Shown in pieces: positions 1 to 64,000 of a DNA stretch of 64,000 nt. A model generated the notes under the pieces. That model searched no databases, was not told the DNA's origin, and saw only the letters and a list, made by a program, of their open reading frames with translations. The stretch comes from Flavivirga eckloniae (GTDB lineage: Bacteria; Bacteroidota; Bacteroidia; Flavobacteriales; Flavobacteriaceae), in the NCBI RefSeq assembly GCF_002886045.1, contig NZ_CP025791.1:2433001-2497000 (forward strand), in the 5' to 3' direction. Within the stretch, counting starts at the first letter, position 1. Each line of letters begins with the position of its first letter. The translations under genes were made by a program, and so were the position numbers.

Positions 1-687
1 TATTTCTTTCCCTCCGCCTAGTTTCCAGTCCTTGCCAGGAGCTGCTTGTTTTAAGACCCGATTTAAAGGGGAAGCTTCCAGATTTTTTTGGGAATAGGCA
101 TTGATGTCTGGAAGGGTCACTTCTGTAAAGTCATTGCTATAGTTGTCCTTATAGTACTGTTTCGTTGCTGTTGCCCTGTTCCCTCGGTATGCACCGACAC
201 TGCCCGTTATTTCGTGGTAAGATAGCCAGTCCTTGTCCTGTCTGCCAAAGGCATCGTACTCTATATGGGTAATGATATCTTTTTTATCGGGAGCAGACTT
301 GATACCGATGTTCTGTATCGGCCTGCCTATACCGTCGAAATAGGTGACTTGTTCTACAACATCGCCTTCCCTAGCAGTAGTTGCTTTAAAAGAAGTCATC
401 GGGGCTTGGAAATTACGTGTAAATACATAGTTCTGATTACTGCCTAGTGAAACACCTGTATATGAGTCGGTTGTAGTGGTATGTTCGACTATTTCTGCCG
501 TAAAAGTACTCCCGTTCTTGATCCATACATTTGGCTTTAGGATAATAGACTGTGTTGCTTTTAGCTCTACCTTACCAGAAGCTGCACTTATGGTGTAATC
601 GCCTTTTTCTATAATCGTTTCTCGGGCTTGCGACAGGGCTGTTTGGGATATGAGTAACAGCAAAAGGATATAAATGTATTCTCTCAT
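1..687 (-). CDS. DUF6443 / RHS-type repeat protein, N-terminal part (cut by window edge)
   Basis: The reading frame is open from an ATG at 687 down to base 1, giving the first 229 residues of a longer protein. It begins with a signal peptide (MREYIYILLLLLISQTALSQ). Around residues 110-125 it has the motif VTYFDGIGRPIQ, followed by IEYDAFGRQ; this is the hallmark of the DUF6443 domain that opens Bacteroidota RHS-repeat-associated core proteins. The start lies only 5 nt after the stop of the upstream YD-repeat gene, so the two are almost certainly co-transcribed and co-translated. Proteins of this family are exported polymorphic repeat proteins, often with a variable C-terminal effector; that part lies outside the window, so no activity can be assigned. 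Confidence 0.85.
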   Translation of the reverse strand, partial: MREYIYILLLLLISQTALSQARETIIEKGDYTISAASGKVELKATQSIILKPNVWIKNGSTFTAEIVEHTTTTDSYTGVSLGSNQNYVFTRNFQAPMTSFKATTAREGDVVEQVTYFDGIGRPIQNIGIKSAPDKKDIITHIEYDAFGRQDKDWLSYHEITGSVGAYRGNRATATKQYYKDNYSNDFTEVTLPDINAYSQKNLEASPLNRVLKQAAPGKDWKLGGGKEI

Positions 688-692
688 GGGGC

Positions 693-3600
693 TTAGTTTT
701 TATAGTTATACTTGTTCTCACTCATTAGATTACCGTCGGCATCTTTTACAAACTCGAGGCGATTAAATTCATCATAATCATAGTATGTGGTATAACCCTT
801 GGAATCCGTCAAACTGGTAACGCCTATTAACGGATCGTAGGTATAAGTAGTGACCATGGCATTTGGTAACGAATTTCTAAGATTTCTAAGAGCTTCTCTT
901 AAACTACCCTCTTTTCCAACTTTAGTAATTAATCCATTGGAATTAATAATATCAACGGTTCTATCATCATCAGCATTACTTAATGTTTGTAAATTAGAAA
1001 TAATTGAAGTACTTATAGCACTATAGTGTACACCATCTAGCTTTGCAATAGGATATTCACCTTTATAACCCCAGATATAGCATGTAGGGGCACCATTGGT
1101 CCTCTTAACTTCTAATATTTTACCCGTATTATTGTACTTTACAAATTCTATTCTATCTTCTAGATCATTGGTTCCCTTGCCTGTTTTTACAGACTTAGGT
1201 AGAATAACATTGTCCCAATTATTAAATACATTTGCCTTAGTAGTTAATAGGACATCATTCTTAAAGGTCTCTTGTTTGATTACAGGACTCAATATATTCT
1301 GTTCAACCATTTTATTATAGACTAAACTAGGAATACCTACACCTGTAGGCTTATCTGAAGGATATGAATTTAAAGTCTTTAATACTTCTCCCTTACTGTT
1401 GGTGGTATTAATTTCAGTTGGCAGTTTGTGTATTTCACTATGATAAATGTAATTTGTAACATTAGCTACAGGGTTATTACCGTTTACATCATAAATAGTA
1501 CCTTTTTCTTTGTCTAAATGCCACCATTCGGATCTGATATGGTAAGGTGCATAACCTATATAAGAAGAAGGAATATGATCTAGACTATTAGGAGGATTTA
1601 ATAAATCTCTGAAATAACCTATGTCTAAAATACCTACTTCTATGCTGATTTTAGATTGTTCTCTTTGAGAATATTTAAAACTTTTTTCTGAAACAAGCTT
1701 ACCGAGACTATTATAATGCTTTTCTTTTAATAATTGACCATTGCTATAAGGAGCAAAATACGGTACTCCTGAAAGATAAACTTCTTCCCTAACTACCGAA
1801 GGTTTATTATTATAAAAATATTCAGAAAAAAAGCTAGAACCTTCAACAGTACCTGTATGTGTAACTTTTACCTTGGAATAGCCTACAGGATTCCCTTGAG
1901 CAGAACTCCCCATAGCAACAACACTACCAGAAGTCCTAACAAGATAATTTTTACTAATTGTTATTGGCGGTAAATTAAGGGTGTTATACAATCTATAATT
2001 AGTACTATGATAATGATTGATGACTTTTGTCATCAAAAGACCAGTAGTTATACCTAGTTCATCATCATACGAATAGTTTTCTTCACTAATAAGACCAGAA
2101 GCGTCCTTGGTTTTTATTGTCTTAATTCTAACACCTGCACCTATTTTATCTGGGGAGCTTTTATCTATTTCTTCAGGTATTTTTCCAGGTTTATGGAAAT
2201 CGGGTGGTCCAGGTGGAAAATATTTAAATGGATCTAAATATTTTACTGTCATTGTAAGAGGTATTCTATCGTGTTCAGCATTGTTTACCCTCATTCTATA
2301 GAATCCTGCAGGTAGGGTGATTTCAACTTGTGTATAAAACCCTCCACTTTTCATCCTCTCTAAAGAATCAGGTTTAAAACTAATAATTTTTTTACCTGTA
2401 TGACTATTTTCCAATACAACTTCAATGTCGTCAAAAATGGAAAAATCATTAATGTTGTACCACGTTCCATTGCTAATATTTACATCTAAATGTACTTTCT
2501 GAATATGATATGGGGGAATATTAAATATCCAGAAGGTAGTCTGTTTACTTGAGGCTGGAGTGTCAGAACCGTAATCTGTCACAGATTTTGTAACACGTAA
2601 AGGATGCCCCCCATCAATTGCTCCTAATGTTTCGCCTAAATCATTTTCGAACTCATTAACTTCATATGTAAAATCTTTTTGGGCTCCAGTAGGGTATTTT
2701 ATACGCTCTAAAATAGCAGATTTTACATAGCTAGGATTTGAAAATCTATTTGCTCCTCCTAAATTCCTACCACCTCCTAATCTATTAGTACTAGGGATTA
2801 ACGTACGAACAGCATCTCTTTGTGCCCTAGGTTTATTATAGGTAAGGAAAGGGGTATTACTACCTAAGTATTCATCAATATTTAAACGCTCTCTGTTAGT
2901 AGTTAAAGTACTTAAGTTATTATTTGCTCCATTGAAAAACCCCCAATAATCTACCGAATAAGATCCTTTATCTGGCAATGCTGTTGTGTTGTAATAAAAC
3001 TCATAGGGAGGGAGTTCTGAGTTTCCTGATTTTTCTTGAACAGCATCTAACTTAAGTCTAAGATAATCATGCTCATTATCTGTTCCTAACTTCGACTGAT
3101 TAAAGTAACTATGCTGAAATTCAAATTCTTTTATCGTTTTAGAATTTAAGTTTGAATCTTTAATTGTTATATGAGACAATCTTTTCGGACCAATACTACT
3201 ACCATCAGCAACTCTCATATCCGCTCTATGAGAAGTTGAAAAGGAAGCTATTCCATTATTACAAATTATTTGTGATAAATAAACATCATAAGTTACCTGC
3301 TGACTTGCAAAATATTTTAGTTGCCCACCATCACCAACGGAACCATAAAGTTCATACAATTCTTGCCTATGAGAAACTTGACTTAAACTCGTAAAATGAC
3401 CTTCTTTGTAAAGAAATTTCATTTCATCACCTTCTGGTGTCAAAACTTTTGTGAGGTACCATGCCGTATCTATTAATTTATTTCCAAAAACAAGCCTATC
3501 GCTTGTAATAGGAACAAATCGTGATGACCCTGCATTCAGGGTTCTCTCAATAACGTTTAAATTTTTATTTCCTAAATAATATTTCCAACCATTACCATCG

Positions 3601-4178
3601 GTAACAATCCATTCTTTTGTATGTATATTATAAGAAATAATTAATTGGTTCTGATCTATAGGTGTTGCATAAATAATATGCCCGTTAGCGGTTTGTTTTT
3701 CAAAGAAAAATTTTCCGGTATACCCAAAAAAATTATAATAAAAAATATCAGGTTCCGTATCACTAGGGTTATCGAGCTTATATTTCTCAAAAAACTCGAA
3801 ACCATTTAATTCACTAGGATTATATTCATCAACATAAGGAAACCCCCTAGGTTCAAAATCGTCTACACCTCTAACTTGTCTGGTTATATTTCCTCCTGCA
3901 TTTAACGACCAACCCAAACCAACCCATGATGCCTCTTGAGCTACTTTAACCCCTGAAGCATGATAATTAATAGATAATGGCAACTCAATTTTCCCAGACT
4001 TTAACGTATATAATGGAATTGATAAGCTAGGTATTCCTGTGTATTTACTCACAGGTACGTCCGCATACTGGGCCAAAGAAGCTGCATTTGGAGAAGGCGG
4101 TATAATACTTGGCAATTCTTGTCCGAAAAGAATAGACACAGTAAGTAACATAACAATACTTAAAACTAATTTTCCCAT
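693..4178 (-). CDS. Secreted YD-repeat / RHS-associated N-terminal protein (1161 aa)
   Basis: This large exported protein starts with a signal peptide ending in SILFGQ, followed by a SpvB-like N-terminal region. That region contains the recurrent Bacteroidota sequences SKYTGIPSLSIPLYTL and SWVGLGWSLNAGGNITRQ (about residues 45-105). The middle is beta-rich with no recognised enzyme motif. The C-terminus has YD-type repeats such as TYTYDPLIGVTSLTD and YYDYDEFNRLEFVKDADGN. In Bacteroidota such genes sit directly before a DUF6443 RHS-core gene, as here (5-nt gap). The pair is probably a cell-surface or secreted polymorphic system, but its target is unknown. The family assignment is sound; the role is inferred. 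Confidence 0.8.
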   Translation of the reverse strand: MGKLVLSIVMLLTVSILFGQELPSIIPPSPNAASLAQYADVPVSKYTGIPSLSIPLYTLKSGKIELPLSINYHASGVKVAQEASWVGLGWSLNAGGNITRQVRGVDDFEPRGFPYVDEYNPSELNGFEFFEKYKLDNPSDTEPDIFYYNFFGYTGKFFFEKQTANGHIIYATPIDQNQLIISYNIHTKEWIVTDGNGWKYYLGNKNLNVIERTLNAGSSRFVPITSDRLVFGNKLIDTAWYLTKVLTPEGDEMKFLYKEGHFTSLSQVSHRQELYELYGSVGDGGQLKYFASQQVTYDVYLSQIICNNGIASFSTSHRADMRVADGSSIGPKRLSHITIKDSNLNSKTIKEFEFQHSYFNQSKLGTDNEHDYLRLKLDAVQEKSGNSELPPYEFYYNTTALPDKGSYSVDYWGFFNGANNNLSTLTTNRERLNIDEYLGSNTPFLTYNKPRAQRDAVRTLIPSTNRLGGGRNLGGANRFSNPSYVKSAILERIKYPTGAQKDFTYEVNEFENDLGETLGAIDGGHPLRVTKSVTDYGSDTPASSKQTTFWIFNIPPYHIQKVHLDVNISNGTWYNINDFSIFDDIEVVLENSHTGKKIISFKPDSLERMKSGGFYTQVEITLPAGFYRMRVNNAEHDRIPLTMTVKYLDPFKYFPPGPPDFHKPGKIPEEIDKSSPDKIGAGVRIKTIKTKDASGLISEENYSYDDELGITTGLLMTKVINHYHSTNYRLYNTLNLPPITISKNYLVRTSGSVVAMGSSAQGNPVGYSKVKVTHTGTVEGSSFFSEYFYNNKPSVVREEVYLSGVPYFAPYSNGQLLKEKHYNSLGKLVSEKSFKYSQREQSKISIEVGILDIGYFRDLLNPPNSLDHIPSSYIGYAPYHIRSEWWHLDKEKGTIYDVNGNNPVANVTNYIYHSEIHKLPTEINTTNSKGEVLKTLNSYPSDKPTGVGIPSLVYNKMVEQNILSPVIKQETFKNDVLLTTKANVFNNWDNVILPKSVKTGKGTNDLEDRIEFVKYNNTGKILEVKRTNGAPTCYIWGYKGEYPIAKLDGVHYSAISTSIISNLQTLSNADDDRTVDIINSNGLITKVGKEGSLREALRNLRNSLPNAMVTTYTYDPLIGVTSLTDSKGYTTYYDYDEFNRLEFVKDADGNLMSENKYNYKN

Positions 4179-4604
4179 AAAAATAGAGTGGTTTTTAGCA
4201 ATTAATTAATGATTAAATATGTTACTAAATTATATTGCTTTTCCGAATAATAAGAGAGGATCTGACTTCCTTTTAGTAAGGGTTAATAACTTTTTTCAAT
4301 GATTTGAAAATTAAAATTTTACAATAAGGTTATCTTTCCTACATATTCTTTTTAGCAATCTTTTATACGACTAACCCGTTCATTTAAAACACTTATAAAA
4401 CACTACCATCTATTATCAACTTGAAAAAATGAAACCTTACAGAAAGTAAGGTAAAACCTTAGCCCTGTTTTTGGTTGCTTGTTATATGAGACAAAACAAC
4501 CCACTCCTATTGGAACAACATACCAAAACAAAGAAGAAGCTTTTATTTAAACACTTCTTATATAATATTTTAGAAAGCTACCTACTACCATACTACATAA
4601 TTAA

Positions 4605-4618
4605 CTGACAAAAGTCAT
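4605..4618. promoter_or_regulatory. Candidate CRP/FNR-type operator upstream of nirK
   Basis: The sequence CTGACAAAAGTCAT contains the inverted half-sites TGAC and GTCA separated by four bases. This is the geometry of sites for CRP/FNR-family regulators (FNR, DNR, HcpR). It lies about 100 bases before the nirK start. A second inverted pair, TCATG and CATGA with a 6-base spacer, follows at 4615-4630. Assignment to a particular regulator is inference. Confidence 0.4.
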
Positions 4619-4659
4619 GTTTTTTCATGAGGCTAAAAGGTATTTTTGATTAACCATAA

Positions 4660-4679
4660 AAAAGACATTTTTGTCTTTT
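4660..4679. promoter_or_regulatory. Perfect 20-bp inverted repeat before nirK
   Basis: AAAAGACA and TGTCTTTT form perfect 8-bp arms around four T bases, 40 bases before the nirK start. The position fits an operator or a leader hairpin controlling the denitrification operon. It does not match the GGATAAATTTATCC palindrome found near ric, so a different regulator is likely. Confidence 0.4.
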
Positions 4680-4718
4680 ATTAATAAAACTAAATTTTAA
4701 TTAAAAAACCAATGGACC

Positions 4719-6167
4719 ATGAAACTATCAAATCCCCCATGCACACTACTCGTGTGTGTGATGTTAGTCCTAACATCATGCATTAACAACGAAAAAAAAA
4801 CTTACGATAATCCTGCCGAAATTCCTGTAAGCAGAGAAATGGTTGCAGAACTAACGTCTCCACCAAATGTACCTACACCAGTTGGAGTACGTAAAGCGAA
4901 AAAATTAATTGTTAACATGGAAATTCTTGAAAAAGAAGGCACTATGACAGACGGCACTACTTATAACTATTGGACTTTTGGGGGATCTGTTCCAGGTAGT
5001 TTTATTAGAACACGAGTTGGAGATGAAGTGGAATTTACTTTATCTAACCACCCAGACAACAAATTACCACATAACATCGATTTACACGCCGTTACCGGAC
5101 CAGGCGGAGGTGCAACATCGTCGTTTGTAGCTCCCGGGCATGAGAAAAAATTCAATTTTAAAACCTTAAATCCGGGCTTATATGTATACCACTGCGCCAC
5201 TGCGCCTGTAGGTATGCATATTGCAAATGGTATGTACGGACTCATTTTAGTGGAACCTGCTGGAGGTTTACCTCAGGTTGACAAAGAGTATTACATTATG
5301 CAAGGCGACTTTTATACCAAAGGTGAAAATGGCGAGCCGGGCTTACAAGCTTTCGATATGCAAAAAGCAGTGGATGAAGATGCCGATTATGTAGTGTTTA
5401 ACGGAAAAGTAGGCGCGCTTACGGGCGACAATGCCATTACGGCTAATGTTGGTGAAACCGTACGATTATATGTTGGTAATGGTGGACCTAATCTGGTATC
5501 ATCATTCCATGTTATTGGTGAGATTTTCGACAAGGTTATGGATGAAGGCGGGTCTTCAATTAACAAAAATGTACAAACAACTTTAATACCTGCCGGCGGG
5601 GCAGCTATTGTTGAATTTAGAGTAGGCGTTCCCGGAACTTTTATTTTGGTAGATCACTCCATTTTTAGAGCCTTTAATAAAGGCGCTTTAGGCATGTTAA
5701 AAGTTGAAGGAGAGGAAAATAAAACCATTTACTCTGGGGTAGTACAAGAAGGTATTTACCATCCAGAAGGCGGAGGCATCCAAGAAATGCCTGATAGCGA
5801 TACAAAAGTAGCAACTCCAAAAGAAAGCAAAACTTTGGCTGAGAAAATGAAATCTGGAAAGACAATATATATGCAAACCTGTTTTGCATGTCATCAAGCA
5901 GAAGGCCAAGGAATTCCAAACGCCTTTCCGCCTTTGGCAAAATCAGATTATTTAAATGCAGATGTTAACCGTGCTATAGACATTGTGCTTAGGGGTAAAA
6001 CAGGAGAAATTACCGTAAACGGGGAAAAATATAATAGTGTTATGACTAGGCAAGCCATAAGTAACGACGAGATTGCCGATGTTTTAACCTATGTCTATAA
6101 CTCTTGGGGTAATAACAAAACCAATGTAACGAAAGCTCAGGTAGACCAAGTTAAAAACGCACACTAA
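4719..6167 (+). CDS. nirK: Copper nitrite reductase with fused C-terminal cytochrome c (lipoprotein)
   Basis: NirK reduces nitrite to nitric oxide in the periplasm. All copper ligands can be seen. Type 1 copper is bound by H118, C159, H167 and M172. Type 2 copper is bound by H123, H158 and H313. The catalytic residues are D121 and H264. After the two cupredoxin domains (about residues 55-345) a linker leads to a class I cytochrome c domain with CFACH at 388-392, so the enzyme carries its own electron-entry module. The N-terminus has a lipobox with Cys21 (VLTSC), which anchors it to a membrane. The gene is first in a co-directional nir-nor block and is followed after 22 bases by the NirV-like gene. 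The assignment is very secure. Confidence 0.97.
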   Translation: MKLSNPPCTLLVCVMLVLTSCINNEKKTYDNPAEIPVSREMVAELTSPPNVPTPVGVRKAKKLIVNMEILEKEGTMTDGTTYNYWTFGGSVPGSFIRTRVGDEVEFTLSNHPDNKLPHNIDLHAVTGPGGGATSSFVAPGHEKKFNFKTLNPGLYVYHCATAPVGMHIANGMYGLILVEPAGGLPQVDKEYYIMQGDFYTKGENGEPGLQAFDMQKAVDEDADYVVFNGKVGALTGDNAITANVGETVRLYVGNGGPNLVSSFHVIGEIFDKVMDEGGSSINKNVQTTLIPAGGAAIVEFRVGVPGTFILVDHSIFRAFNKGALGMLKVEGEENKTIYSGVVQEGIYHPEGGGIQEMPDSDTKVATPKESKTLAEKMKSGKTIYMQTCFACHQAEGQGIPNAFPPLAKSDYLNADVNRAIDIVLRGKTGEITVNGEKYNSVMTRQAISNDEIADVLTYVYNSWGNNKTNVTKAQVDQVKNAH

Positions 6168-6189
6168 TTAATAAGTAAATTAATAAATC

Positions 6190-6960
6190 ATGTATACCAT
6201 TAGACTGATCATTATAACCATATTTCTTTGCCTTGCCAATTTGGTACATGGTCAGTCTAAAATGGTACCAATAACAGGAGATACCTATACCCCACTTTAC
6301 GGTAGAGATTCATTAAAGGTTACCGTCGTAGATTTTGAAATGGATGTATTTCCTGTAACCAATAATCAATTTTTAGACTTTGTAAAAAAGTACCCTAAAT
6401 GGCAGCGATCTAAAGTAAAAAAGTTGTTCGCAGACGGAAACTATTTAAAAGAATGGAAATCGGACACCGAGTTATCCGAAAAACAATCATTAAACGCACC
6501 AATCACGAATGTGTCCTGGTTTGCAGCAAAAGATTATTGCGAATGTCTGGGGAAACGATTGCCAACTGTAGATGAATGGGAATATGTAGCTATGGCAAAC
6601 AAAGAGTTACCAGATGCCAGAACACTAAAGAGTTACAATGAATACATTTTATCGTGGTACGAAACACCTAAAACATTTAACAATAATGTGGGGTCAACAT
6701 TTAAAAACTACTGGAAGGTTTACGACTTACATGGGCTGGTCTGGGAATGGACTTTCGATTTCAACTCTGTTTTAGTCTCTGGAGAATCAAGAAAAGATGT
6801 CGATAACGACAGCAATCTGTTTTGTGGAAGCGCTGCGGTTGGAGCCACAGACTTAATGAATTATGCAGCATTTATGCGCTATGCAACCCGAGGTAGCTTA
6901 AAAGCAAAATATGCAATGAAAAATTTAGGCTTTAGATGTGTAAAGGATATAAACAAATGA
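6190..6960 (+). CDS. nirV: NirV-like formylglycine-generating-enzyme-fold protein
   Basis: This exported 256-residue protein (signal peptide ending VHGQ) has the FGE/sulfatase-modifying-factor fold. Typical stretches are MDVFPVTNNQFLDFV, NAPITNVSWFAAKDYCECLGKRLPTVDEWEY, DLHGLVWEWTFD and the final LGFRCVKD. Members of this family sit directly after nirK in many denitrifiers and are called NirV. Their role is unresolved, though maturation or accessory functions have been proposed. No sulfatase is nearby, so a sulfatase-activating role is unlikely. The stop overlaps the next start as ATGA, which indicates translational coupling. Confidence 0.85.
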   Translation: MYTIRLIIITIFLCLANLVHGQSKMVPITGDTYTPLYGRDSLKVTVVDFEMDVFPVTNNQFLDFVKKYPKWQRSKVKKLFADGNYLKEWKSDTELSEKQSLNAPITNVSWFAAKDYCECLGKRLPTVDEWEYVAMANKELPDARTLKSYNEYILSWYETPKTFNNNVGSTFKNYWKVYDLHGLVWEWTFDFNSVLVSGESRKDVDNDSNLFCGSAAVGATDLMNYAAFMRYATRGSLKAKYAMKNLGFRCVKDINK

Positions 6961-7676
6961 GACATTTAAAATTAGTAATACTATGCTTTATTTCTGTGCT
7001 GTTTCTTGCTTCTTGCAAACAAGACGTATCAAAACAGGTCAATGATTTAGTAGTTTATACCTGCCCTATGGCATGCGAAGGTAAGAAAGCATATAACAAC
7101 TCTGGTAGTTGTCCTATTTGCAAAATGGACTTAAAGACTACCAAACAAGATTCAAAAGAAATGGATAACAACCACATTTCAGATGAATCTATTTTCAATT
7201 TAACCACAACATGGAATACAGAAGAAGGCCTGATCATTCATCTAGAAGATTTAAAAGGAAAGACACTGGTCATGGTTATGATTTACACAACCTGTAAAGC
7301 CGCATGTCCAAGACTAGTAGCCGATATGCGCAACATTGAAAAACAAATCCCAAAAAACCAACTAAAAGACCTGCAATTTGTTTTGGTAAGCATCGACCCG
7401 AAAACAGACACGCCAGAACGCTTAAAAACCTTTGCCAAAGAAAACCTTATGGATGGAACTCACTGGACTTTTTTACAAGGTACGGAAAGCAGTATTCGTG
7501 AATTTGCGAATGTTTTAGCTGTAAAGTACAAACAAATTTCTCCCATAGATTTTTCGCATTCTAACATTATAAGTGTCTTTAATTCCGGAGGTGAATTAAT
7601 ACATCAACAAGAAGGGTTAGGAGTAGATAATAAAGAAACAGTAAGAACAATCATAGAATTAATTAATAAAAACTAA
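6957..7676 (+). CDS. SCO1/SenC-family lipoprotein with N-terminal heavy-metal-binding domain
   Basis: I chose the ATG at 6957 because it overlaps the upstream stop (ATGA) and begins a good lipoprotein signal with Cys20 (LFLASC). Residues 34-60 form a YTCPM...CPICKMDL heavy-metal-binding motif. The remainder is a SCO1/SenC thioredoxin-like domain with the copper-binding CKAAC (C113 and C117) and H201. SCO proteins deliver copper to or keep reduced the Cu sites of respiratory enzymes. Its place between nirK/nirV and norCB suggests that it metallates NirK in the periplasm. That role is inferred; the domain assignment is firm. Confidence 0.9.
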   Translation: MRHLKLVILCFISVLFLASCKQDVSKQVNDLVVYTCPMACEGKKAYNNSGSCPICKMDLKTTKQDSKEMDNNHISDESIFNLTTTWNTEEGLIIHLEDLKGKTLVMVMIYTTCKAACPRLVADMRNIEKQIPKNQLKDLQFVLVSIDPKTDTPERLKTFAKENLMDGTHWTFLQGTESSIREFANVLAVKYKQISPIDFSHSNIISVFNSGGELIHQQEGLGVDNKETVRTIIELINKN

Positions 7677-7681
7677 ATAAC

Positions 7682-8116
7682 ATGTTATCAAAAAAACAAG
7701 CACGAGCCTTTTTCCTGGGCGGAACTGTGGTTACTTTTTTAATATTTATTGGTTTAACCATTTACTCTTTTAGTAAATCGCAAGACCAATCTAATGACGA
7801 AAACATCACAGAAGCCGTAGTAAGAGGAAAACACCTTTGGGAAGCTAACAATTGTATGGGCTGTCATACAATTCTGGGAGAAGGAGCCTATTATGCTCCA
7901 GAATTAACAAAAGTCATAGATAGACGAGGAGAAGGCTACATTAAAGCCGTACTAACAACACCTGTAGATTGGGCTCCAAATGGAAGAAAAATGGTGGCTT
8001 ACGGATTCACTCCCGAAGAAGCTGCAGATTTAATCGCCTTTTTCGATTGGATTGACGATATAGATTTAAACGGATTCGACACCGTGGTTTCACCCTTGGC
8101 TAAAGACAACAACTAA
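7682..8116 (+). CDS. norC: Nitric oxide reductase cytochrome c subunit
   Basis: This 144-residue protein has one N-terminal membrane anchor (about residues 9-30) and a periplasmic cytochrome c domain with CMGCH (C58, C61, H62). The following TILGEGAYYAPELT is typical of NorC. It passes electrons to NorB in the cNOR complex, which reduces two NO to N2O. It lies 11 bases before norB and 5 bases after the SCO gene. Confidence 0.95.
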   Translation: MLSKKQARAFFLGGTVVTFLIFIGLTIYSFSKSQDQSNDENITEAVVRGKHLWEANNCMGCHTILGEGAYYAPELTKVIDRRGEGYIKAVLTTPVDWAPNGRKMVAYGFTPEEAADLIAFFDWIDDIDLNGFDTVVSPLAKDNN

Positions 8117-8127
8117 ACTAAAGAATT

Positions 8128-9468
8128 ATGAAATATAAATCACAAAAAGTAGCGTATTGGTTTTTTGCGCTTTCCATGTTACTGTTTAGTCTACAAATTA
8201 TATATGGCTTTATAATGGGATTTGCCCATGCTGGATTTGATGGATTACACAGCTTTATCCCTTTTAACACAGCAAGAGCTGTACATACAAATTTACTTGT
8301 AGTTTGGTTGTTATCCGGTTTTATGGGAGCTGCCTATTACATTATTCCAGAAGAAGCACAACGCGAACTCGTAAGTGTTAAACTAGCCTATGTACAATTA
8401 ATTAGTCTCGCCGTTGTTGGTGTTATTGCTATTGTTGGCTATCACTTTAATATTTGGGAAGGGCGTAAATTTCTTGAGATCCCAAGAGGTCTCGATTATT
8501 TAGTGGTAGTTAATGTACTTCTGTTTTTAGGGCTCATATTAATAACACTATTTAAAGGAAAACGTAAAACCACCACGGCACTAGTACTCTCAATGGGATT
8601 ACTTTTTGCAGCCTTATTATATCTGCCCGGAATGCTTCCGTTTGATAGTCAGGTGAAAGACTCATTTTTTAGATGGTGGGTGGTTCACCTTTGGGTTGAA
8701 GGCGTTTGGGAACTTATAATGGGTGGTATTTTATCGTTCCTATTAATCAAACTAACAGGTGTAGACAGAGAAGTTATCGAAAAATGGCTGTATGTTATTG
8801 TCGGTTTAACATTCCTATCCGGAGTTTTAGGGACAGGGCATCATTACTACTACATTGGTGTAAATAAAATTTGGTTAATCGTTGGTGGGATCTTCTCTGC
8901 TCTAGAACCATTAGCATTTTTAGCCATGGCATTATTTGCTGTTAATATGTATCGAAAAGGCGAGAAAAAGCACCCGAACAACCTGGCCCTATACTGGACA
9001 CTTGGAGCTGCCATCGTATCGTTTATCGGTGCCGGACTACTAGGGTTCGCACACACCTTACCACAAACAAACCTATACACACATGGTACATTAGTTACAG
9101 CCATGCATGGGCATTTAGCCTTTTGGGGCGCTTACGCCATGATTGTACTTGCCATTATTAGCTATAGTTTACCAAATATGACAGGTAGAAAACTCTATAA
9201 AAGCGTTAGAGGTAGAGCTGCGTTTTGGACATCAAATATTGGTATGATAGGTATGACTGTTGCCTTTGGTGTTGCCGGAGTCGTTCAAGTGTATTTAGAA
9301 CGTAAACTTAAAATGGAATTCATGGAAGTTCAAAAAGAAATTGAAATCCATTTTATGGTACTCATTATCTGTGCAACATTATTCCTAACAGGCATTGCAC
9401 TGTACATTATAGATTTTATAAAACACGGAAGACCCACCGATGAAGCATTGGTAACAACCACAGATTAA
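8128..9468 (+). CDS. norB: Nitric oxide reductase catalytic subunit (cNorB)
   Basis: This 446-residue, 12-TM haem-copper oxidase superfamily protein has the NOR-specific ligands. H53 is in AVHTN. FeB is ligated by H187, H238 and H239 in HLWVEGVWE and GTGHHYYYIG. E191 and E195 are the conserved NOR glutamates. The haem histidines H327 and H329 lie in MHGHLAFWG. It lacks the long N-terminal extension of quinol-dependent qNor, which agrees with a separate norC just upstream. Together with NirK it converts nitrite to nitrous oxide. No nosZ is present in the window. Confidence 0.97.
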   Translation: MKYKSQKVAYWFFALSMLLFSLQIIYGFIMGFAHAGFDGLHSFIPFNTARAVHTNLLVVWLLSGFMGAAYYIIPEEAQRELVSVKLAYVQLISLAVVGVIAIVGYHFNIWEGRKFLEIPRGLDYLVVVNVLLFLGLILITLFKGKRKTTTALVLSMGLLFAALLYLPGMLPFDSQVKDSFFRWWVVHLWVEGVWELIMGGILSFLLIKLTGVDREVIEKWLYVIVGLTFLSGVLGTGHHYYYIGVNKIWLIVGGIFSALEPLAFLAMALFAVNMYRKGEKKHPNNLALYWTLGAAIVSFIGAGLLGFAHTLPQTNLYTHGTLVTAMHGHLAFWGAYAMIVLAIISYSLPNMTGRKLYKSVRGRAAFWTSNIGMIGMTVAFGVAGVVQVYLERKLKMEFMEVQKEIEIHFMVLIICATLFLTGIALYIIDFIKHGRPTDEALVTTTD

Positions 9469-9487
9469 AACAATTATAGCACTTAAA

Positions 9488-9528
9488 AAACCAGAATTAG
9501 AATTCTTACACAATAATAACTCTGGTTT
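9488..9528 (+). terminator. Weak stem between norB and norQ
   Basis: AAACCAGA (9488-9495) pairs with TCTGGTTT (9521-9528), with a smaller AGAATT/AATTCT palindrome inside the loop. There is no clear T-run, so it may be a processing or attenuating hairpin rather than a true terminator. Confidence 0.3.
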
Positions 9529-9549
9529 ATTATTCAAAAAACTCTAAAA

Positions 9550-10323
9550 ATGAGCGCACCATATTACCATACTATTGGAAAGGAAGTATCTGTTTTCGAA
9601 CAGACATACAAATGTAAATTACCAATTTTACTAAAAGGACCAACAGGTACGGGGAAGTCTCGATTCATTGAGTACATGGCTCATGAATTGGATACAAAAC
9701 TAATCACTATTTCTTGTCATGAGGAAACCTCTTCAACCGATTTAATTGGTCGATTTATTATAAAAGGTGCAGAAGCCGTATGGTTGGACGGCCCACTAAC
9801 AACCGCCGTTAAAAACGGATCCATTTTATATTTAGATGAAATTGCCGAGGCACGACCAGATGTTATCGTTGCCATTCATTCCTTAACAGATCACAGACGT
9901 GAACTGTTTATAGACAAATTAGGGCAAACCATAAAAGCTCATGAAGATTTTATGCTAGTAGCTTCCTTTAACCCCGGATATCAACGTGGGTTTAAAGAGT
10001 TAAAACCCTCAACCAGACAACGCTTTGTTGCCGTATCTTTTGCCTATCCCGAACCTAAAATTGAAACACAAATATTAGTATCGGAAACCGAAGTCGAACC
10101 AGACATCGCTAAGAAATTGGTCAACATAGCCACAAAAATCAGAAACCTAACAGAATTAGGGTTAACCGAAACCGTCTCTACCCGATTATTAGTAGATGCC
10201 GCAAAACTAATCCATTCCGGACTTCCAAAACGTCTCGCAGTTCATGTAGCAGTAATAGAACCCTTAACAGACGATTTAGAAGTCATACAAGCGCTCAAAG
10301 ATTTAAGTGATTTAATGATATAA
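9550..10323 (+). CDS. norQ: MoxR-type AAA+ ATPase, NorQ
   Basis: The 257-residue protein is a CbbQ/NirQ/NorQ-family AAA+ ATPase with Walker A GPTGTGKS (30-37) and Walker B ILYLDE (92-97). The sequence ASFNPGYQRGFKELKPSTRQRF is typical of the NorQ group. NorQ works with the VWA protein NorD to activate NorCB, probably by helping insert FeB. It is a cytoplasmic protein. Co-location with norCB and norD makes the assignment secure. Confidence 0.93.
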   Translation: MSAPYYHTIGKEVSVFEQTYKCKLPILLKGPTGTGKSRFIEYMAHELDTKLITISCHEETSSTDLIGRFIIKGAEAVWLDGPLTTAVKNGSILYLDEIAEARPDVIVAIHSLTDHRRELFIDKLGQTIKAHEDFMLVASFNPGYQRGFKELKPSTRQRFVAVSFAYPEPKIETQILVSETEVEPDIAKKLVNIATKIRNLTELGLTETVSTRLLVDAAKLIHSGLPKRLAVHVAVIEPLTDDLEVIQALKDLSDLMI

Positions 10324-10338
10324 GCCAGTAATCAGTTG

Positions 10339-10427
10339 GCAGTGATCAGTAAACAATGAGCACCGAATACTGATCACTGCATACTGCCTACCGAACACTG
10401 AACACTGAACACTGAACACTGAACACT
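10339..10427. repeat. Inverted repeat plus (GAACACT)x5 tandem array between norQ and norD
   Basis: GCAGTGATCAGTA (10339-10351) and TACTGATCACTGC (10368-10380) are perfect 13-bp inverted arms. They are followed by five exact tandem copies of the heptamer GAACACT at 10393-10427, ending 6 bases before the norD start. The array fills the whole gap between two genes whose products act together. Confidence 0.85.
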
Positions 10428-10433
10428 AAGTAA

Positions 10434-12209
10434 ATGTTTGAATTCGAACCAGACGAGTATATATTCACCAAGTTTGCCTTCTTCTTTAAAAAGCGAAAAA
10501 AGAAAAAAGAAGCCGAACTTGAGCATGCGGTAAATTTAAGCGACATAAAAGCTCGCCTTACCATATTTGCACGTGCTATTACTGGTGAGTCTATTGAGAT
10601 TTATGAAGCAGAACGCGAAGGAGGCTACAGAAATAACAACTTCTTCTTACCCACAAAATTCTATGATTTTAAAACCGAAGAAGAAAGCCTGTCTTTTTAC
10701 CTGTTTAGAGTGCTTTATTTATCCATTCAAAAGAATTTAAATCTTAACTGGAATGACAATCAGGAACACGAACTTATAGAATCCCAGCAAAAAGCTCAAA
10801 ATACTTCAGGAAAAGTATTACAGGTATTATTGGAACAATTTCCCATAACCGAAAATTACTATCAAAAATTCATAGCATTCTATAAAAACAAGGCTACCAC
10901 AAAACAACCCGAAGATTATTCCTTTATCTATGGAAAATGGATGCGAAATTCACCCAATGATGATTCCGACGACCAACTCAAAAACTTTACAGATAAAGTA
11001 AAAGAAGCCAATAAAGAACAACTACAAACCATCATAAAATCTAAAGCCGTTGAAGAAATCATTTCAGTACAAATCGATCAAAAACAGCAAGAGGATGCAG
11101 TCTTGCAACATCAGTTTGAAAAAGTAGAAACAGCCGAAGAGTTTGGAGGGAATTTTAGAGATTTTGATGGCGAGGACGATTTAGAAGATCATGCCAACGC
11201 ATTGGATGAAGTAAACATGAAATTTACGGTTCGTGTAGACGACACGGCTCATTCGGTATATCAGGCAGATTTTATTGAAAATACGACCATTCAAGAAAGT
11301 GCAGAAAGTGAAAGCAATGACTACTATTTGGAATATGATGAATGGGATCATGCCAAACGAACTTACAAAGACAATTTCTGTAAGGTATACCCAAAAACAC
11401 AGCTAGAATCGGACGTTACATATTATGAAAAAACAATATATGATAATCGCTCCACATTAATCGGGTTGCGCAAAATGCTTACAACGGTAAATAATAAATA
11501 CCAGCAACAACGTAGACAAACACAAGGCGAAGCATTCGACATTGATGCCATTACCGATCTGTTTGTAGATATACATTCAGGACACACCCCATCGGAGAAA
11601 ATCTACTTATCAAAACGAAAAAAAGAAAAAGACCTCTCTATTTTATTGCTGTTAGATATTAGTTTATCAAGTGATGGTTATGCAGCAGGCAACAGAGTGA
11701 TTGATGTAGAAAAACAAGTGTCTATTCTATTCGGTGAAATCTTAGATGAGTTTAATATCGATTTTTCCATAGATTGCTTCTACTCAAAAACCAGAAACCA
11801 TTCCTCATATTTAAGCATTAAAAGCTTTGATGATAATTGGAACACAGCTAAATACAGGGTTGGTGCCATAGAGCCTAGTGGCTATACGCGCATTGGTGCT
11901 GCACTTCGGCATTCCGGAGCCCTTCTGGACAAACGCGATACCAAAAACAAATGGGTCATCTTAATATCGGATGGAAAACCAAACGATTATGATAAATACG
12001 AAGGAAAATATGGCATTAATGATGTTAAACAAGCTCTGCGTGAACTAAACGAACGACAAATAAATTCGTATGCCTTAGCCATTGAAGCACAAGCCAAATA
12101 CTATTTACCCCAAATGTTTGGACAAAATCACTATCAAATCCTCACAACACCAGTAGAACTTCTGCAAGCGTTAGTGAAACTGTATGAACGCATAAAACAC
12201 CAGACTTAA
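10434..12209 (+). CDS. norD: NorD, von Willebrand factor A domain protein
   Basis: This 591-residue protein has a long charged N-terminal region and a C-terminal VWA domain. The MIDAS motif is DISLSS (about residues 407-412), and the typical TRIGAALRHSG and WVILISDGKPNDYDKYEGKYG follow. NorD pairs with the NorQ ATPase to mature nitric oxide reductase. It has neither signal peptide nor membrane segment, so it should act in the cytoplasm. The ATG is preceded by the heptamer array rather than a recognisable ribosome binding site. Confidence 0.92.
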   Translation: MFEFEPDEYIFTKFAFFFKKRKKKKEAELEHAVNLSDIKARLTIFARAITGESIEIYEAEREGGYRNNNFFLPTKFYDFKTEEESLSFYLFRVLYLSIQKNLNLNWNDNQEHELIESQQKAQNTSGKVLQVLLEQFPITENYYQKFIAFYKNKATTKQPEDYSFIYGKWMRNSPNDDSDDQLKNFTDKVKEANKEQLQTIIKSKAVEEIISVQIDQKQQEDAVLQHQFEKVETAEEFGGNFRDFDGEDDLEDHANALDEVNMKFTVRVDDTAHSVYQADFIENTTIQESAESESNDYYLEYDEWDHAKRTYKDNFCKVYPKTQLESDVTYYEKTIYDNRSTLIGLRKMLTTVNNKYQQQRRQTQGEAFDIDAITDLFVDIHSGHTPSEKIYLSKRKKEKDLSILLLLDISLSSDGYAAGNRVIDVEKQVSILFGEILDEFNIDFSIDCFYSKTRNHSSYLSIKSFDDNWNTAKYRVGAIEPSGYTRIGAALRHSGALLDKRDTKNKWVILISDGKPNDYDKYEGKYGINDVKQALRELNERQINSYALAIEAQAKYYLPQMFGQNHYQILTTPVELLQALVKLYERIKHQT

Positions 12210-12240
12210 AATAAAAAACAAATAATTAGAATAAATAATA

Positions 12241-13218
12241 ATGAATTCATATTTACCCGTAGTCGAGCAACTACCAGTAGGACACCCTGTAAAAGTTTAT
12301 TATCAGGAAAGCACCTTAATACAAGAGCTTATATTAGAATTATATGATGTTGATCCCACAGAAGATTTTCAAAAATACTTTAACGTTTTCAATCAGTTAC
12401 ATACCATTGAAAAACGATTTAAAAGAAAGGAAAATCAATTATTTCCATATCTGGAAAAATATGGTTGGTTTGGTCCTTCACAAGGCATGTGGTCTTTTCA
12501 CGATAATTTACGAGAGCAGTTCCGTATCCTGGAAGGCTATAATTCAGAAAAAAACGCGACAAAAATCGTAGATAATATTCCTTATCTGGCCGAAGGGATA
12601 AAACGATTACTAACCATTGAAGATGTACGCTTGTTTCCAACAGCTATGGATTTACTTTCCGAAGAAGATTGGGAAGAGTTTTATATAGGCGATGAAGAAA
12701 TTGGCTGGATGTTATCTGAAAAACCAGCACCTTATCCACCTATTAAAGAAACTGCCTATGTGCATCCAAGCGAAGATCATACTAAGCGAGACTTATCCTT
12801 TTCATTAGAAGACACATTCCACTACGACGAAGGTTACATGACCCCAGAACAAGTAAACCTGTTACTTCGTTTCTTACCCGTTGACATTACCTATGTGGAC
12901 GAAAACGACAAGGTTATATTTTACAATAGAGGAGACGACAGGGTTTTTGCCCGTAGCAAAGGAATCATAGGTCGAGAAGTGCGCTTTTGCCATCCTCCAA
13001 AAAGCGTCGATATGGTATTGCGTATTGTTGAAGAATTTAGAGCTGGCACAAAAGATGTTGCAGAGTTTTGGTTCAACTTTAAGGGACGAATTATTCATAT
13101 TAGATACTTTGCCATTCGCGATAAAAACAAGCAATACAAAGGCGTTGTAGAAATGTCTCAAGACATCACGGAGATTCAAAGATTAGAAGGTCAAAAAAGA
13201 CTGTTAGATTGGGACTAA
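12241..13218 (+). CDS. DUF438 / hemerythrin-like and PAS domain protein
   Basis: The first half (about residues 20-150) is a helical DUF438-type region with hemerythrin-like histidine and glutamate spacing (HTIEKRFKRKENQLFPYLEK, WSFHDNLREQF, EDVRLFP). The second half (about residues 205-315) is a PAS domain (VDITYVDENDKVIFYN through VEMSQDITEI). No kinase or output domain is attached. Within a nor cluster it may sense or scavenge NO through the di-iron site or the PAS pocket, but this is inference. It sits 1 base before norE. Confidence 0.8.
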   Translation: MNSYLPVVEQLPVGHPVKVYYQESTLIQELILELYDVDPTEDFQKYFNVFNQLHTIEKRFKRKENQLFPYLEKYGWFGPSQGMWSFHDNLREQFRILEGYNSEKNATKIVDNIPYLAEGIKRLLTIEDVRLFPTAMDLLSEEDWEEFYIGDEEIGWMLSEKPAPYPPIKETAYVHPSEDHTKRDLSFSLEDTFHYDEGYMTPEQVNLLLRFLPVDITYVDENDKVIFYNRGDDRVFARSKGIIGREVRFCHPPKSVDMVLRIVEEFRAGTKDVAEFWFNFKGRIIHIRYFAIRDKNKQYKGVVEMSQDITEIQRLEGQKRLLDWD

Positions 13219-13219
13219 A

Positions 13220-13804
13220 ATGATACAAACACAAGAAATAGACCATAAAAACATCTATTATCCGCCGGGAGGTATTCTCATCTGGATTATTATTTTCTTA
13301 GAGTTAATCACTTTTGGAGCTGCTTTAATAGCCATGGCATATTATAGTAATCAAGAACCAGAGTTATTTCATAATTCCAGCCTGAGATTAGATGCTACAT
13401 ATGGGATGGTTAATACCATGCTGTTGCTTACCAGTGGGTTTTTTATGGCGATTTCCGTAACCGAATTAAAAAGAGGTAACAAAGAAAAATTTAAAACCCT
13501 TTTAGCATTAACCATGCTATTTGGGGTTTTATTTTTGTGCCTAAAGAGCTTTGAATATTACGAAAAACTAAATGAAGGCATAGGCATTGGGTATAATACA
13601 TTTTTCTCTTTCTATTGGATGCTTACCCTATTTCATGCCATTCATGTTATTGTTGGATTGGTTATTTTAACTTCCGTTTATTTCGGAATAAAAAAAGAAG
13701 ACTCAAATACCAGTATAGAAGATGTTGACGCCAGTGCTGCTTTTTGGCATATGTGCGATTTAATCTGGATTATACTTTTTCCCATCATTTATTTACTCTT
13801 TTAA
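13220..13804 (+). CDS. norE: Cytochrome c oxidase subunit III-like protein, NorE
   Basis: The 194-residue, 5-TM protein belongs to the haem-copper oxidase subunit III family (PPGGILIWIIIFLELITFG, FYWMLTLFHAIHVIVGL, FWHMCDLIWIILFPIIYLL). Short subunit III proteins encoded with norCB are called NorE and support NO reductase activity. It directly follows the DUF438-PAS gene and precedes the small norF gene by 2 bases. Confidence 0.88.
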   Translation: MIQTQEIDHKNIYYPPGGILIWIIIFLELITFGAALIAMAYYSNQEPELFHNSSLRLDATYGMVNTMLLLTSGFFMAISVTELKRGNKEKFKTLLALTMLFGVLFLCLKSFEYYEKLNEGIGIGYNTFFSFYWMLTLFHAIHVIVGLVILTSVYFGIKKEDSNTSIEDVDASAAFWHMCDLIWIILFPIIYLLF

Positions 13805-13806
13805 AT

Positions 13807-14181
13807 ATGTACAAAACCGCAACAATAACATGGATTGTTTTACTGGCACTCACACTAATTTCTGCACTATTCTCTAAGTTAGAAAGCAACTATATTGGGC
13901 TTATAATCTTAATGCTGGCAGCATTAAAGTTTCTGGGAATCGCATTTCAATTCATGGAAATGAAAAAATCGCATTCCCTTTGGAAGGTATTAATTATCGG
14001 GTTTATTTTGCTTTTTTGTGTTATCACTTCTAGTGATAAGTTAACTCGATTTAAAAGCAGTCTAATTTTAACGATAAATACACTAAAAATGTTACTTGTC
14101 ACCTTGAGCGCAGTCGAAAGGTCATTAAAACCTATAATTTTAAATAGGTTTCGACTGCGCTCAACCCGACACTTAAATTAA
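13807..14181 (+). CDS. norF: NorF-like cytochrome oxidase subunit IV family protein with repeat-derived tail
   Basis: I chose the ATG at 13807, 2 bases after the norE stop; an upstream in-frame ATG lies inside norE. The first 75-80 residues form two or three membrane segments of the prokaryotic COX4/NorF type (TWIVLLALTLISALF, IGLIILMLAALKFLGIAFQFMEMKKSHSLWK). The natural protein seems to end near residue 80. The last 25 or so codons run through a palindromic intergenic repeat (14104-14164) and give a tail with no family likeness. The core identity is good; the function is inferred from context. Confidence 0.8.
   Translation: MYKTATITWIVLLALTLISALFSKLESNYIGLIILMLAALKFLGIAFQFMEMKKSHSLWKVLIIGFILLFCVITSSDKLTRFKSSLILTINTLKMLLVTLSAVERSLKPIILNRFRLRSTRHLN
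14104..14164. repeat. REP-like palindromic repeat overlapping the norF 3' end
   Basis: TTGAGCGCAGTCGAAA (14104-14119) and TTTCGACTGCGCTCAA (14149-14164) are perfect 16-bp inverted arms around 29 bases. Similar but diverged TTGAGCTT / AAGCTCAA arms occur at 37528-37587. The hairpin could also stop transcription of the nor operon. Confidence 0.85.
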
Positions 14182-14248
14182 ATCACTGGCATTCAGTATA
14201 ATATTATTATGGTTGCGTCGAACTAACGTTAAGTTAAATGACAGTTAC

Positions 14249-14433
14249 TTTGTCATTCCTGCGAAAGCAGGAATCCACTTGAATTCTGGAAATATTAAAC
14301 CTGTATATAGAGTTACTTGAATACATGTCGTTATAAATTACTCCATTTATCAACATAATTAAGATATTGTTGATTGATTACCCATTCATGATTTTGCTAT
14401 CGAATGGATTCCTGCTTTCGCAGGAATGACAAA
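14249..14433. repeat. Pair of inverted 28-bp palindromic repeats
   Basis: Bases 14249-14276 and 14406-14433 are exact reverse complements over 28 bp. Each copy is itself a near-palindrome with the core ATTCCTGCGAAAGCAGGAAT. The same core occurs at 41394-41413 inside the 3' end of dxs. The 129 bases between the copies show no gene. The arrangement resembles a small non-autonomous mobile element. Confidence 0.85.
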
Positions 14434-14435
14434 CG

Positions 14436-15629
14436 TTAACTGACGATCCGCTTGGTTCTAACAATATTAATCAATAAAAAACAAATCCCAAACGGCAACA
14501 ACAAACTAAACAAAAACAAAAGCAAATGATAGTAAGGTAACAACCCTTTCCCAAAATAAAACATGCAGCCTTGGATACCTAAAAGTAACTCAGTAAAAAC
14601 AAAACCAATAACAAAAAAGAAGATTCCAATATTTAAAGTTTTATTAAACGTCACTAATTGATTCTGCAAGATAAACGCAAACAAAAACCCGGAAATAACC
14701 CCCAACATAACCAAATGGATAAATCCGATTATAAAATTACGATGTTCATAAACTACAGTTGAAAATTCAGGAAACAATGTCAATACATTTAAAACTGTTT
14801 TTAGCACAAAACAGAACATCGAAAAGCCAAGTATAACATTCACAAGTTTCGATTGCTCCTTAAATAGGATTCTTAATCTCGGATACACCAATTTTAAAAA
14901 GAAAACCAACATCAATATTTGAAGACAGACCCCAACACCATTAATATACAACAGAATACTATGAGGTGCAAACCACTGAACAGGAAGCGCTAAGGTTAAT
15001 ATTGTTGAAGTCATTAATAAACTAAAAAAGTATTTAAATAGTTTAGAGTTTTTAATATTTAATACATGAAAAAACACAGCCAACCCAGCTATTAAAAACC
15101 AACCATTAAATTGAAAGTGTAAAAAGAACTGTATCGCAATTTGATAAAACGCCGAAGCTTGACCCAACATAGACACAGCAGGTCCTAAACACCAAACACC
15201 AACGGTAGATAGAAGCATAAATAAAAGCGACGCTTTTAATAAGTTACCCGTTACTGACGAATCAGTTCTTTGATGTTTCCAAATAAGATAAACAAAGTAA
15301 TAACTACAGAAAATATGCAGGGTAGAAAACGATATAGAAACGGCAGCGTATCCCTGAAAAGGAAAACTTAGCATCATACCAACAACCGCTAATTCCGTAA
15401 TCCAAAACAACCGATCAAATACGGGCTTTTTCTCAGGAACAAAATAGTGAACAATTAGAGTAAATAACATCAAATAAACCCAACCCAACATCGCCACATG
15501 CGAGTGCGCATGCGTTAAAAACCTATAGTTGAATTTAATTGGGTCAATATACGTATAACGTAACACCAAACCCATTAATGCAGCTATTAAGAAATTAATC
15601 AAGCATATTATTACAAGCTTTTTGGGCAT
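14436..15629 (-). CDS. 12-TM haem-copper-oxidase-like / NnrS-like membrane protein
   Basis: This 397-residue protein is almost all membrane helices (about 12). Near the N-terminus it has a histidine-rich stretch, LTHAHSHVAMLGWVYLML (about residues 38-55), which resembles haem ligand segments in oxidase subunit I and NnrS-type proteins. It is neither norB nor a complete oxidase, because the FeB/CuB motif HxxxE...HH is missing. It lies between the nor genes and ric/Rrf2, so a role in NO stress or in haem or copper handling is plausible but not shown. The exact family is uncertain. Confidence 0.6.
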   Translation of the reverse strand: MPKKLVIICLINFLIAALMGLVLRYTYIDPIKFNYRFLTHAHSHVAMLGWVYLMLFTLIVHYFVPEKKPVFDRLFWITELAVVGMMLSFPFQGYAAVSISFSTLHIFCSYYFVYLIWKHQRTDSSVTGNLLKASLLFMLLSTVGVWCLGPAVSMLGQASAFYQIAIQFFLHFQFNGWFLIAGLAVFFHVLNIKNSKLFKYFFSLLMTSTILTLALPVQWFAPHSILLYINGVGVCLQILMLVFFLKLVYPRLRILFKEQSKLVNVILGFSMFCFVLKTVLNVLTLFPEFSTVVYEHRNFIIGFIHLVMLGVISGFLFAFILQNQLVTFNKTLNIGIFFFVIGFVFTELLLGIQGCMFYFGKGLLPYYHLLLFLFSLLLPFGICFLLINIVRTKRIVS

Positions 15630-15743
15630 GATAGTCTAATTTTTCTGTATAAAGGTAATCAGGTTATTAAATTATTTCGCCATTGTAAAGAAGGAAAAAC
15701 CGAAGAATTTGGATTAGTTTTCATTTAACGTAACAATAGAAAG

Positions 15744-16045
15744 ATTCCCTATCTGCCGACAGCTAAGGTGTACCCATATCTTTTTAATCAAGCCACGAAT
15801 TACACAAATTTACACGAATAAAACCTCAATATAATGGATAGCTCTCTACACTATTCATAATCACGAATCAGACTTTCAGTCTGTCTTTACAATCTAGACC
15901 CGATTTAATTCTATTATATTTCTGTACTTTAATTTATATTTAGAACCATTAGTGATAATTCGTGAAATTAGTGTCTATCCTTGTAAAATTATTATTTGAT
16001 ATGCAGCAATATTTGTGGGTACACCTTAGCTGCCGGCAGGCAGGA
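15744..16045. mobile_element. MITE-like element with terminal inverted repeats
   Basis: Bases 15744-15775 and 16017-16045 are imperfect inverted repeats that share the core GCTAAGGTGTACCC / GGGTACACCTTAGC. The roughly 300-bp unit has no coding capacity. The left two thirds (15744-15937) recur as a nearly identical direct copy at 16081-16273. This suggests a non-autonomous element and a partial duplication of it. Confidence 0.65.
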
Positions 16046-16080
16046 ACGACTGATGAATCTAAATAATGTAGAATTAAAAA

Positions 16081-16273
16081 ATTCCCTGTCTGCCGACAGC
16101 TAAGGTGTACCCATATCTTTTTAATCAAGCCACGAATTACACAGATTTACACGAATAAACCTCAATATAATGGATAGCTCTCTATACTATTCATAATCAC
16201 GAATTAGACTTTCAGTCTGTTTTTACAATCCAAACCCGATTTAATTCTATTATATTCCTGCACTTTGATTTAT
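16081..16273. repeat. Truncated second copy of the 15744 element
   Basis: It matches 15744-15937 along its whole length at an offset of about 337 bases, with only scattered substitutions and one single-base deletion. It lacks the right inverted repeat. It ends about 50 bases from the ric stop codon. Confidence 0.85.
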
Positions 16274-16322
16274 TAATAAGTAAACTCAAGTTACTTATTT
16301 GTAAATAATTTAGAACTTACCA

Positions 16323-17060
16323 TTAACCAAATTGTTGTTCTAATTTAATAGCTCCGGGAAATAAAATATTATTTTCCAAATGAATATGCAGGTGCAAATC
16401 TTTTTCAAATTCCTCTAACATAGCATACGCCACTCTATAAGTATTACAAGCATCTGCTGGAGGCGTATAGTTATTCGTTAATTTTGCAATCTCTCTAAAA
16501 CGCACCCCTTCATTATCATGTTCGTCCTTCATCATAGCTATTGGGTTTTCAACCGTTCCAAAATGAGGCGCTTGTATTCCCGATTGACTAATAGTAGCAT
16601 TAACCATCTTTTTCACAAATGGGAATAACACTAACTCTTCTTTTTTCATATGAGCTGCTAACTCCCCAGCCGAAGCCTTAAAGTGTTCGTTAATTTCAAA
16701 TAACTCCGGGTGATTTTCTCCATGTACATTACAAAGCTTATCTAAAAATTGAAGCAATACAGGTACCTTTTTTGCCACATAACGATGGTGTGTTTTTTCA
16801 ATATAATCAACCAACAAATCCAAAGGCCATGACTTATAATCTATATTCTGCCCTGTGGTTGAACTTAAAACATTTTGAAGTTTGCCTAGTAATTCAGATA
16901 CATTTATATCATTTTTATCGCATACCTCTTCTACTGTTCTGTCTCCACGACAGCAAAAGTCTATACCATAGTTACTAAAAACTGCAGCAGTTCTAAAATC
17001 TTCGGCTACAAATTGTCCGATTTGTTTTTGTGAGTCTTTAAGCATAGTTTTCATAATCAT
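16323..17060 (-). CDS. ric: Iron-sulfur cluster repair di-iron protein (Ric/YtfE/ScdA)
   Basis: The 245-residue protein has the N-terminal ScdA domain with YGIDFCCRGDRTVEEVC (C36, C37, C47). A hemerythrin-like di-iron domain follows with histidines in THHRYV, GENHPELF, HMKKEELVLFP, DEHDNEG and HIHLENNILFP. Ric repairs Fe-S clusters damaged by nitric oxide and oxidative stress and can supply iron. The gene is downstream of an Rrf2 regulator gene on the same strand, and its leader holds a perfect palindrome that matches the regulator's own promoter. This fits NO-responsive control beside the denitrification genes. Confidence 0.95.
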   Translation of the reverse strand: MIMKTMLKDSQKQIGQFVAEDFRTAAVFSNYGIDFCCRGDRTVEEVCDKNDINVSELLGKLQNVLSSTTGQNIDYKSWPLDLLVDYIEKTHHRYVAKKVPVLLQFLDKLCNVHGENHPELFEINEHFKASAGELAAHMKKEELVLFPFVKKMVNATISQSGIQAPHFGTVENPIAMMKDEHDNEGVRFREIAKLTNNYTPPADACNTYRVAYAMLEEFEKDLHLHIHLENNILFPGAIKLEQQFG

Positions 17061-17072
17061 TGTTTTTAATTC

Positions 17073-17086
17073 GGATAAATTTATCC
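17073..17086. promoter_or_regulatory. Rrf2-type operator before ric
   Basis: GGATAAATTTATCC is a perfect 14-bp palindrome ending 13 bases before the ric start codon. It differs by only two bases from GGACAAACTTATCC (17586-17599) in front of the Rrf2 regulator gene. The match between the two sites suggests that they bind the same protein. Confidence 0.7.
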
Positions 17087-17106
17087 TATTTATATTTAAA
17101 TTTTTT

Positions 17107-17541
17107 TTACACTTTCAAAAATGAAGTTCCAGACTTAATCTTAAGAGCTAATTCTTCAAGATTCGTGTTTTCTAGCATAAATCTTAATTCCTCTCTAACA
17201 GATTTAAATTTATCATGAACAGGGCAAGGTCGCTTTTCATCGCAAGTATGAAGCCCTAACCCACAACCCTTATAGATAGAATCGCCGTCTATAGCATTTA
17301 CAATATGAGCTAGCTTTACCGTATTAATTAAACGCTTTTCAATCTCGAAACCACCATGCGCACCTTTCGTGGAACTAATAACCTTATGCCTTACCAAATC
17401 TTGTAGGATCTTAGCAGTAAATGCCTCTGGAGAATCAATCTCCTTAGCAATAGCCTTAAGACTTACCCGATTACCCTTATTAGAATTAAGCGCAATAAAG
17501 ATTGACGCTTTAATACCATATTCACAAGCCTTGGAAAACAT
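17107..17541 (-). CDS. Rrf2-family transcriptional regulator (NsrR-like)
   Basis: The 144-residue protein has the Rrf2 winged-helix domain (SKACEYGIKASIFIAL, VSLKAIAKEIDSPEAFTAKILQDLVRHKVISSTKGAHGGFEI). C93, C100 and C106 have the spacing of a cluster-binding loop (CX6CX5C). Such regulators sense NO or Fe-S status through a cluster. It lies 46 bases before ric on the same strand, and both are preceded by the same palindrome, so autoregulation together with control of ric is likely. NsrR is the closest functional analogue, but the family also contains IscR-like members. Confidence 0.88.
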   Translation of the reverse strand: MFSKACEYGIKASIFIALNSNKGNRVSLKAIAKEIDSPEAFTAKILQDLVRHKVISSTKGAHGGFEIEKRLINTVKLAHIVNAIDGDSIYKGCGLGLHTCDEKRPCPVHDKFKSVREELRFMLENTNLEELALKIKSGTSFLKV

Positions 17542-17573
17542 ATCTGGTTTAAATTTGGTACAAAATTAAGTTA

Positions 17574-17611
17574 AATTTTTAATTAGGACAAACTTATCCT
17601 AATTAAAAATT
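17574..17611. promoter_or_regulatory. Long inverted repeat: Rrf2 operator and possible terminator
   Basis: Bases 17574-17588 and 17597-17611 are perfect 15-bp inverted arms around the 8-base spacer CAAACTTA. The centre, GGACAAACTTATCC, matches the ric operator. The outer arms overlap the stop codon of the upstream 115-residue gene and have an A/T-rich flank. The same DNA may therefore serve as that gene's terminator and as the operator of the Rrf2 gene. Confidence 0.7.
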
Positions 17612-17950
17612 ATTTCTAAACCATACTTTTTGCCATTCCCGTTTAAGAATTAAAAAAGAAACAGCTTCAGAGAGTTTTAAAATATCATCCCCGTCTAATG
17701 CTTTAATGTCTTTTTCGGGCACATCAATAATATAAAGCAGATTTAAATATTCGGTAAACTTTTCCTGAATAAGCTTATAAACCGCTTCATGAAGCAAAAG
17801 CTTTAAACTTGAAGGCAAAACATCTTCATGAAAATCCAAATCTATGTTCGCTAAAAGAAAGTCCTTATTAAGCTGAAGAATTAATTTCCTGTATAAATCC
17901 AATTGATTGGCTTCCTCAATGAGTTGATCGAAAGTAGATGGTAATTGCAT
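17603..17950 (-). CDS. Conserved hypothetical protein coupled to polyprenyl synthase
   Basis: This 115-residue, mainly helical, soluble protein has no signal peptide and no motif that I recognise. Its start overlaps the stop of the polyprenyl synthase gene (TAATG), which indicates translational coupling. Its function may relate to isoprenoid metabolism, but nothing in the sequence proves it. Confidence 0.7.
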   Translation of the reverse strand: MQLPSTFDQLIEEANQLDLYRKLILQLNKDFLLANIDLDFHEDVLPSSLKLLLHEAVYKLIQEKFTEYLNLLYIIDVPEKDIKALDGDDILKLSEAVSFLILKREWQKVWFRNNF

Positions 17951-18924
17951 TATACGTTTCTGTTCATTAAAGCATTACCAAAACTATATAAGAGTGCTTT
18001 TTTCTCTTCAGAAATAGCTAAAGACTCTAAAACCAAAAAGGCTTTATTAGTATAACTCTTAATCTCTTCTCTAGTGGCATTAGAAGCTCCAGAAGCATCA
18101 AATATTTGTTTAACAGTATCTATTTTTGCTGCATTATCCTCAGGAATTGTATTAAACAAGTCCCTCAATTTCATACGATCCTCACTAGCAGAAAATTCTA
18201 ATGCCTTTATATATAAATAGGTCTTTTTGTTTTCAATTATATCACCCCCAACCTGTTTGCCAAATGTTTCCGGATTTCCAAAAGCATCTAAATAATCATC
18301 TTGCAATTGAAAAGCAATACCCAGATTACGGCCAAACTCATAAATATTATTTTGGTCGCTCTCTGAGGCATTAGCAACAATGGCACCCATCTTCATCGCT
18401 GCACCAACCAAAACAGCCGTTTTATATTCTATCATTTTTAAATACTCAGGAACTGTTACATCATTCCTAGTTTCAAAATCAACATCATATTGCTGGCCTT
18501 CGCAAACCTGAATAGCAGTTTTACTAAACAACTTGGCTAGCGATTGAAATGTACCAGCATCATAGTTTTCGAACAATTGATACGCCATAATTAACATGGC
18601 ATCACCAGAAAGAATACCCGTGTTAATATCCCATTTTTCGTGCACGGTTTCCTGTCCACGACGTAAAGGGGCGTCATCCATAATATCATCATGAACCAAC
18701 GAAAAATTATGAAACACCTCAATACTTAATGCCGCATCTAAGGCTTTTTTATAATCGCTATTAAAAACTTCGGTAGCCATTAAGGTTAAAACCGGTCGCA
18801 GCCGCTTACCACCCAACCCTAAGATATATTGAATAGGTTCATACAGGTTTTTAGGTTCCTTTAGTGTTGAATACTTTTTTAAATAAGCAACAAATTCTTC
18901 TTGGTATTTTTCTATTGAAAGCAT
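17950..18924 (-). CDS. Trans-polyprenyl diphosphate synthase
   Basis: The 324-residue enzyme condenses isopentenyl diphosphate units onto an allylic primer. It has both aspartate-rich motifs: DDIMD at 79-83 followed by DAPLRRG, and DDYLD at 209-213. GGKRLRPVL (38-46) is also typical. In this group it probably makes the menaquinone side chain or a C20 precursor; chain length cannot be read safely from the sequence. It is transcribed away from the tetR gene. Confidence 0.92.
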   Translation of the reverse strand: MLSIEKYQEEFVAYLKKYSTLKEPKNLYEPIQYILGLGGKRLRPVLTLMATEVFNSDYKKALDAALSIEVFHNFSLVHDDIMDDAPLRRGQETVHEKWDINTGILSGDAMLIMAYQLFENYDAGTFQSLAKLFSKTAIQVCEGQQYDVDFETRNDVTVPEYLKMIEYKTAVLVGAAMKMGAIVANASESDQNNIYEFGRNLGIAFQLQDDYLDAFGNPETFGKQVGGDIIENKKTYLYIKALEFSASEDRMKLRDLFNTIPEDNAAKIDTVKQIFDASGASNATREEIKSYTNKAFLVLESLAISEEKKALLYSFGNALMNRNV

Positions 18925-18955
18925 AAAGCAAAAATAAATTAAATAGCATTATTAA

Positions 18956-19039
18956 AAAGTTTCCTTCGAAATTATATGTTAAAAAATTGTAAAACTTAGG
19001 AAACTTTTTTTGTTTTCAAAGTTTCCAGTCATATATTTG
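18956..19039 (+). promoter_or_regulatory. tetR-efflux operon promoter with operator half-sites
   Basis: A Bacteroidota promoter is clear: TTTG at 19009-19012, a 19-base spacer, and TATATTTG at 19032-19039. Two perfect 9-bp inverted half-sites, GGAAACTTT (18999-19007) and AAAGTTTCC (19018-19026), surround the -33 element. A third copy, AAAGTTTCC, lies at 18956-18964 nearer the polyprenyl synthase gene. This layout is expected for TetR autorepression. The -7 element ends 10 bases before the ATG at 19049, so the mRNA is nearly leaderless. Confidence 0.75.
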
Positions 19040-19048
19040 CACCCGATT

Positions 19049-19654
19049 ATGAGAAAAAAAATTATAAATAAAGCGGCCGATTTATTCCTTACTCTAGGGT
19101 TTAAAAGTGTTACAATGGACGATATTGCTCAAGAAATGGGTATATCTAAAAAAACCATCTATGTACATTTTGCCAACAAAACCAAGTTAGTTGAAGCTGT
19201 AACGTTCGAACTATTTGAAACCATATGCGATGGTATCGATACCATATGCGAAGCTTCAAACAATCCTATCGAAGAATTATACGATATTAAAATGTTCGTG
19301 ATGCATCATTTAAAAAATGAAAAATCATCGCCTCAATTTCAATTAAGAAAATACTATCCCCAAATACATGATGCCCTGAAAATTAAACAATTTGAAAAAA
19401 TGCACGACTCGGTTAAAGAAAGCCTTCAAAAAGGGGTAGACACCGAATTGTTCAGGTCGAATATTAACGTAGATTTTATCTCCAGAATGTATTTTAATGG
19501 TATGACCGGTATAAAAGACGAGTCCATTTTTCCTAAGAAAATATATACCATGGAATACTTAATAGAAAGTTATTTAGAATATCATTTAAGAGCCATTGTT
19601 ACCGACAAAGGCTTCAACATATTAAACAAGTTTATAACATCAAATCAATCATAA
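19049..19654 (+). CDS. TetR-family transcriptional repressor of the efflux operon
   Basis: I place the start at 19049 (MRKKIINKAADLFLTLGF) because an earlier ATG at 19010 lies inside the promoter. The protein has about 201 residues. Its N-terminal helix-turn-helix contains VTMDDIAQEMGISKKTIYVHFANKTKLVEAV; the C-terminal part is a helical ligand-binding domain. The stop is 1 base before tolC, so the repressor is the first gene of the efflux operon. The operator half-sites in front of it indicate autoregulation. The ligand is unknown. Confidence 0.9.
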   Translation: MRKKIINKAADLFLTLGFKSVTMDDIAQEMGISKKTIYVHFANKTKLVEAVTFELFETICDGIDTICEASNNPIEELYDIKMFVMHHLKNEKSSPQFQLRKYYPQIHDALKIKQFEKMHDSVKESLQKGVDTELFRSNINVDFISRMYFNGMTGIKDESIFPKKIYTMEYLIESYLEYHLRAIVTDKGFNILNKFITSNQS

Positions 19655-19655
19655 A

Positions 19656-21023
19656 ATGAAAAACAAACTAATTTTAATATTTAGTTTATTATGTTCTATT
19701 GCCATGTTTTCCCAAGAAAACACCAAAAGCTTCTCTTTACAGGAAGCTATAGATTTTGCACTAGAAAATAACAGAACTGCAAAAAATGCGGCGCACGACA
19801 TCAAGGCAGCCGAAAAACAAAAATGGGAAACTACTGCAACAGGGCTCCCTCAAATAAGTGCAAGCATAGATTATCAAAACTTTTTAAAGCAACAGGTTTC
19901 TGTTATTCCGGCATTTATACTTCCTGAAGATGTACGAAATGAATTGGGACTTGAAACAGATGACCAATTCCCCACTGTTTTTGGTGCAAGACAAAGCATG
20001 AATGCTTTTGCCAAAGTAGATCAGAAAATTTTTGACGGTTCGTACTTGGTTGGTTTGCAATCGGCTAAAGTGTTTTTAGAAATCTCTAAAAATGCTAAAG
20101 AAAAAACCGATTTAGAAGTTAGAAAAGCTGTTGTTAACGCTTATGGCAATGTTTTATTAGCCGAAGAAAGCGTTAAGATTTTAGAACGTAACATCGACGT
20201 TTTAAAGAAAAACCTCAACGAAACCACAAAAATATACGAAAATGGTTTAGGTGATGAAGAAAGTGTGGAACAGTTACAAATTACATTGTCTGGCTTGGAA
20301 AGTAATTTAAACAATACCACGCGCTTAAAAACCTTATCGTACCAAATGCTTAATATCACGCTGGGTACAGAAATAGACTCCAATACCATCTTAACCGATA
20401 ATTTAGAAAGCTTAACAGCAAAAAATATTATTTTAGAGTTAATTGAAGCTGAAGAAAATATAGAAAACAATATCGATTTTAAAATTGCAGAAAACGATAA
20501 AGTTTCAAAAGAACTCCTTTTAAAATTAGAGAAAAGTAAAGCGTTACCAACTTTAAACGCCTTTCTTAATGCTGGTTATTCTACTTTTGGAAGTGATTTC
20601 GTTTTTACGGACAGCAAGCAAAAATGGTTCGGATCATCGCTATTTGGTGTAAGTATGAACATCCCTATTTTTAGCTCTGGAGGAAGAGGTGCGGCTACCC
20701 AAAGAGCCAGAATTAACCTTGAAAAAGCAAAAGAAGATTTAACAGAAACCCAACAAAAGTTGAAACTTCAAATAGCAAAAGCAAAAAGCGACTATCAATT
20801 TGCCATTGAAGATTACGATAACAAAAAACAAAATTTGAATTTGGCAGAACGTATTGAAAAAAAGAATCAAACCAAATTCTTTGAAGGTATTGCTTCAAGT
20901 TTCGAGTTAAGACAAGCACAAACACAATTATACAGTTCGCAACAAGAGTTTCTACAAGCTATGCTTGACGTGATAAATAAAAAAGCTGAGCTAGAAACAG
21001 CATTAAACACTATTAACAATTAA
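19656..21023 (+). CDS. TolC-family outer membrane efflux protein
   Basis: The 455-residue protein has a signal peptide (ending AMFSQ) and two OEP repeats with long coiled-coil helices. It begins with SFSLQEAIDFALENNRTAKNA, typical of TolC-like proteins. It provides the outer membrane channel for the RND pump encoded two genes downstream. Spacing to the adaptor gene is 12 bases. Confidence 0.92.
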   Translation: MKNKLILIFSLLCSIAMFSQENTKSFSLQEAIDFALENNRTAKNAAHDIKAAEKQKWETTATGLPQISASIDYQNFLKQQVSVIPAFILPEDVRNELGLETDDQFPTVFGARQSMNAFAKVDQKIFDGSYLVGLQSAKVFLEISKNAKEKTDLEVRKAVVNAYGNVLLAEESVKILERNIDVLKKNLNETTKIYENGLGDEESVEQLQITLSGLESNLNNTTRLKTLSYQMLNITLGTEIDSNTILTDNLESLTAKNIILELIEAEENIENNIDFKIAENDKVSKELLLKLEKSKALPTLNAFLNAGYSTFGSDFVFTDSKQKWFGSSLFGVSMNIPIFSSGGRGAATQRARINLEKAKEDLTETQQKLKLQIAKAKSDYQFAIEDYDNKKQNLNLAERIEKKNQTKFFEGIASSFELRQAQTQLYSSQQEFLQAMLDVINKKAELETALNTINN

Positions 21024-21035
21024 TCAATCAATAAA

Positions 21036-22205
21036 ATGAAAAAAATATATTCACTATTAATCGTAACACTTGTTTTATCATCTTGTGGAGCCGATAAAAA
21101 AATGTCTGTAGAAGATATTATAGCATCTGGTAACTTAGAACAGATAAGACAAAAGAAATCTGAATTAGATGCTTCTGCCCAAGAAATCTCTGCACAACTA
21201 AAACAATTGGAATTAGAAATTAAAAAACTTGATCCACAAGAAAGAGTTCCTTTAATAACCAGCTTTAAAGCAAAAGAAGCCGTGTTTAATCACTTCGTAG
21301 AATTACAAGGAAGCGTAAACACAAAACAAAACCTGGTAATTTATCCTGAGTTTTCTGGAACGCTAACAAGGGTTTACGTTAAAGAAGGCCAAAAAGTTGT
21401 TAAAGGACAAAAATTGGCAAAAATTGATGATGGAGGTTTAGGCCAGCAATTGGCACAACTACAAATTCAAGCTGATTTAGCCAAAACAACTTTCGAGCGT
21501 CAAGAACGTTTATGGAATCAAAAAATAGGAAGCGAAATTCAATACTTACAAGCCAAATCGACTTACGAGGCGCAACAAAGAGCTGCTAATCAATTACAGC
21601 AACAGGTTGGAAAAACAGTGGTTCGCGCACCTTTTTCTGGTACTATCGACGATGTTATTACAGAACAAGGAAGTGTAGTTGCTCAAGGGCAATCTCAACT
21701 TTTTAGAATTGTAAATCTTCGTGATATGTATATTGAAACCGATGTACCAGAACGTTACATTTCTAATATAACGCCAGGTAAGGATGTTCAGGTAGAATTT
21801 CCAATACTTGGAAAAAAGGTAGATGCAAAAGTTCGCCAAGCAGGTAATTTTATAAACCCAGCAAATCGAACGTTTAAAATTGAAGTTGCCGTTTCAAATA
21901 AAGACAAAACTATAAAGCCCAATTTAACGGCTAAGCTTAAAATTAACGATTACAAAAACGAAAAAGCCATATTAATACCTCAAAGTATTATTTCTGAAAA
22001 TGCAGAAGGTCAACAATATGTATACATTGTAACCGATAAAGTTGAAAACAAAGCAAAAGCAAAGCGGGTTATTATTGAAACTGGAAAAACACAAGGAGAC
22101 GACATTGAAGTACTTTCTGGTTTAGAAAATGGTACTGAGATTATTGATGAAGGTGCTAGAAGTGTTAAAGATGGACAACAGGTTAAAATACAAGCTGTAG
22201 AATAA
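21036..22205 (+). CDS. RND efflux periplasmic adaptor (lipoprotein)
   Basis: This 389-residue membrane-fusion protein has a lipobox with Cys17 (LVLSSC), an early coiled coil (about 30-70), and biotinyl-lipoyl-like halves (SGTLTRVYVKEGQKVVKGQKLAKIDD and VVRAPFSGTIDDVITEQGSVV). A beta-barrel domain follows (TDVPERYISNITPGKDVQVEF). It links the inner membrane RND pump to the TolC channel. Confidence 0.93.
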   Translation: MKKIYSLLIVTLVLSSCGADKKMSVEDIIASGNLEQIRQKKSELDASAQEISAQLKQLELEIKKLDPQERVPLITSFKAKEAVFNHFVELQGSVNTKQNLVIYPEFSGTLTRVYVKEGQKVVKGQKLAKIDDGGLGQQLAQLQIQADLAKTTFERQERLWNQKIGSEIQYLQAKSTYEAQQRAANQLQQQVGKTVVRAPFSGTIDDVITEQGSVVAQGQSQLFRIVNLRDMYIETDVPERYISNITPGKDVQVEFPILGKKVDAKVRQAGNFINPANRTFKIEVAVSNKDKTIKPNLTAKLKINDYKNEKAILIPQSIISENAEGQQYVYIVTDKVENKAKAKRVIIETGKTQGDDIEVLSGLENGTEIIDEGARSVKDGQQVKIQAVE

Positions 22206-22226
22206 TCAAACTAATTTTGAAGACTA

Positions 22227-25200
22227 ATGAGTAAAAATTTAAAACAAAAGAAAGTAGATAAAGAGTTTGGTTTTTCATCATGGGCAATTAACAATAAAAC
22301 AACCATGTATGTTTTAATTGCTTTAATCTTATTTCTTGGAGCTGGCGCTTATTTTAGTATGCCCAGAGAAAGTTTCCCCGAAATTAAAGAAACCAAAATC
22401 TATATTAGTTCTGTATATCCTGGAAATACCGCCGAGGATATTGAAAAACTGATAACCGATCCCATTGAGGACAAGCTAAAAACAGTTAGTAATGTTGTTG
22501 AAATCACATCAACATCTCAAGAAGACTATTCTATTATTATTGTAGAATTCGATGAGAATATTTCTGTTGATGCAGCCAAACAAAAAGTAAAGGACGAAGT
22601 AGATACAGAAACTTCGGGTGAAGATTGGCCAACATTTAATGGCGCTAAAGTCGAGCCTAATATTTTCGATTTAAGCATGTCTGAAGAAATTCCGATCCTT
22701 AATATTAATATTTCTGGAGATTATCCGATTGATAAATTAAAGGAATATGGAGAATATCTGGAAGATGAAATTGAAAGCTTACAAGAAATTAAGCAAGTAG
22801 ATATTCGTGGTGCACAGGAAAAAGAAGTAGAGGTTGCTGTAGACATATACAAGATGATGGCTGCCCAAGTAAGTTTTGACGATGTTATAAATACTATTAG
22901 CAGAGAAAACGTAACCATGTCTGCAGGTAATTTAATTACAAGTGGGCAGAGACGTACTATTAGAATCATTGGAGAAATTGATACGCCAAACGAACTTGAA
23001 AGCTTTGTAGTAAAATCTGAAAAAGGCAATTCTATTTATCTAAAAGATATTGCTCAAGTTACCTTTAAAGATGAAGACAAAACGACTTATGCCAGAGAAT
23101 TTGGAGCGCCAGTTGTGATGCTAGATGTTAAGAAACGTGCTGGAAAAAATATGGTGGCTGCGGCAGAGCAAATAGATGTTATTATTAAAGAGGCTGTCGA
23201 AAATGTATTTCCTCCAGATTTAACAGTTACCGTAGCGAACGACCAATCTTCAAAGACCATAGGGCAGGTTGATGATTTAGTAAACAACATTATATTTGGT
23301 ATCATTCTCGTAGTAACTGTTTTAATGTTCTTTTTAGGGTTTAAAAATGCCTTATTTGTTGGTTTTGCTATCCCTATGTCCATGTTTATGTCCCTCATGG
23401 TTTTAAATACTTTAGGCTATACCATGAATACCATGATTCTTTTCGGACTTATTATGGGGCTTGGAATGCTGGTTGATAATGGTATTGTTGTTGTTGAAAA
23501 CGTGTATCGTTTAATGAGCGAAGAAGGTATGACCCGTACAGAAGCAGCAAAAAAAGGTATTGGTGAAATCGCCTTCCCTATTATTATATCTACGGCAACA
23601 ACAATAGCTGCATTTATACCTTTAGGTTTATGGCCAGGGGTTATGGGACAATTCATGATATATTTTCCTATTACCCTATCTGTTGTATTAGGTTCATCAT
23701 TGTTTGTGGCCATCTTCTTTAACTCCGTTATGGTATCTCAATTTATGACTACTGAGGATAAAGAAATGCCTTTAAAAAACATCATTAAAATCTCTGCCAT
23801 TGTAGGAGGTATTGGTTTATTTATCATGCTTGTTGGAGGAAGCTACAGAGGCTTGGGAACTTTAATGATAGTAACTGTTATTTTACTTTGGTTATATCGT
23901 TTATTCCTAAGAAGTTGGGCTAATGGATTCCAAAATTATGTATTACCTAAATGGGAACGTTTTTACGAAAGAACACTTCGTGCGGCATTAAGTGGAAGAA
24001 AACCAATTGTTATTAGCATAGGAACATTTATTTTACTTATTATAACCTTTATGGGCTTCGGAATGTCTGTAGGAAGCCAACGTACAAAACTTGAGTTTTT
24101 CCCAGACAATACACCAAATCAAATTATTGTTTACATTGAATACCCTGAAGGTACAGACATTGAAAAAACCAATGCGATTACCAATGATATTGAAAAGCGT
24201 GTTTATAAAATTATAAACGAAGAAACTTATATGCATGGTGATTTTAATTTCTTAACCGAAAGTGCCGTTTCTCAAGTTGGCGCAGGTGCAGGGAATCCGC
24301 AAACCGATGGTGGTTCACAAGCAGAAATGCCTCATCGTGGTAAAATAACAGCTACCATGCGTGAATACAAATTTAGAGATGGTGCCGATAGTAATATACT
24401 TCTTAAAAAAGTACAAGAAGATTTAAAAGGAATCTACCCTGGGGTAAGTATTTCTGTAGAAAAAGATCCAGTAGGCCCTCCTGCTGGTTATCCAATCAAT
24501 ATTGAACTAGAAGGTAACGATTATTCTGAGCTTATTGCAACCGCAGAAAAAATGCGCGATTTTATCAATTCGAAAAATATTCAAGGTATTGATGAATTGA
24601 AAATTGATGTAAATAAGTCGAAACCATCTATGCAGGTTCAGGTAGACCGAAAAAAAGCCGGAGAATTGGGTGTAACTTCTGGTCAAGTAGGAACACAATT
24701 GCGTAATTCAATATTTGGAGCTAAAGCCGGTATTTATAAAGAAAATGGTGAAGACTATGATATTTATGTACGTTTTAATGAAGAAAACAGATATAATACA
24801 AGTGCTATTTTTAACCAGAAAATAACTTTTAGAGATCCTGCTAATGGACAAATAAAAGAAATCCCTGTTTCTACAGTGGCTAAACAAAATAATACTTCTG
24901 GTTTTAGCGCCATAAAACATAGAGATGTTACACGTGTTGTAACATTATACTCTGCATTGGCGCCTGGATTCATCGATGCTGCAGCTATAGTGTCACAAAT
25001 TCAAAACGAAATGCAAGGGTTTTCGGAAAAACCTAATAATGTTAAAATTGATTATACGGGTCAAATTGAAGAGCAGGAAAAGCAACAAAACTTTCTTAAT
25101 GGAGCCTTTTTGGCTGGTTTAGGGTTAATATTCTTTATTCTAATTTTTCAATTTAACTCTGTTTCTAAACCGGGAATCATCATGCTTGCTATATTTTTAA

Positions 25201-25787
25201 GTTTAATAGGTGTTTTTGGTGGTATTTTAATAACAGGCAGTTCCTTCGTAATTATGATGACCATGATGGGTATTATTTCGCTGGCTGGTATTGTTGTAAA
25301 TAACGGTGTGGTACTCTTAGATTATACACAACTCTTAATTGATAGGAAAAAAGTAGCACACGATTTGGAAGATGACCAGTATCTGGAAAATCATGATCTG
25401 TTAGAGGCCATCATTAAAGGAGGGAAAGCACGTTTACGCCCAGTACTACTAACTGCAATTACAACCATTTTAGGTTTAATACCGTTAGCAACCGGACTAA
25501 ACATAAACTTCTTTACTTTATTTACAGAGTTTAACCCTCACATATATATGGGAGGTGATAATGTAATTTTCTGGGGACCTCTAGCCTGGACAGTTATATA
25601 TGGATTATTTGTTGCCACATTCTTAACACTAATAGTAGTTCCAATACTGTTTTATTTAGTAACCAAATTTAAAATGTGGTTGTATAGTAACAGAGTGGCA
25701 AAATATTCAGAAAACAAACTAAAAGAAGCTTTGAGCACAAATAATGAGCCTCAAGAAGTTTTAAATATGGATAAAGGATTAGATTAA
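22227..25787 (+). CDS. RND-family efflux permease (AcrB/HAE-type)
   Basis: The 1186-residue, 12-TM pump has two RND repeats, each with a large periplasmic loop. The family motif in TM4 is GLGMLVDNGIVVVENVYRLM, with a matching GIVVNNGVVLLDYTQLL in the second half. Such pumps export drugs, lipids or dyes using the proton gradient. The protein lacks the metal-export signature of CzcA, so a hydrophobic or amphiphilic substrate is more likely. It is last in the tetR-tolC-adaptor-pump operon and is followed by a terminator. Confidence 0.93.
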   Translation: MSKNLKQKKVDKEFGFSSWAINNKTTMYVLIALILFLGAGAYFSMPRESFPEIKETKIYISSVYPGNTAEDIEKLITDPIEDKLKTVSNVVEITSTSQEDYSIIIVEFDENISVDAAKQKVKDEVDTETSGEDWPTFNGAKVEPNIFDLSMSEEIPILNINISGDYPIDKLKEYGEYLEDEIESLQEIKQVDIRGAQEKEVEVAVDIYKMMAAQVSFDDVINTISRENVTMSAGNLITSGQRRTIRIIGEIDTPNELESFVVKSEKGNSIYLKDIAQVTFKDEDKTTYAREFGAPVVMLDVKKRAGKNMVAAAEQIDVIIKEAVENVFPPDLTVTVANDQSSKTIGQVDDLVNNIIFGIILVVTVLMFFLGFKNALFVGFAIPMSMFMSLMVLNTLGYTMNTMILFGLIMGLGMLVDNGIVVVENVYRLMSEEGMTRTEAAKKGIGEIAFPIIISTATTIAAFIPLGLWPGVMGQFMIYFPITLSVVLGSSLFVAIFFNSVMVSQFMTTEDKEMPLKNIIKISAIVGGIGLFIMLVGGSYRGLGTLMIVTVILLWLYRLFLRSWANGFQNYVLPKWERFYERTLRAALSGRKPIVISIGTFILLIITFMGFGMSVGSQRTKLEFFPDNTPNQIIVYIEYPEGTDIEKTNAITNDIEKRVYKIINEETYMHGDFNFLTESAVSQVGAGAGNPQTDGGSQAEMPHRGKITATMREYKFRDGADSNILLKKVQEDLKGIYPGVSISVEKDPVGPPAGYPINIELEGNDYSELIATAEKMRDFINSKNIQGIDELKIDVNKSKPSMQVQVDRKKAGELGVTSGQVGTQLRNSIFGAKAGIYKENGEDYDIYVRFNEENRYNTSAIFNQKITFRDPANGQIKEIPVSTVAKQNNTSGFSAIKHRDVTRVVTLYSALAPGFIDAAAIVSQIQNEMQGFSEKPNNVKIDYTGQIEEQEKQQNFLNGAFLAGLGLIFFILIFQFNSVSKPGIIMLAIFLSLIGVFGGILITGSSFVIMMTMMGIISLAGIVVNNGVVLLDYTQLLIDRKKVAHDLEDDQYLENHDLLEAIIKGGKARLRPVLLTAITTILGLIPLATGLNINFFTLFTEFNPHIYMGGDNVIFWGPLAWTVIYGLFVATFLTLIVVPILFYLVTKFKMWLYSNRVAKYSENKLKEALSTNNEPQEVLNMDKGLD

Positions 25788-25868
25788 TTTCTAATCTAAC
25801 TAAAACAACTTGAAATATAGTTGTTACCGTTATCCTTTAATCTCATTTAAAGGATTGATTAATAGCAG

Positions 25869-25900
25869 AAAAGCCTCAACATTATGTTGGGGCTTTTCAT
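25869..25900 (+). terminator. Terminator of the RND operon
   Basis: AAAAGCCTCAAC (25869-25880) and GTTGGGGCTTTT (25886-25897) form a 12-bp stem with one G-T pair and a 5-base loop, followed by T-rich sequence. Confidence 0.85.
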
Positions 25901-26186
25901 TTTATTTAAATAATAACGTGAATCTTGCTTAAGAATTCAAGGTGTTCCTCCCTTTTAAAAAGGGAAGTGGATCCCGATGTAATCGGGATTCGGAGGGTTA
26001 TATTTGTTTGTTATTTTTAATGAAACTCCTCTTTCTTCCTATTTTTATCAAAATCGAAATTCATTCTCTTCTTTAATTTAAAGAGGAGAGCACTGTGACT
26101 GTAAAAAAATAGTTCTGAAACAAGTCTGGGACACACACCGACATAAATTCTCTTATCCAAGTTTACGTTAATAATAAGTAAATATA
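25901..26186. repeat. Intergenic palindromic repeats downstream of the RND operon
   Basis: The region has no gene. Bases 25947-25997 carry nested palindromes: CCCTTTT/AAAAGGG, and ATCCCGAT (25971-25978) with ATCGGGAT (25982-25989), flanked by CCTCCC and GGAGGG. A second imperfect hairpin, CTCTTCTTT/AAAGAGGAG, lies at about 26066-26088. These look like REP-type remnants. Confidence 0.65.
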
Positions 26187-27500
26187 TTATTGTCCTTCGT
26201 TTTGAGGAATTGGGAATTGATTAGGCACTGGTGATAAATCACCAGCTCTATCATAATCCTGGTTTATATCAGCCAATCTTCCAAAACGTCTCATATCAAC
26301 CCAACGATGGCCTTCTCCAAATAGCGAATAACGTCTTTCATATATTATCCTGTCTTCGTCAACATTTCCTGCTCCAACAGCACCTAAACCTGCTCCAGCT
26401 CTTATAAAATCAATGGCCGCTTCCGCCTCTCCCGGATTAGAAGTCATATTAGCTTCAGCATACAACAAAAGAAGCTCTTCATTTCTTATCAACCCTACTG
26501 GAGTAGTATTAGATTCATACAACAATACATCATGTGTTCCGCACATACCTGCCAGGCACAATTCTGGATCTGTTCCGCTTCTTATAACAGCCTTATTAAT
26601 TCGTGTATCTCCTGCTTCAAAAGAAGCTGGATCAAGAAAATCCGGATAAACCAATCTAGCCCCATCTGTCGAAGAAGGTAGTGCGTTAAATAATGGATTT
26701 AATTGATCTGCTCCGGCTGCTGAATATCTTAGATATGCTCCAGCGTTCAAATCTGCTCCCGCCTCCATGTTCATAAAAGAATCGGCAAGAGCACTTAATA
26801 CTTTAGCATGATCACCTTGATACATTGCAACTCTGGCTGCAATAGCTCTATTAAATTCAGAATAAGAAACTCCTAGAGTATTAGGCTCAACTTCTCCTGC
26901 TGTTGTTATATCGGTAAAACCTGAATCCAAAAGCCCCATAATGGTTGTTAGTGCATCATCATAATTTTCAAAAGGTCCTAAATTATCTGGATCAGACACT
27001 TCTGTTCTAATACCATTTTGATACACCATATTTAAAACAGATAGTAACTCGTGGGCTTTAATCGTATTAGCAAACCCTCTTATAGCAACTATTTCATTTT
27101 CTGTAAATACGATTTTTGTACTTTCTGCTTCTAAACTTTCTAATAACAAATTACATGCTTTAACTGTAGCATACCGTTCTGAATATGGATTATTTATAAA
27201 AAATGATCCGTTACTTAACAATCCTGCTGCCAATTCTGTACCCCATCCCGGATCGGAACTTTGAAGCACCCAATATTCTCTCCCTAACACAGACATGACA
27301 TCACGCTGTGTACTCATTCTATCTCTCATATTTGATAAAATCCCAGCAACTACCTGTGGAAGTTCTGTCTTTGAAAGCCCTTCGGAAATTGAAGTCGTTT
27401 GAGCCCCATTTAAACTTTGCCCTTCTTCTAGAGTACATGAAGAAGTAAGTCCTATAGCTAGGACTAAGGCTAATGTCTTTATTTTATTTGAAATTCTCAT
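26187..27500 (-). CDS. SusD/RagB-family outer membrane lipoprotein
   Basis: The 437-residue protein has a lipobox at Cys22 (GLTSSC), helical TPR-like SusD repeats, and the typical C-terminal YERRYSLFGEGHRWVDMRRFGRL. SusD proteins form the lid over a SusC TonB-dependent channel and capture oligomeric nutrients. It lies 18 bases after the susC gene on the same strand. No glycoside hydrolase, peptidase or SusE/F is nearby, so the substrate cannot be inferred. Confidence 0.93.
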   Translation of the reverse strand: MRISNKIKTLALVLAIGLTSSCTLEEGQSLNGAQTTSISEGLSKTELPQVVAGILSNMRDRMSTQRDVMSVLGREYWVLQSSDPGWGTELAAGLLSNGSFFINNPYSERYATVKACNLLLESLEAESTKIVFTENEIVAIRGFANTIKAHELLSVLNMVYQNGIRTEVSDPDNLGPFENYDDALTTIMGLLDSGFTDITTAGEVEPNTLGVSYSEFNRAIAARVAMYQGDHAKVLSALADSFMNMEAGADLNAGAYLRYSAAGADQLNPLFNALPSSTDGARLVYPDFLDPASFEAGDTRINKAVIRSGTDPELCLAGMCGTHDVLLYESNTTPVGLIRNEELLLLYAEANMTSNPGEAEAAIDFIRAGAGLGAVGAGNVDEDRIIYERRYSLFGEGHRWVDMRRFGRLADINQDYDRAGDLSPVPNQFPIPQNEGQ

Positions 27501-27518
27501 ATTATTCTTTTTTTAATA

Positions 27519-30500
27519 TTAAAGTCCGACTGACAGATGAAACATGTATCTTTTTGATGACGGAAATGGTGCCACCTCTATACCAATACCTGCCGCCGCA
27601 GAACCAAAATTCGATACCTCAGGATCGTAACTATCATAATCGAAAACATTGATTAGGTTTCTACCTGAAAAACCTAACTTAACGTCTGAAACATTATCTC
27701 CAAACCATTTATTCAAAGCCCCTTTTGGAACGTTATAATATAACCCAACTTCTCTTAGTTTTAAGTAACTAGCATCTTCTATATATGCATTTGTACCAGC
27801 TTCAAGAGATGAAAGTCTATAAAACCCATTTGGTGTTTTACCTTCCGGATCTAAAGTAAGGTCATCCCAATCATGACTTGTTCCCGAGTCATCTGTAAGA
27901 AGACGTGTTAAGTTTACATTTTCCCCTCCTTTCTTCCAATGCCAAAAAAACGATAAAGTGAAATCCTTATACTTAAAATTATTATTAAAAGACATCTGGA
28001 AATCTGGTTCAGAATCACCAAAAGTAGCAACATTGCCATCTGAATCATTTCCTGCGATTTGAGTAGCACTCTTACCTTCTTCAATTCTAAAAGTACCTAA
28101 ACTAGTACGAAATCCTTGGGTATTAAACGGGTTCACGTTTAACTTGGTGATTTCGGATGTGTTTTTAAAGAAAATAACACCTGTATCCCATGTAAAATCC
28201 CCTTTGTCAAAAACACTTCCATTCAATGCTATTTCTACCCCTCTATTCTCTAATTCACCAGCATTAGCCCAGCGAAATGAAAACCCCGAAGACGCTTGAT
28301 TATCTGCAGAAAGAATTAAATCCTCTACATCTTTTTTATAATAAGTGAATTCTAAAAACAAACGTTTGTTAAATAACCCCATATCAAACCCAAACTCCAG
28401 TTCTTTTTGTCTTTCTGGTTTTATTGTCGGATCACCAAGTGTATTAGATGTTATAATTCCAGCAAAGGGTTTACCATCACCTGGTCTGGTAATTAGTGTA
28501 TTTAAATAACGTGTAAATAAAGCCCCATTAGGCGCAAAATTTCCTGCTTCACCATATGCCGTTCTAAGTTTTAGTTCCATGTCTTCAGGCAAAGTAAATA
28601 GTTTGTGTAATTTAACAGCTACTGATGCCTTAGGGTAATAAAAGAGTTCATTAGCATCACCATTATTTGATGATTTATCACCTCTTATTCCTAACGTTCC
28701 AATAATTTTGTCTTGATAATTTATTTCTTCTTGAATGAAAAACCCAAAATCTTCCTGTTCTAATCTGGTTTGAGAGACTGCTACATTAGTGGATTGATCT
28801 ACATTTGATTCTGAACCAATGAGACCGTTTGAAGTAACTCTAACCGTATTTTGCAAAAACTGATTATTAGTAAGTCCTACCTGAGTTTTAAAACTGATTT
28901 CATTGTTATTCAAATAATTATGAACCAAAAAAGCAGAATAATTAGCATCAGTATTTTTAGTTGTTCCATCTGAAGTTAATCCATCTAGAGGCAATACACC
29001 AGTATTTGGGTTCATAAATTGTAAATCTCTAGGAAAAAAAACAGTCGTCTTAAGCGTATACGTATCTACCCCTGCATTTATAAATAATTTCAGACTTTGC
29101 TTATCATTACTAAATAAGTTAACATCTAAACCTGCTCCTGCAATAATCCTACTAACATCTTCATTGTTAGTCATCACATCACGCGTATGAATTGGGTTTG
29201 AACCTCCATTCTGATTATCTGGATAAATTCCATTAACTGGGAAAAAATCATCCCAGGGTCTAGAAAATAAAGTTGCAAAACCAATGGTTGTTCCATTATT
29301 TTCGTTGTTAAAAAAGCCTCTATCAGCACTTGAAGTAACATAATTACCAGAAAGGTCAATTTTAATATTCTCCGTTATCTTATGATCTACATTTAACCTA
29401 AATGATTTTCTTCCTGCACCTGTTCTTTTAACAATACCCTCCTCTTCATTACTTGTAAAACTTGCAAAAAAGGATGTTTTTTCACTTCCTCCTGAAGCAC
29501 TGAGATTAGTGTTCGTAATAAAGCCTTTTTCTCCATATATTTCCTTTTCCCAATCAACCAATCTACCTGCTGTTTGTGCAGCCGTAAACAATGCACCTGC
29601 ACCTGCGCGACCGCCTATACCTGTTATGGGGTCACCATTTTCAGCTAATTCGGCATTCCATTTTCTAGTTCCTAATAAATTTACGGCTTCATTCCACCCT
29701 AAGGCTTGAGAAAATTTAATTTTTGTTTTTCCTTGCTTACCTCTTTTAGTAGTAATAATAACAACCCCTGCCGCAGCACGAGCCCCATAAATCGCAGAAG
29801 CAGAAGCTCCTTTTAATATCTCGATATTCTCAATATCGTCTGGATTAATATCGGCAATTCTGTTAGAAGCATTATCCTGAGAATCATTTGTTGTAGCTCC
29901 GCCACCGGCAGCACCAGATACTTCGTTTAGTCCTCCTGCAAATACACTATTATTATTTACATAAACACCATCAACAATATATAAAGGTTGTCCGTTGGCA
30001 TTAATGGAAGTTACTCCTCTTAACTTAACCGAGATACCTCCACCTGGTGCTCCCGAAGCCTGTGTGATTTGAGCTCCCACAAATTTACCTGCCATGGCAC
30101 CATCTAAAGTTTGCGGTGGGGTTCGCCCTGCCAAATCATCTGCAGAAATGCTTGCTACCGCATTTGCAGCATTAGTCCGTTTAATTGAGGATGCCAAACC
30201 TGTAATAACGACTTCCTCTAAAGATTCTGCCGATTCTTGTAAAGTAACATTTACGGTTCCTGCTTGCCTTACAACTTCTTCAAGAGTTTCAAATCCTAAA
30301 GAAGAAAACTCTAATGTAACAGGAAAACTGCTAACATTTATACTGTAACGCCCATCAAAATCTGATGTTGCTCCAATATTAGTTCCTTTAATAATAATGT
30401 TTGCCCCTGCTAAAGGCAAATTTGTTGCTCCATCTGTTATTGTTCCCGAAATTTGCTGCGTAAAAGCCATTATGGGAATAAAAAATAACAAGGTTAGGAG

Positions 30501-30527
30501 CAATTTAATTTGTAAAAAATTGCTCAT
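27519..30527 (-). CDS. SusC/RagA-family TonB-linked outer membrane protein
   Basis: I prefer the ATG at 30527 (MSNFLQIKLLLTLLFFIP), which begins a clean signal peptide; earlier in-frame ATGs would add a hydrophilic lead. The roughly 1000-residue protein has an N-terminal carboxypeptidase-regulatory-like domain (QQISGTITDGATNLPLAGANI), a plug domain with LKGASASAIYGARAAAGVVIITTKRGK, and a 22-strand barrel. It imports a substrate handed over by the adjacent SusD. Its N-terminal 70 residues closely resemble those of the next TonB receptor, which points to shared ancestry or domain exchange. Confidence 0.93.
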   Translation of the reverse strand: MSNFLQIKLLLTLLFFIPIMAFTQQISGTITDGATNLPLAGANIIIKGTNIGATSDFDGRYSINVSSFPVTLEFSSLGFETLEEVVRQAGTVNVTLQESAESLEEVVITGLASSIKRTNAANAVASISADDLAGRTPPQTLDGAMAGKFVGAQITQASGAPGGGISVKLRGVTSINANGQPLYIVDGVYVNNNSVFAGGLNEVSGAAGGGATTNDSQDNASNRIADINPDDIENIEILKGASASAIYGARAAAGVVIITTKRGKQGKTKIKFSQALGWNEAVNLLGTRKWNAELAENGDPITGIGGRAGAGALFTAAQTAGRLVDWEKEIYGEKGFITNTNLSASGGSEKTSFFASFTSNEEEGIVKRTGAGRKSFRLNVDHKITENIKIDLSGNYVTSSADRGFFNNENNGTTIGFATLFSRPWDDFFPVNGIYPDNQNGGSNPIHTRDVMTNNEDVSRIIAGAGLDVNLFSNDKQSLKLFINAGVDTYTLKTTVFFPRDLQFMNPNTGVLPLDGLTSDGTTKNTDANYSAFLVHNYLNNNEISFKTQVGLTNNQFLQNTVRVTSNGLIGSESNVDQSTNVAVSQTRLEQEDFGFFIQEEINYQDKIIGTLGIRGDKSSNNGDANELFYYPKASVAVKLHKLFTLPEDMELKLRTAYGEAGNFAPNGALFTRYLNTLITRPGDGKPFAGIITSNTLGDPTIKPERQKELEFGFDMGLFNKRLFLEFTYYKKDVEDLILSADNQASSGFSFRWANAGELENRGVEIALNGSVFDKGDFTWDTGVIFFKNTSEITKLNVNPFNTQGFRTSLGTFRIEEGKSATQIAGNDSDGNVATFGDSEPDFQMSFNNNFKYKDFTLSFFWHWKKGGENVNLTRLLTDDSGTSHDWDDLTLDPEGKTPNGFYRLSSLEAGTNAYIEDASYLKLREVGLYYNVPKGALNKWFGDNVSDVKLGFSGRNLINVFDYDSYDPEVSNFGSAAAGIGIEVAPFPSSKRYMFHLSVGL

Positions 30528-30653
30528 TGTATAATTTTTATTTGAATTAGTCATCGTAAAAGTCAATGACAAAACTTACTCCTAAAGGATAATGAATTGT
30601 ACTAGAGGGATTTAATCAAAGAAAGTCGTCAGATTATTCATTCAAAATATTAT

Positions 30654-30686
30654 ACAAAAAAGCTCCATGAAAATTTCATGGAGCTT
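30654..30686 (-). terminator. Terminator of the 30708 TonB receptor gene
   Basis: AAGCTCCATGAAA (30660-30672) and TTTCATGGAGCTT (30674-30686) form a perfect 13-bp stem. On the minus strand it is followed by a run of T, matching leftward transcription. Confidence 0.85.
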
Positions 30687-30707
30687 ATAAAGCATGTTTT
30701 TTATTTT

Positions 30708-33641
30708 TTACTTCAGTTTAAAACTTAATCTGGCAAACAGAAAACGCCCGCCTATACCAAATTGCTGTGCGCGTCTGGACCAATCAAAACGGCCACTACT
30801 TCTATTGGTTCCTCCATCGGAAAAAACCTCGGCAGCTCTATCTGGATAAACATCTAATAGATTGTTAGCTCCAATGGTTAATGTTAAGCTTTCTGAAGCT
30901 TTATAACCAAGAGATAAATCGGTAACTAGTTTGGTTCCAAAAACCTGTTGCCTGTCTACATTTGTAGTCGCTTCTGTAACCTCTCCAAAATACACATTTC
31001 TTAAAAACACATTAAATTTCCCTGCCGTTAAATTGTTGGTTAAATTCACCTTCGTTCTCGGCACAGCTTCTTCGAGATAAACCCTGCTGTCTTCTGGAAA
31101 ATAAGTACCTACTTTGCCGGCTCTCTCTAACAAATCTGATGCTTTTATATCACCTACTTTTTTTGTTTTGGAAAATGTTCCTGAAAGATCTGATTTTAAG
31201 CTCATATCTGTTCCTATATTCGCCTTGTGCGTAATAACAATGTCTAATCCTTTAGACTCTGTATCGATGGCGTTTGCAAAGAAAGCGGCTCTGGAAGCAT
31301 TTGCCTGAGTTAATAGATTGAACAACTCTAATTGTGGTCCTGAATACACAGGAGGCACACCTCCTGTACCAGTGCCTGCATCTGGAGTTGGCGCAAACTG
31401 GCCTGTATAAACAACACGATCATCAATGGCCACAAAATAACCATCAACAGTTATAGTTAAATTGGCATCTGGCACTTTAGCTGTAAAACCTAAACTTACA
31501 CTTTTAGAAGTTTCTTCCTTTAATTGCGGAATTCCAAGTAACTGTGCTGCTCTACTATCATTAGAAAAAGTTCCTACTTCTTGTGGATCTCCGTTTTGAT
31601 CAAATATGGTAGATGTAGAATTAAAGTTTAACTGATGTAGTGAAGGTGCTCTAAAACCAGTATTTAAGGCTGCTCGAATATTAATATTTTCATTTGCTTT
31701 AAACAAGGTGGCTAACTTAAAGTTGATTGTAGAACCAAAATCTGAATAGTTTTCAAAACGTGTTGCAAAGCTCGCTAAAAATGCTTCCGAAAAATCTGCC
31801 TCTAAATCAAAGTACCCTGCTACACTACTACGTCCTCTGGATAATTCATTATTAGGACTAAACCCAGGAAATACCTGAGAACCGCCAGGTCTGGAATCAC
31901 CAAAAAAATCTTCCGCTGGATTTTGTGTTGATAACGTAATCACTTGTCCGTCTGCCGTATATTGCGCATAAGATGCTTCTTCTCCTGCTTCAATTTCATA
32001 ATTTTCTAATCTGTATTCTGCTCCAAACGCGACATTAAGTCCATCAAGAATACCATCATAAAATTTATTAATATCGAGATTGACTGTATTCTGCATAAAA
32101 TTGAAACCACCAGCATCAAATGTTGTTGGAGATGCATTTTGTTGTGATGCATTAAAGGTATTACCTATAGTGTATAAAAAGGCATTCTTCCCCCAGGTAT
32201 TACTTAAATCGACATTCCAATCATTTATTTTACCTCTTATTCCAACAGCTAGAGATTTGTCTGAAATTGTTGAATTAATCTCAGGTAAAAACCCATTAAT
32301 GTAAGCTGGAGTATAGGTTCTACTTTGGTTCGGCAATCTGTAGAACCCGGCTGAATTTCCTTTTCTTGAACTTGCTCCTGCAAAAGAATAAAATTCGGTA
32401 CCATTGTCATCCAACGGCAACGATAAGTTAGCAAAAAACCGTCCTCCCCTTACTTCTGATTGACCAACACGCATGTTAAAATCACTCCTCACTAATCCTC
32501 TGGCTGCTAATTCCGCATCGGTATTATCGGCATTTAAAATAGTCCGCAAATCTGCTTTAGTGCTCGCTCCTCCTAAATTAATACCGGCTGCATTGGCATA
32601 TTGTATAACGTCTGCTACATCATCATCCAACAGATCCGATAAATTATAACCATCATTATTTGCAAATCGTTCAACTGTGTTATACAGATTGAAAACATTT
32701 CCTTCCCATGATTTCATTCTACTGTAGTCTTCTCTAAAATCGAAATCTCCGGTAAAATTTATGAACCCTCCATTTTCACCCAAAGGCACCCCATAATTAG
32801 CACTAATATTAACAGTTTCTCCATCAACACCTCCGGTTTGATTATTTGCATTTTTAGCAAAATGTGCTCCAGTAGTCACGTTTAAAGCAAGCGTATTTAC
32901 CTCCTGACTTAAAACAATATTGATAACTCCCGCTATAGCATCCGATCCGTACTGCGCAGCTGCTCCATCACGCAATACCTCCAATCGCTGAATGGCTGCA
33001 GATGGTATGGCATTTAAATCGGTTCCTACACTACCACGACCAAAAGTTCCGTTAACATTAATTAAAGAAGAGTTATGTCTTCGTTTTCCATTGATTAATA
33101 CAAGTACTTGATCTGGTCCTAAGCCTCTCAAAGATGCAGGATCTATATGATCGGTACCATCGGAAATGGTTTGGGTATTCGATGTAAATGATGGTGCCAC
33201 AAAATTCAAGATTTGATTTAAATTAACTTGTGGTGCTTGCGATGTAAGTTCGGAAACATCAATCACATCAACAGGAACTGGTGTATTTACTGCTGTTCTA
33301 TTTGGGTTTCTCGACCCGATTAATATAACTTCGTCTAAAGCAACGCCTTCTTCGAGTTTTATTATAATGCTTTGGGAGGCAGAAGATACGGTAACCTCTT
33401 GGGTATCGTATCCTACCGAAGACACCACCAAAACTACTGGAAAGTTCTCTACGGTTAAACTAAAATTCCCATCAAAATCTGAAACCGCCCCTGTAGCGGT
33501 TCCTTTAATAATAATATTTGCCCCAGGTAAGGACAAATTCGTCGCAGCATCTGTTATAGTTCCCGAAATCTGCTGAGTAAAAGCAATTGAGGGTAAAATA
33601 AGTAACAAAGCCAGAATTTTAAATTGTAAAAGTTTGCTCAT
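30708..33641 (-). CDS. TonB-dependent receptor (not SusC type)
   Basis: The ATG at 33641 (MSKLLQFKILALLLILPSIAF) gives the proper signal peptide and about 977 residues. A carboxypeptidase-regulatory-like domain (QQISGTITDAATNLSLPGANI) precedes a plug with VLVLINGKRRHNSSLINVNG and LRDGAAAQYGSDAIAGVINIVLS. The barrel ends with a C-terminal aromatic/beta signature. No SusD or enzyme gene goes with it, and a terminator closes it off from the SusCD pair, so it is a single-gene unit. The ligand is unknown. Confidence 0.9.
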   Translation of the reverse strand: MSKLLQFKILALLLILPSIAFTQQISGTITDAATNLSLPGANIIIKGTATGAVSDFDGNFSLTVENFPVVLVVSSVGYDTQEVTVSSASQSIIIKLEEGVALDEVILIGSRNPNRTAVNTPVPVDVIDVSELTSQAPQVNLNQILNFVAPSFTSNTQTISDGTDHIDPASLRGLGPDQVLVLINGKRRHNSSLINVNGTFGRGSVGTDLNAIPSAAIQRLEVLRDGAAAQYGSDAIAGVINIVLSQEVNTLALNVTTGAHFAKNANNQTGGVDGETVNISANYGVPLGENGGFINFTGDFDFREDYSRMKSWEGNVFNLYNTVERFANNDGYNLSDLLDDDVADVIQYANAAGINLGGASTKADLRTILNADNTDAELAARGLVRSDFNMRVGQSEVRGGRFFANLSLPLDDNGTEFYSFAGASSRKGNSAGFYRLPNQSRTYTPAYINGFLPEINSTISDKSLAVGIRGKINDWNVDLSNTWGKNAFLYTIGNTFNASQQNASPTTFDAGGFNFMQNTVNLDINKFYDGILDGLNVAFGAEYRLENYEIEAGEEASYAQYTADGQVITLSTQNPAEDFFGDSRPGGSQVFPGFSPNNELSRGRSSVAGYFDLEADFSEAFLASFATRFENYSDFGSTINFKLATLFKANENINIRAALNTGFRAPSLHQLNFNSTSTIFDQNGDPQEVGTFSNDSRAAQLLGIPQLKEETSKSVSLGFTAKVPDANLTITVDGYFVAIDDRVVYTGQFAPTPDAGTGTGGVPPVYSGPQLELFNLLTQANASRAAFFANAIDTESKGLDIVITHKANIGTDMSLKSDLSGTFSKTKKVGDIKASDLLERAGKVGTYFPEDSRVYLEEAVPRTKVNLTNNLTAGKFNVFLRNVYFGEVTEATTNVDRQQVFGTKLVTDLSLGYKASESLTLTIGANNLLDVYPDRAAEVFSDGGTNRSSGRFDWSRRAQQFGIGGRFLFARLSFKLK

Positions 33642-33821
33642 AATGTTGTTTTTTATTTGAATTAGTCTTCTTAAATATCCAAAAAAAATACGAATACTCA
33701 TAGTTATTAAGTCAGAAAAACCATATTTTAATAAAAAACAAGAGCAATCCTTAAGAATACAACAAATTCACTTTTACTTAAATCTTTGTAAAAAAGGTTA
33801 CACTACAAAGTAATATCTTTA

Positions 33822-33829
33822 TAAATTTG
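33822..33829 (+). promoter_or_regulatory. -7 promoter element of aspS
   Basis: TAAATTTG fits the Bacteroidota -7 consensus TAnnTTTG and lies 77 bases before the chosen aspS start. The leader between them contains a short TAGGTT/AACCTA stem (33847-33870). No clear -33 TTTG is at the usual spacing. Confidence 0.45.
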
Positions 33830-33905
33830 CAATCTGTTTAATGCATTAGGTTCACCGTTCAATTAACCTAGAATAGAGGTGAGAAATGCAATTCAATTTT
33901 CAACT

Positions 33906-35660
33906 ATGTATAGAAGCCATAATTGTGGTGAATTAAACGCTACAAATGTAAATGAAGAAGTAACCCTTTCTGGTTGGGTTCAAAAATCTCGCGACAAAGG
34001 ATTCATTGTTTGGGTCGATTTACGAGATCGTTACGGTATTACGCAATTGGTTTTTGATGAAGAACGTACTTCACAAGATATGCTTCAAAAAGCGCAAAAA
34101 CTAGGTCGTGAATTCGTAATTCAGGTTAAAGGGACTGTGATTGAGCGTGCCTCAAAAAACCCAAACATGCCAACTGGAGATATTGAAATATTGGTTTCTG
34201 AACTGAACATTTTAAATGAAGCTATACTTCCTCCTTTTACCATTGAAGATGAAACTGATGGTGGTGAAGACTTGCGTATGAAATACCGTTATCTGGATAT
34301 TCGTAGAAATCCGGTAAAAGACAGCTTGATTTTTAGACATAAAGTTACTCAAGAAGTTAGGAACTATTTATCTAAGGAAGGCTTTATCGAAGTTGAAACA
34401 CCTTATTTAATTAAGTCGACACCAGAAGGTGCTCGAGATTTTGTTGTACCATCACGTATGAACGAAGGGCAATTTTACGCCTTACCACAATCGCCACAAA
34501 CTTTTAAGCAACTACTTATGGTTGGCGGCATGGATAAATATTTCCAGATTGTAAAATGCTTTAGAGATGAAGATTTACGTGCAGACAGACAACCTGAGTT
34601 CACGCAAATAGATTGCGAAATGGCTTTTATAGAGCAAGAAGATATTTTAAATGCTTTTGAAGGCTTAACACGTCATTTATTAAAAGAAGTAAATGGTGTT
34701 GAAGTAGACAAATTCCCAAGAATGCTTTATGATGATGCTATGCGATTGTATGGTAATGATAAACCAGACATTCGTTTTGGTATGGAGTTTGGCGAACTAA
34801 ATAGTGTTGCTCAACATAAAGACTTTAATGTTTTTAATAATGCAGAATTAGTTGTTGGTATTGCTGTGCCTGGAGGAAACTGTTATACTAGAAAGGAAAT
34901 AGACAAGCTCATCGATTGGGTAAAACGCCCGCAAGTAGGTGCGCTAGGAATGGTTTATTGCCGTTGTAACGATGATGGTTCCTATAAATCTTCTGTAGAT
35001 AAGTTTTACGATCAGGATGACTTGGCCAAATGGGCAGAAGTTACTGGCGCCCAAAAAGGTGATTTAATTTGTGTGTTATCTGGTGATAAAAACAAAGTGC
35101 GCTCGCAATTAAGCGCTTTACGTATGGAATTGGCAGAACGTTTGGGCTTGCGTAAACCAGACGAATTTGCGCCACTTTGGGTTATGGATTTCCCTCTATT
35201 GGAATGGGATGAAGAAACCGAACGGTACCATGCCATGCATCACCCGTTTACATCACCAAAACCAGGGCAGTTAGAATTATTAAAAACAAATCCGGGAGAT
35301 GTTAAGGCCAATGCTTACGATTTAGTTTTAAACGGAAACGAAATAGGTGGAGGTTCCATAAGAATTCACGATAAAGAAACCCAATCTTTAATGTTTGATT
35401 ATTTAGGGTTTACACCAGAAGAAGCCAAAGCACAATTCGGTTTCTTAATGGATGCTTTTCAATATGGTGCACCGCCACACGGTGGCTTAGCTTTTGGATT
35501 GGATAGATTGGTAGCTATTTTAGGTGGACAGGAAACTATTAGAGACTTTATCGCATTCCCTAAAAACAACTCGGGACGTGATGTTATGATTGATGCTCCT
35601 GCTCCAATTGACGATGAACAGTTAACAGAATTAAGTTTAAAACTTAATTTGGAATCATAA
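33906..35660 (+). CDS. aspS: Aspartyl-tRNA synthetase
   Basis: The start at 33906 ([11 protein letters not shown]) matches the usual beginning of bacterial AspRS; an in-frame ATG at 33879 would add nine residues not seen in the family. The 584-residue enzyme has the N-terminal OB-fold, the class II motif 2 ([18 protein letters not shown]), the bacterial GAD insertion and motif 3 ([15 protein letters not shown]). It charges tRNA-Asp in the cytoplasm. A terminator follows directly. Confidence 0.97.
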
Positions 35661-35665
35661 AATTT

Positions 35666-35692
35666 AAATCCTGCTTTTTGCAGGATTTTTTT
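35666..35692 (+). terminator. Terminator of aspS
   Basis: AAATCCTGC (35666-35674) and GCAGGATTT (35680-35688) form a perfect 9-bp stem with a T5 loop and a T tail. Confidence 0.85.
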
Positions 35693-35706
35693 ATTAACTT
35701 TATAAT

Positions 35707-37494
35707 ATGCCTCTGAGTACTAAAAGTCTTTTACGAAAGTTTTTAATCTGGAAATACAAGCATATTTCTGAACGCCAGTTTATTTACATTCTTAGTATTT
35801 TTGTTGGTTTTTTAGCAGGAATGGGTACCGTGCTTCTAAAAAACTTCACACACTATATTCAATTACTTTTCGAACTGGATTTCTTTAACAACTACCAAAA
35901 TTCGCTGTATTTCATTTTACCTATTATTGGTCTTTTAATTGTCTATATCATAAAGCAAACCTGGCTAAAAAAGCATATAGGCCATGGTATTTCTTCTACT
36001 TTATATGCTATTTCAAAATTAAACGGAATTATTCCGAGGTATAATATTTATGCTGGATTAATAACGGCTCCTTTAACTGCCGGTTTTGGTGGATCGGTGG
36101 GGTTACAGGGACCAGCTGTTAGTGTAGGATCTGCATTAGGGTCGAATGCAGCTCGTTTGTTCCATATGAACACAAAAACGAGAATGCTTTTAATTGGTTG
36201 TGCGGCAGCTGGTGCTATGGCATCTATGTTTAAAGCGCCTATTGCGGCTATTATTTTTGCTATTGAAGTATTTAGTCTGGATATTGCTTTTACCTCGTTA
36301 GTACCACTTTTATTAGCATCTGTTTCTGCTGTGGTAACTTCTTATATGTTTTTGGGCACCGATATCTTATTGCGATTTGAATTAACCGATAAATTTGAAG
36401 TTAACGATATTGTATTCTATATCCTTTTAGCACTTGTTACCAGCTTGGCTTCGGTATATTTTTCGAAAGTGTTTTTTGGAATTACTAACTTCTTTAAACA
36501 ATTTAAAAGTAGAGCCAAACGGCTATTAATTGGAGGGGTTGCAATTGGCTCCATGCTATACGTTATTCCGCCACTTTATGGTGAGGGGTATGGTATTATG
36601 AACAATCTTTTAAAAGGTGATCATTTATCTGCTATTGGTACAACACCTTTTGATTTAGATTTATCGAATATCTGGATTGTTATCGGTTTACTGGTTGGTA
36701 TTGCTATATTTAAAGCTATTGCTATGACGACCACTTTTGGTGCTGGTGGTGTTGGCGGTGTTTTTATTCCAACACTTGTTATGGGTAGTGCCCTAGGAAA
36801 TGCTTTTGCAAAAATCATCAATAATGTCGGTTTGGGTTTTCATGTATCCGAATCGAATTTCACTTTAATTGGTATGACGGGCTTAATGGCCGGTGTGCTA
36901 CATGCCCCACTTACGGCGATCTTCCTCATCGCTGAAATTACTGGAGGATATGAGCTGTTTGTGCCTTTAATGATCGTTTCAACCATTTCTTTTGCCATGA
37001 CTAAATATTATGTATCTCATTCTATTTATACCCTTAGACTGGCAGAACGTGGTGAGTTAATGACTCATGATAAGGATCAAAATGTACTAATGGTTTTGGA
37101 TATTGATAAGGTAATAGAAACCAATTTTATCATATTAAAGCCGGAAATGAAACTTGGTGATATATTGAAAAATGCTGTTGCTAAATCTTCCAGAAATCAT
37201 TTTCCCGTGGTGAATGATGAACATGAATTTTTAGGGGTTATCCGTTTAGATGATGTTAGGCATATTATGTTTAACTCTCAACTTTATAATAAAGTAGATG
37301 CCTCAAGTTTAATGCACGCCGATGCAGATATTATTATTTACGAGGAACATTCCATGAATGATATTATGGATAAGTTTAAAACCAGTGGTGCATGGAACTT
37401 ACCGGTTGTTAAACATGGTAAATATTATGGGTATATCTCAAAATCTAAATTATTAACGGCTTACAGGCAACAATTGATTAATTTTACGCAATAA
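35707..37494 (+). CDS. ClC-family chloride channel/transporter with CBS domains
   Basis: The 595-residue protein has the ClC membrane fold (about residues 20-440) and a C-terminal pair of CBS domains (about 455-590). Selectivity-filter segments can be seen: GFGGSVGLQGPAVSVGS, FKAPIAAIIFAIEVF and GAGGVGGVFIPTLVMG. The residue at the position of the external gating glutamate (E148 of E. coli ClC, in GREGP) is a glutamine here, Q134 in GLQGP. The internal glutamate of AIEVF is kept. In known ClCs this change favours uncoupled chloride conduction, so it may act as a channel; that is inference. Confidence 0.9.
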   Translation: MPLSTKSLLRKFLIWKYKHISERQFIYILSIFVGFLAGMGTVLLKNFTHYIQLLFELDFFNNYQNSLYFILPIIGLLIVYIIKQTWLKKHIGHGISSTLYAISKLNGIIPRYNIYAGLITAPLTAGFGGSVGLQGPAVSVGSALGSNAARLFHMNTKTRMLLIGCAAAGAMASMFKAPIAAIIFAIEVFSLDIAFTSLVPLLLASVSAVVTSYMFLGTDILLRFELTDKFEVNDIVFYILLALVTSLASVYFSKVFFGITNFFKQFKSRAKRLLIGGVAIGSMLYVIPPLYGEGYGIMNNLLKGDHLSAIGTTPFDLDLSNIWIVIGLLVGIAIFKAIAMTTTFGAGGVGGVFIPTLVMGSALGNAFAKIINNVGLGFHVSESNFTLIGMTGLMAGVLHAPLTAIFLIAEITGGYELFVPLMIVSTISFAMTKYYVSHSIYTLRLAERGELMTHDKDQNVLMVLDIDKVIETNFIILKPEMKLGDILKNAVAKSSRNHFPVVNDEHEFLGVIRLDDVRHIMFNSQLYNKVDASSLMHADADIIIYEEHSMNDIMDKFKTSGAWNLPVVKHGKYYGYISKSKLLTAYRQQLINFTQ

Positions 37495-37495
37495 T

Positions 37496-37625
37496 GAGGC
37501 TGCCTAAAAAGTAAACTTGACATTATATTGAGCTTATCTAAATATATTTATACTACCGATAATCAAGATCGGTTTCGACAAGCTCAACCTGACAGATCAA
37601 ATTATAAAGACTTTTTAGACCTCTT
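37496..37625. repeat. Nested inverted repeat after the ClC gene
   Basis: CTAAAAAGT (37504-37512) and ACTTTTTAG (37610-37618) form the outer arms. TTGAGCTT (37528-37535) and AAGCTCAA (37580-37587) form the inner arms. The inner part is related to the GTCGAAA/TTTCGAC repeat at 14104-14164. Confidence 0.7.
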
Positions 37626-37648
37626 GTAATTATCTCACTTTTAAACTA

Positions 37649-37879
37649 ATGAAATATATTATTCTCATATTGTTTTTAGCGGCTTTTGGAAGCATTGTTA
37701 CCGGCTTTATCATAGACCATGAATGGTCTCAAAAACTCATTGGTTTTGGTGTTGTTGGGTTATTTGTTGTTGTGTTTCCTTTATTTTCTTATTACCGTTG
37801 GAAAGACAAGGATATTAAAGATTATATGCTTACTAAAGAGAATTTGGATAAGATGCGTGAACGTGAAAAGAAAAGTTAA
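37649..37879 (+). CDS. Small two-TM membrane protein, unknown function
   Basis: The 76-residue protein has two hydrophobic segments (about residues 2-20 and 32-50) and a charged C-terminal tail rich in K, D and E (WKDKDIKDYMLTKENLDKMREREKK). I do not recognise the family. It stands alone between a repeat and an unrelated gene. The membrane topology supports a real gene. Confidence 0.65.
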   Translation: MKYIILILFLAAFGSIVTGFIIDHEWSQKLIGFGVVGLFVVVFPLFSYYRWKDKDIKDYMLTKENLDKMREREKKS

Positions 37880-37985
37880 CAACTGAGTTTGATTGACAAA
37901 TAAATTATTTACATCTATATACCGCTATATTAAAGCTTAATGTATTATATCTAGCCTCATAACCAAAGAAGAAGAATAAAACTAT

Positions 37986-39068
37986 ATGAAATTATCATTT
38001 CTTAAATTATTTATAGCTTTCACTCTAATATTTAATGTGTTCATATGTAAATCCCAAGATTATTTAGTAACCAAGAGTGGTGATACCATTTTTGGAAAAA
38101 TTGAATTGAAAACCAATGTTTTTGTCTTTGTTAAGAATGAGAATGGGAAGCAAAAATTTCGAGCAGGTAAGGTTAATTTTTTTCAAAGAGGTGACTTTCG
38201 TTTTGTTTCGGTAAAAACTAAATTTCCAGAATTCCTTCTTGAAGTAATAAACGGAGAGCTTTCATATTTTGTTGAATCGCATCTTAAATCAAGATACACA
38301 CTGAATTACAGACGAAAAGTTTACGTGAAACATAAAGAAAAGTTATATCCAATAAATGTCGGAAATGATGAAAAAGACTTTCCTCCTAACCATATACTTC
38401 CCTCTAATAACAGTATTAATTCGTCAGTTTCGCTTGAAACCTTTTCTTCAAATGATATCTATTCTTCAAATTTTAAATGGAGCTTTTTTCAAATTTTAGG
38501 AGAAGACCATACCCTTAGCAAGCTCATAAAAAATAATAACTTTTCAATAGATGATCTAGAGTATTTGGTAAACTTATCGAATAAGGCTCTTACTAATATC
38601 GAAAGCTTTAATAAGGTTATTGATAGTACACTGAAAAGAGGATATGCTAAAGGATATGTAATCAATAGTAAAAATGACACAATTAATGGTTCTTTGAAAA
38701 TCAAAAATAGATTTATACTTAGCGAGAAGCTAAAACTTATTGACAAAAGCGGAAACGAATTCACTTATGATCCCAAAGAATTAGTTGGCTATAAAATAAA
38801 TGATCGAGAATATATAAATGATATTATTAATAATCATAGAAGGACTTTAAATAAAAAAATAAAAGGAGAAATCTGTTTATATAAGGATTTAGAAAATTCT
38901 AAAAGTTATATAAAAAAGAAAAACTCAAAATATGTTTTAGTTGACAAAACCAATAAATTTCTAGAACTACTTATAGATAAGAAAGCTGTTTATGACAGAA
39001 TTAAAGCAAATGACTATAAAACATTTGAAATAAAAAGTATTGTACGCCTATATAATAATGCACAATAA
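37986..39068 (+). CDS. Secreted protein of unknown function with an internally repeated motif
   Basis: The 360-residue protein has a signal peptide (ending NVFICKSQ) and no family that I recognise. Two regions look alike: residues about 26-60 (YLVTKSGDTIFGKIELKT) and about 222-255 (GYVINSKNDTINGSLKIKN). Both follow the pattern G/S-DTI-G-I/L-K. The protein is rich in lysine, asparagine and serine and contains a helical stretch in the middle. It is flanked by unrelated genes, so context gives no clue. Confidence 0.7.
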   Translation: MKLSFLKLFIAFTLIFNVFICKSQDYLVTKSGDTIFGKIELKTNVFVFVKNENGKQKFRAGKVNFFQRGDFRFVSVKTKFPEFLLEVINGELSYFVESHLKSRYTLNYRRKVYVKHKEKLYPINVGNDEKDFPPNHILPSNNSINSSVSLETFSSNDIYSSNFKWSFFQILGEDHTLSKLIKNNNFSIDDLEYLVNLSNKALTNIESFNKVIDSTLKRGYAKGYVINSKNDTINGSLKIKNRFILSEKLKLIDKSGNEFTYDPKELVGYKINDREYINDIINNHRRTLNKKIKGEICLYKDLENSKSYIKKKNSKYVLVDKTNKFLELLIDKKAVYDRIKANDYKTFEIKSIVRLYNNAQ

Positions 39069-39136
39069 CATCGTCTAAAAAAATTAGTTGGTTTTGCCTA
39101 CTCTCAAAAACTCGTAAGATCTCACCATCAAAATCT

Positions 39137-39586
39137 CTAATTCAAATTCCGTTTTTCAATAAAAAACCGTTTCATAAGTTCTGAAGCTTCATCTGCCATA
39201 ACCCCTCCTTTTATAATCGTTTTGGGGTGCAGTTTCGTTTTTAAATTAATACAGCCTCGTTCTTCATCTCTGGCACCATAAACGATATTTGAAATCTGAC
39301 TCCAATACAAAGCACCTCCGCACATCTGGCAAGGCTCTAAGGTTACATATAAGGTGCATTTTTTTAGATACTTCCCTCCTAAAAAATTAGCCGCTGCTGT
39401 AATGGCTTGCATTTCTGCATGTGCCGTAACATCGTTTAAGGTTTCTGTTAAATTATGCCCTCTGGCAATTATTTTATTGTCAACAACAATAACAGCTCCC
39501 ACGGGAATCTCTCCTTTTTCAAAAGCGGTCTCAGCTTCCTGAAGCGCTTTTTTCATAAAATAGGTATCGTCAAAAGGTTCTAACAT
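39137..39586 (-). CDS. tadA: tRNA-specific adenosine deaminase
   Basis: The 149-residue cytidine-deaminase-fold enzyme has the zinc and catalytic motifs HAE (56-58) and PCQMC (85-89). It converts adenosine 34 of tRNA-Arg(ACG) to inosine. GEIPVGAVIVVDNKIIARGHN and YGARDEERGCINL are typical of TadA. It is divergent from dxs. Confidence 0.93.
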   Translation of the reverse strand: MLEPFDDTYFMKKALQEAETAFEKGEIPVGAVIVVDNKIIARGHNLTETLNDVTAHAEMQAITAAANFLGGKYLKKCTLYVTLEPCQMCGGALYWSQISNIVYGARDEERGCINLKTKLHPKTIIKGGVMADEASELMKRFFIEKRNLN

Positions 39587-39612
39587 AAGAACAAAAATAC
39601 AATTTCAAATAG

Positions 39613-39620
39613 TACATTTG
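39613..39620 (+). promoter_or_regulatory. -7 promoter element of dxs
   Basis: TACATTTG fits the TAnnTTTG consensus and ends 8 bases before the dxs ATG, so the transcript would be almost leaderless. No -33 TTTG was found at the usual distance. Confidence 0.45.
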
Positions 39621-39627
39621 TATCCGC

Positions 39628-41424
39628 ATGCAAAAATTATTACAACACATAAACTCGCCTGTAGAGCTTCGCCATTTAGAGCAACATGATTTACCTCAAC
39701 TTGCTAAAGAGTTGCGGGAATTCATAATTAATATCGTTGCCACCAAAGAGGGCCATTTGGGTGCTAGTTTAGGAGTCGTAGAGCTAACCATTGCTTTGCA
39801 TTATGTTTTCAACACACCGAAAGATGAATTAATTTGGGATGTAGGGCATCAAGCATACGGTCATAAAATATTAACGGGCAGAAAAGATATTTTTCATACC
39901 AATAGACAAATGGATGGGGTAAGCGGATTTCCTAAACGAAGTGAAAGCGATTATGATGCTTTTGGTACCGGACATTCATCTACATCTATTTCGGCAGCCT
40001 TGGGTATGGCCATTGCTTCTCAATTAAAAGGAGACACTAACAAACAACATATTGCCATAATCGGAGATGCTTCCATTGCCAGTGGTATGGCATTCGAAGG
40101 TTTAAACCATGCGGGGGTAACCAATGCCAATTTATTGGTTATTTTAAATGATAATGCCATTGGTATCGACCCTAGCGTTGGGGCATTAAAACAATATTTA
40201 ACCAATGTTAAAAAGGGAACTCAAAAGCAAGATAATATTTTTGAAGCTTTAAATTTTGACTACTCGGGACCTATTGACGGACACGATATAAACATGGTTA
40301 TTTCGGAATTAGAACGTTTAAAAAACATAAAAGGCCCTAAGTTTTTACATATTATAACCACAAAGGGCAAAGGTTTAAAACAGGCAGAGGAAGACCAAGT
40401 TAAGTATCATGCTCCGGGAAAGTTTAATGCACAAACAGGAGATTTAATTGTAACATCTGAAACCATCCAGCCTCCAAAATACCAGGACGTATTTGGTCAT
40501 ACTATTGTTGAATTAGCGAAACAGAATAAAAGCATAGTTGGTATTACACCAGCCATGCCTACTGGGTGTTCTTTAAAATACATGATGGATGAAATTCCAG
40601 AACGCGCTTTCGATGTAGGTATTGCAGAGCAACATGCAGTAACATTAGCTGCTGGTATGGCTACGCAAGGTTTAGTCCCTTTTTGCAACATTTATTCCAC
40701 ATTTTTACAACGTGCTTACGATCAGGTAATACATGATGTGGCGCTTCAAAAATTGCCTGTTATTTTTTGCTTAGATCGTGCTGGGTTGGTTGGTAACGAC
40801 GGTGCTACACACCACGGAGTTTATGACTTATCATATTTAAGATGCATTCCTAACCTTATTATTTTTGCTCCCAGAAACGAAATCGAATTACGAAACATCA
40901 TGTACACTGCTCAATTAGGTCTAAATCAACCTATTGCTATTCGCTATCCTCGAGGTCGTGGTGTTATGATAGACTGGAAACAACCATTTTCTAAAATAGA
41001 AATAGGCAAGGGCACACAGCTTAAAGAAGGAACCAGCATGGCTATTCTAAGTGTTGGAGACATTGCTAAAAACATATGTGAAGCCATTCAAAAATGTAAC
41101 ACACCTGAAGATGTTGCGCATTACGATATGCGTTTTATAAAACCTTTGGATGAAAAGCTTTTGCATAACATTTTTAAAACACACAAAAGCATTGTTACTA
41201 TTGAAAACAACACTGTAAAAGGCGGATTTGGTAGTGCTATTTTAGAATTTGCTTCTGCTAATAATTACAAAAACAATATTAGTACATTAGGAATTCCAGA
41301 TAACTTTATTGAGCATGGAAGTGTTAACCAGCTACAGCAATCTACTGGATTGGATGTTGAAGGTTTAACAGGTTATATTAATGAAACTTTGGCATTCCTG
41401 CTTTCGCAGGAATCTTCCACTTAA
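39628..41424 (+). CDS. dxs: 1-deoxy-D-xylulose-5-phosphate synthase
   Basis: The 598-residue thiamine-diphosphate enzyme makes DXP from pyruvate and glyceraldehyde 3-phosphate, the first step of the MEP isoprenoid pathway. The TPP region IGDASIASGMAFEGLNHAG...LNDN, the GVAEQHAV-like DVGIAEQHAVTLAAG, and the C-terminal transketolase domain can all be seen. The last ten or so codons (LLSQESST) are encoded by a palindromic intergenic repeat at 41394-41413, so the natural C-terminus appears to have been replaced or extended. Confidence 0.95.
   Translation: MQKLLQHINSPVELRHLEQHDLPQLAKELREFIINIVATKEGHLGASLGVVELTIALHYVFNTPKDELIWDVGHQAYGHKILTGRKDIFHTNRQMDGVSGFPKRSESDYDAFGTGHSSTSISAALGMAIASQLKGDTNKQHIAIIGDASIASGMAFEGLNHAGVTNANLLVILNDNAIGIDPSVGALKQYLTNVKKGTQKQDNIFEALNFDYSGPIDGHDINMVISELERLKNIKGPKFLHIITTKGKGLKQAEEDQVKYHAPGKFNAQTGDLIVTSETIQPPKYQDVFGHTIVELAKQNKSIVGITPAMPTGCSLKYMMDEIPERAFDVGIAEQHAVTLAAGMATQGLVPFCNIYSTFLQRAYDQVIHDVALQKLPVIFCLDRAGLVGNDGATHHGVYDLSYLRCIPNLIIFAPRNEIELRNIMYTAQLGLNQPIAIRYPRGRGVMIDWKQPFSKIEIGKGTQLKEGTSMAILSVGDIAKNICEAIQKCNTPEDVAHYDMRFIKPLDEKLLHNIFKTHKSIVTIENNTVKGGFGSAILEFASANNYKNNISTLGIPDNFIEHGSVNQLQQSTGLDVEGLTGYINETLAFLLSQESST
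41394..41413. repeat. Palindromic repeat core inside the dxs 3' end
   Basis: ATTCCTGCTTTCGCAGGAAT is the reverse complement of the core in the 14249 repeat and identical to that at 14409-14428. It is read as coding sequence here. It could also act as a hairpin at the end of the dxs mRNA. Confidence 0.85.
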
Positions 41425-41545
41425 GCGTTAGAGCGATTAAGCTACTTCTATAATTTTATTACAGACAATATTTTAACAAAACACGTCAATGGCAGTGATT
41501 CCAATTTTTATAGAGATCACTCAAAGTACCTCATTAAACCAGCAG

Positions 41546-41588
41546 ATTCCTGCCTTACTGAAACAAGTTCAGCACAGGTCGCAGGAAT
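41546..41588. repeat. Diverged palindromic repeat between dxs and the lipoprotein gene
   Basis: ATTCCTGC (41546-41553) and GCAGGAAT (41581-41588) are outer arms, with an inner CTGAA/TTCAG stem. It lies between convergent genes, so it may terminate either of them. Confidence 0.6.
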
Positions 41589-41592
41589 AACA

Positions 41593-42279
41593 CTAATTTA
41601 CATTAAACTTCCAGACTTGTCCGATTGTTTTTGCTCCAGAACCATCTGATGTATTTATTTTCCAATAGTATGTTTTGCCCGAAACTACATTAACATCCGA
41701 ATTTGCAGATGATAAATCGCTTGCTACTAAAGGAGGATCGGTATCTTCACCAAAATATAGTTCATAAGTTAGTACATCATCAGTATTTGTATCTCCCCCA
41801 ATCCAATTTAAACTTACAGTACCTGCATCTACATCGCCATCGAAATCCGGGCTTACTAATGCAGCAGAAAATGGTGCATAGTTAGACACGCCTTCTCCTG
41901 AAGTATAAAATGCTTGTGTTGTTGTTGGTGCAGCTTCATTACCTTCACTATCAATCGGAATTACGTTCCAATAATGAGCAACGCCCTTATTTAAGGTTAT
42001 GGTAACACTTGTAGAGGTTACTGTACGCTGTTCTACAAGATTTGTTAAGGCTCTATCACTGGCAATACTTATTTTATAACGAACAGAATCTCCATCGGGG
42101 TCTGTAGCTGCGTTCCAACTAAATTCAATAGTATTATCAATGCACAGTAAGTCTACCGATGGGTATACTAATTGCGTTGTTGTTGGTGCCGAATTTGGTG
42201 CTGGTCCATCTCCGCCTCCACAAGCAAAAACAAAAAATAGTACTGTAAAAATGGCTCCCGTTTTTATTATCTTTTTCAT
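41593..42279 (-). CDS. Lipoprotein with two fibronectin-III/SusE-like domains
   Basis: The 228-residue protein has a lipobox with Cys20 (FFVFAC) followed by GGGDG. Two Ig-like units follow, each with the pattern FSWNAATDPDGDSVRYKI / LNWIGGDTNTDDVLTYELYFG and HYWNVIPIDSEGN / YYWKINTSDGSG. Such domains bind carbohydrates or proteins at the cell surface. It lies 10 bases downstream of the large secreted propeller gene, so the two probably work together. The ligand is unknown. Confidence 0.75.
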   Translation of the reverse strand: MKKIIKTGAIFTVLFFVFACGGGDGPAPNSAPTTTQLVYPSVDLLCIDNTIEFSWNAATDPDGDSVRYKISIASDRALTNLVEQRTVTSTSVTITLNKGVAHYWNVIPIDSEGNEAAPTTTQAFYTSGEGVSNYAPFSAALVSPDFDGDVDAGTVSLNWIGGDTNTDDVLTYELYFGEDTDPPLVASDLSSANSDVNVVSGKTYYWKINTSDGSGAKTIGQVWKFNVN

Positions 42280-42289
42280 GGTCTTTCTT

Positions 42290-45200
42290 CTATTTAATTA
42301 TTTTGAAAACTACTGGTTTTTCAATATTGATTCTCACAAAATAAACACCTTTACCAAACTCTTGAAATGGTATTTTAATAAAATTGGAATCTCCTTTATT
42401 TATAGTTTTACTTAAAAGTAATTTACCGTTAATATTATGAATCTGAATCGGAATTTGACTTTCTTTAATTGAAGGCAATGTTACCGTTAAGTTTTCAATA
42501 ACTGGATTTGGACTTGCAACTAATTGGCTAAAATCATTCTCGCTGTTAATTACTGTACTGGCAACCCCTTCGCAAGCCTTAGAGGTAAATATTTCTAACA
42601 CTCCCGATTTTAACGTTTCTATTTCAAAAGTCCTTTCACTAGTTGTCCTTATAGTATTGCCATTAAAAACAACGGTAAAAGGAGGTGTACCCTGATTGAT
42701 GGTTACCGATGTTACTTCAGAAGTATTATTTTTAGTGCTTTTATCAAAAACAGCTTCTAATGCCTCTGCCTGTACTATAGTAATTTCAAAACACTGCTGA
42801 AACGATGTGCCATTTACATCTACACACAATGAATATGATCCAACAGCTATATCTTCAAAAGTATGCGTTGTTGTAAGTGCCTGGGTTAGGTTTAATCCAT
42901 TACCCGTTAATGTTAATGTATAAGCAACAGCTGTTTCTTTAACACTAACAACAACTTTCCCATTATCCAACCCTGGACATGTTTCAGATACTATTTCTAG
43001 AGTGATGTTATCGGGATTGGTATAAGAAACATCACAGACGTCACCAATACCATTACCATCTGCGTCTTTCTGATCTATATTAGAAGTCTCGGGACAGTTA
43101 TCATCTATATCTATTACAGAATCTTTATCTGTATCCTGACATACATCACCAATACCATTATTATCTGAATCTGCCTGATCTGCATTTGCTACCTGAGGAC
43201 ATATATCTACCCCATTTAATACGCCATCTCCATCAAGATCTCCCGCTGGATCTATTTCGAACAGACCAGAAAATACGCCTCGCCCATAAGTTGAAGCAAA
43301 AACCATGTTATCGTCCCTTAAATCTAAATCGGTTACTTTTACATTACTCATTCCGTTATACGCCTGATTCCATGTTGGTGTTGCCGATGAAAAATTGTTA
43401 GTAAACCAAACTCCAAGATCGGTACCTATAATAACCTCTTCATAATTTAAAGGATTCTGTAAAATTGTTTTTACTGGCATATCTGGTAAATCTCCATCTT
43501 TTCTTTCCCAATTCGATCCGCCATCATTAGTATACCAGATATTCGTTACACCATAATTATGCATGGTAACAAATATTTCATTCTCGTTAGCTCCCAATTC
43601 AATATCGGAAACACTTCCAACAAAACTCGCACCTGTTATGTCCGACCATACCGGAGAACCTCCGTTGGCATTAACGACTTTAAGTACTTTTCCTAAAATG
43701 GTTCCAACAAACAATTTAGATGAACTTACTGTATACGGAGAAACTGTTAATGCCGTTGGCCTTGCCGTTAGTAAATCGTTTGTTAGATTGTTTTTCGTTA
43801 CTGTTGATTCCGATTTTATTTTAGAATATCTTTTAATAATATTATTTGTTCCAGAAGAGTAATTAGAATACAAGATATCTAAGTTAGAGTCTAATGCTTG
43901 TGGATTAATAAAAGAGCCATTATCGGAATCTTCGGAATTAATTGTAATATATTCACCCAAATCATAATCGAACAAGAATACAAATTGATTGTAAAAAATA
44001 TTTCCAATGAAATAATGATCGGTTCCATCTTGATCGAAAAAACAATGGGCTCCATCTCCACCTGCTACTTCGAAAGATTCGTCTGGTTGAGTTTTGTTTG
44101 AATCTTGAAATAGCTGCGTGCCATTATCTTGAGCTCCTGCTAGAAAAAAGTCCTGATTATTATAAGCGCTAAGTGGTCCCACGCCTACAGTATAAAACTG
44201 AGCGGTATTATAGCCTTTATTTCTGGCACTAATTGTAGTTCCTGCATCATTTGAATAATAAACACCACCATCGTTAGCAAACAAAACTTTATTGTTATCG
44301 CTGTTACCATATGCGACATTATGCTGGTCTGCGTGTACCAAAGGAACGTTTAAATCTTTAAGCGGATTGCTTCCTGTTCCTTCCGTCCATTTTGATATTT
44401 GGTCCCAACTGGTTCCTCCATTTGTAGTTTTAAACAAATCGATACCTCCGGTGTAAACAATCTCATCGTTAACAGGATCTACAGATATCATTAAATCGTA
44501 AAAAGCTTGTCCTCTTGTAAAGTCGTTTTCGGGTACCCCAGAATCGGCATCATTAGGCAGGTCAAGTTTTGTACTTGTTGCAAAACCATTGGTCGTTTTT
44601 TCTATTATTACTGGTTCGCTATTATTTCCTTCTGCCAAAACATATACTTTTTGTGCGTCGGTTGCAGATAATGCTATTTGTGTTCTCTGCGCTCCTGAAA
44701 TTTCATGGACTTTAGTAAATATTATACCATCTGCAGACGATAAAACTGTACCGCCACCATCTCCAAAAATGACACTATTAGTAGTGGTCACCCAAACTTT
44801 ATTATCTGAACCTATCTCAATATCGTTAGGCACATATTTATTACCATTTGATGTTAACGTTAACGAGATTTCGGACCAATTAGAACCTCCGTCTGTCGAT
44901 TTATACAAACCAAATTCTGGTCCTCCCAAAAACGTATTAGTGTTAGCATCTTTATAAAACGCATCGGCAGCAGCCACGTATATTTCTGATGTGCCTGCAT
45001 TATTTCTAACAACTACGTCGTTGATATGCTGTATCCCAGGAACAAGTACGCCCGTAAAACCTCCGCTGCTGGGATTAAGGGATACATTAACTGTTTCTGT
45101 ATTTAAAGTACTTTCTATTAAATCGCCAGCTGCTTTCGAAATCATAACAGCAGGAATTGTAACTGTAGCATCGTCACCACCCATATTAATTGGATCTCCA

Positions 45201-46180
45201 TCAATATTATTCATAACGATCACAGCAATAGCTCCAGCGTTTTGAGCATTTTTTGCTTTTTCTGTAAAATTACATCCTCCTCTACGCACTAACGCTATTT
45301 TACCGTTTAGTTGGGAACCGTTTACCAATGCTACGCATCCATCACTTGTTTCTCCGTCTCCATCGTCTACTAAAACAACATCTGCTGTGATTACAGAGTT
45401 AATCGAAGTACCAAAATTTGTTGTTGCTCGGTATGGTACATCACCAGCAATTCCTCCCGGTGAATTAATAGTTAGATTAGCTGCCGATTGAAAAGAGCTA
45501 TCTCCAGTTATACCTCCAAAAACTTTAGTCCATGTATTTCCTCTATCTACCGATTTCCATAATCCATCGCCATTTACATCGCCATTTACATACGATTCAC
45601 CTGTCCCGATATAAAAAATATCGGTGTTGTTGGGATCGTAAGTTATACTGGAAATTGACAGGTTTTCAGGAATGTTTACTCTTGTCCATTGCGAATCTGC
45701 ATTCGAAATATTGGTGTTTTTCCATAAGCCTCCGCTAACACCTCCTGCAAAAACTATTTCGTTTGTGGCATCGTTGGGGTCGAACATGATTGCTCTTGTT
45801 CTACCTCCAACATTATTAGGTCCTCTTTCTATCCAACGATTTTCAACTTTTTCACCCGGAACCTTTCCCGTTAAACGACTTAAAGTTCTTAATTTGGCTA
45901 GTTCTTGTTGTAACTTCTTTACTTTTTCGTGAGTCGGTCTCCCTAATGCAGGATTCATCTCTAATAAATATTGTTCTTCAAAGTATTTATTAGGTGGAAT
46001 TCTTAACGCTTTTCTTTCTTTTTTAGAAAGTTTTAAGGTGTTGTTATAAGGATGTGATTTTAAAAAAGAGGCATGCTGCTCTCTAAGTTTTTCTATGTTA
46101 GCATTTTTTGTATTCGAAAAAAACACAAAAGCTGAAACAGCAAAAACTGATACGACAAATAAAATGAGGCTTTTTTTCAT
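42290..46180 (-). CDS. Large T9SS-secreted protein with beta-propeller, PA and thrombospondin-3 regions
   Basis: The 1296-residue protein has a signal anchor at its N-terminus. It then has sortilin/BNR-like propeller repeats (GGLWKNTN, GLWKSVDRGNTWTKV, LYKSTDGGSNWSEI, FKTTNGGTSWDQI, WYTNDGGSNWERK). A protease-associated (PA) domain (about residues 265-365, with GKIALVRRGGCNFTEKAKNAQNAGA) interrupts the propeller. Thrombospondin type-3 calcium repeats (DLDGDGVLNGVDICPQV and two more) lead to a T9SS type A sorting domain (final 80 residues). No catalytic residues were recognised, so adhesion or substrate binding is more likely than hydrolysis. Confidence 0.85.
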   Translation of the reverse strand: MKKSLILFVVSVFAVSAFVFFSNTKNANIEKLREQHASFLKSHPYNNTLKLSKKERKALRIPPNKYFEEQYLLEMNPALGRPTHEKVKKLQQELAKLRTLSRLTGKVPGEKVENRWIERGPNNVGGRTRAIMFDPNDATNEIVFAGGVSGGLWKNTNISNADSQWTRVNIPENLSISSITYDPNNTDIFYIGTGESYVNGDVNGDGLWKSVDRGNTWTKVFGGITGDSSFQSAANLTINSPGGIAGDVPYRATTNFGTSINSVITADVVLVDDGDGETSDGCVALVNGSQLNGKIALVRRGGCNFTEKAKNAQNAGAIAVIVMNNIDGDPINMGGDDATVTIPAVMISKAAGDLIESTLNTETVNVSLNPSSGGFTGVLVPGIQHINDVVVRNNAGTSEIYVAAADAFYKDANTNTFLGGPEFGLYKSTDGGSNWSEISLTLTSNGNKYVPNDIEIGSDNKVWVTTTNSVIFGDGGGTVLSSADGIIFTKVHEISGAQRTQIALSATDAQKVYVLAEGNNSEPVIIEKTTNGFATSTKLDLPNDADSGVPENDFTRGQAFYDLMISVDPVNDEIVYTGGIDLFKTTNGGTSWDQISKWTEGTGSNPLKDLNVPLVHADQHNVAYGNSDNNKVLFANDGGVYYSNDAGTTISARNKGYNTAQFYTVGVGPLSAYNNQDFFLAGAQDNGTQLFQDSNKTQPDESFEVAGGDGAHCFFDQDGTDHYFIGNIFYNQFVFLFDYDLGEYITINSEDSDNGSFINPQALDSNLDILYSNYSSGTNNIIKRYSKIKSESTVTKNNLTNDLLTARPTALTVSPYTVSSSKLFVGTILGKVLKVVNANGGSPVWSDITGASFVGSVSDIELGANENEIFVTMHNYGVTNIWYTNDGGSNWERKDGDLPDMPVKTILQNPLNYEEVIIGTDLGVWFTNNFSSATPTWNQAYNGMSNVKVTDLDLRDDNMVFASTYGRGVFSGLFEIDPAGDLDGDGVLNGVDICPQVANADQADSDNNGIGDVCQDTDKDSVIDIDDNCPETSNIDQKDADGNGIGDVCDVSYTNPDNITLEIVSETCPGLDNGKVVVSVKETAVAYTLTLTGNGLNLTQALTTTHTFEDIAVGSYSLCVDVNGTSFQQCFEITIVQAEALEAVFDKSTKNNTSEVTSVTINQGTPPFTVVFNGNTIRTTSERTFEIETLKSGVLEIFTSKACEGVASTVINSENDFSQLVASPNPVIENLTVTLPSIKESQIPIQIHNINGKLLLSKTINKGDSNFIKIPFQEFGKGVYFVRINIEKPVVFKIIK

Positions 46181-46254
46181 ATAATATAAGTAGTCAAAAT
46201 AAAACGCTATAGTTTACAAAAACGTATAGCTAATTTTTTAAGTTCATAAGGCGG

Positions 46255-47607
46255 CTAATTTATGTTAATCCCTCTTATTTTGTTAAATAATAGAATGGCA
46301 TAGCTATCGGACATATTCGATACAAAGCTACAGGCTTTAAATATTCTATTATAAAGGGCACTTTTTGTTTCAGTATAATTTTCGGGTAAAAGGTGCAGCA
46401 CAAGCTTATCGTAATTTGATGCTTTATTCTCATACGAGTTATTAATAGCTGTAATAAACACATCTAACAAGTCGGATAAAATTCTATATCCAGCTATTTC
46501 TTTTTCTACAACTTCCTTGCTTTGGTACACTTTTTCTATACTAATTTTAATAATATCGTTTATCTGTGCTTCGTATTTACTTTTATCTAACAAAGCACAA
46601 TTAAAGTCACCGTTTAATATGGCTTCTTCGTTTTCCATAAAAATAGTAACGGCTTCATTAATTAAGGTATTTATTGCTAAAGCACGTAGATAACTTACTC
46701 TATCTTGTGTGTTTTTTAGCTGATGATATTTTTTAGTGTTAATAGAATCCCGTACTAAATTAATTAAATATTCTAAAGCAAATTCTTCTTGTATTAAGCC
46801 TAGGTTTATACCATCTTCAAAATCAATTATGGTATAGCAAATATCATCTGCCGCTTCAACTAAAAAAGTAAGCGGATGTCTGGAAAAACTAAGATCCGTT
46901 TTACTTCTTTTTAATAAGCCCAATTCATTGGCAACATCTATAAACGCTTCTTTTTCGTTTTGAAAAAACCCATACTTTTTATCTGCTATATGCTTTGTTG
47001 GTTTTTTTGGCAACGACTCCTTTGGGTATTTCATAAAAGCACCTAAAGTGGCATAACTTAATCGCAGTCCGCCTTCTCGCCCTGCTCTACTTTCGGTTAA
47101 AATTTTAAACCCATTAGCATTTCCTTCAAAATCGCATAGGTCTTGATACTCTTTTTCTGTTAACTGATTTTTAAACTGTTTCCCTTCTCCTGTTTTAAAA
47201 AACTCTCCAATGGCTTTTTCTCCCGAATGACCAAAAGGTGGGTTGCCAATATCGTGTGCTAAGGCCGCTGCTGCAACAATAGCTCCAAAATCGTTAGCCT
47301 GGTATCCGTGAATATTATTCAAATGCGGATGTTTTTCTAATAGTTTCTTTCCAACCAATCTTCCTAAAGAACGTCCTACCACACTCACTTCTAAACTGTG
47401 TGTTAATCTGGTATGCACAAAATCGGTTTGCGATAAAGGAATTACCTGCGTTTTATCCTGAAGGCTTCTAAACTCTGAGGAAAAGATGATACGATCGTAA
47501 TCTACCTCAAACCCTAAACGGGTTTCATCTTGTTCTTTTCGTAAACGTTTGTTAGTGTCGCCAAAGCGTTTTAAGGATAGTAATTGTTCCCAGTTCATTT
47601 TTTTCAT
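46255..47607 (-). CDS. dgt: Deoxyguanosinetriphosphate triphosphohydrolase
   Basis: The 450-residue HD-domain enzyme cleaves dGTP to deoxyguanosine and tripolyphosphate. The HD motif can be seen: H70 in HTRLTHSLEVS, H118-D119 in ALAHDIGNPPFGHSGE, and the downstream EAADDICYTIIDFEDG. RLRKEQDETRLGFEVDYDRIIFSSEFRSLQDKTQV is typical of the family. A start three codons later (MNWEQ) is also possible. The gene is divergent from the 47762 gene. Confidence 0.92.
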   Translation of the reverse strand: MKKMNWEQLLSLKRFGDTNKRLRKEQDETRLGFEVDYDRIIFSSEFRSLQDKTQVIPLSQTDFVHTRLTHSLEVSVVGRSLGRLVGKKLLEKHPHLNNIHGYQANDFGAIVAAAALAHDIGNPPFGHSGEKAIGEFFKTGEGKQFKNQLTEKEYQDLCDFEGNANGFKILTESRAGREGGLRLSYATLGAFMKYPKESLPKKPTKHIADKKYGFFQNEKEAFIDVANELGLLKRSKTDLSFSRHPLTFLVEAADDICYTIIDFEDGINLGLIQEEFALEYLINLVRDSINTKKYHQLKNTQDRVSYLRALAINTLINEAVTIFMENEEAILNGDFNCALLDKSKYEAQINDIIKISIEKVYQSKEVVEKEIAGYRILSDLLDVFITAINNSYENKASNYDKLVLHLLPENYTETKSALYNRIFKACSFVSNMSDSYAILLFNKIRGININ

Positions 47608-47659
47608 TTAAAAACAAGCAAGATAATTAAAATCAATAATAATTGGCTCCCAAAATCTC

Positions 47660-47737
47660 ATAACATTAAGGTAACATTTTAATCATCGTTCTTTAATAAT
47701 TTGATAACATACAAACAATTCAAAAATTAGTTCTTTG
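47660..47737 (+). promoter_or_regulatory. Pho-box-like promoter of the 47762 gene
   Basis: Direct repeats in 11-bp register are ATAACATTAAG (47660), GTAACATTTTA (47671) and ATAACATACAA (47704). The -7 element is GTTCTTTG (47730-47737), and its TTTG begins 30 bases after the last repeat. Spacing and repeat form match five other promoters up to 58561. Confidence 0.7.
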
Positions 47738-47761
47738 CATCAGATTATTTCACATCGCATT

Positions 47762-48148
47762 ATGAAACAGTTATCAATCTTTTTAATCTTATTATTTACT
47801 TCTTTTTGTTTTTCACAAAACACTGGAATAATTACCGGTAAATTAATGGATAAGGAGTTTGATAATAATCCTTTAGTTTTTGCCGATGTAGCGATTAAAG
47901 GAACTTCAATTAAAGCAACTACAAATCAAACTGGATTATTTGTTATTGAGAATTTAGAAGACGGTGACTACACTTTAGTTTGCAGTTTTATTGGCTATGA
48001 AACTAAAGAATTAAAAGTAAAAGTAGTTTCTGGAAATTGCGACCATATCAAAACTTCTTTAGGCGCAAGCACACTTCCTTTATTAGAACTAGCTTCTATT
48101 AGCAATACCACTAGCGAGAAAGATAACAAGACTACTCGATTAAATTAA
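47762..48148 (+). CDS. Stand-alone carboxypeptidase-regulatory-like domain, exported
   Basis: I place the start at 47762 (MKQLSIFLILLFTSFCFSQ), because an in-frame ATG at 47735 lies at the promoter. The 128-residue protein is a signal peptide plus one Ig-like regulatory domain. It closely parallels the first 100 residues of the TonB receptor at 48533 (GKLMDKEFDNNPLVFADVAIKG against GQLTDKEYNNEPLAFANILIKG; FIGYETKELKVKVVSG against FVGYETQEISIQVVAG). It has no plug or barrel. It may be a truncated duplicate or a separate periplasmic partner of the receptor. The same promoter motif supports real expression. Confidence 0.75.
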   Translation: MKQLSIFLILLFTSFCFSQNTGIITGKLMDKEFDNNPLVFADVAIKGTSIKATTNQTGLFVIENLEDGDYTLVCSFIGYETKELKVKVVSGNCDHIKTSLGASTLPLLELASISNTTSEKDNKTTRLN

Positions 48149-48432
48149 TAATCTTCTGACCAATATATAAATAGGGTCCCTTGTCTTTAAAATAAAGAGA
48201 CACGAATTATACAAATTATCACTAATAGTTAACAGCAAAGGCATAACTGTATAGATGACTTGTTTGTTTAGCTAACTCATCATCTAAAAGGAGTATTAGC
48301 CTGTAATGACAAATTCGTATCAAACCTCACCCCGGGCAACAAACTCTTTTTCTGATTACAAAAAATCAATCTTTTTTAAACGTTTTCAATGTTAACTTAT
48401 TGTTTCCAAATGAGAAATTAGACGCTTTTCAG
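48149..48432. other. Intergenic region before the Pho-type TonB receptor
   Basis: No gene was found here. A short GTCTTT/AAAGAGAC stem near 48184-48202 could end the 47762 transcript, and a fragment related to the cacgaattacac repeats of 15744-16273 lies near 48203. Confidence 0.5.
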
Positions 48433-48510
48433 GTAACATTTAGATAACTCTTTGATTACTGTTGTTTAATCTAAAGGTAACACACTCTTTACATAACCTA
48501 CCGTTCTTTG
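48433..48510 (+). promoter_or_regulatory. Pho-box-like promoter of the 48533 TonB receptor
   Basis: GTAACATTTAG (48433), ATAACTCTTTG (48444) and GTAACACACTC (48477) lie in one 11-bp register. GTTCTTTG (48503-48510) is the -7 element, and its TTTG starts 30 bases after the last full repeat. Confidence 0.75.
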
Positions 48511-48532
48511 CAGCTAGAAATTAATAGAAATA

Positions 48533-51307
48533 ATGAAAAGAATTTTAGTTTTTTTAGCAGTTCTTACTGCTACATTTTCGTATGCTCAAAGTACAGATTC
48601 TGTAGTTGGACAACTAACAGACAAAGAGTATAATAATGAGCCTTTAGCCTTTGCTAATATTTTAATAAAAGGCACGACTAAAGGAACAACTTCAGACTTT
48701 GACGGTCATTATGGCCTACAAGGCTTAGAGCCTGGAGCGTACACCTTAATATTTAGTTTTGTTGGGTACGAAACTCAAGAAATAAGTATTCAGGTTGTTG
48801 CCGGCAAAGTAACCGAGGTAAATGTACCAATGGGAGCAAGTGCTGCGGCTTTAAGTGAAATTGTAATTACTACCACTACTAAAAGAGAAAGCGAAACGGC
48901 TCTTTTACTTGAACAGAAGAAGGCTGTTGAAATAAAAACTGCGATAGGCGCTCAAGAGTTAAGTAAAAAAGCTGTATCTGATGCTGCTGCGGCTACTTTA
49001 AAGGTTACGGGAGTAAATAAAAAAGAAGGCTCTAGTAAAATTTATGTACGAGGCTTAGGAGACAGGTACAACACGACTACTCTTAATGGCCTACCACTCC
49101 CTTCTAACGATCCGAGAAACAAAAATATTGACTTATCATTATTTGGATCCGATATTATTGGAAGTGTTGGCATAGGAAAAGCTTTTTCTTCCTATATGTC
49201 ATCTGATGTATCTGGGGCAAACATTGATATTATAAGTAAAGAAACATCACAAAAATCTTTATTTAAGATAGGGTTTTCTTCTGGGGCAAATACTCAAACT
49301 ACTTTCGAGGATTTTAAAGAAATTGATGGTGCTAATTGGTTTGGTATCAACTCCAACACAAAACATAATGTGAGAAACTTATCAACTTATAGTTTTGATA
49401 ACAATTATACTCCTAATGACGGAAAAGCCAACCCTAATTTAGGACTCTCAATTAATTATGGTAAAAAGTTTACGTTATCTGACGAAAGCAGTTTAAGTAT
49501 CTTTTTAGTAGGTTCCTTTAGTAACAAATACACCTTTCAAGAAGGAGCTTCTGATGCTATTGTAGACATAAGCGATAGTGGTGTACTTAATGTAGGCTCT
49601 ATTTTTGACACTAAGACATATAATTATAACGCATCAAAAATGTTGATGGGTAATGTAGTTTACAAAATCAATCCAAATCACAAGTTAAGCTTTAACCATT
49701 TATTTGTACACTCCAATAATCAGAAGGTACAAGATTTTATTGGTACTACTAATGATGTAGGAAGAGATAATGATGACAACAGGCTAGTAAATGTATTATT
49801 ACAAACAGAAATTCAAAACAAACTTTTTGTAAACCAGCTACTATCAACTAATAAGTTTGGAGAATCCATAGATGTTAATGCTGCTTTAAGTTATAATGCT
49901 ATATTTAATGATGAACCCGACAGAAGAAAAAATACTTTCATTATAAATAATGACACAAACACTACAAGAATCTCTCAAAACGCAGTAAGAGATAATAGTA
50001 GATTTTACGGTAACTTATTTGAAAACAATATTGCTGGAAACCTAAGTTTTGTTAAGTATTTAGGAGATCGTCAAGAAAACAATGGAAAAATAACTTTAGG
50101 CTATGATGGAAGTATTTCGGACAGAAAATTCGATGGTATATATTTCGACCATAACTTTACCGATCCAAGGAATACTTTTTTAGACATAAATAATTTAGAC
50201 GCAACATTTAACCAAAGTAATTTAAATAGTGGTCTTTTTGGAATTGAAACTTCCAGAGGGAGAAACAGTAATGATGCAGAAACATACCTACCCCAACTAT
50301 ATGATGCCGAAAAAACAATACACGCAGGATATATAGATGCTGTATACAAGTTTAGCGATAAATTTACCGCAAATCTAGGGGTTCGAACTGAAGACGTAAA
50401 AATGAATGTAAAATGGGATACTAATATTAGCTTTCCTGGCTTTTCTAACAATAGTGAAATAGCATTAGATAAGCAATACATCTTACCCTCTCTTAATTTA
50501 AAATACGAGGTTAACGAAAAAATTAACTTAAGAGCATCTAGTAGTATTACATACACATACCCACAATTTAAAGAAATAGCACCTTTTACTTACGAAGGTA
50601 TTAACTTTCAAGAAAGTGGTAACCCAGCCCTGCTTCCATCAGACAACTATAATGGAGAACTTAAATTTGAGTTATTCCCTAATAAAAGCGAGTTAATTTC
50701 GGTTGGTTTATTTGGTAAGTTAATTCAAAATTCCATTAACCGTTTAGAAAGAAACTCTGCGGTAGAAAGAGATTTTACATTCGACAACTCTGGTGACGCT
50801 ACGGTATTCGGTGCCGAACTAGAAGGTAGATTAAGCATCTTATCTAAAGAATCCGAAGATGCAGAAAAGTCTCAAAACCTTACTTTTGGTGGTAACATCA
50901 CATTAATGAAAACTAAACTTGAATACAATACAGCTAACACTTTGTTTAACTATACAGGTGATAGTTCTGAGTTAGAAGGAGCTTCTCCTTTTACCTTAAA
51001 CGCAGATCTTTCATATAGATTTAGTGTGAATGATAAAGAAACCATTTCTACTTTAGTGTTCAATTATCAAAGTGACAAAGTTTATAGTATAGGTACAAAC
51101 TTTCAAGAAAATATTGTTGAAAAAGGAGTTCCTTTGTTAGACTTCGTTTTTAGCCATAAGTTCAATAAGAATTTAAGTGTAAAATTCAATGCTAAAAACT
51201 TATTGAATCCAAGTTTTGAAAGATATAGAGATATTCCTGAGAAACTTACAATGAATTCATACAAAAAAGGAACATCTATATCTGTTGGAATAAGCTACAA
51301 TCTATAA
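48533..51307 (+). CDS. TonB-dependent receptor of the putative phosphate regulon
   Basis: The 924-residue outer membrane receptor has a signal peptide (ATFSYAQ), a carboxypeptidase-regulatory-like domain (about 24-105), a plug (IYVRGLGDRYNTTTLNGLPLPSNDPRNKNIDLSLF, about 165-205) and a barrel ending in SVGISYNL. It is not a SusC type and has no SusD. A beta-helix lipoprotein follows, a pairing that recurs in Bacteroidota. The promoter carries phased Pho-like repeats, so import of a phosphorus compound under starvation is likely. The ligand itself is inferred from context. Confidence 0.9.
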   Translation: MKRILVFLAVLTATFSYAQSTDSVVGQLTDKEYNNEPLAFANILIKGTTKGTTSDFDGHYGLQGLEPGAYTLIFSFVGYETQEISIQVVAGKVTEVNVPMGASAAALSEIVITTTTKRESETALLLEQKKAVEIKTAIGAQELSKKAVSDAAAATLKVTGVNKKEGSSKIYVRGLGDRYNTTTLNGLPLPSNDPRNKNIDLSLFGSDIIGSVGIGKAFSSYMSSDVSGANIDIISKETSQKSLFKIGFSSGANTQTTFEDFKEIDGANWFGINSNTKHNVRNLSTYSFDNNYTPNDGKANPNLGLSINYGKKFTLSDESSLSIFLVGSFSNKYTFQEGASDAIVDISDSGVLNVGSIFDTKTYNYNASKMLMGNVVYKINPNHKLSFNHLFVHSNNQKVQDFIGTTNDVGRDNDDNRLVNVLLQTEIQNKLFVNQLLSTNKFGESIDVNAALSYNAIFNDEPDRRKNTFIINNDTNTTRISQNAVRDNSRFYGNLFENNIAGNLSFVKYLGDRQENNGKITLGYDGSISDRKFDGIYFDHNFTDPRNTFLDINNLDATFNQSNLNSGLFGIETSRGRNSNDAETYLPQLYDAEKTIHAGYIDAVYKFSDKFTANLGVRTEDVKMNVKWDTNISFPGFSNNSEIALDKQYILPSLNLKYEVNEKINLRASSSITYTYPQFKEIAPFTYEGINFQESGNPALLPSDNYNGELKFELFPNKSELISVGLFGKLIQNSINRLERNSAVERDFTFDNSGDATVFGAELEGRLSILSKESEDAEKSQNLTFGGNITLMKTKLEYNTANTLFNYTGDSSELEGASPFTLNADLSYRFSVNDKETISTLVFNYQSDKVYSIGTNFQENIVEKGVPLLDFVFSHKFNKNLSVKFNAKNLLNPSFERYRDIPEKLTMNSYKKGTSISVGISYNL

Positions 51308-51331
51308 AACAATTTTCTATAAAAACTTAAG

Positions 51332-51369
51332 ACCCATCAAAAAAGCCAATATTTTTTTGATGGGTTTTT
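51332..51369 (+). terminator. Terminator of the 48533 TonB receptor
   Basis: ACCCATCAAAAAA (51332-51344) pairs with TTTTTTTGATGGGT (51352-51365), and a T-run follows. Confidence 0.85.
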
Positions 51370-51394
51370 AACTCATAATAATCAATAAATTAGA

Positions 51395-51481
51395 CTAAAC
51401 ATTAACTTAACATTGTTGTTATTTCTTAACCTAAAACTAATATTTGGGTAACACCTTATTCAAACCCTTAAAGTTAATTTG
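51395..51481 (+). promoter_or_regulatory. Pho-box-like promoter of the beta-helix lipoprotein
   Basis: TTAACCTAAAA (51426) and GTAACACCTTA (51448) are 22 bases apart. The TTTG of TTAATTTG (51474-51481) begins 30 bases after the second. An additional pair, CTAAACATTAA (51395) and CTTAACATTGT (51406), lies upstream in its own 11-bp register. Confidence 0.7.
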
Positions 51482-51512
51482 CGCTATAAATAAAATATCA
51501 TAAAAAATCAAT

Positions 51513-52715
51513 ATGAAAACATTTAAAAACTTACTAATAGCCATTACAGTAATTTCAATTTTCTCTTGTTCATCTGATGATGATAACAGAACTATCGACC
51601 CGGGCAATGGAGGAGATAACCCTATTACTGGCAATGAATTAAAGGGCGATCTTTCTGAAGACGCTAAATTATTAGCTTCTGTAGAATACACATTAACAGG
51701 ATCGTTCACCGTTAAAAGTGGAGCTACTCTAACCATAGAGCCAGGTACAGTAATCAAAGCTAAAAGTGGTAGAACAGATATTTTCTTAGCTGTAGAAAGA
51801 GGAGCAAAAATCATTGCTAAGGGTACTGCTGCTAACCCTATCAAATTTACTTCAGATGCAAGTTCTCCTAAAGCTGGAGATTGGGGAGGAATTGTAATTG
51901 CTGGTAAAGCAAAAAGTAACAAAGGAACTGATGTACAATCTGAAGTTGCTGGTTTACTTTACGGAGGTAGCGATGACGCTGATAACTCTGGTGAATTAAG
52001 CTATATAATTGCTGAATATACTGGTGCTAAAATTAACGGAGAGCAAGAGTTTAACGGAATTTCTTTCTTCGGTGTTGGTAACGGAACTGTAGTAAACAAC
52101 ATAGTTGTAAGCAATGGTAACGATGATGGTATTGAATTCTTTGGAGGTAGCGTTAATGTAACTAATGTATATTGTGCAAATATTGCTGACGACATGTTCG
52201 ATTGGACAGGAGGTTATACTGGTACTATTACTAATGCATTTGGAGTTCGTAATGATGGTTTTGATGCTGCTACTGATGATCCGAGAGGTATTGAAGGAGA
52301 TAGCAACAGTTCTGATGCTAATGCTGCACCAATCTCTACACCAACTTTAAAAAATGTTACTATATTAAACCTTAACCCAGACGTTGCTCTTAAAGCTGGT
52401 GCTGAAATTAGAAGAGGTACTCAAGCGATCATAAGTAATATTTTATTTGCTGCTTACGGCAACGCTAGTTTTGGAAACAGAATAGATACCAAAGATGACA
52501 AAGGAAACGGAACTTTAACTATCTCTAATGCTTCTGCTCAAGGTAATGTAGGAGACGATAAAGTAGGTGGAGATATTACAGGTACTGTAACTGCAATTAC
52601 AGATGGCATTAGCGTTCCTTCTGACAATACAGTTAATACTAAAGCTGGTGTTGGTGCTGATTTATCAGCATTTGATTGGGCTAACCAAAGCTTTGTGGTT
52701 ACTAAATTAAACTAA
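51513..52715 (+). CDS. Beta-helix surface lipoprotein partnered with the TonB receptor
   Basis: The 400-residue lipoprotein has Cys19 (SIFSC) followed by SSDDDN, which matches the S-D-D-D-type export signal that places lipoproteins on the Flavobacteria surface. The rest has right-handed beta-helix repeats (GSFTVKSGATLTIEPGTVIKA, NGISFFGVGNGTVVNNIVVSNGNDDGIEFFGGSVNVTNVYCAN). Homologues are often misnamed multidrug transporters. Directly downstream of the TonB receptor and under the same kind of promoter, it likely captures the receptor's substrate at the cell surface. No catalytic site was recognised. Confidence 0.85.
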   Translation: MKTFKNLLIAITVISIFSCSSDDDNRTIDPGNGGDNPITGNELKGDLSEDAKLLASVEYTLTGSFTVKSGATLTIEPGTVIKAKSGRTDIFLAVERGAKIIAKGTAANPIKFTSDASSPKAGDWGGIVIAGKAKSNKGTDVQSEVAGLLYGGSDDADNSGELSYIIAEYTGAKINGEQEFNGISFFGVGNGTVVNNIVVSNGNDDGIEFFGGSVNVTNVYCANIADDMFDWTGGYTGTITNAFGVRNDGFDAATDDPRGIEGDSNSSDANAAPISTPTLKNVTILNLNPDVALKAGAEIRRGTQAIISNILFAAYGNASFGNRIDTKDDKGNGTLTISNASAQGNVGDDKVGGDITGTVTAITDGISVPSDNTVNTKAGVGADLSAFDWANQSFVVTKLN

Positions 52716-52774
52716 AAAACAATATCTATCTGTCTTAAATCTATTGAGAACAATAGAGGTAACAGATTTAAAAT

Positions 52775-52812
52775 AAAAGAACCGGAGAAGTTAACTTCTT
52801 CGGTTCTTTTAT
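52775..52812 (+). terminator. Terminator of the beta-helix lipoprotein gene
   Basis: Arms at 52775-52790 and 52795-52810 pair over 16 bp with one mismatch around a TTAA loop, and a T-rich tail follows. Confidence 0.85.
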
Positions 52813-52824
52813 TTATAAACGTTC

Positions 52825-52880
52825 TTAATGTTTGCTTAACATGTGGTTAACGGATTACGCACTTTATAGGATTATATTTA
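52825..52880 (+). promoter_or_regulatory. Pho-box-like promoter of the first CARDB protein
   Basis: TTAATGTTTGC (52825), TTAACATGTGG (52836) and TTAACGGATTA (52847) are consecutive 11-mers. The -7 element TATATTTA (52873-52880) has its TTTA 30 bases after the last repeat start. Confidence 0.75.
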
Positions 52881-52911
52881 TGTAACAATAACCCCTTAAT
52901 CATTCTAAATC

Positions 52912-54675
52912 ATGAAAAGAACCTTTATTACATCCATGCTTGTCTTGTTCACTATTGGACTAAACGCTCAATCTTACAAAAGTCACACCTTCTATAGCAT
53001 CATCAAAGATCCAGGATCGAATACCTTTCAAGCGATCACCGAACAAATTGCTTTAGACAATTGCAATACAGTTTTTACCTCTCAACAATTAAGAGATAGA
53101 CAATATGTAAATATTCAAATTGAAGCCCCTTTATCTTCAGGTAGATTCTATTATTTAGATTTCGGTGACGGTTTAAAGTATTACTATCTTCTTAGATCAA
53201 GTTCAAATGAGCACAACGATGAGGACTATCGTCTTAGTCTTCCATATAATATAACTTCAGTTTGCACTCCTACAGATAGCGACGGAGACACTATACCAGA
53301 TAGAATCGATAATTGCCCAACAACACCAAACACTAATCAATTAGATACAGATAATGATGGTATTGGCGATGTTTGTGATACTGGTATATTAAGAAGCCAC
53401 ACTTTTTATTCTTTATTAAACGGAAGTACCATTACAGAACAAATAGCATTAAGTAATTGTGGTAAAACTTTTCCCTTATCTCAATTAGGTGGGCGAAATT
53501 ATGTAAATATTCAAATTGATACCCCACTAAAGTCTGGAAGATTTTATTACTTAAACTTTGGTAGAGGACTTAACTATTATTATTTGTGGCAATCTAATGC
53601 TGGCGAACACAATGATGAAGACTACAGAATTATAGCTCACCAAATAACTAATCCATGCCCAGAGCCAGACTTAGACGCCGTTCAAGTTTCCGTAAGTTCC
53701 ACCACTATAAATCACGGAGAAAATAAAACGGTAAACTATACAGTGAAAAATTTAGGGAACTCCATCGCCGCTTCATCAAAGGTTGAGTTTTACCTTTCCT
53801 CTACAACTACAAATTCTAGAGAATTTCTGAAAAGCAAGCCTATTGGTAATGTTAATATAAATCAAACTATAACCAGTTCAGCTACAATAAAAATACCTCT
53901 AGGAACTAAAACTGACACTTATAATATATTTATGAGAGTTTCAACAAATGGAGATTCAAATTCAGGTAATAACACAGTCTATTCCCCATCAAGTTTTAAG
54001 GTTAACGGTGTTCAAGAGTATCCTGATTTGGTTTTTGACACAGAAGTGATTACAGCGACCAGTGATTGCTCCAATTGTAGCTTTATTATAAAAGAATTAA
54101 TTAAAAATAACGAAAGGCACATTGCTAACAAAAATGGAATCGCTTTAAATTTCTTACAAATCAAAATAGATAATAAAGGAACAGTTAGTTCAACTCCCAC
54201 AAAAATAAAATATTACCTTTCATCGGATTCTAAATTAGACCCTAAAAAAGACTATGAATTTAAAGTTTCAACAGACGTCCCATCAATAAATAAAAATTCA
54301 TTCAAATCAGTTGCTAAAAGTTTAACAGGTTTAGACTTTAGAGATGCTAGGGTCTCTGGAGACAATAATACAGAACCTCCCTATGGAAATTACTTTTTTA
54401 TAATGAAAATAGACCCTAAAGATGAAAGTAACCAAGATAATAATGTTGTAAAATTCCTTATAAAATACAGGGAGAATTCCAGTAAGACTTCGCTTATAAG
54501 AAACACTCAAAATAGTTTAAAACCATATAAATTGGATATTTATGATTTTACCGGAAACATATTAAAATCAACCAAGGTAAACTCAACCGAACAAGAAAAC
54601 ACCATTATTAATTCCCTTCCTTCTGGCTTATACATCATAAAAACGCCAACTGGAACTAGAAAAATAACAAAGTAA
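52912..54675 (+). CDS. T9SS-secreted CARDB-domain protein with duplicated N-terminal module
   Basis: The 587-residue protein has a signal peptide (IGLNAQ). Two related modules share SHTFYS, ITEQIAL-NC, RxYVNIQI and SGRFYYLxFGxGLxYYYL-S (residues about 21-113 and 161-245). They are separated by thrombospondin type-3 repeats (DSDGDTIPDRIDNCPTTPN). Two CARDB-like Ig domains follow (about 250-520), then a T9SS type A sorting tail (LDIYDFTGNILKS...GLYIIKTPTGTRKITK). It has no enzyme motif. Its C-terminal half is nearly identical to that of the next gene. It probably acts outside the cell as a binding protein made on phosphate limitation. Confidence 0.8.
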   Translation: MKRTFITSMLVLFTIGLNAQSYKSHTFYSIIKDPGSNTFQAITEQIALDNCNTVFTSQQLRDRQYVNIQIEAPLSSGRFYYLDFGDGLKYYYLLRSSSNEHNDEDYRLSLPYNITSVCTPTDSDGDTIPDRIDNCPTTPNTNQLDTDNDGIGDVCDTGILRSHTFYSLLNGSTITEQIALSNCGKTFPLSQLGGRNYVNIQIDTPLKSGRFYYLNFGRGLNYYYLWQSNAGEHNDEDYRIIAHQITNPCPEPDLDAVQVSVSSTTINHGENKTVNYTVKNLGNSIAASSKVEFYLSSTTTNSREFLKSKPIGNVNINQTITSSATIKIPLGTKTDTYNIFMRVSTNGDSNSGNNTVYSPSSFKVNGVQEYPDLVFDTEVITATSDCSNCSFIIKELIKNNERHIANKNGIALNFLQIKIDNKGTVSSTPTKIKYYLSSDSKLDPKKDYEFKVSTDVPSINKNSFKSVAKSLTGLDFRDARVSGDNNTEPPYGNYFFIMKIDPKDESNQDNNVVKFLIKYRENSSKTSLIRNTQNSLKPYKLDIYDFTGNILKSTKVNSTEQENTIINSLPSGLYIIKTPTGTRKITK

Positions 54676-54690
54676 AAAACATAAAACAAT

Positions 54691-54725
54691 AAAAAAGCAT
54701 CCTAAAAATTAGGATGCTTTTTTGC
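54691..54725 (+). terminator. Terminator of the first CARDB gene
   Basis: AAAAAAGCATCCTAA (54691-54705) and TTAGGATGCTTTTTT (54709-54723) form a perfect 15-bp stem. An almost identical terminator follows the second CARDB gene. Confidence 0.9.
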
Positions 54726-54794
54726 TATTACTCAATATTTAGATTCATTTATCAAACGTTCCGTTTCTTTTATAAAAACAATAAATCATATTAA

Positions 54795-54816
54795 ATAACA
54801 TACACATAACGTAAGT
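54795..54816 (+). promoter_or_regulatory. Pho-box-like repeats before the second CARDB protein
   Basis: ATAACATACAC (54795) and ATAACGTAAGT (54806) are adjacent 11-mers of the same form as in the neighbouring promoters. A weak -7 candidate (TATTTTCA, 54843-54850) is in the same 11-bp register, but no standard TTTG is 30 bases away, so this promoter is less certain. Confidence 0.5.
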
Positions 54817-54873
54817 TATGCTTTACATTAATGTTTATGTTTTATTTTCATATAAATTTAAACCTCAAATATC

Positions 54874-56502
54874 ATGAAAAAACTTACATTCCTAGTTCTC
54901 TTTACCATCTTTTCTATCAGTATAAACTCCCAAAATTATAAATTCAATGAATTTATGGACCTAGGAGTAACGATTGAAACAGCTATAAGAAGACATTGTA
55001 CAGGAACTACCCAAGGAGCATTAATTAAAACTAATTTGCCTAATATAATATTACCTAAAGAAAACATTTATCGTTTTGACTTAGGGCTCGGAAATGGCAT
55101 TAGGTATTATAAAGTAATTAATTCCGCTAACAGCCCTTCAAGTAATGCCACAAACATAAATACGCTACCGAATTTTGGGCAACCAATTTTGGATATTTGT
55201 AATTCATTGTCATGGAAGTATCATAGACCTATATTAATTGGTAGTACTGAATTAGAAGCAAAAAATAATTTTTGCTCTAAAAAAACAGTTAATAATATTA
55301 GAGAAAAAGTAAACATTAAAATTGAGAAACCTCTATTAGAAGGTGAAGTATATTTGATGAATTTTGGGTTAGGTAACAAGTACTACAAAATAATAGCATC
55401 AGATTATGCAAAAGGGGATTCAGATTATGATTTAGATACTACAAATAATAATGCTATTTTCTCTAAAGTATTTTTTAACTGCCCAACACCTCCAGACTTA
55501 AAAGCTGTTAAAGCTTCTGTAAGTTCTAGTTCAATAAATGCTGGATCAAATAAAACATTATCTTATGAAGTTAAGAATATAGGAGACTTAACGGCCACTT
55601 CAACACGTCTCGAGTTTCACATCTCCTCCACGACTACAAATTCTAGAGAATTTCTAGTAAGCAAATCTATTGGATCTGTTAATACAAATCAGACCATAAC
55701 GGGTTCAATTACAGCAAAAATACCTCTAGGAACTAAAACTGATACTTATAAAATATTTATGAAAGTTTCAACAAATGGAGATTCAAATTCAGGTAATAAC
55801 ACAGTCTATTCCTCATCAAGTTTTAAGGTTAACGGTGTTCAAGAGTATCCTGATTTGGTTTTTGATACAGGAGTTATTACAGCAACTAGTGATTGCTTCA
55901 ATTGTAGCTTTGCTATAAAAGAATTAATTAAAAATAACGAAAGACATATTGCTAACGAAAATGGAATCGCTTTAGATTTCTTACAAATCAAAATAGATAA
56001 TAAAGGAACAGTTAGTTCAACTCCCACAAAAATAAAATATTACCTTTCATCAGATTCTAAATTAGACCCTAAAAAAGACTATGAATTTAAAGTTTCAACA
56101 GACGTCCCATCAATAAATAAAAACTCATTCAAATCAGTTGCTAAAAGTTTAACAGGTTTAGACTTTAGAGATGCTAGGGTCTCTGGAGACAATAATACAG
56201 AACCTCCCTATGGAAATTACTTTTTTATAATGAAAATAGACCCTAAAGATGAAAGTAACCAAGATAATAATGTTGTAAAATTCCTTATAAAATACAGGGA
56301 GAATTCCAGCAAGATTTCGCTTACAAGAAACGCTCAAAATAGTTTAAAACCATCTAAATTGGATATTTATGATTTTACCGGAAACATATTAAAATCAACC
56401 AAGGTAAACTCAACCGAACAAGAAAACACGATTATTAATTCCCTTCCTTCCGGCTTATACATCATAAAAACGCCAACTGGAACTAGAAAAATAACGAAGT
56501 AA
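54874..56502 (+). CDS. T9SS-secreted CARDB-domain protein, paralogue of 52912
   Basis: The 542-residue protein has a signal peptide (ISINSQ) and two diverged N-terminal modules recognisable from YRFDLGLGNGIRYYKV and GEVYLMNFGLGNKYYKI. The CARDB region and T9SS tail (about residues 207-542) match those of the 52912 protein very closely, with a block of about 110 residues identical. It lacks the thrombospondin repeats. The N-terminal modules differ far more than the C-terminal half, so ligand specificity may differ while the secretion and scaffold part is shared. The duplicate includes the terminator. Confidence 0.8.
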   Translation: MKKLTFLVLFTIFSISINSQNYKFNEFMDLGVTIETAIRRHCTGTTQGALIKTNLPNIILPKENIYRFDLGLGNGIRYYKVINSANSPSSNATNINTLPNFGQPILDICNSLSWKYHRPILIGSTELEAKNNFCSKKTVNNIREKVNIKIEKPLLEGEVYLMNFGLGNKYYKIIASDYAKGDSDYDLDTTNNNAIFSKVFFNCPTPPDLKAVKASVSSSSINAGSNKTLSYEVKNIGDLTATSTRLEFHISSTTTNSREFLVSKSIGSVNTNQTITGSITAKIPLGTKTDTYKIFMKVSTNGDSNSGNNTVYSSSSFKVNGVQEYPDLVFDTGVITATSDCFNCSFAIKELIKNNERHIANENGIALDFLQIKIDNKGTVSSTPTKIKYYLSSDSKLDPKKDYEFKVSTDVPSINKNSFKSVAKSLTGLDFRDARVSGDNNTEPPYGNYFFIMKIDPKDESNQDNNVVKFLIKYRENSSKISLTRNAQNSLKPSKLDIYDFTGNILKSTKVNSTEQENTIINSLPSGLYIIKTPTGTRKITK

Positions 56503-56518
56503 AAAAACACAAAGCAAT

Positions 56519-56554
56519 AAAAAAGCATCCTAAAAAATTAGGATGCTTTTTTAT
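56519..56554 (+). terminator. Terminator of the second CARDB gene
   Basis: AAAAAAGCATCCTAA (56519-56533) and TTAGGATGCTTTTTT (56538-56552) form a 15-bp stem with an A4 loop. It is convergent with the 56572 gene and may serve both. Confidence 0.9.
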
Positions 56555-56571
56555 TTATTAGTTTTTCAAGT

Positions 56572-56925
56572 TTAAAGACCGTTGTTTTCTTTGGTTTCAG
56601 ATTCTTTTAAACCGGCTATAACATTAGCACTATAATCTACTTCTTTTATGGTTTGATTGTTCCAATAAAACCACTTGCCGACTTTCTTCCCATTATCATA
56701 ATTTGCAGAAACGATTTTTTTGCCTTCTTCATTAAAACTTAACCACTTACCGTGTAGTTTACCATCTGCTGTGTAAGTCCCTGTTTGGCTTACTACACCA
56801 TTGTCATGATAATAAACAACCTCGATTAAATTGGTTTCTTTATTATGTTTTAATTCTCTCTTTTGCTGAGCAAAAGTTACCACAGTAATTAAAAAGGCAA
56901 ATAAAAATAAAACTGATTTCTTCAT
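56572..56925 (-). CDS. Exported MORN-variant (YwqK-like) repeat protein
   Basis: The ATG at 56925 (MKKSVLFLFAFLITVVTFAQQ) starts a good signal peptide; the longer frame from 56955 would begin inside the promoter. The 117-residue protein has three MORN-variant repeats (YYHDNGVVSQTGTYTADGKLHGKWLSF, NEEGKKIVSANYDNGKKVGKWFYWN). Such proteins are often labelled YwqK-family antitoxins, but this exported form has no toxin neighbour, so that name should not imply a toxin-antitoxin role. Minus-strand TATATTTG at 56953-56960 is a good -7 element. Confidence 0.8.
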   Translation of the reverse strand: MKKSVLFLFAFLITVVTFAQQKRELKHNKETNLIEVVYYHDNGVVSQTGTYTADGKLHGKWLSFNEEGKKIVSANYDNGKKVGKWFYWNNQTIKEVDYSANVIAGLKESETKENNGL

Positions 56926-57078
56926 AATTATGGGGTTTTTAATATTATATATCAAATATACAAATAAGATAACATTAAATCAATACTTACATAACATTAA
57001 ATTAACATTAAGCCAATAAAACGTTGATTGTGAGGTATTTGATAATTAATATTTAACATTGGAAATCTTAATGATTAC

Positions 57079-57123
57079 TTAATGTTATCGTCACATTCAA
57101 GTTACTTTAAACTAAGAGTTTTG
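57079..57123 (+). promoter_or_regulatory. Candidate Pho-like promoter of a small RNA
   Basis: TTAATGTTATC (57079), GTCACATTCAA (57090) and GTTACTTTAAA (57101) lie in 11-bp register. TTTG at 57120-57123 begins exactly 30 bases after 57090, the spacing seen at the protein-gene promoters. The repeats are weaker matches (GTCAC instead of GTAAC). Confidence 0.45.
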
Positions 57124-57127
57124 CAAT

Positions 57128-57230
57128 GTCTTAAAGACACATTTAGTATTTCATTATAATCTATTAGTTTTTGTCGACTACATTATTATGATTTCTAATG
57201 AGGCTGCCTTGGCCAGGCAGCCTTTATTTA
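57128..57230 (+). ncRNA. Candidate phosphate-regulated small RNA complementary to porin mRNA
   Basis: A transcript of about 100 nt would start near 57128 and end at the hairpin of 57201-57223 followed by a T-rich tail. Bases 57162-57176 (TATTAGTTTTTGTCG) are perfectly complementary to 57287-57301 (CGACAAAAACTAATA), the leader of the porin gene just before its ATG at 57308. No convincing peptide is encoded. The start site, its expression and the pairing are all predictions; alternatively the two stretches pair within one long leader. Confidence 0.45.
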
Positions 57231-57235
57231 TTTTA
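57201..57235 (+). terminator. Strong hairpin terminator inside the divergent region
   Basis: AGGCTGCCT (57201-57209) and AGGCAGCCT (57215-57223) form a perfect, GC-rich 9-bp stem with loop TGGCC, and then TTATTTATTTT. No annotated gene reads into it from the left, so it needs a transcript that starts inside this region. Confidence 0.8.
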
Positions 57236-57238
57236 ATA

Positions 57239-57283
57239 TTAACCCTTAGTTAACATTAAGTTAACATTAGTATTGGTTCTTTG
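57239..57283 (+). promoter_or_regulatory. Pho-box-like promoter of the porin gene
   Basis: TTAACCCTTAG (57239), TTAACATTAAG (57250) and TTAACATTAG (57261) are in unbroken 11-bp register. The -7 element is GTTCTTTG (57276-57283), with TTTG 30 bases after the 57250 repeat. This is the clearest example in the window. Confidence 0.8.
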
Positions 57284-57307
57284 CAGCGACAAAAACTAAT
57301 ACTTACA

Positions 57308-58513
57308 ATGAAAATAAAACTTAGTACAATAGTTTTTACTATTGTAGCATTCTCGTACATTAACGCTCAAGAAATCAGCGACACTTCTTTTGGAAAAGGC
57401 TTAATAAACTTCACTGCAAAAGACAGTTCTTTTAGTGTAAAATTTGCTCCCCGTTTTCAAGTACGATCTGTATCGTCTTGGGATCATGATGGAGACAAAT
57501 ACGGAAGCCCAGAACATAATTTTATTGTTAGACGTGCACGTCTAAAATTTGATGGATTCGCTTACAGCCCTAAACTTAGATATAAAATAGAATTGGGACT
57601 TTCTAATAGAGATATTTCGGGCGCCAATCAATTTAACAGAAACACCCCTCGCTATATTCTGGACGCCGTAATAATGTGGCATTTTGCAAAAAACTGGGAA
57701 TTATGGGCCGGGCAAACAAAACTACCTGGTAATGTTGAACGTGTAGTATCCTCTGCTAATCTTCAATTAATAGATCGTTCTTTATTAAATAGCCGTTTTA
57801 ACATTGACCGTGATTTAGGAGTACAATTACGTCATAAAACCAAGCTAGGAAAAACCTTTTTAATGCGTGAGAAATTAGCAGTATCGCAGGGTGAAGGTCG
57901 TAATGTTACCGAAGGTAACGAAGGCGGTTTACAATATACAGCACGTTTGGAATTTTTACCATTCGGAGCATTTAAGTCTAAAGGAGATTACAGTCAATCT
58001 GATCTTAAACGTGAAGAAACTCCTAAATTAATGTTTGCATTTAACTATGATTTAAATCAAGATGCCGTAAAAACAAGAAGTGTTTTAGGAAGTTATATGC
58101 TTAGAAGTGATGGTTCTCTTTATGAAACCGATATAACCACTATCTTTGCAGATGCAATGTTTAAATACCAGGGGTTCTCATTAATGGCAGAATATGCTAA
58201 ACGTACAGCAGACGATCCTGTTGCTACTGAGATTGACGGCATAACAACTACGGGAGATATTGTTTTAACCGGTAGCGCTGTAAACCTTCAGGCTGGTTAT
58301 TTATTCAAAAGCAACTATGAAATCGCTGGTCGATTCACAACAACAGATTATGAAACTATTACAGGTAGACTTCCAGAGACGCAGTATACTTTAGGGGTTA
58401 ATAAATTTGTAGTAGGTCATAAATTAAAAGTACAAAGCGATTTGAGCTATACCACCATAGATGGTAATGAAGATAATATTACTTTTAGGTTAGGATTTGA
58501 TTTACATTTCTAA
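57308..58513 (+). CDS. OprO/OprP-type phosphate/polyphosphate-selective porin
   Basis: The start at 57308 (MKIKLSTIVFTIVAFSYINAQ) gives the signal peptide; an earlier in-frame ATG-like codon lies in the promoter. The 401-residue barrel protein fits the OprO/P family (FIVRRARLKFDGFAYSPKLRYKIELGLSN, WELWAGQTKLPGNVERVVSSANLQLIDRS, LRHKTKLGKTFLMREKLAVSQGEG, C-terminal FRLGFDLHF). Such porins let phosphate or polyphosphate cross the outer membrane. A clear Pho-like promoter and the PiT gene immediately downstream support this substrate. The family name alone does not prove phosphate specificity. Confidence 0.88.
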   Translation: MKIKLSTIVFTIVAFSYINAQEISDTSFGKGLINFTAKDSSFSVKFAPRFQVRSVSSWDHDGDKYGSPEHNFIVRRARLKFDGFAYSPKLRYKIELGLSNRDISGANQFNRNTPRYILDAVIMWHFAKNWELWAGQTKLPGNVERVVSSANLQLIDRSLLNSRFNIDRDLGVQLRHKTKLGKTFLMREKLAVSQGEGRNVTEGNEGGLQYTARLEFLPFGAFKSKGDYSQSDLKREETPKLMFAFNYDLNQDAVKTRSVLGSYMLRSDGSLYETDITTIFADAMFKYQGFSLMAEYAKRTADDPVATEIDGITTTGDIVLTGSAVNLQAGYLFKSNYEIAGRFTTTDYETITGRLPETQYTLGVNKFVVGHKLKVQSDLSYTTIDGNEDNITFRLGFDLHF

Positions 58514-58516
58514 AAC

Positions 58517-58561
58517 ATAACAATTACGTAACATTATACTTGGAAACACTTAAGATATTTG
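58517..58561 (+). promoter_or_regulatory. Pho-box-like promoter of the PiT gene
   Basis: ATAACAATTAC (58517) and GTAACATTATA (58528) are adjacent 11-mers, and the TTTG of GATATTTG (58554-58561) starts 30 bases after the second. Confidence 0.75.
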
Positions 58562-58582
58562 CAAACTTATTTTAGTTAAATT

Positions 58583-60865
58583 ATGGACAACATTTATTTA
58601 TTAATGCTCATTGCCATTACAGTTTTAGCGATTGCTGATATTGTAGTTGGTGTAAGTAACGATGCTATTAATTTCTTAAACTCTGCTATTGGTTCTAAAG
58701 CTATTTCTATGCGAACCATAATGATTGTTGCAAGTTTAGGTATATTTATTGGGGCAGTATTTTCAAGTGGAATGATGGAGGTTGCACGTAAAGGGATTTT
58801 CGTGCCTGCTATGTTCAATTTTGAAGAAATCATGTATATCTTCATGGCAGTAATGATTACCGATATATTACTGTTAGATTTCTTTAATACCTTAGGATTA
58901 CCTACTTCTACAACAGTTTCAATTGTATTCAACTTATTGGGTGCTGCTGTAGTTATGTCATTAATAAAAATTAGTGCATCAGACTCTCAAACTTTTGCCG
59001 ATTTAGGAAATTACATAAATACCAAGAAAGCATTTGAAATTATTCGGGGTATTATCATGTCTGTATTTATTGCTTTTTCAGTTGGTGCTTTAGTACAATG
59101 GGTCTCTCGTTTAGTTTTTACATTCCATTATGAGAAAAAAATAAAAAATTTCGGTGCTATATTTGGCGGTATATCTTTAGCTGCGATTACCTATTTTATC
59201 TTCTTAAAAGGATTAAAAGGAACACCTTATTACAAAGATCTTAAAGGAGTTCTTGAGGGGAACGAATTACTTATTATAATTGGTAGCATTGTTTTTTGGA
59301 CGCTGTTCTCTTTTGCATTCCAAAAAGTATTTAAAAAAACTATTTTATTGGTAGTCATTGCTATAGGAACTTTTGGTTTAGCACTAGCATTTTCTGGTAA
59401 TGATTTGGTAAACTTTATTGGAGTACCAATGGCCGCTTACCATTCTTATGAAGCATGGTCTGTTTCTGGTGTTGATGCAGCAATGTTCTCAATGGAAGTA
59501 CTTGACAAAAAAGTACCTGCCGAACCATTACTACTATTTATAGCTGGAGGCGTTATGGTATTAACCTTATGGCTTTCTAAAAAAGCAAAAACAGTTGCCG
59601 AAACCGAAATAAGTTTATCTCGTCAGGGAGAAACTCATGAAAAATTTGAGCCAAATATGTTATCCAGAGGTATTGTAAAAGGTTCTACGCTATTATCAGA
59701 TTTATTTGGAAAAATTGTACCCGAAGAGACCCAAGAAAAAATAGGTAAAAGCTTTGAAAAACCAGATGTGGTATTAACAAAAGACCAAAGTATAGATGCT
59801 CCTGCTTTCGATATGATCAGAGCTTCTGTAAACTTAATGGTTGCTGGGGTTTTAATTGCTATTGCAACATCTATGAAATTGCCTTTATCTACAACCTATG
59901 TAACATTTATGGTAGCCATGGGTACATCATTTGCAGATCGTGCCTGGGGTAGAGAAAGTGCTGTTTACAGAGTTGCTGGTGTACTAAATGTAATCGGTGG
60001 ATGGTTTGGTACTGCTATAGGCGCTTTTATAGCTGCTGGAACAGTTGTATTTTTAATTAAATGGAATCCTAGTGCCATGACACCTATTTTGCTGTTATTA
60101 ACTATTATTCTGTTGGTTAGAAATTACTTATCACACAAAAAAGGCTCTAAAAAAGTTGTAACCGAAGACAGTTTAATACATGCCGAAAGTAGCTCTATTC
60201 AAGGTGTTATTAACGAAAGTGCAAACAATATAGCTAATGTTGTTAAACGTGGTAACAAAATTTATTCTAGTGCTATTGATGGTTTATCAAAAGAAGACTT
60301 AGTCTTATTGAAAAAGAACAAGAAAAATATAGTTAAGCTCTCTGATGAAATTGATGAATTGCGCGACAATATTTTCTACTTCATTAAAAATTTAGACGAG
60401 TCCAGTTTAGGGGCTAGTAATTTCTACATTAACATATTAGGTTACTTACAAGACATGACACAATCGTTAGAATATATTTCTAAAGTAAGTCATAAGCACG
60501 TAAACAATAACCACAAAAAGCTTAAATTCAACCAGATTAAAGAGCTTAAACAAGTAGAAGAAGCGCTACGGTTATTATTTAACACAACCAAAGATGCTTT
60601 CGATTCTCAGTCTTTTGAGCAAATCGGTAGTATTATAAACGGCAAAAAAGAAGTCTTTGATCTAGTTACTGAGAAAATACAAAAACAAGTAGAACGTACC
60701 AGAACTGAAGAATCTAGTCCAAAAAACACAACTTTATATTTTAGTCTTCTTTTAGAAACAAAGGATTTATTAACTGCAACCATGAATTTATTAGAAGAAT
60801 ATCATAATGCTCATGATAAATCTGTTGAAGCTGCTACTATTGTAAGCAACTTAGAAGAAGAATAG
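58583..60865 (+). CDS. PiT-family inorganic phosphate transporter with PhoU-like C-terminal domain
   Basis: The 760-residue protein has two PiT signature halves (VGVSNDAINFLNSAIGSKAIS with FNTLGLPTSTTVSIVFNLLGAAVV, and FDMIRASVNLMVAGVLIAIATSMKLPLSTTYVTFMVAMGTSFADRAWGRE). It has 10-12 membrane segments. The C-terminal 200 residues are helical and PhoU-like (SIQGVINESANNIANVVKRGNKIYSSAIDGLSKEDL onward). It transports phosphate with cations across the inner membrane; the PhoU-like part likely regulates transport or signals phosphate status. It is downstream of the porin but has its own phased promoter. Confidence 0.93.
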   Translation: MDNIYLLMLIAITVLAIADIVVGVSNDAINFLNSAIGSKAISMRTIMIVASLGIFIGAVFSSGMMEVARKGIFVPAMFNFEEIMYIFMAVMITDILLLDFFNTLGLPTSTTVSIVFNLLGAAVVMSLIKISASDSQTFADLGNYINTKKAFEIIRGIIMSVFIAFSVGALVQWVSRLVFTFHYEKKIKNFGAIFGGISLAAITYFIFLKGLKGTPYYKDLKGVLEGNELLIIIGSIVFWTLFSFAFQKVFKKTILLVVIAIGTFGLALAFSGNDLVNFIGVPMAAYHSYEAWSVSGVDAAMFSMEVLDKKVPAEPLLLFIAGGVMVLTLWLSKKAKTVAETEISLSRQGETHEKFEPNMLSRGIVKGSTLLSDLFGKIVPEETQEKIGKSFEKPDVVLTKDQSIDAPAFDMIRASVNLMVAGVLIAIATSMKLPLSTTYVTFMVAMGTSFADRAWGRESAVYRVAGVLNVIGGWFGTAIGAFIAAGTVVFLIKWNPSAMTPILLLLTIILLVRNYLSHKKGSKKVVTEDSLIHAESSSIQGVINESANNIANVVKRGNKIYSSAIDGLSKEDLVLLKKNKKNIVKLSDEIDELRDNIFYFIKNLDESSLGASNFYINILGYLQDMTQSLEYISKVSHKHVNNNHKKLKFNQIKELKQVEEALRLLFNTTKDAFDSQSFEQIGSIINGKKEVFDLVTEKIQKQVERTRTEESSPKNTTLYFSLLLETKDLLTATMNLLEEYHNAHDKSVEAATIVSNLEEE

Positions 60866-60886
60866 AAAAAGAAATCTCAATTAGTA

Positions 60887-60922
60887 AACAAAAAGCACCT
60901 TCGTAAGGTGCTTTTTGTTTTT
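60887..60922 (+). terminator. Terminator of the PiT gene
   Basis: AACAAAAAGCACCTT (60887-60901) and AAGGTGCTTTTTGTT (60905-60919) form a perfect 15-bp stem with loop CGT and a T-rich tail. Confidence 0.9.
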
Positions 60923-60948
60923 GTATCTTAGTCATAAAACGAATCACA

Positions 60949-61668
60949 ATGAAGGCAATAAGTTTAGCATTACTAATTACTTGTTTTCTATCGCATTTAA
61001 ATGGCCAAAATTTAACAGGTGCCCAACTACTGGAAAAGGCCATCGAATATCATGATAAAAACGGGTATTGGGCTTCGTTTAATGAGGAACTACATGTGAC
61101 TATGGAAACACCTGATAAAGCGCCTAGAATCAGTAACATTACAATAAATTTACTGGAAGACTATTTTCAGGTTATTGCAACCAGAGACTCTGTAACTACT
61201 AGGTTTACTATAAATAAGGGCAAGTGCACTTTTGCCTTAAACGATTCTACAAATATATCTGAAGAAAAGCTAAAAAAACATAATCTTAGCTGCAAACGTG
61301 CCGAGCTTTACAAAAACTATTACACCTATCTCTATGGGTTACCAATGAAATTAAAAGACCCCGGAACGATTATAGAAGAAAAAGTTGAAAAGAAAACATT
61401 TAAAGGAAAAGACTATTTGGTTTTAAAGGTATCTTATGACCATAACATAGGACATGATATTTGGTACTTTTACTTTAATCCAAAATCTTATGCCATGGAA
61501 GTGTATCAATTCTTTAAAACAGATGAAAACGGACAGCAAATTGATGATTCTGGCGAATATATTATCCTAACAGAAGAAAAGGTTTTAAACGGCATTAAAA
61601 TGCCTAAAAACAGAGCGTGGTATTACAACAAAAATGATGCTTATTTAGGAACAGATATTTTGAATTAA
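60949..61668 (+). CDS. DUF6503 family exported protein
   Basis: The 239-residue protein has a signal peptide (ending SHLNGQ) and the layout of the Bacteroidota DUF6503 family: LLEKAIEYHDKNGYWASFNEELHVT, YKNYYTYLYGLPMKLKDPGT, and DYLVLKVSYDHNIGHDIWYFYFNPKSYAMEVYQFF. It may adopt an outer-membrane-lipoprotein-carrier-like beta fold. No function is established. It is not preceded by the Pho-like repeats, so it is probably outside that regulon. Confidence 0.8.
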   Translation: MKAISLALLITCFLSHLNGQNLTGAQLLEKAIEYHDKNGYWASFNEELHVTMETPDKAPRISNITINLLEDYFQVIATRDSVTTRFTINKGKCTFALNDSTNISEEKLKKHNLSCKRAELYKNYYTYLYGLPMKLKDPGTIIEEKVEKKTFKGKDYLVLKVSYDHNIGHDIWYFYFNPKSYAMEVYQFFKTDENGQQIDDSGEYIILTEEKVLNGIKMPKNRAWYYNKNDAYLGTDILN

Positions 61669-61689
61669 ACAGCCTAAATTTTTTGTCTT

Positions 61690-61795
61690 TCAGAAGGAGG
61701 AACGACTGAAGAATCTATCTGAGAAAAATGAGAAAAAGAGATTCTTCACTTGCTTCGGCTCCGCTCAGCACAAGTCGTTCAGAATAACATTGTTA
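61690..61795. repeat. Intergenic inverted repeat
   Basis: TGAAGAATCT (61707-61716) pairs with AGATTCTTCA (61739-61748). The adjoining GGAACGACTGAAGAATCT resembles GGAACGACTGATGAATCT at about 16043-16060, linking it to the repeat area there. It lies between convergent genes. Confidence 0.6.
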
Positions 61796-61800
61796 GAACT

Positions 61801-62244
61801 TTATTTAACTATTTGATTTAAATGATACTCCAAGTGATCTACATAGTCTTCAATTAAAAACCTTAAATCGGATATTTCATCACTAGGAAGTTCTATTTTA
61901 TAACTCAGTGTTTCTTTTGTTTGTTGCTTTATTACATAGCAGACTCTATTATTGATTGACGCCCAGAAATTAGCAATTTCTTTCAGCTCAGCATCCTGAT
62001 AGTTATTAGCCTTTACCAAATCATCCTGCTTATACTGCCTTATTTTAAACGGTTTGTTTGCTGTTTGAATTTCGGTAAACCGCTGTAGATTATTTATTCC
62101 AGAATCAATAAGGTGCCCCAAAATCTCTTTTCTCGACCACTTTTCCGGTAATGGTTTTTGAGTCATTTCTGCATCAGAAGATTGCGATATATAGGCTACT
62201 CCTTTAGTTATTAAGCTTTCTAATTTATATACGATTTCGTCCAT
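61801..62244 (-). CDS. DinB-like metal-binding helical protein
   Basis: The 147-residue four-helix protein matches the DinB/YfiT superfamily. LPEKWSRKEILGHLIDSGINNLQRF carries the first histidine, and the C-terminal DYVDHLEYHLNQI carries the others. Members bind a divalent metal; some act as thiol transferases, but the function of most, including this one, is unknown. The start codon is ATG at 62244. Confidence 0.8.
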   Translation of the reverse strand: MDEIVYKLESLITKGVAYISQSSDAEMTQKPLPEKWSRKEILGHLIDSGINNLQRFTEIQTANKPFKIRQYKQDDLVKANNYQDAELKEIANFWASINNRVCYVIKQQTKETLSYKIELPSDEISDLRFLIEDYVDHLEYHLNQIVK

Positions 62245-62275
62245 TATTAAAAAATATAAAGTACATGATTATTTT

Positions 62276-62770
62276 CTACTGCTTACCTATCAGATTTAAC
62301 TCGCCTTGCAACTTCCTTTTTGCTTCAAACTTGTTAACATCAACAACATATGTTTTCGAAAGGGAATCGTGCCAACCTTTGCCTTTGGCGCCTAAAAAAG
62401 ATAATGCATCAAAAGGAATTAATCTGCAAAAGCTCCTCTTTAAAATATCCAGATACGTGGGTTTGTTTCCATTTGCCGTAACAACCAGGGTCTTGGTTAC
62501 ATACTTTCCTAAGGTTCTGTTGGTGAAACCTTCCATAAAAAAATAATAGCCTAACATTATTGAATAGGTAAATATATAATCTTGTAGCGTAGACAATTCA
62601 AGAAGAAAATCATTTAAAGCGTAATTACTGGTACTTTCTGCAATATAAAAAAGCAAATAAATTGCACCATATACTATGCCGTATTGAGGTATTAAATCAA
62701 TAAGATAGTTTACAAAACGCATATTATTACTGGCAAGAACGTCCTCAGTAACCTGAAAGCTGTTTTCCAT
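62276..62770 (-). CDS. RDD-family membrane protein
   Basis: I place the start at 62770 (MENSFQVTEDVLASNNMRFVNYLID), because the longer frame to 62821 runs into the terminator of nrdA. The 164-residue protein has the RDD N-terminal segment (NNMRFVNYLIDLIPQYG), two or three membrane helices, and the C-terminal FTNRTLGKYVTKTLVVTANGNKPTYLDILKRSFCRLIPFD that is typical of the family. Its role is unknown; RDD proteins have been linked to ion transport. Confidence 0.8.
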   Translation of the reverse strand: MENSFQVTEDVLASNNMRFVNYLIDLIPQYGIVYGAIYLLFYIAESTSNYALNDFLLELSTLQDYIFTYSIMLGYYFFMEGFTNRTLGKYVTKTLVVTANGNKPTYLDILKRSFCRLIPFDALSFLGAKGKGWHDSLSKTYVVDVNKFEAKRKLQGELNLIGKQ

Positions 62771-62822
62771 ATGTAGGTTGGTTAATTGGATTATCAAGTA
62801 AATATAATCTTTTAAAAGCAAA

Positions 62823-62846
62823 AAGGCATCCCAAAAAGGATGCCTT
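62823..62846 (-). terminator. Terminator of nrdA
   Basis: AAGGCATCC (62823-62831) and GGATGCCTT (62838-62846) form a perfect 9-bp stem 40 bases past the nrdA stop. On the minus strand it is followed by a T-rich run. Confidence 0.85.
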
Positions 62847-62885
62847 ATGCGCCTGATAAATTCTATCTATATAAATCTATAGTTG

Positions 62886-64000
62886 TTAAGATCCACACAT
62901 GAGGCAATCATCACCTTCACCAGCTTTTGCCTGTGCGATGAGCGCCTTCATTTCCTCTGCAGTCATGGGCTCAACTTCCGGCGCATTCTGTTGCGCAAAT
63001 TTAGCCGCATTTTGAGCTGCCAATTTCTTCTTCTTTGAGTCCTCTTTTTGCTCTACAGCGGTATCTGTATCTGTAACCTCAACAACTTCTGCTTTCGGTT
63101 CTTCTTTCTTGGTAGTTTGTAAAGTAAACTTAATCGCATCTACAGCACTCTTAGTACGTAAATAATACATACCTGTTTTTAAGCCACTCTTCCATGCATA
63201 GAAGTGCATTGAAGTTAGTTTAGCCATAGTTGCACCCTCTAAGAATAAGTTAAGCGATTGCGACTGATCTATAAAGTAACCTCTTTGACGAGACATATCT
63301 ATAATATCCTTCATACTTAATTCCCAAACCGTTTTGTATAAGTCTTTAATATCTTGAGGAATAATATCTATATCTTGTACAGAGCCATTAGCTCTCATAA
63401 TTTCTTGCTTTAAATTTTCGTCCCAAAGACCAAGGTCAACAAGGTCTTCTAATAAATGCTTATTCACAACAATAAATTCACCAGACAATACACGACGTGT
63501 GTAAATATTGGAAGTATAAGGCTCAAAGCACTCATTATTACCAAGAATTTGAGATGTTGATGCCGTTGGCATTGGCGCTACCAATAATGAGTTACGTACA
63601 CCATGTTTAAGCACTTGTTTACGTAGCTTTTCCCAATCCCAGTTTCCACTTAATTCATTATCCTTTAAATTCCACAAGTTATGCTGAAACTCACCTTTAC
63701 TTATTGGAGAACCTTCGTAAGTTTCGTAAGGACCATCTACTTTTGCTTCTTCCATACTTGCTGTAACAGCTGCATAGTATAGCGTTTCAAAAATATCTTG
63801 ATTTAGTTTTTTAGCTTCATCGCTAGTAAAAGGCATACGCAATTCTATAAAGGTATCTGCCAATCCTTGAACACCTAAACCTATTGGTCTGTGGCGCATA
63901 TTAGAATTTTCGGCTTCTTTTACCGGATAGTAATTTCTATCGATAACTCTATTTAAGTTTTTGGTAACACGCTTGGTAATACGGAACAATTCTTTATGAT
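62886..64000 (-). CDS. nrdA: Ribonucleoside-diphosphate reductase alpha subunit, C-terminal part (cut by window edge)
   Basis: The frame is open through the right edge (reading [14 protein letters not shown] at the border), so only about 370 C-terminal residues are present; a TTG near 63989 is not the true start. The class I RNR large-subunit sequences can be seen: [54 protein letters not shown] and [23 protein letters not shown] charged Lys/Glu/Ala-rich linker (about 60 residues) leads to the redox tail CLMCGS, which takes electrons from thioredoxin or glutaredoxin. The enzyme makes deoxyribonucleotides. Confidence 0.95.

Follow-up and report, generated by a model that had tools for sequence, protein, structure and literature searches.

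A predicted small RNA gene upstream of a Porin_O_P gene in the Flavobacteriaceae co-evolves with the porin mRNA leader

The window, by which we mean the whole 64,000-nucleotide stretch of Flavivirga eckloniae DNA analysed here, belongs to a genome of 5.67 Mb assembled as a single contig. At the locus under study, a MORN-like gene on the minus strand is followed by an intergenic region, a Porin_O_P gene and a PHO4 transporter gene, with the following features.

56572..56925, minus strand: divergent gene for a MORN-repeat-like protein, a conserved neighbour (PF07661 match below the curated cut-off)
57068..57111, plus strand: four 11-bp phased repeats, TTAATGATTAC TTAATGTTATC GTCACATTCAA GTTACTTTAAA, inferred from repeat geometry to be a PhoB-type operator of the sRNA gene
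57120..57123, plus strand: TTTG, putative -7 element of the sRNA promoter (Bacteroidota-type; motif match)
57128..57230, plus strand: predicted sRNA gene of ~100 nt (covariance model and fold; ends predicted, not mapped)
57128..57138, plus strand: 5' hairpin of the sRNA, GUCUUAAAGAC (fold; covaries in relatives as helix 1)
57143..57198, plus strand: central imperfect hairpin of the sRNA, which bears the antisense seed (fold; helices 2 and 3 covary)
57162..57176, plus strand: antisense seed TATTAGTTTTTGTCG, exact complement of the porin leader (supported by pairing tests)
57165-57169/57176-57180, plus strand: inner stem of the central hairpin (helix 4), mostly invariant
57170-57175, plus strand: apical loop UUUGUC of the central hairpin in the window's own fold
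57200..57224, plus strand: predicted intrinsic terminator of the sRNA (helix 5 covaries)
57249..57270, plus strand: two 11-bp direct repeats, GTTAACATTAA GTTAACATTAG, inferred from repeat geometry to be a PhoB-type porin operator
57280..57283, plus strand: TTTG, putative -7 element of the porin promoter (motif match; conserved spacing)
57287..57301, plus strand: target CGACAAAAACTAATA, predicted first 15 nt of the porin mRNA (exact complement of the seed; conserved; supported by pairing tests)
57308..58513, plus strand: Porin_O_P gene (PF07396, phosphate-selective porin family; domain match), the putative target gene
58583..60865, plus strand: PHO4/Pit-type phosphate transporter gene (PF01384; domain match), a conserved neighbour

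The seed and the target are exact reverse complements over 15 nt, and the target stops 6 bases before the porin ATG at 57308, both as the original prediction had it. Within the window's genome the 15-mer occurs three times, as the seed, as the target, and inside a coding sequence named SCO1-like by inspection, where it was taken as chance and set aside as a target. When positions 56936-57307 were shuffled with dinucleotides preserved, an inverted repeat of 15 or longer arose in 2 of 3000 shuffles. The sRNA lies on the strand of the porin gene, ~60 bp ahead of where the porin mRNA is predicted to begin. The -7 element of Bacteroidota-type promoters is TTTG; the copy expected at 57120 is in place, and in 103 of 129 loci a copy precedes the RNA core by 30-75 nt. 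In the porin promoters, TTTG precedes GAC by 4 or 5 nt in 109 of 113 loci, so that the target probably constitutes the first transcribed nucleotides of the porin mRNA.

On comparative evidence, positions 57128-57230 are a conserved RNA gene. Folded as a single sequence, the window's RNA is predicted to reach -27.3 kcal/mol (z -4.2), forming a 5' hairpin, a long imperfect hairpin that holds the seed, and a terminator. Across 90 model-aligned copies, 87.9% of cells were paired and 24 of the 28 base pairs had double-sided changes, as expected of a conserved structure, with 383 doubly changed cells against 130 after shuffling and 49-92 when the alignment was slid by 1-3 columns. Four of the five helices covary throughout, while the innermost, which holds the seed, hardly varies (double changes in one of its five pairs, the remaining pairs varying on one side only). 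In helix 5 of the terminator, 98.3% of cells are paired and all six pairs show double changes. A GC-rich hairpin terminator had been predicted at 57201-57223; it is confirmed, at 57200-57224, and the covariation in related genomes that had been proposed as a check is seen in the terminator and in most hairpin stems. The pairing and covariation counts lean towards the structure, because the alignment was fitted to it, and since the full structure was taken from the window's own fold, the shuffle control is inflated by relatedness; sliding the alignment gives the fairer control. Row L121 + of the 90 is probably a spurious match and was retained. RNAalifold, applied to a MAFFT alignment, recovered the apical stem and the terminator only. 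With no alignment at all, a stem of at least 5 bp formed around the seed core in 126 of 127 singly folded 61-nt pieces, without a shuffled control, and the central part, folded singly, outperformed its shuffles by a small margin only (median z of -1.3, with 86 of 127 below -1). The most constant parts of the oriented alignment are the seed, the terminator and the target. A search of 56500-57600 against Rfam 15, up to E = 10, returned no family at its gathering score; a MicC match over the sRNA was sub-threshold (24.4 versus 90 bits) and was dismissed. That the RNA is an independent transcription unit is inferred from a predicted and conserved promoter and terminator, in the absence of RNA data.

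A covariance model (R1), built from 21 sequences, matched in 148 of the 349 genomes of the window's family and in 111 of its 237 genera. DNA similarity to 57040-57310 was found in 24 of 60 genomes searched, the window's own included, and in 11 of 12 within the genus. An order-wide draw of 296 genomes, which overlaps the family set, gave 10 sRNA matches, 9 of them inside the family; none of the 10 fell in the genus g146, presumably Flavobacterium, represented in that draw by at least 13 genomes. An exact pattern of 23 fixed bases retrieved at least 118 stretches from public records, the matches listed including Algibacter, Lacinutrix, Tamlana, Olleya, Formosa, Maribacter, Arenibacter and others. 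Not all 148 R1-positive genomes were fetched, and locus tallies count 129 sRNA loci. There were 63 genomes with the porin and no R1 match; 31 of these were looked at, and the sRNA was recognized by eye in 5 and not seen in 26. From the other 32, G018 was seen as locus L023 and 31 remained outside the counts. One locus fetched with the R1-negative set, L218, was R1-positive at 9e-4.

Some individual copies deserve mention. The tenth match of the order-wide draw (L348, G616) comes from a genome that is 64% complete and assigned to another family, carries the rare GTTTTAGTC core and is closely similar to G184 at this locus; a misplaced genome or a transfer is possible. Genome G174 has two sRNA copies 117 kb apart (L103, L104), one with a full porin gene and the other with only the signal-peptide start of a porin ahead of an HD-domain gene. 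In L182 (G155:C107, ~1450-1630, minus strand), the sRNA and the porin leader share a perfect palindrome of 33 nt, against the usual ~15, a pattern suggesting that the porin promoter was copied into the RNA by template switching or through an error in assembly; a second copy in G155, on contig C108 (L140), is without it.

To score co-evolution, the longest pairing between RNA loop and leader was determined for each genome, with G-U pairs allowed. Three loci that repeat others (L074, L075 and L086, repeats of L012, L015 and L016) and one with a porin start mis-set by the ORF caller (L017) were dropped before counting, and L182 was excluded from the pairing test for its extended palindrome. In 126 genomes, the RNA paired with its own leader over a mean of 14.16 bp, compared with 12.80 bp for permuted leaders, a value reached in none of 20,000 permutations. 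Five of these pairs had been noticed through the complementarity itself (L188, L197, L200, L207 and L212) and L218 had come along with them; without these six the means were 14.14 and 12.92 (120 pairs, 0 of 20,000). To limit relatedness, the test was also run with one pair per porin cluster, which never included those six. With 58 clusters at 75% identity the means were 14.07 and 12.76, and with 12 clusters at 62% identity 13.50 and 11.14 (0 of 50,000 permutations in each); in the former, the own leader scored above the mean of the others in 45 clusters and did not in 13. Among 46 seeds that depart from the consensus, pairing with the own leader was longer than with the consensus leader in 29, equal in 9 and worse in 8.

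The near-invariant core itself has changed on both sides, from GTTTTTGTC/GACAAAAAC to GTTTTAGTC/GACTAAAA. Loci L170 and L173 combine GTTTTAGTC with GACTAAAAC, a double-sided change in an otherwise fixed core, and L141 and L151 have the same core change with the leader GACTAAAAT (a G-U pair) and a different target gene. Elsewhere, TTACAG pairs with CTGTAA (L188), TCTTTG with CAAAGA (L212), TCAG with CTGA (L107), and CGTAAAG with CTTTAACG with one base bulged (L181). The core is kept in 112 of 127 leaders that accompany an sRNA (107 of 121 without the six pairs from the complementarity search), and in 4 of 26 porin leaders with no visible sRNA beside them. Loss of complementarity in relatives would have refuted the original prediction; overall the opposite is seen, complementarity being kept and co-evolving. 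Judged by these comparisons, the pairing of sRNA and leader is under selection, and a seed complementary to a target near the start codon is maintained by compensatory change. Because the matching stretches changed together in evolution, the RNA very probably controls the amount of porin, a regulatory effect that is inferred.

In several genomes the locus has been rearranged. Behind the leader of G340, G143 and G104 (L183, L185, L186) lies a different Porin_O_P, which the window's porin did not find at 1e-30, with RNA and target kept. The RNA and a GACAAAAA leader stand directly upstream of an unrelated outer-membrane barrel gene in G301 (L169) and ~230 nt upstream of one in G080 (L136). Both barrel genes are followed by a gene for a phosphate-binding-type protein (PF12849), and in G080 also by a BPD_transp_1 permease gene. 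The RNA of G334 (L165) is ~3 kb from the porin gene, with two opposite-strand genes in between, one for a sulfate-permease-family protein and one for a carbonic anhydrase; the leader has GACAAAAACTAAA and still pairs. By visual inspection, G339 retains no more than a porin-like start, with a mutated target core (GAAAAAAAC). Finally, the sRNA lies beside PHO4 with no adjacent porin gene in G025, G140, G154 and G194 (L026/L062, L095, L178, L184); in G025 and G154 a weaker porin match lies at another place in the genome. Since the sRNA was kept without an adjacent porin in these four genomes, it may have other targets or be decaying there.

PhoB sites have the geometry of 11-bp direct repeats. 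A consensus of 7+4 bp is given in the accessible part of one report (PMC2573895). The phased array predicted to begin at 57079 is present and starts earlier, with four 11-bp units spanning 57068-57111, one more than had been noted. Lag-11 identity was 12.3 of 19 in porin promoters (113 loci) versus 8.4 in single-base shuffles, and 12.0 of 19 in sRNA promoters (116 loci) versus 9.3. Period 11 gave the largest excess in both sets, in keeping with the 11-bp phasing of Pho-regulon repeats; smaller excesses occurred at lag 7 (9.1 porin, 10.4 sRNA) and, for porin promoters only, at lag 10 (9.3), and all other lags were near or under background. A generic Pho-box pattern matched seven times in the window's genome with at most one mismatch, three times in the porin cluster; behind the other four matches, no recognizable phosphate genes were seen by eye. 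The best PhoB candidate of this genome scored 217.8 bits, below the curated cut-off of 296.2. Control of the sRNA and of the porin by PhoB is thus an inference from repeat geometry and neighbours, and phosphate responsiveness of the sRNA, while supported by the PhoB-type 11-bp repeats and the neighbouring phosphate genes, has not been shown as induction.

The wider cluster in the window, with a TonB-dependent receptor gene at 48533, a lipoprotein gene at 51513, a CARDB protein gene at 54874 and a gene for a similar protein at 52912, resembles the PhoBR cluster of F. johnsoniae. In the part of the published account available (PMC8115612), the receptor and lipoproteins of that cluster are strongly induced on phosphate depletion, and its OprP gene shows no phosphate induction. 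The latter counts against phosphate control, but that genus may lack the sRNA. The MORN-like gene, which accompanies the sRNA in 101 of 129 fetched stretches, has a Pho-like repeat of its own ahead of it (56991-57009), and the same Pho-type motif also precedes the lipoprotein gene at 51513. The tandem genes at 52912-54675 and 54874-56502 encode secreted proteins with near-identical C-terminal halves, the second with CARDB and secretion-tail domains; by sequence, this pair is a recent tandem duplication within a phosphate-type cluster.

The explanation that we favour, and consider probable though not secure, is that a dedicated, co-regulated sRNA pairs with the 5' end of the porin mRNA and most likely blocks its translation; this rests on inference for transcription, for control by PhoB and for the sign of the effect. 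The base-pairing sRNA would be encoded immediately ahead of the porin gene under its control, in the same orientation. As both promoters have 11-bp-phased PhoB-type repeats, both genes are probably induced by starvation, and a shortage of phosphate would switch on sRNA and porin alike. The apical loop (UUUGUC in the window's fold) would then meet GACAAAA at the extreme 5' end of the porin mRNA, and pairing would extend into the 5' arm of the hairpin, to 11-16 bp in most genomes. The pairing of loop and leader is supported by co-evolution, and the order of events is inferred. Bacteroidota initiate translation without strong Shine-Dalgarno pairing. In such a phylum, a duplex covering the leader to a few bases before the start codon would most likely block loading of the 30S subunit and lower porin synthesis. 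Repression is favoured by analogy with FopS, which, as far as the available text of the source goes (PMC11697453), represses translation by binding the start region of susC, with a block on susC in vitro. Having the sRNA and the porin under the same operator type would amount to an incoherent feed-forward loop, which may cap or delay the outer-membrane pore. Action of the sRNA would need to be independent of Hfq, since neither Hfq nor an RRM protein of the RbpB type was found in the window's genome.

The same sRNA and the same pairing could instead activate, with the duplex shielding the mRNA 5' end from degradation and boosting porin in phosphate starvation. The duplex does start at the predicted first transcribed base, as judged from the TTTG spacing in the 109 of 113 loci, and the operators of both genes, which appear to be of one kind, suit co-activation; however, pairing reaches to a few bases from the start codon (6 in the window), and the FopS sRNAs of Bacteroides, whose binding site is the start region of susC mRNAs for outer-membrane proteins, act as repressors according to the portion of the report at hand (PMC11697453). 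We consider activation unlikely, without dismissing it. The original prediction had left room for a leader switch in cis, in which a long transcript from 57128 would read through the terminator and the two stretches would pair within one RNA and gate the porin. Although a 213-nt transcript folds with both stretches paired (z -6.0), and RNA and porin start lie close together in most loci, the terminator stem covaries (98.3% of cells pair), the porin's own TTTG promoter and operator sit between the two stretches, and the leader of L165 pairs across ~3 kb with genes on the opposite strand. Because the pair survives replacement of the porin and the 3-kb insertion, a separate RNA is preferred, and a leader switch appears very improbable. 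Inverted repeats are known to flank promoters ahead of some outer-membrane genes in Bacteroidota, which lends some background to an invertible promoter with the 15-bp repeats as recombination sites on either side of the porin promoter. With one genome per species, neither the 129 sRNA loci nor 32 additional porin loci, of which 26 are without a visible sRNA, showed the flipped segment. The former had been collected through matches to the RNA or the region, and so the sample disfavours flipped loci; but species differences in the repeats also track the RNA pairing, and covariation is seen in RNA helices that lie outside them. We give inversion almost no credence.

A further proposal, compatible with translational repression of the porin by the sRNA, is that this is a phosphate sRNA of wider reach, which has imperfect targets besides the porin. 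The RNA has been kept without an adjacent porin in G025, G140, G154 and G194, and a target-bearing leader precedes an unrelated barrel in L169 and lies ~230 nt from one in L136. In the opposite direction, GACAAAAACTAAT is rare outside the sRNA and the porin leader in 26 genomes, a search that did not cover imperfect targets, and TTTGCAGCGACAAAAA occurs once each in nine Flavivirga genomes, among the matches listed, and is absent from G010, which is without the sRNA. No second conserved target emerged: 13-mer matches in 26 genomes included no other site seen to be shared across the genus, and promoter-phased GACAAAAA in 20 genomes gave no other genus-wide site among the matches listed. A similar intergenic stretch with CGACAAAAACTAATA lies near a 110-aa ORF in L068 (1066-1078) and L063 (1355-1367); found in 2 of the 12 genus genomes only, it is a possible minor second target. 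A broader role for the sRNA stays a tentative suggestion.

The evidence may be read further, to suggest that a Pho-box-controlled, Hfq-independent sRNA gene just upstream of its target governs a single porin, and that RNA and leader form a transferable control cassette, with the RNA in at least 111 genera, which co-evolves base by base and is kept when the porin is exchanged for another porin or for a barrel beside a phosphate-binding-protein gene. We see the case for this fuller account as evenly balanced. If true, it would describe the first phosphate-linked sRNA in Bacteroidota, as far as the literature searched shows; no description of the window sRNA was found there. Bacteroidota sRNAs with a known target are few, and target finding is the bottleneck. 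In this large and mostly marine family, co-evolution by itself is enough to identify the target, with a resolution of single base pairs. Species in which seed and leader have changed jointly are ready-made test pairs for sRNA action without Hfq and without strong Shine-Dalgarno initiation, and the sRNA would add a post-transcriptional layer to phosphate uptake by marine heterotrophs.

Enterobacterial porin sRNAs of the MicF/MicC type are stress-regulated and pair with the 5' region of porin mRNAs, as the window sRNA is proposed to do, but they depend on Hfq and their targets lie at a distance, elsewhere in the genome. Other parallels are FopS and GibS of B. thetaiotaomicron, a member of the Bacteroidota without Hfq; these are short RNAs that, to the extent that the sources were accessible (PMC11697453, PMC7366714), bind by base pairing to the start regions of mRNAs encoding an outer-membrane transporter (SusC) or enzymes. 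According to the same partial sources, FopS and GibS act on several targets spread over the genome, and GibS carries its seed in a 5' part that is largely single-stranded, whereas the window sRNA adjoins its one clear target and has its seed in a hairpin loop. Unlike FopS and GibS, the window sRNA also has a PhoB-type operator, and no RRM (RbpB-type) protein was found in its genome. DonS-type antisense RNAs of Bacteroides are likewise encoded at an outer-membrane porin locus, and DonS lowers porin; DonS, however, is described in the available part of the report as cis-antisense to susC (PMC7366714), while the window RNA shares the strand of the porin gene, lies upstream of it and matches it only by way of a separate repeat. 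With no opposite-strand overlap, and with the sRNA ~60 bp ahead of the predicted mRNA start, a DonS-type cis-antisense RNA was rejected. Rfp18 of Flavobacterium psychrophilum is an sRNA from the same bacterial family, but in the text available it targets protease mRNAs through its third stem-loop (PMC9723704). No known RNA family was found for the window sRNA, and no sequence comparison was made with FopS/GibS or Rfp18. On balance, the predicted sRNA works like known porin-controlling sRNAs, its regulatory effect being inferred, and it is unusual in its tandem position beside the target, its loop-borne seed and its base-by-base co-evolution across the family.
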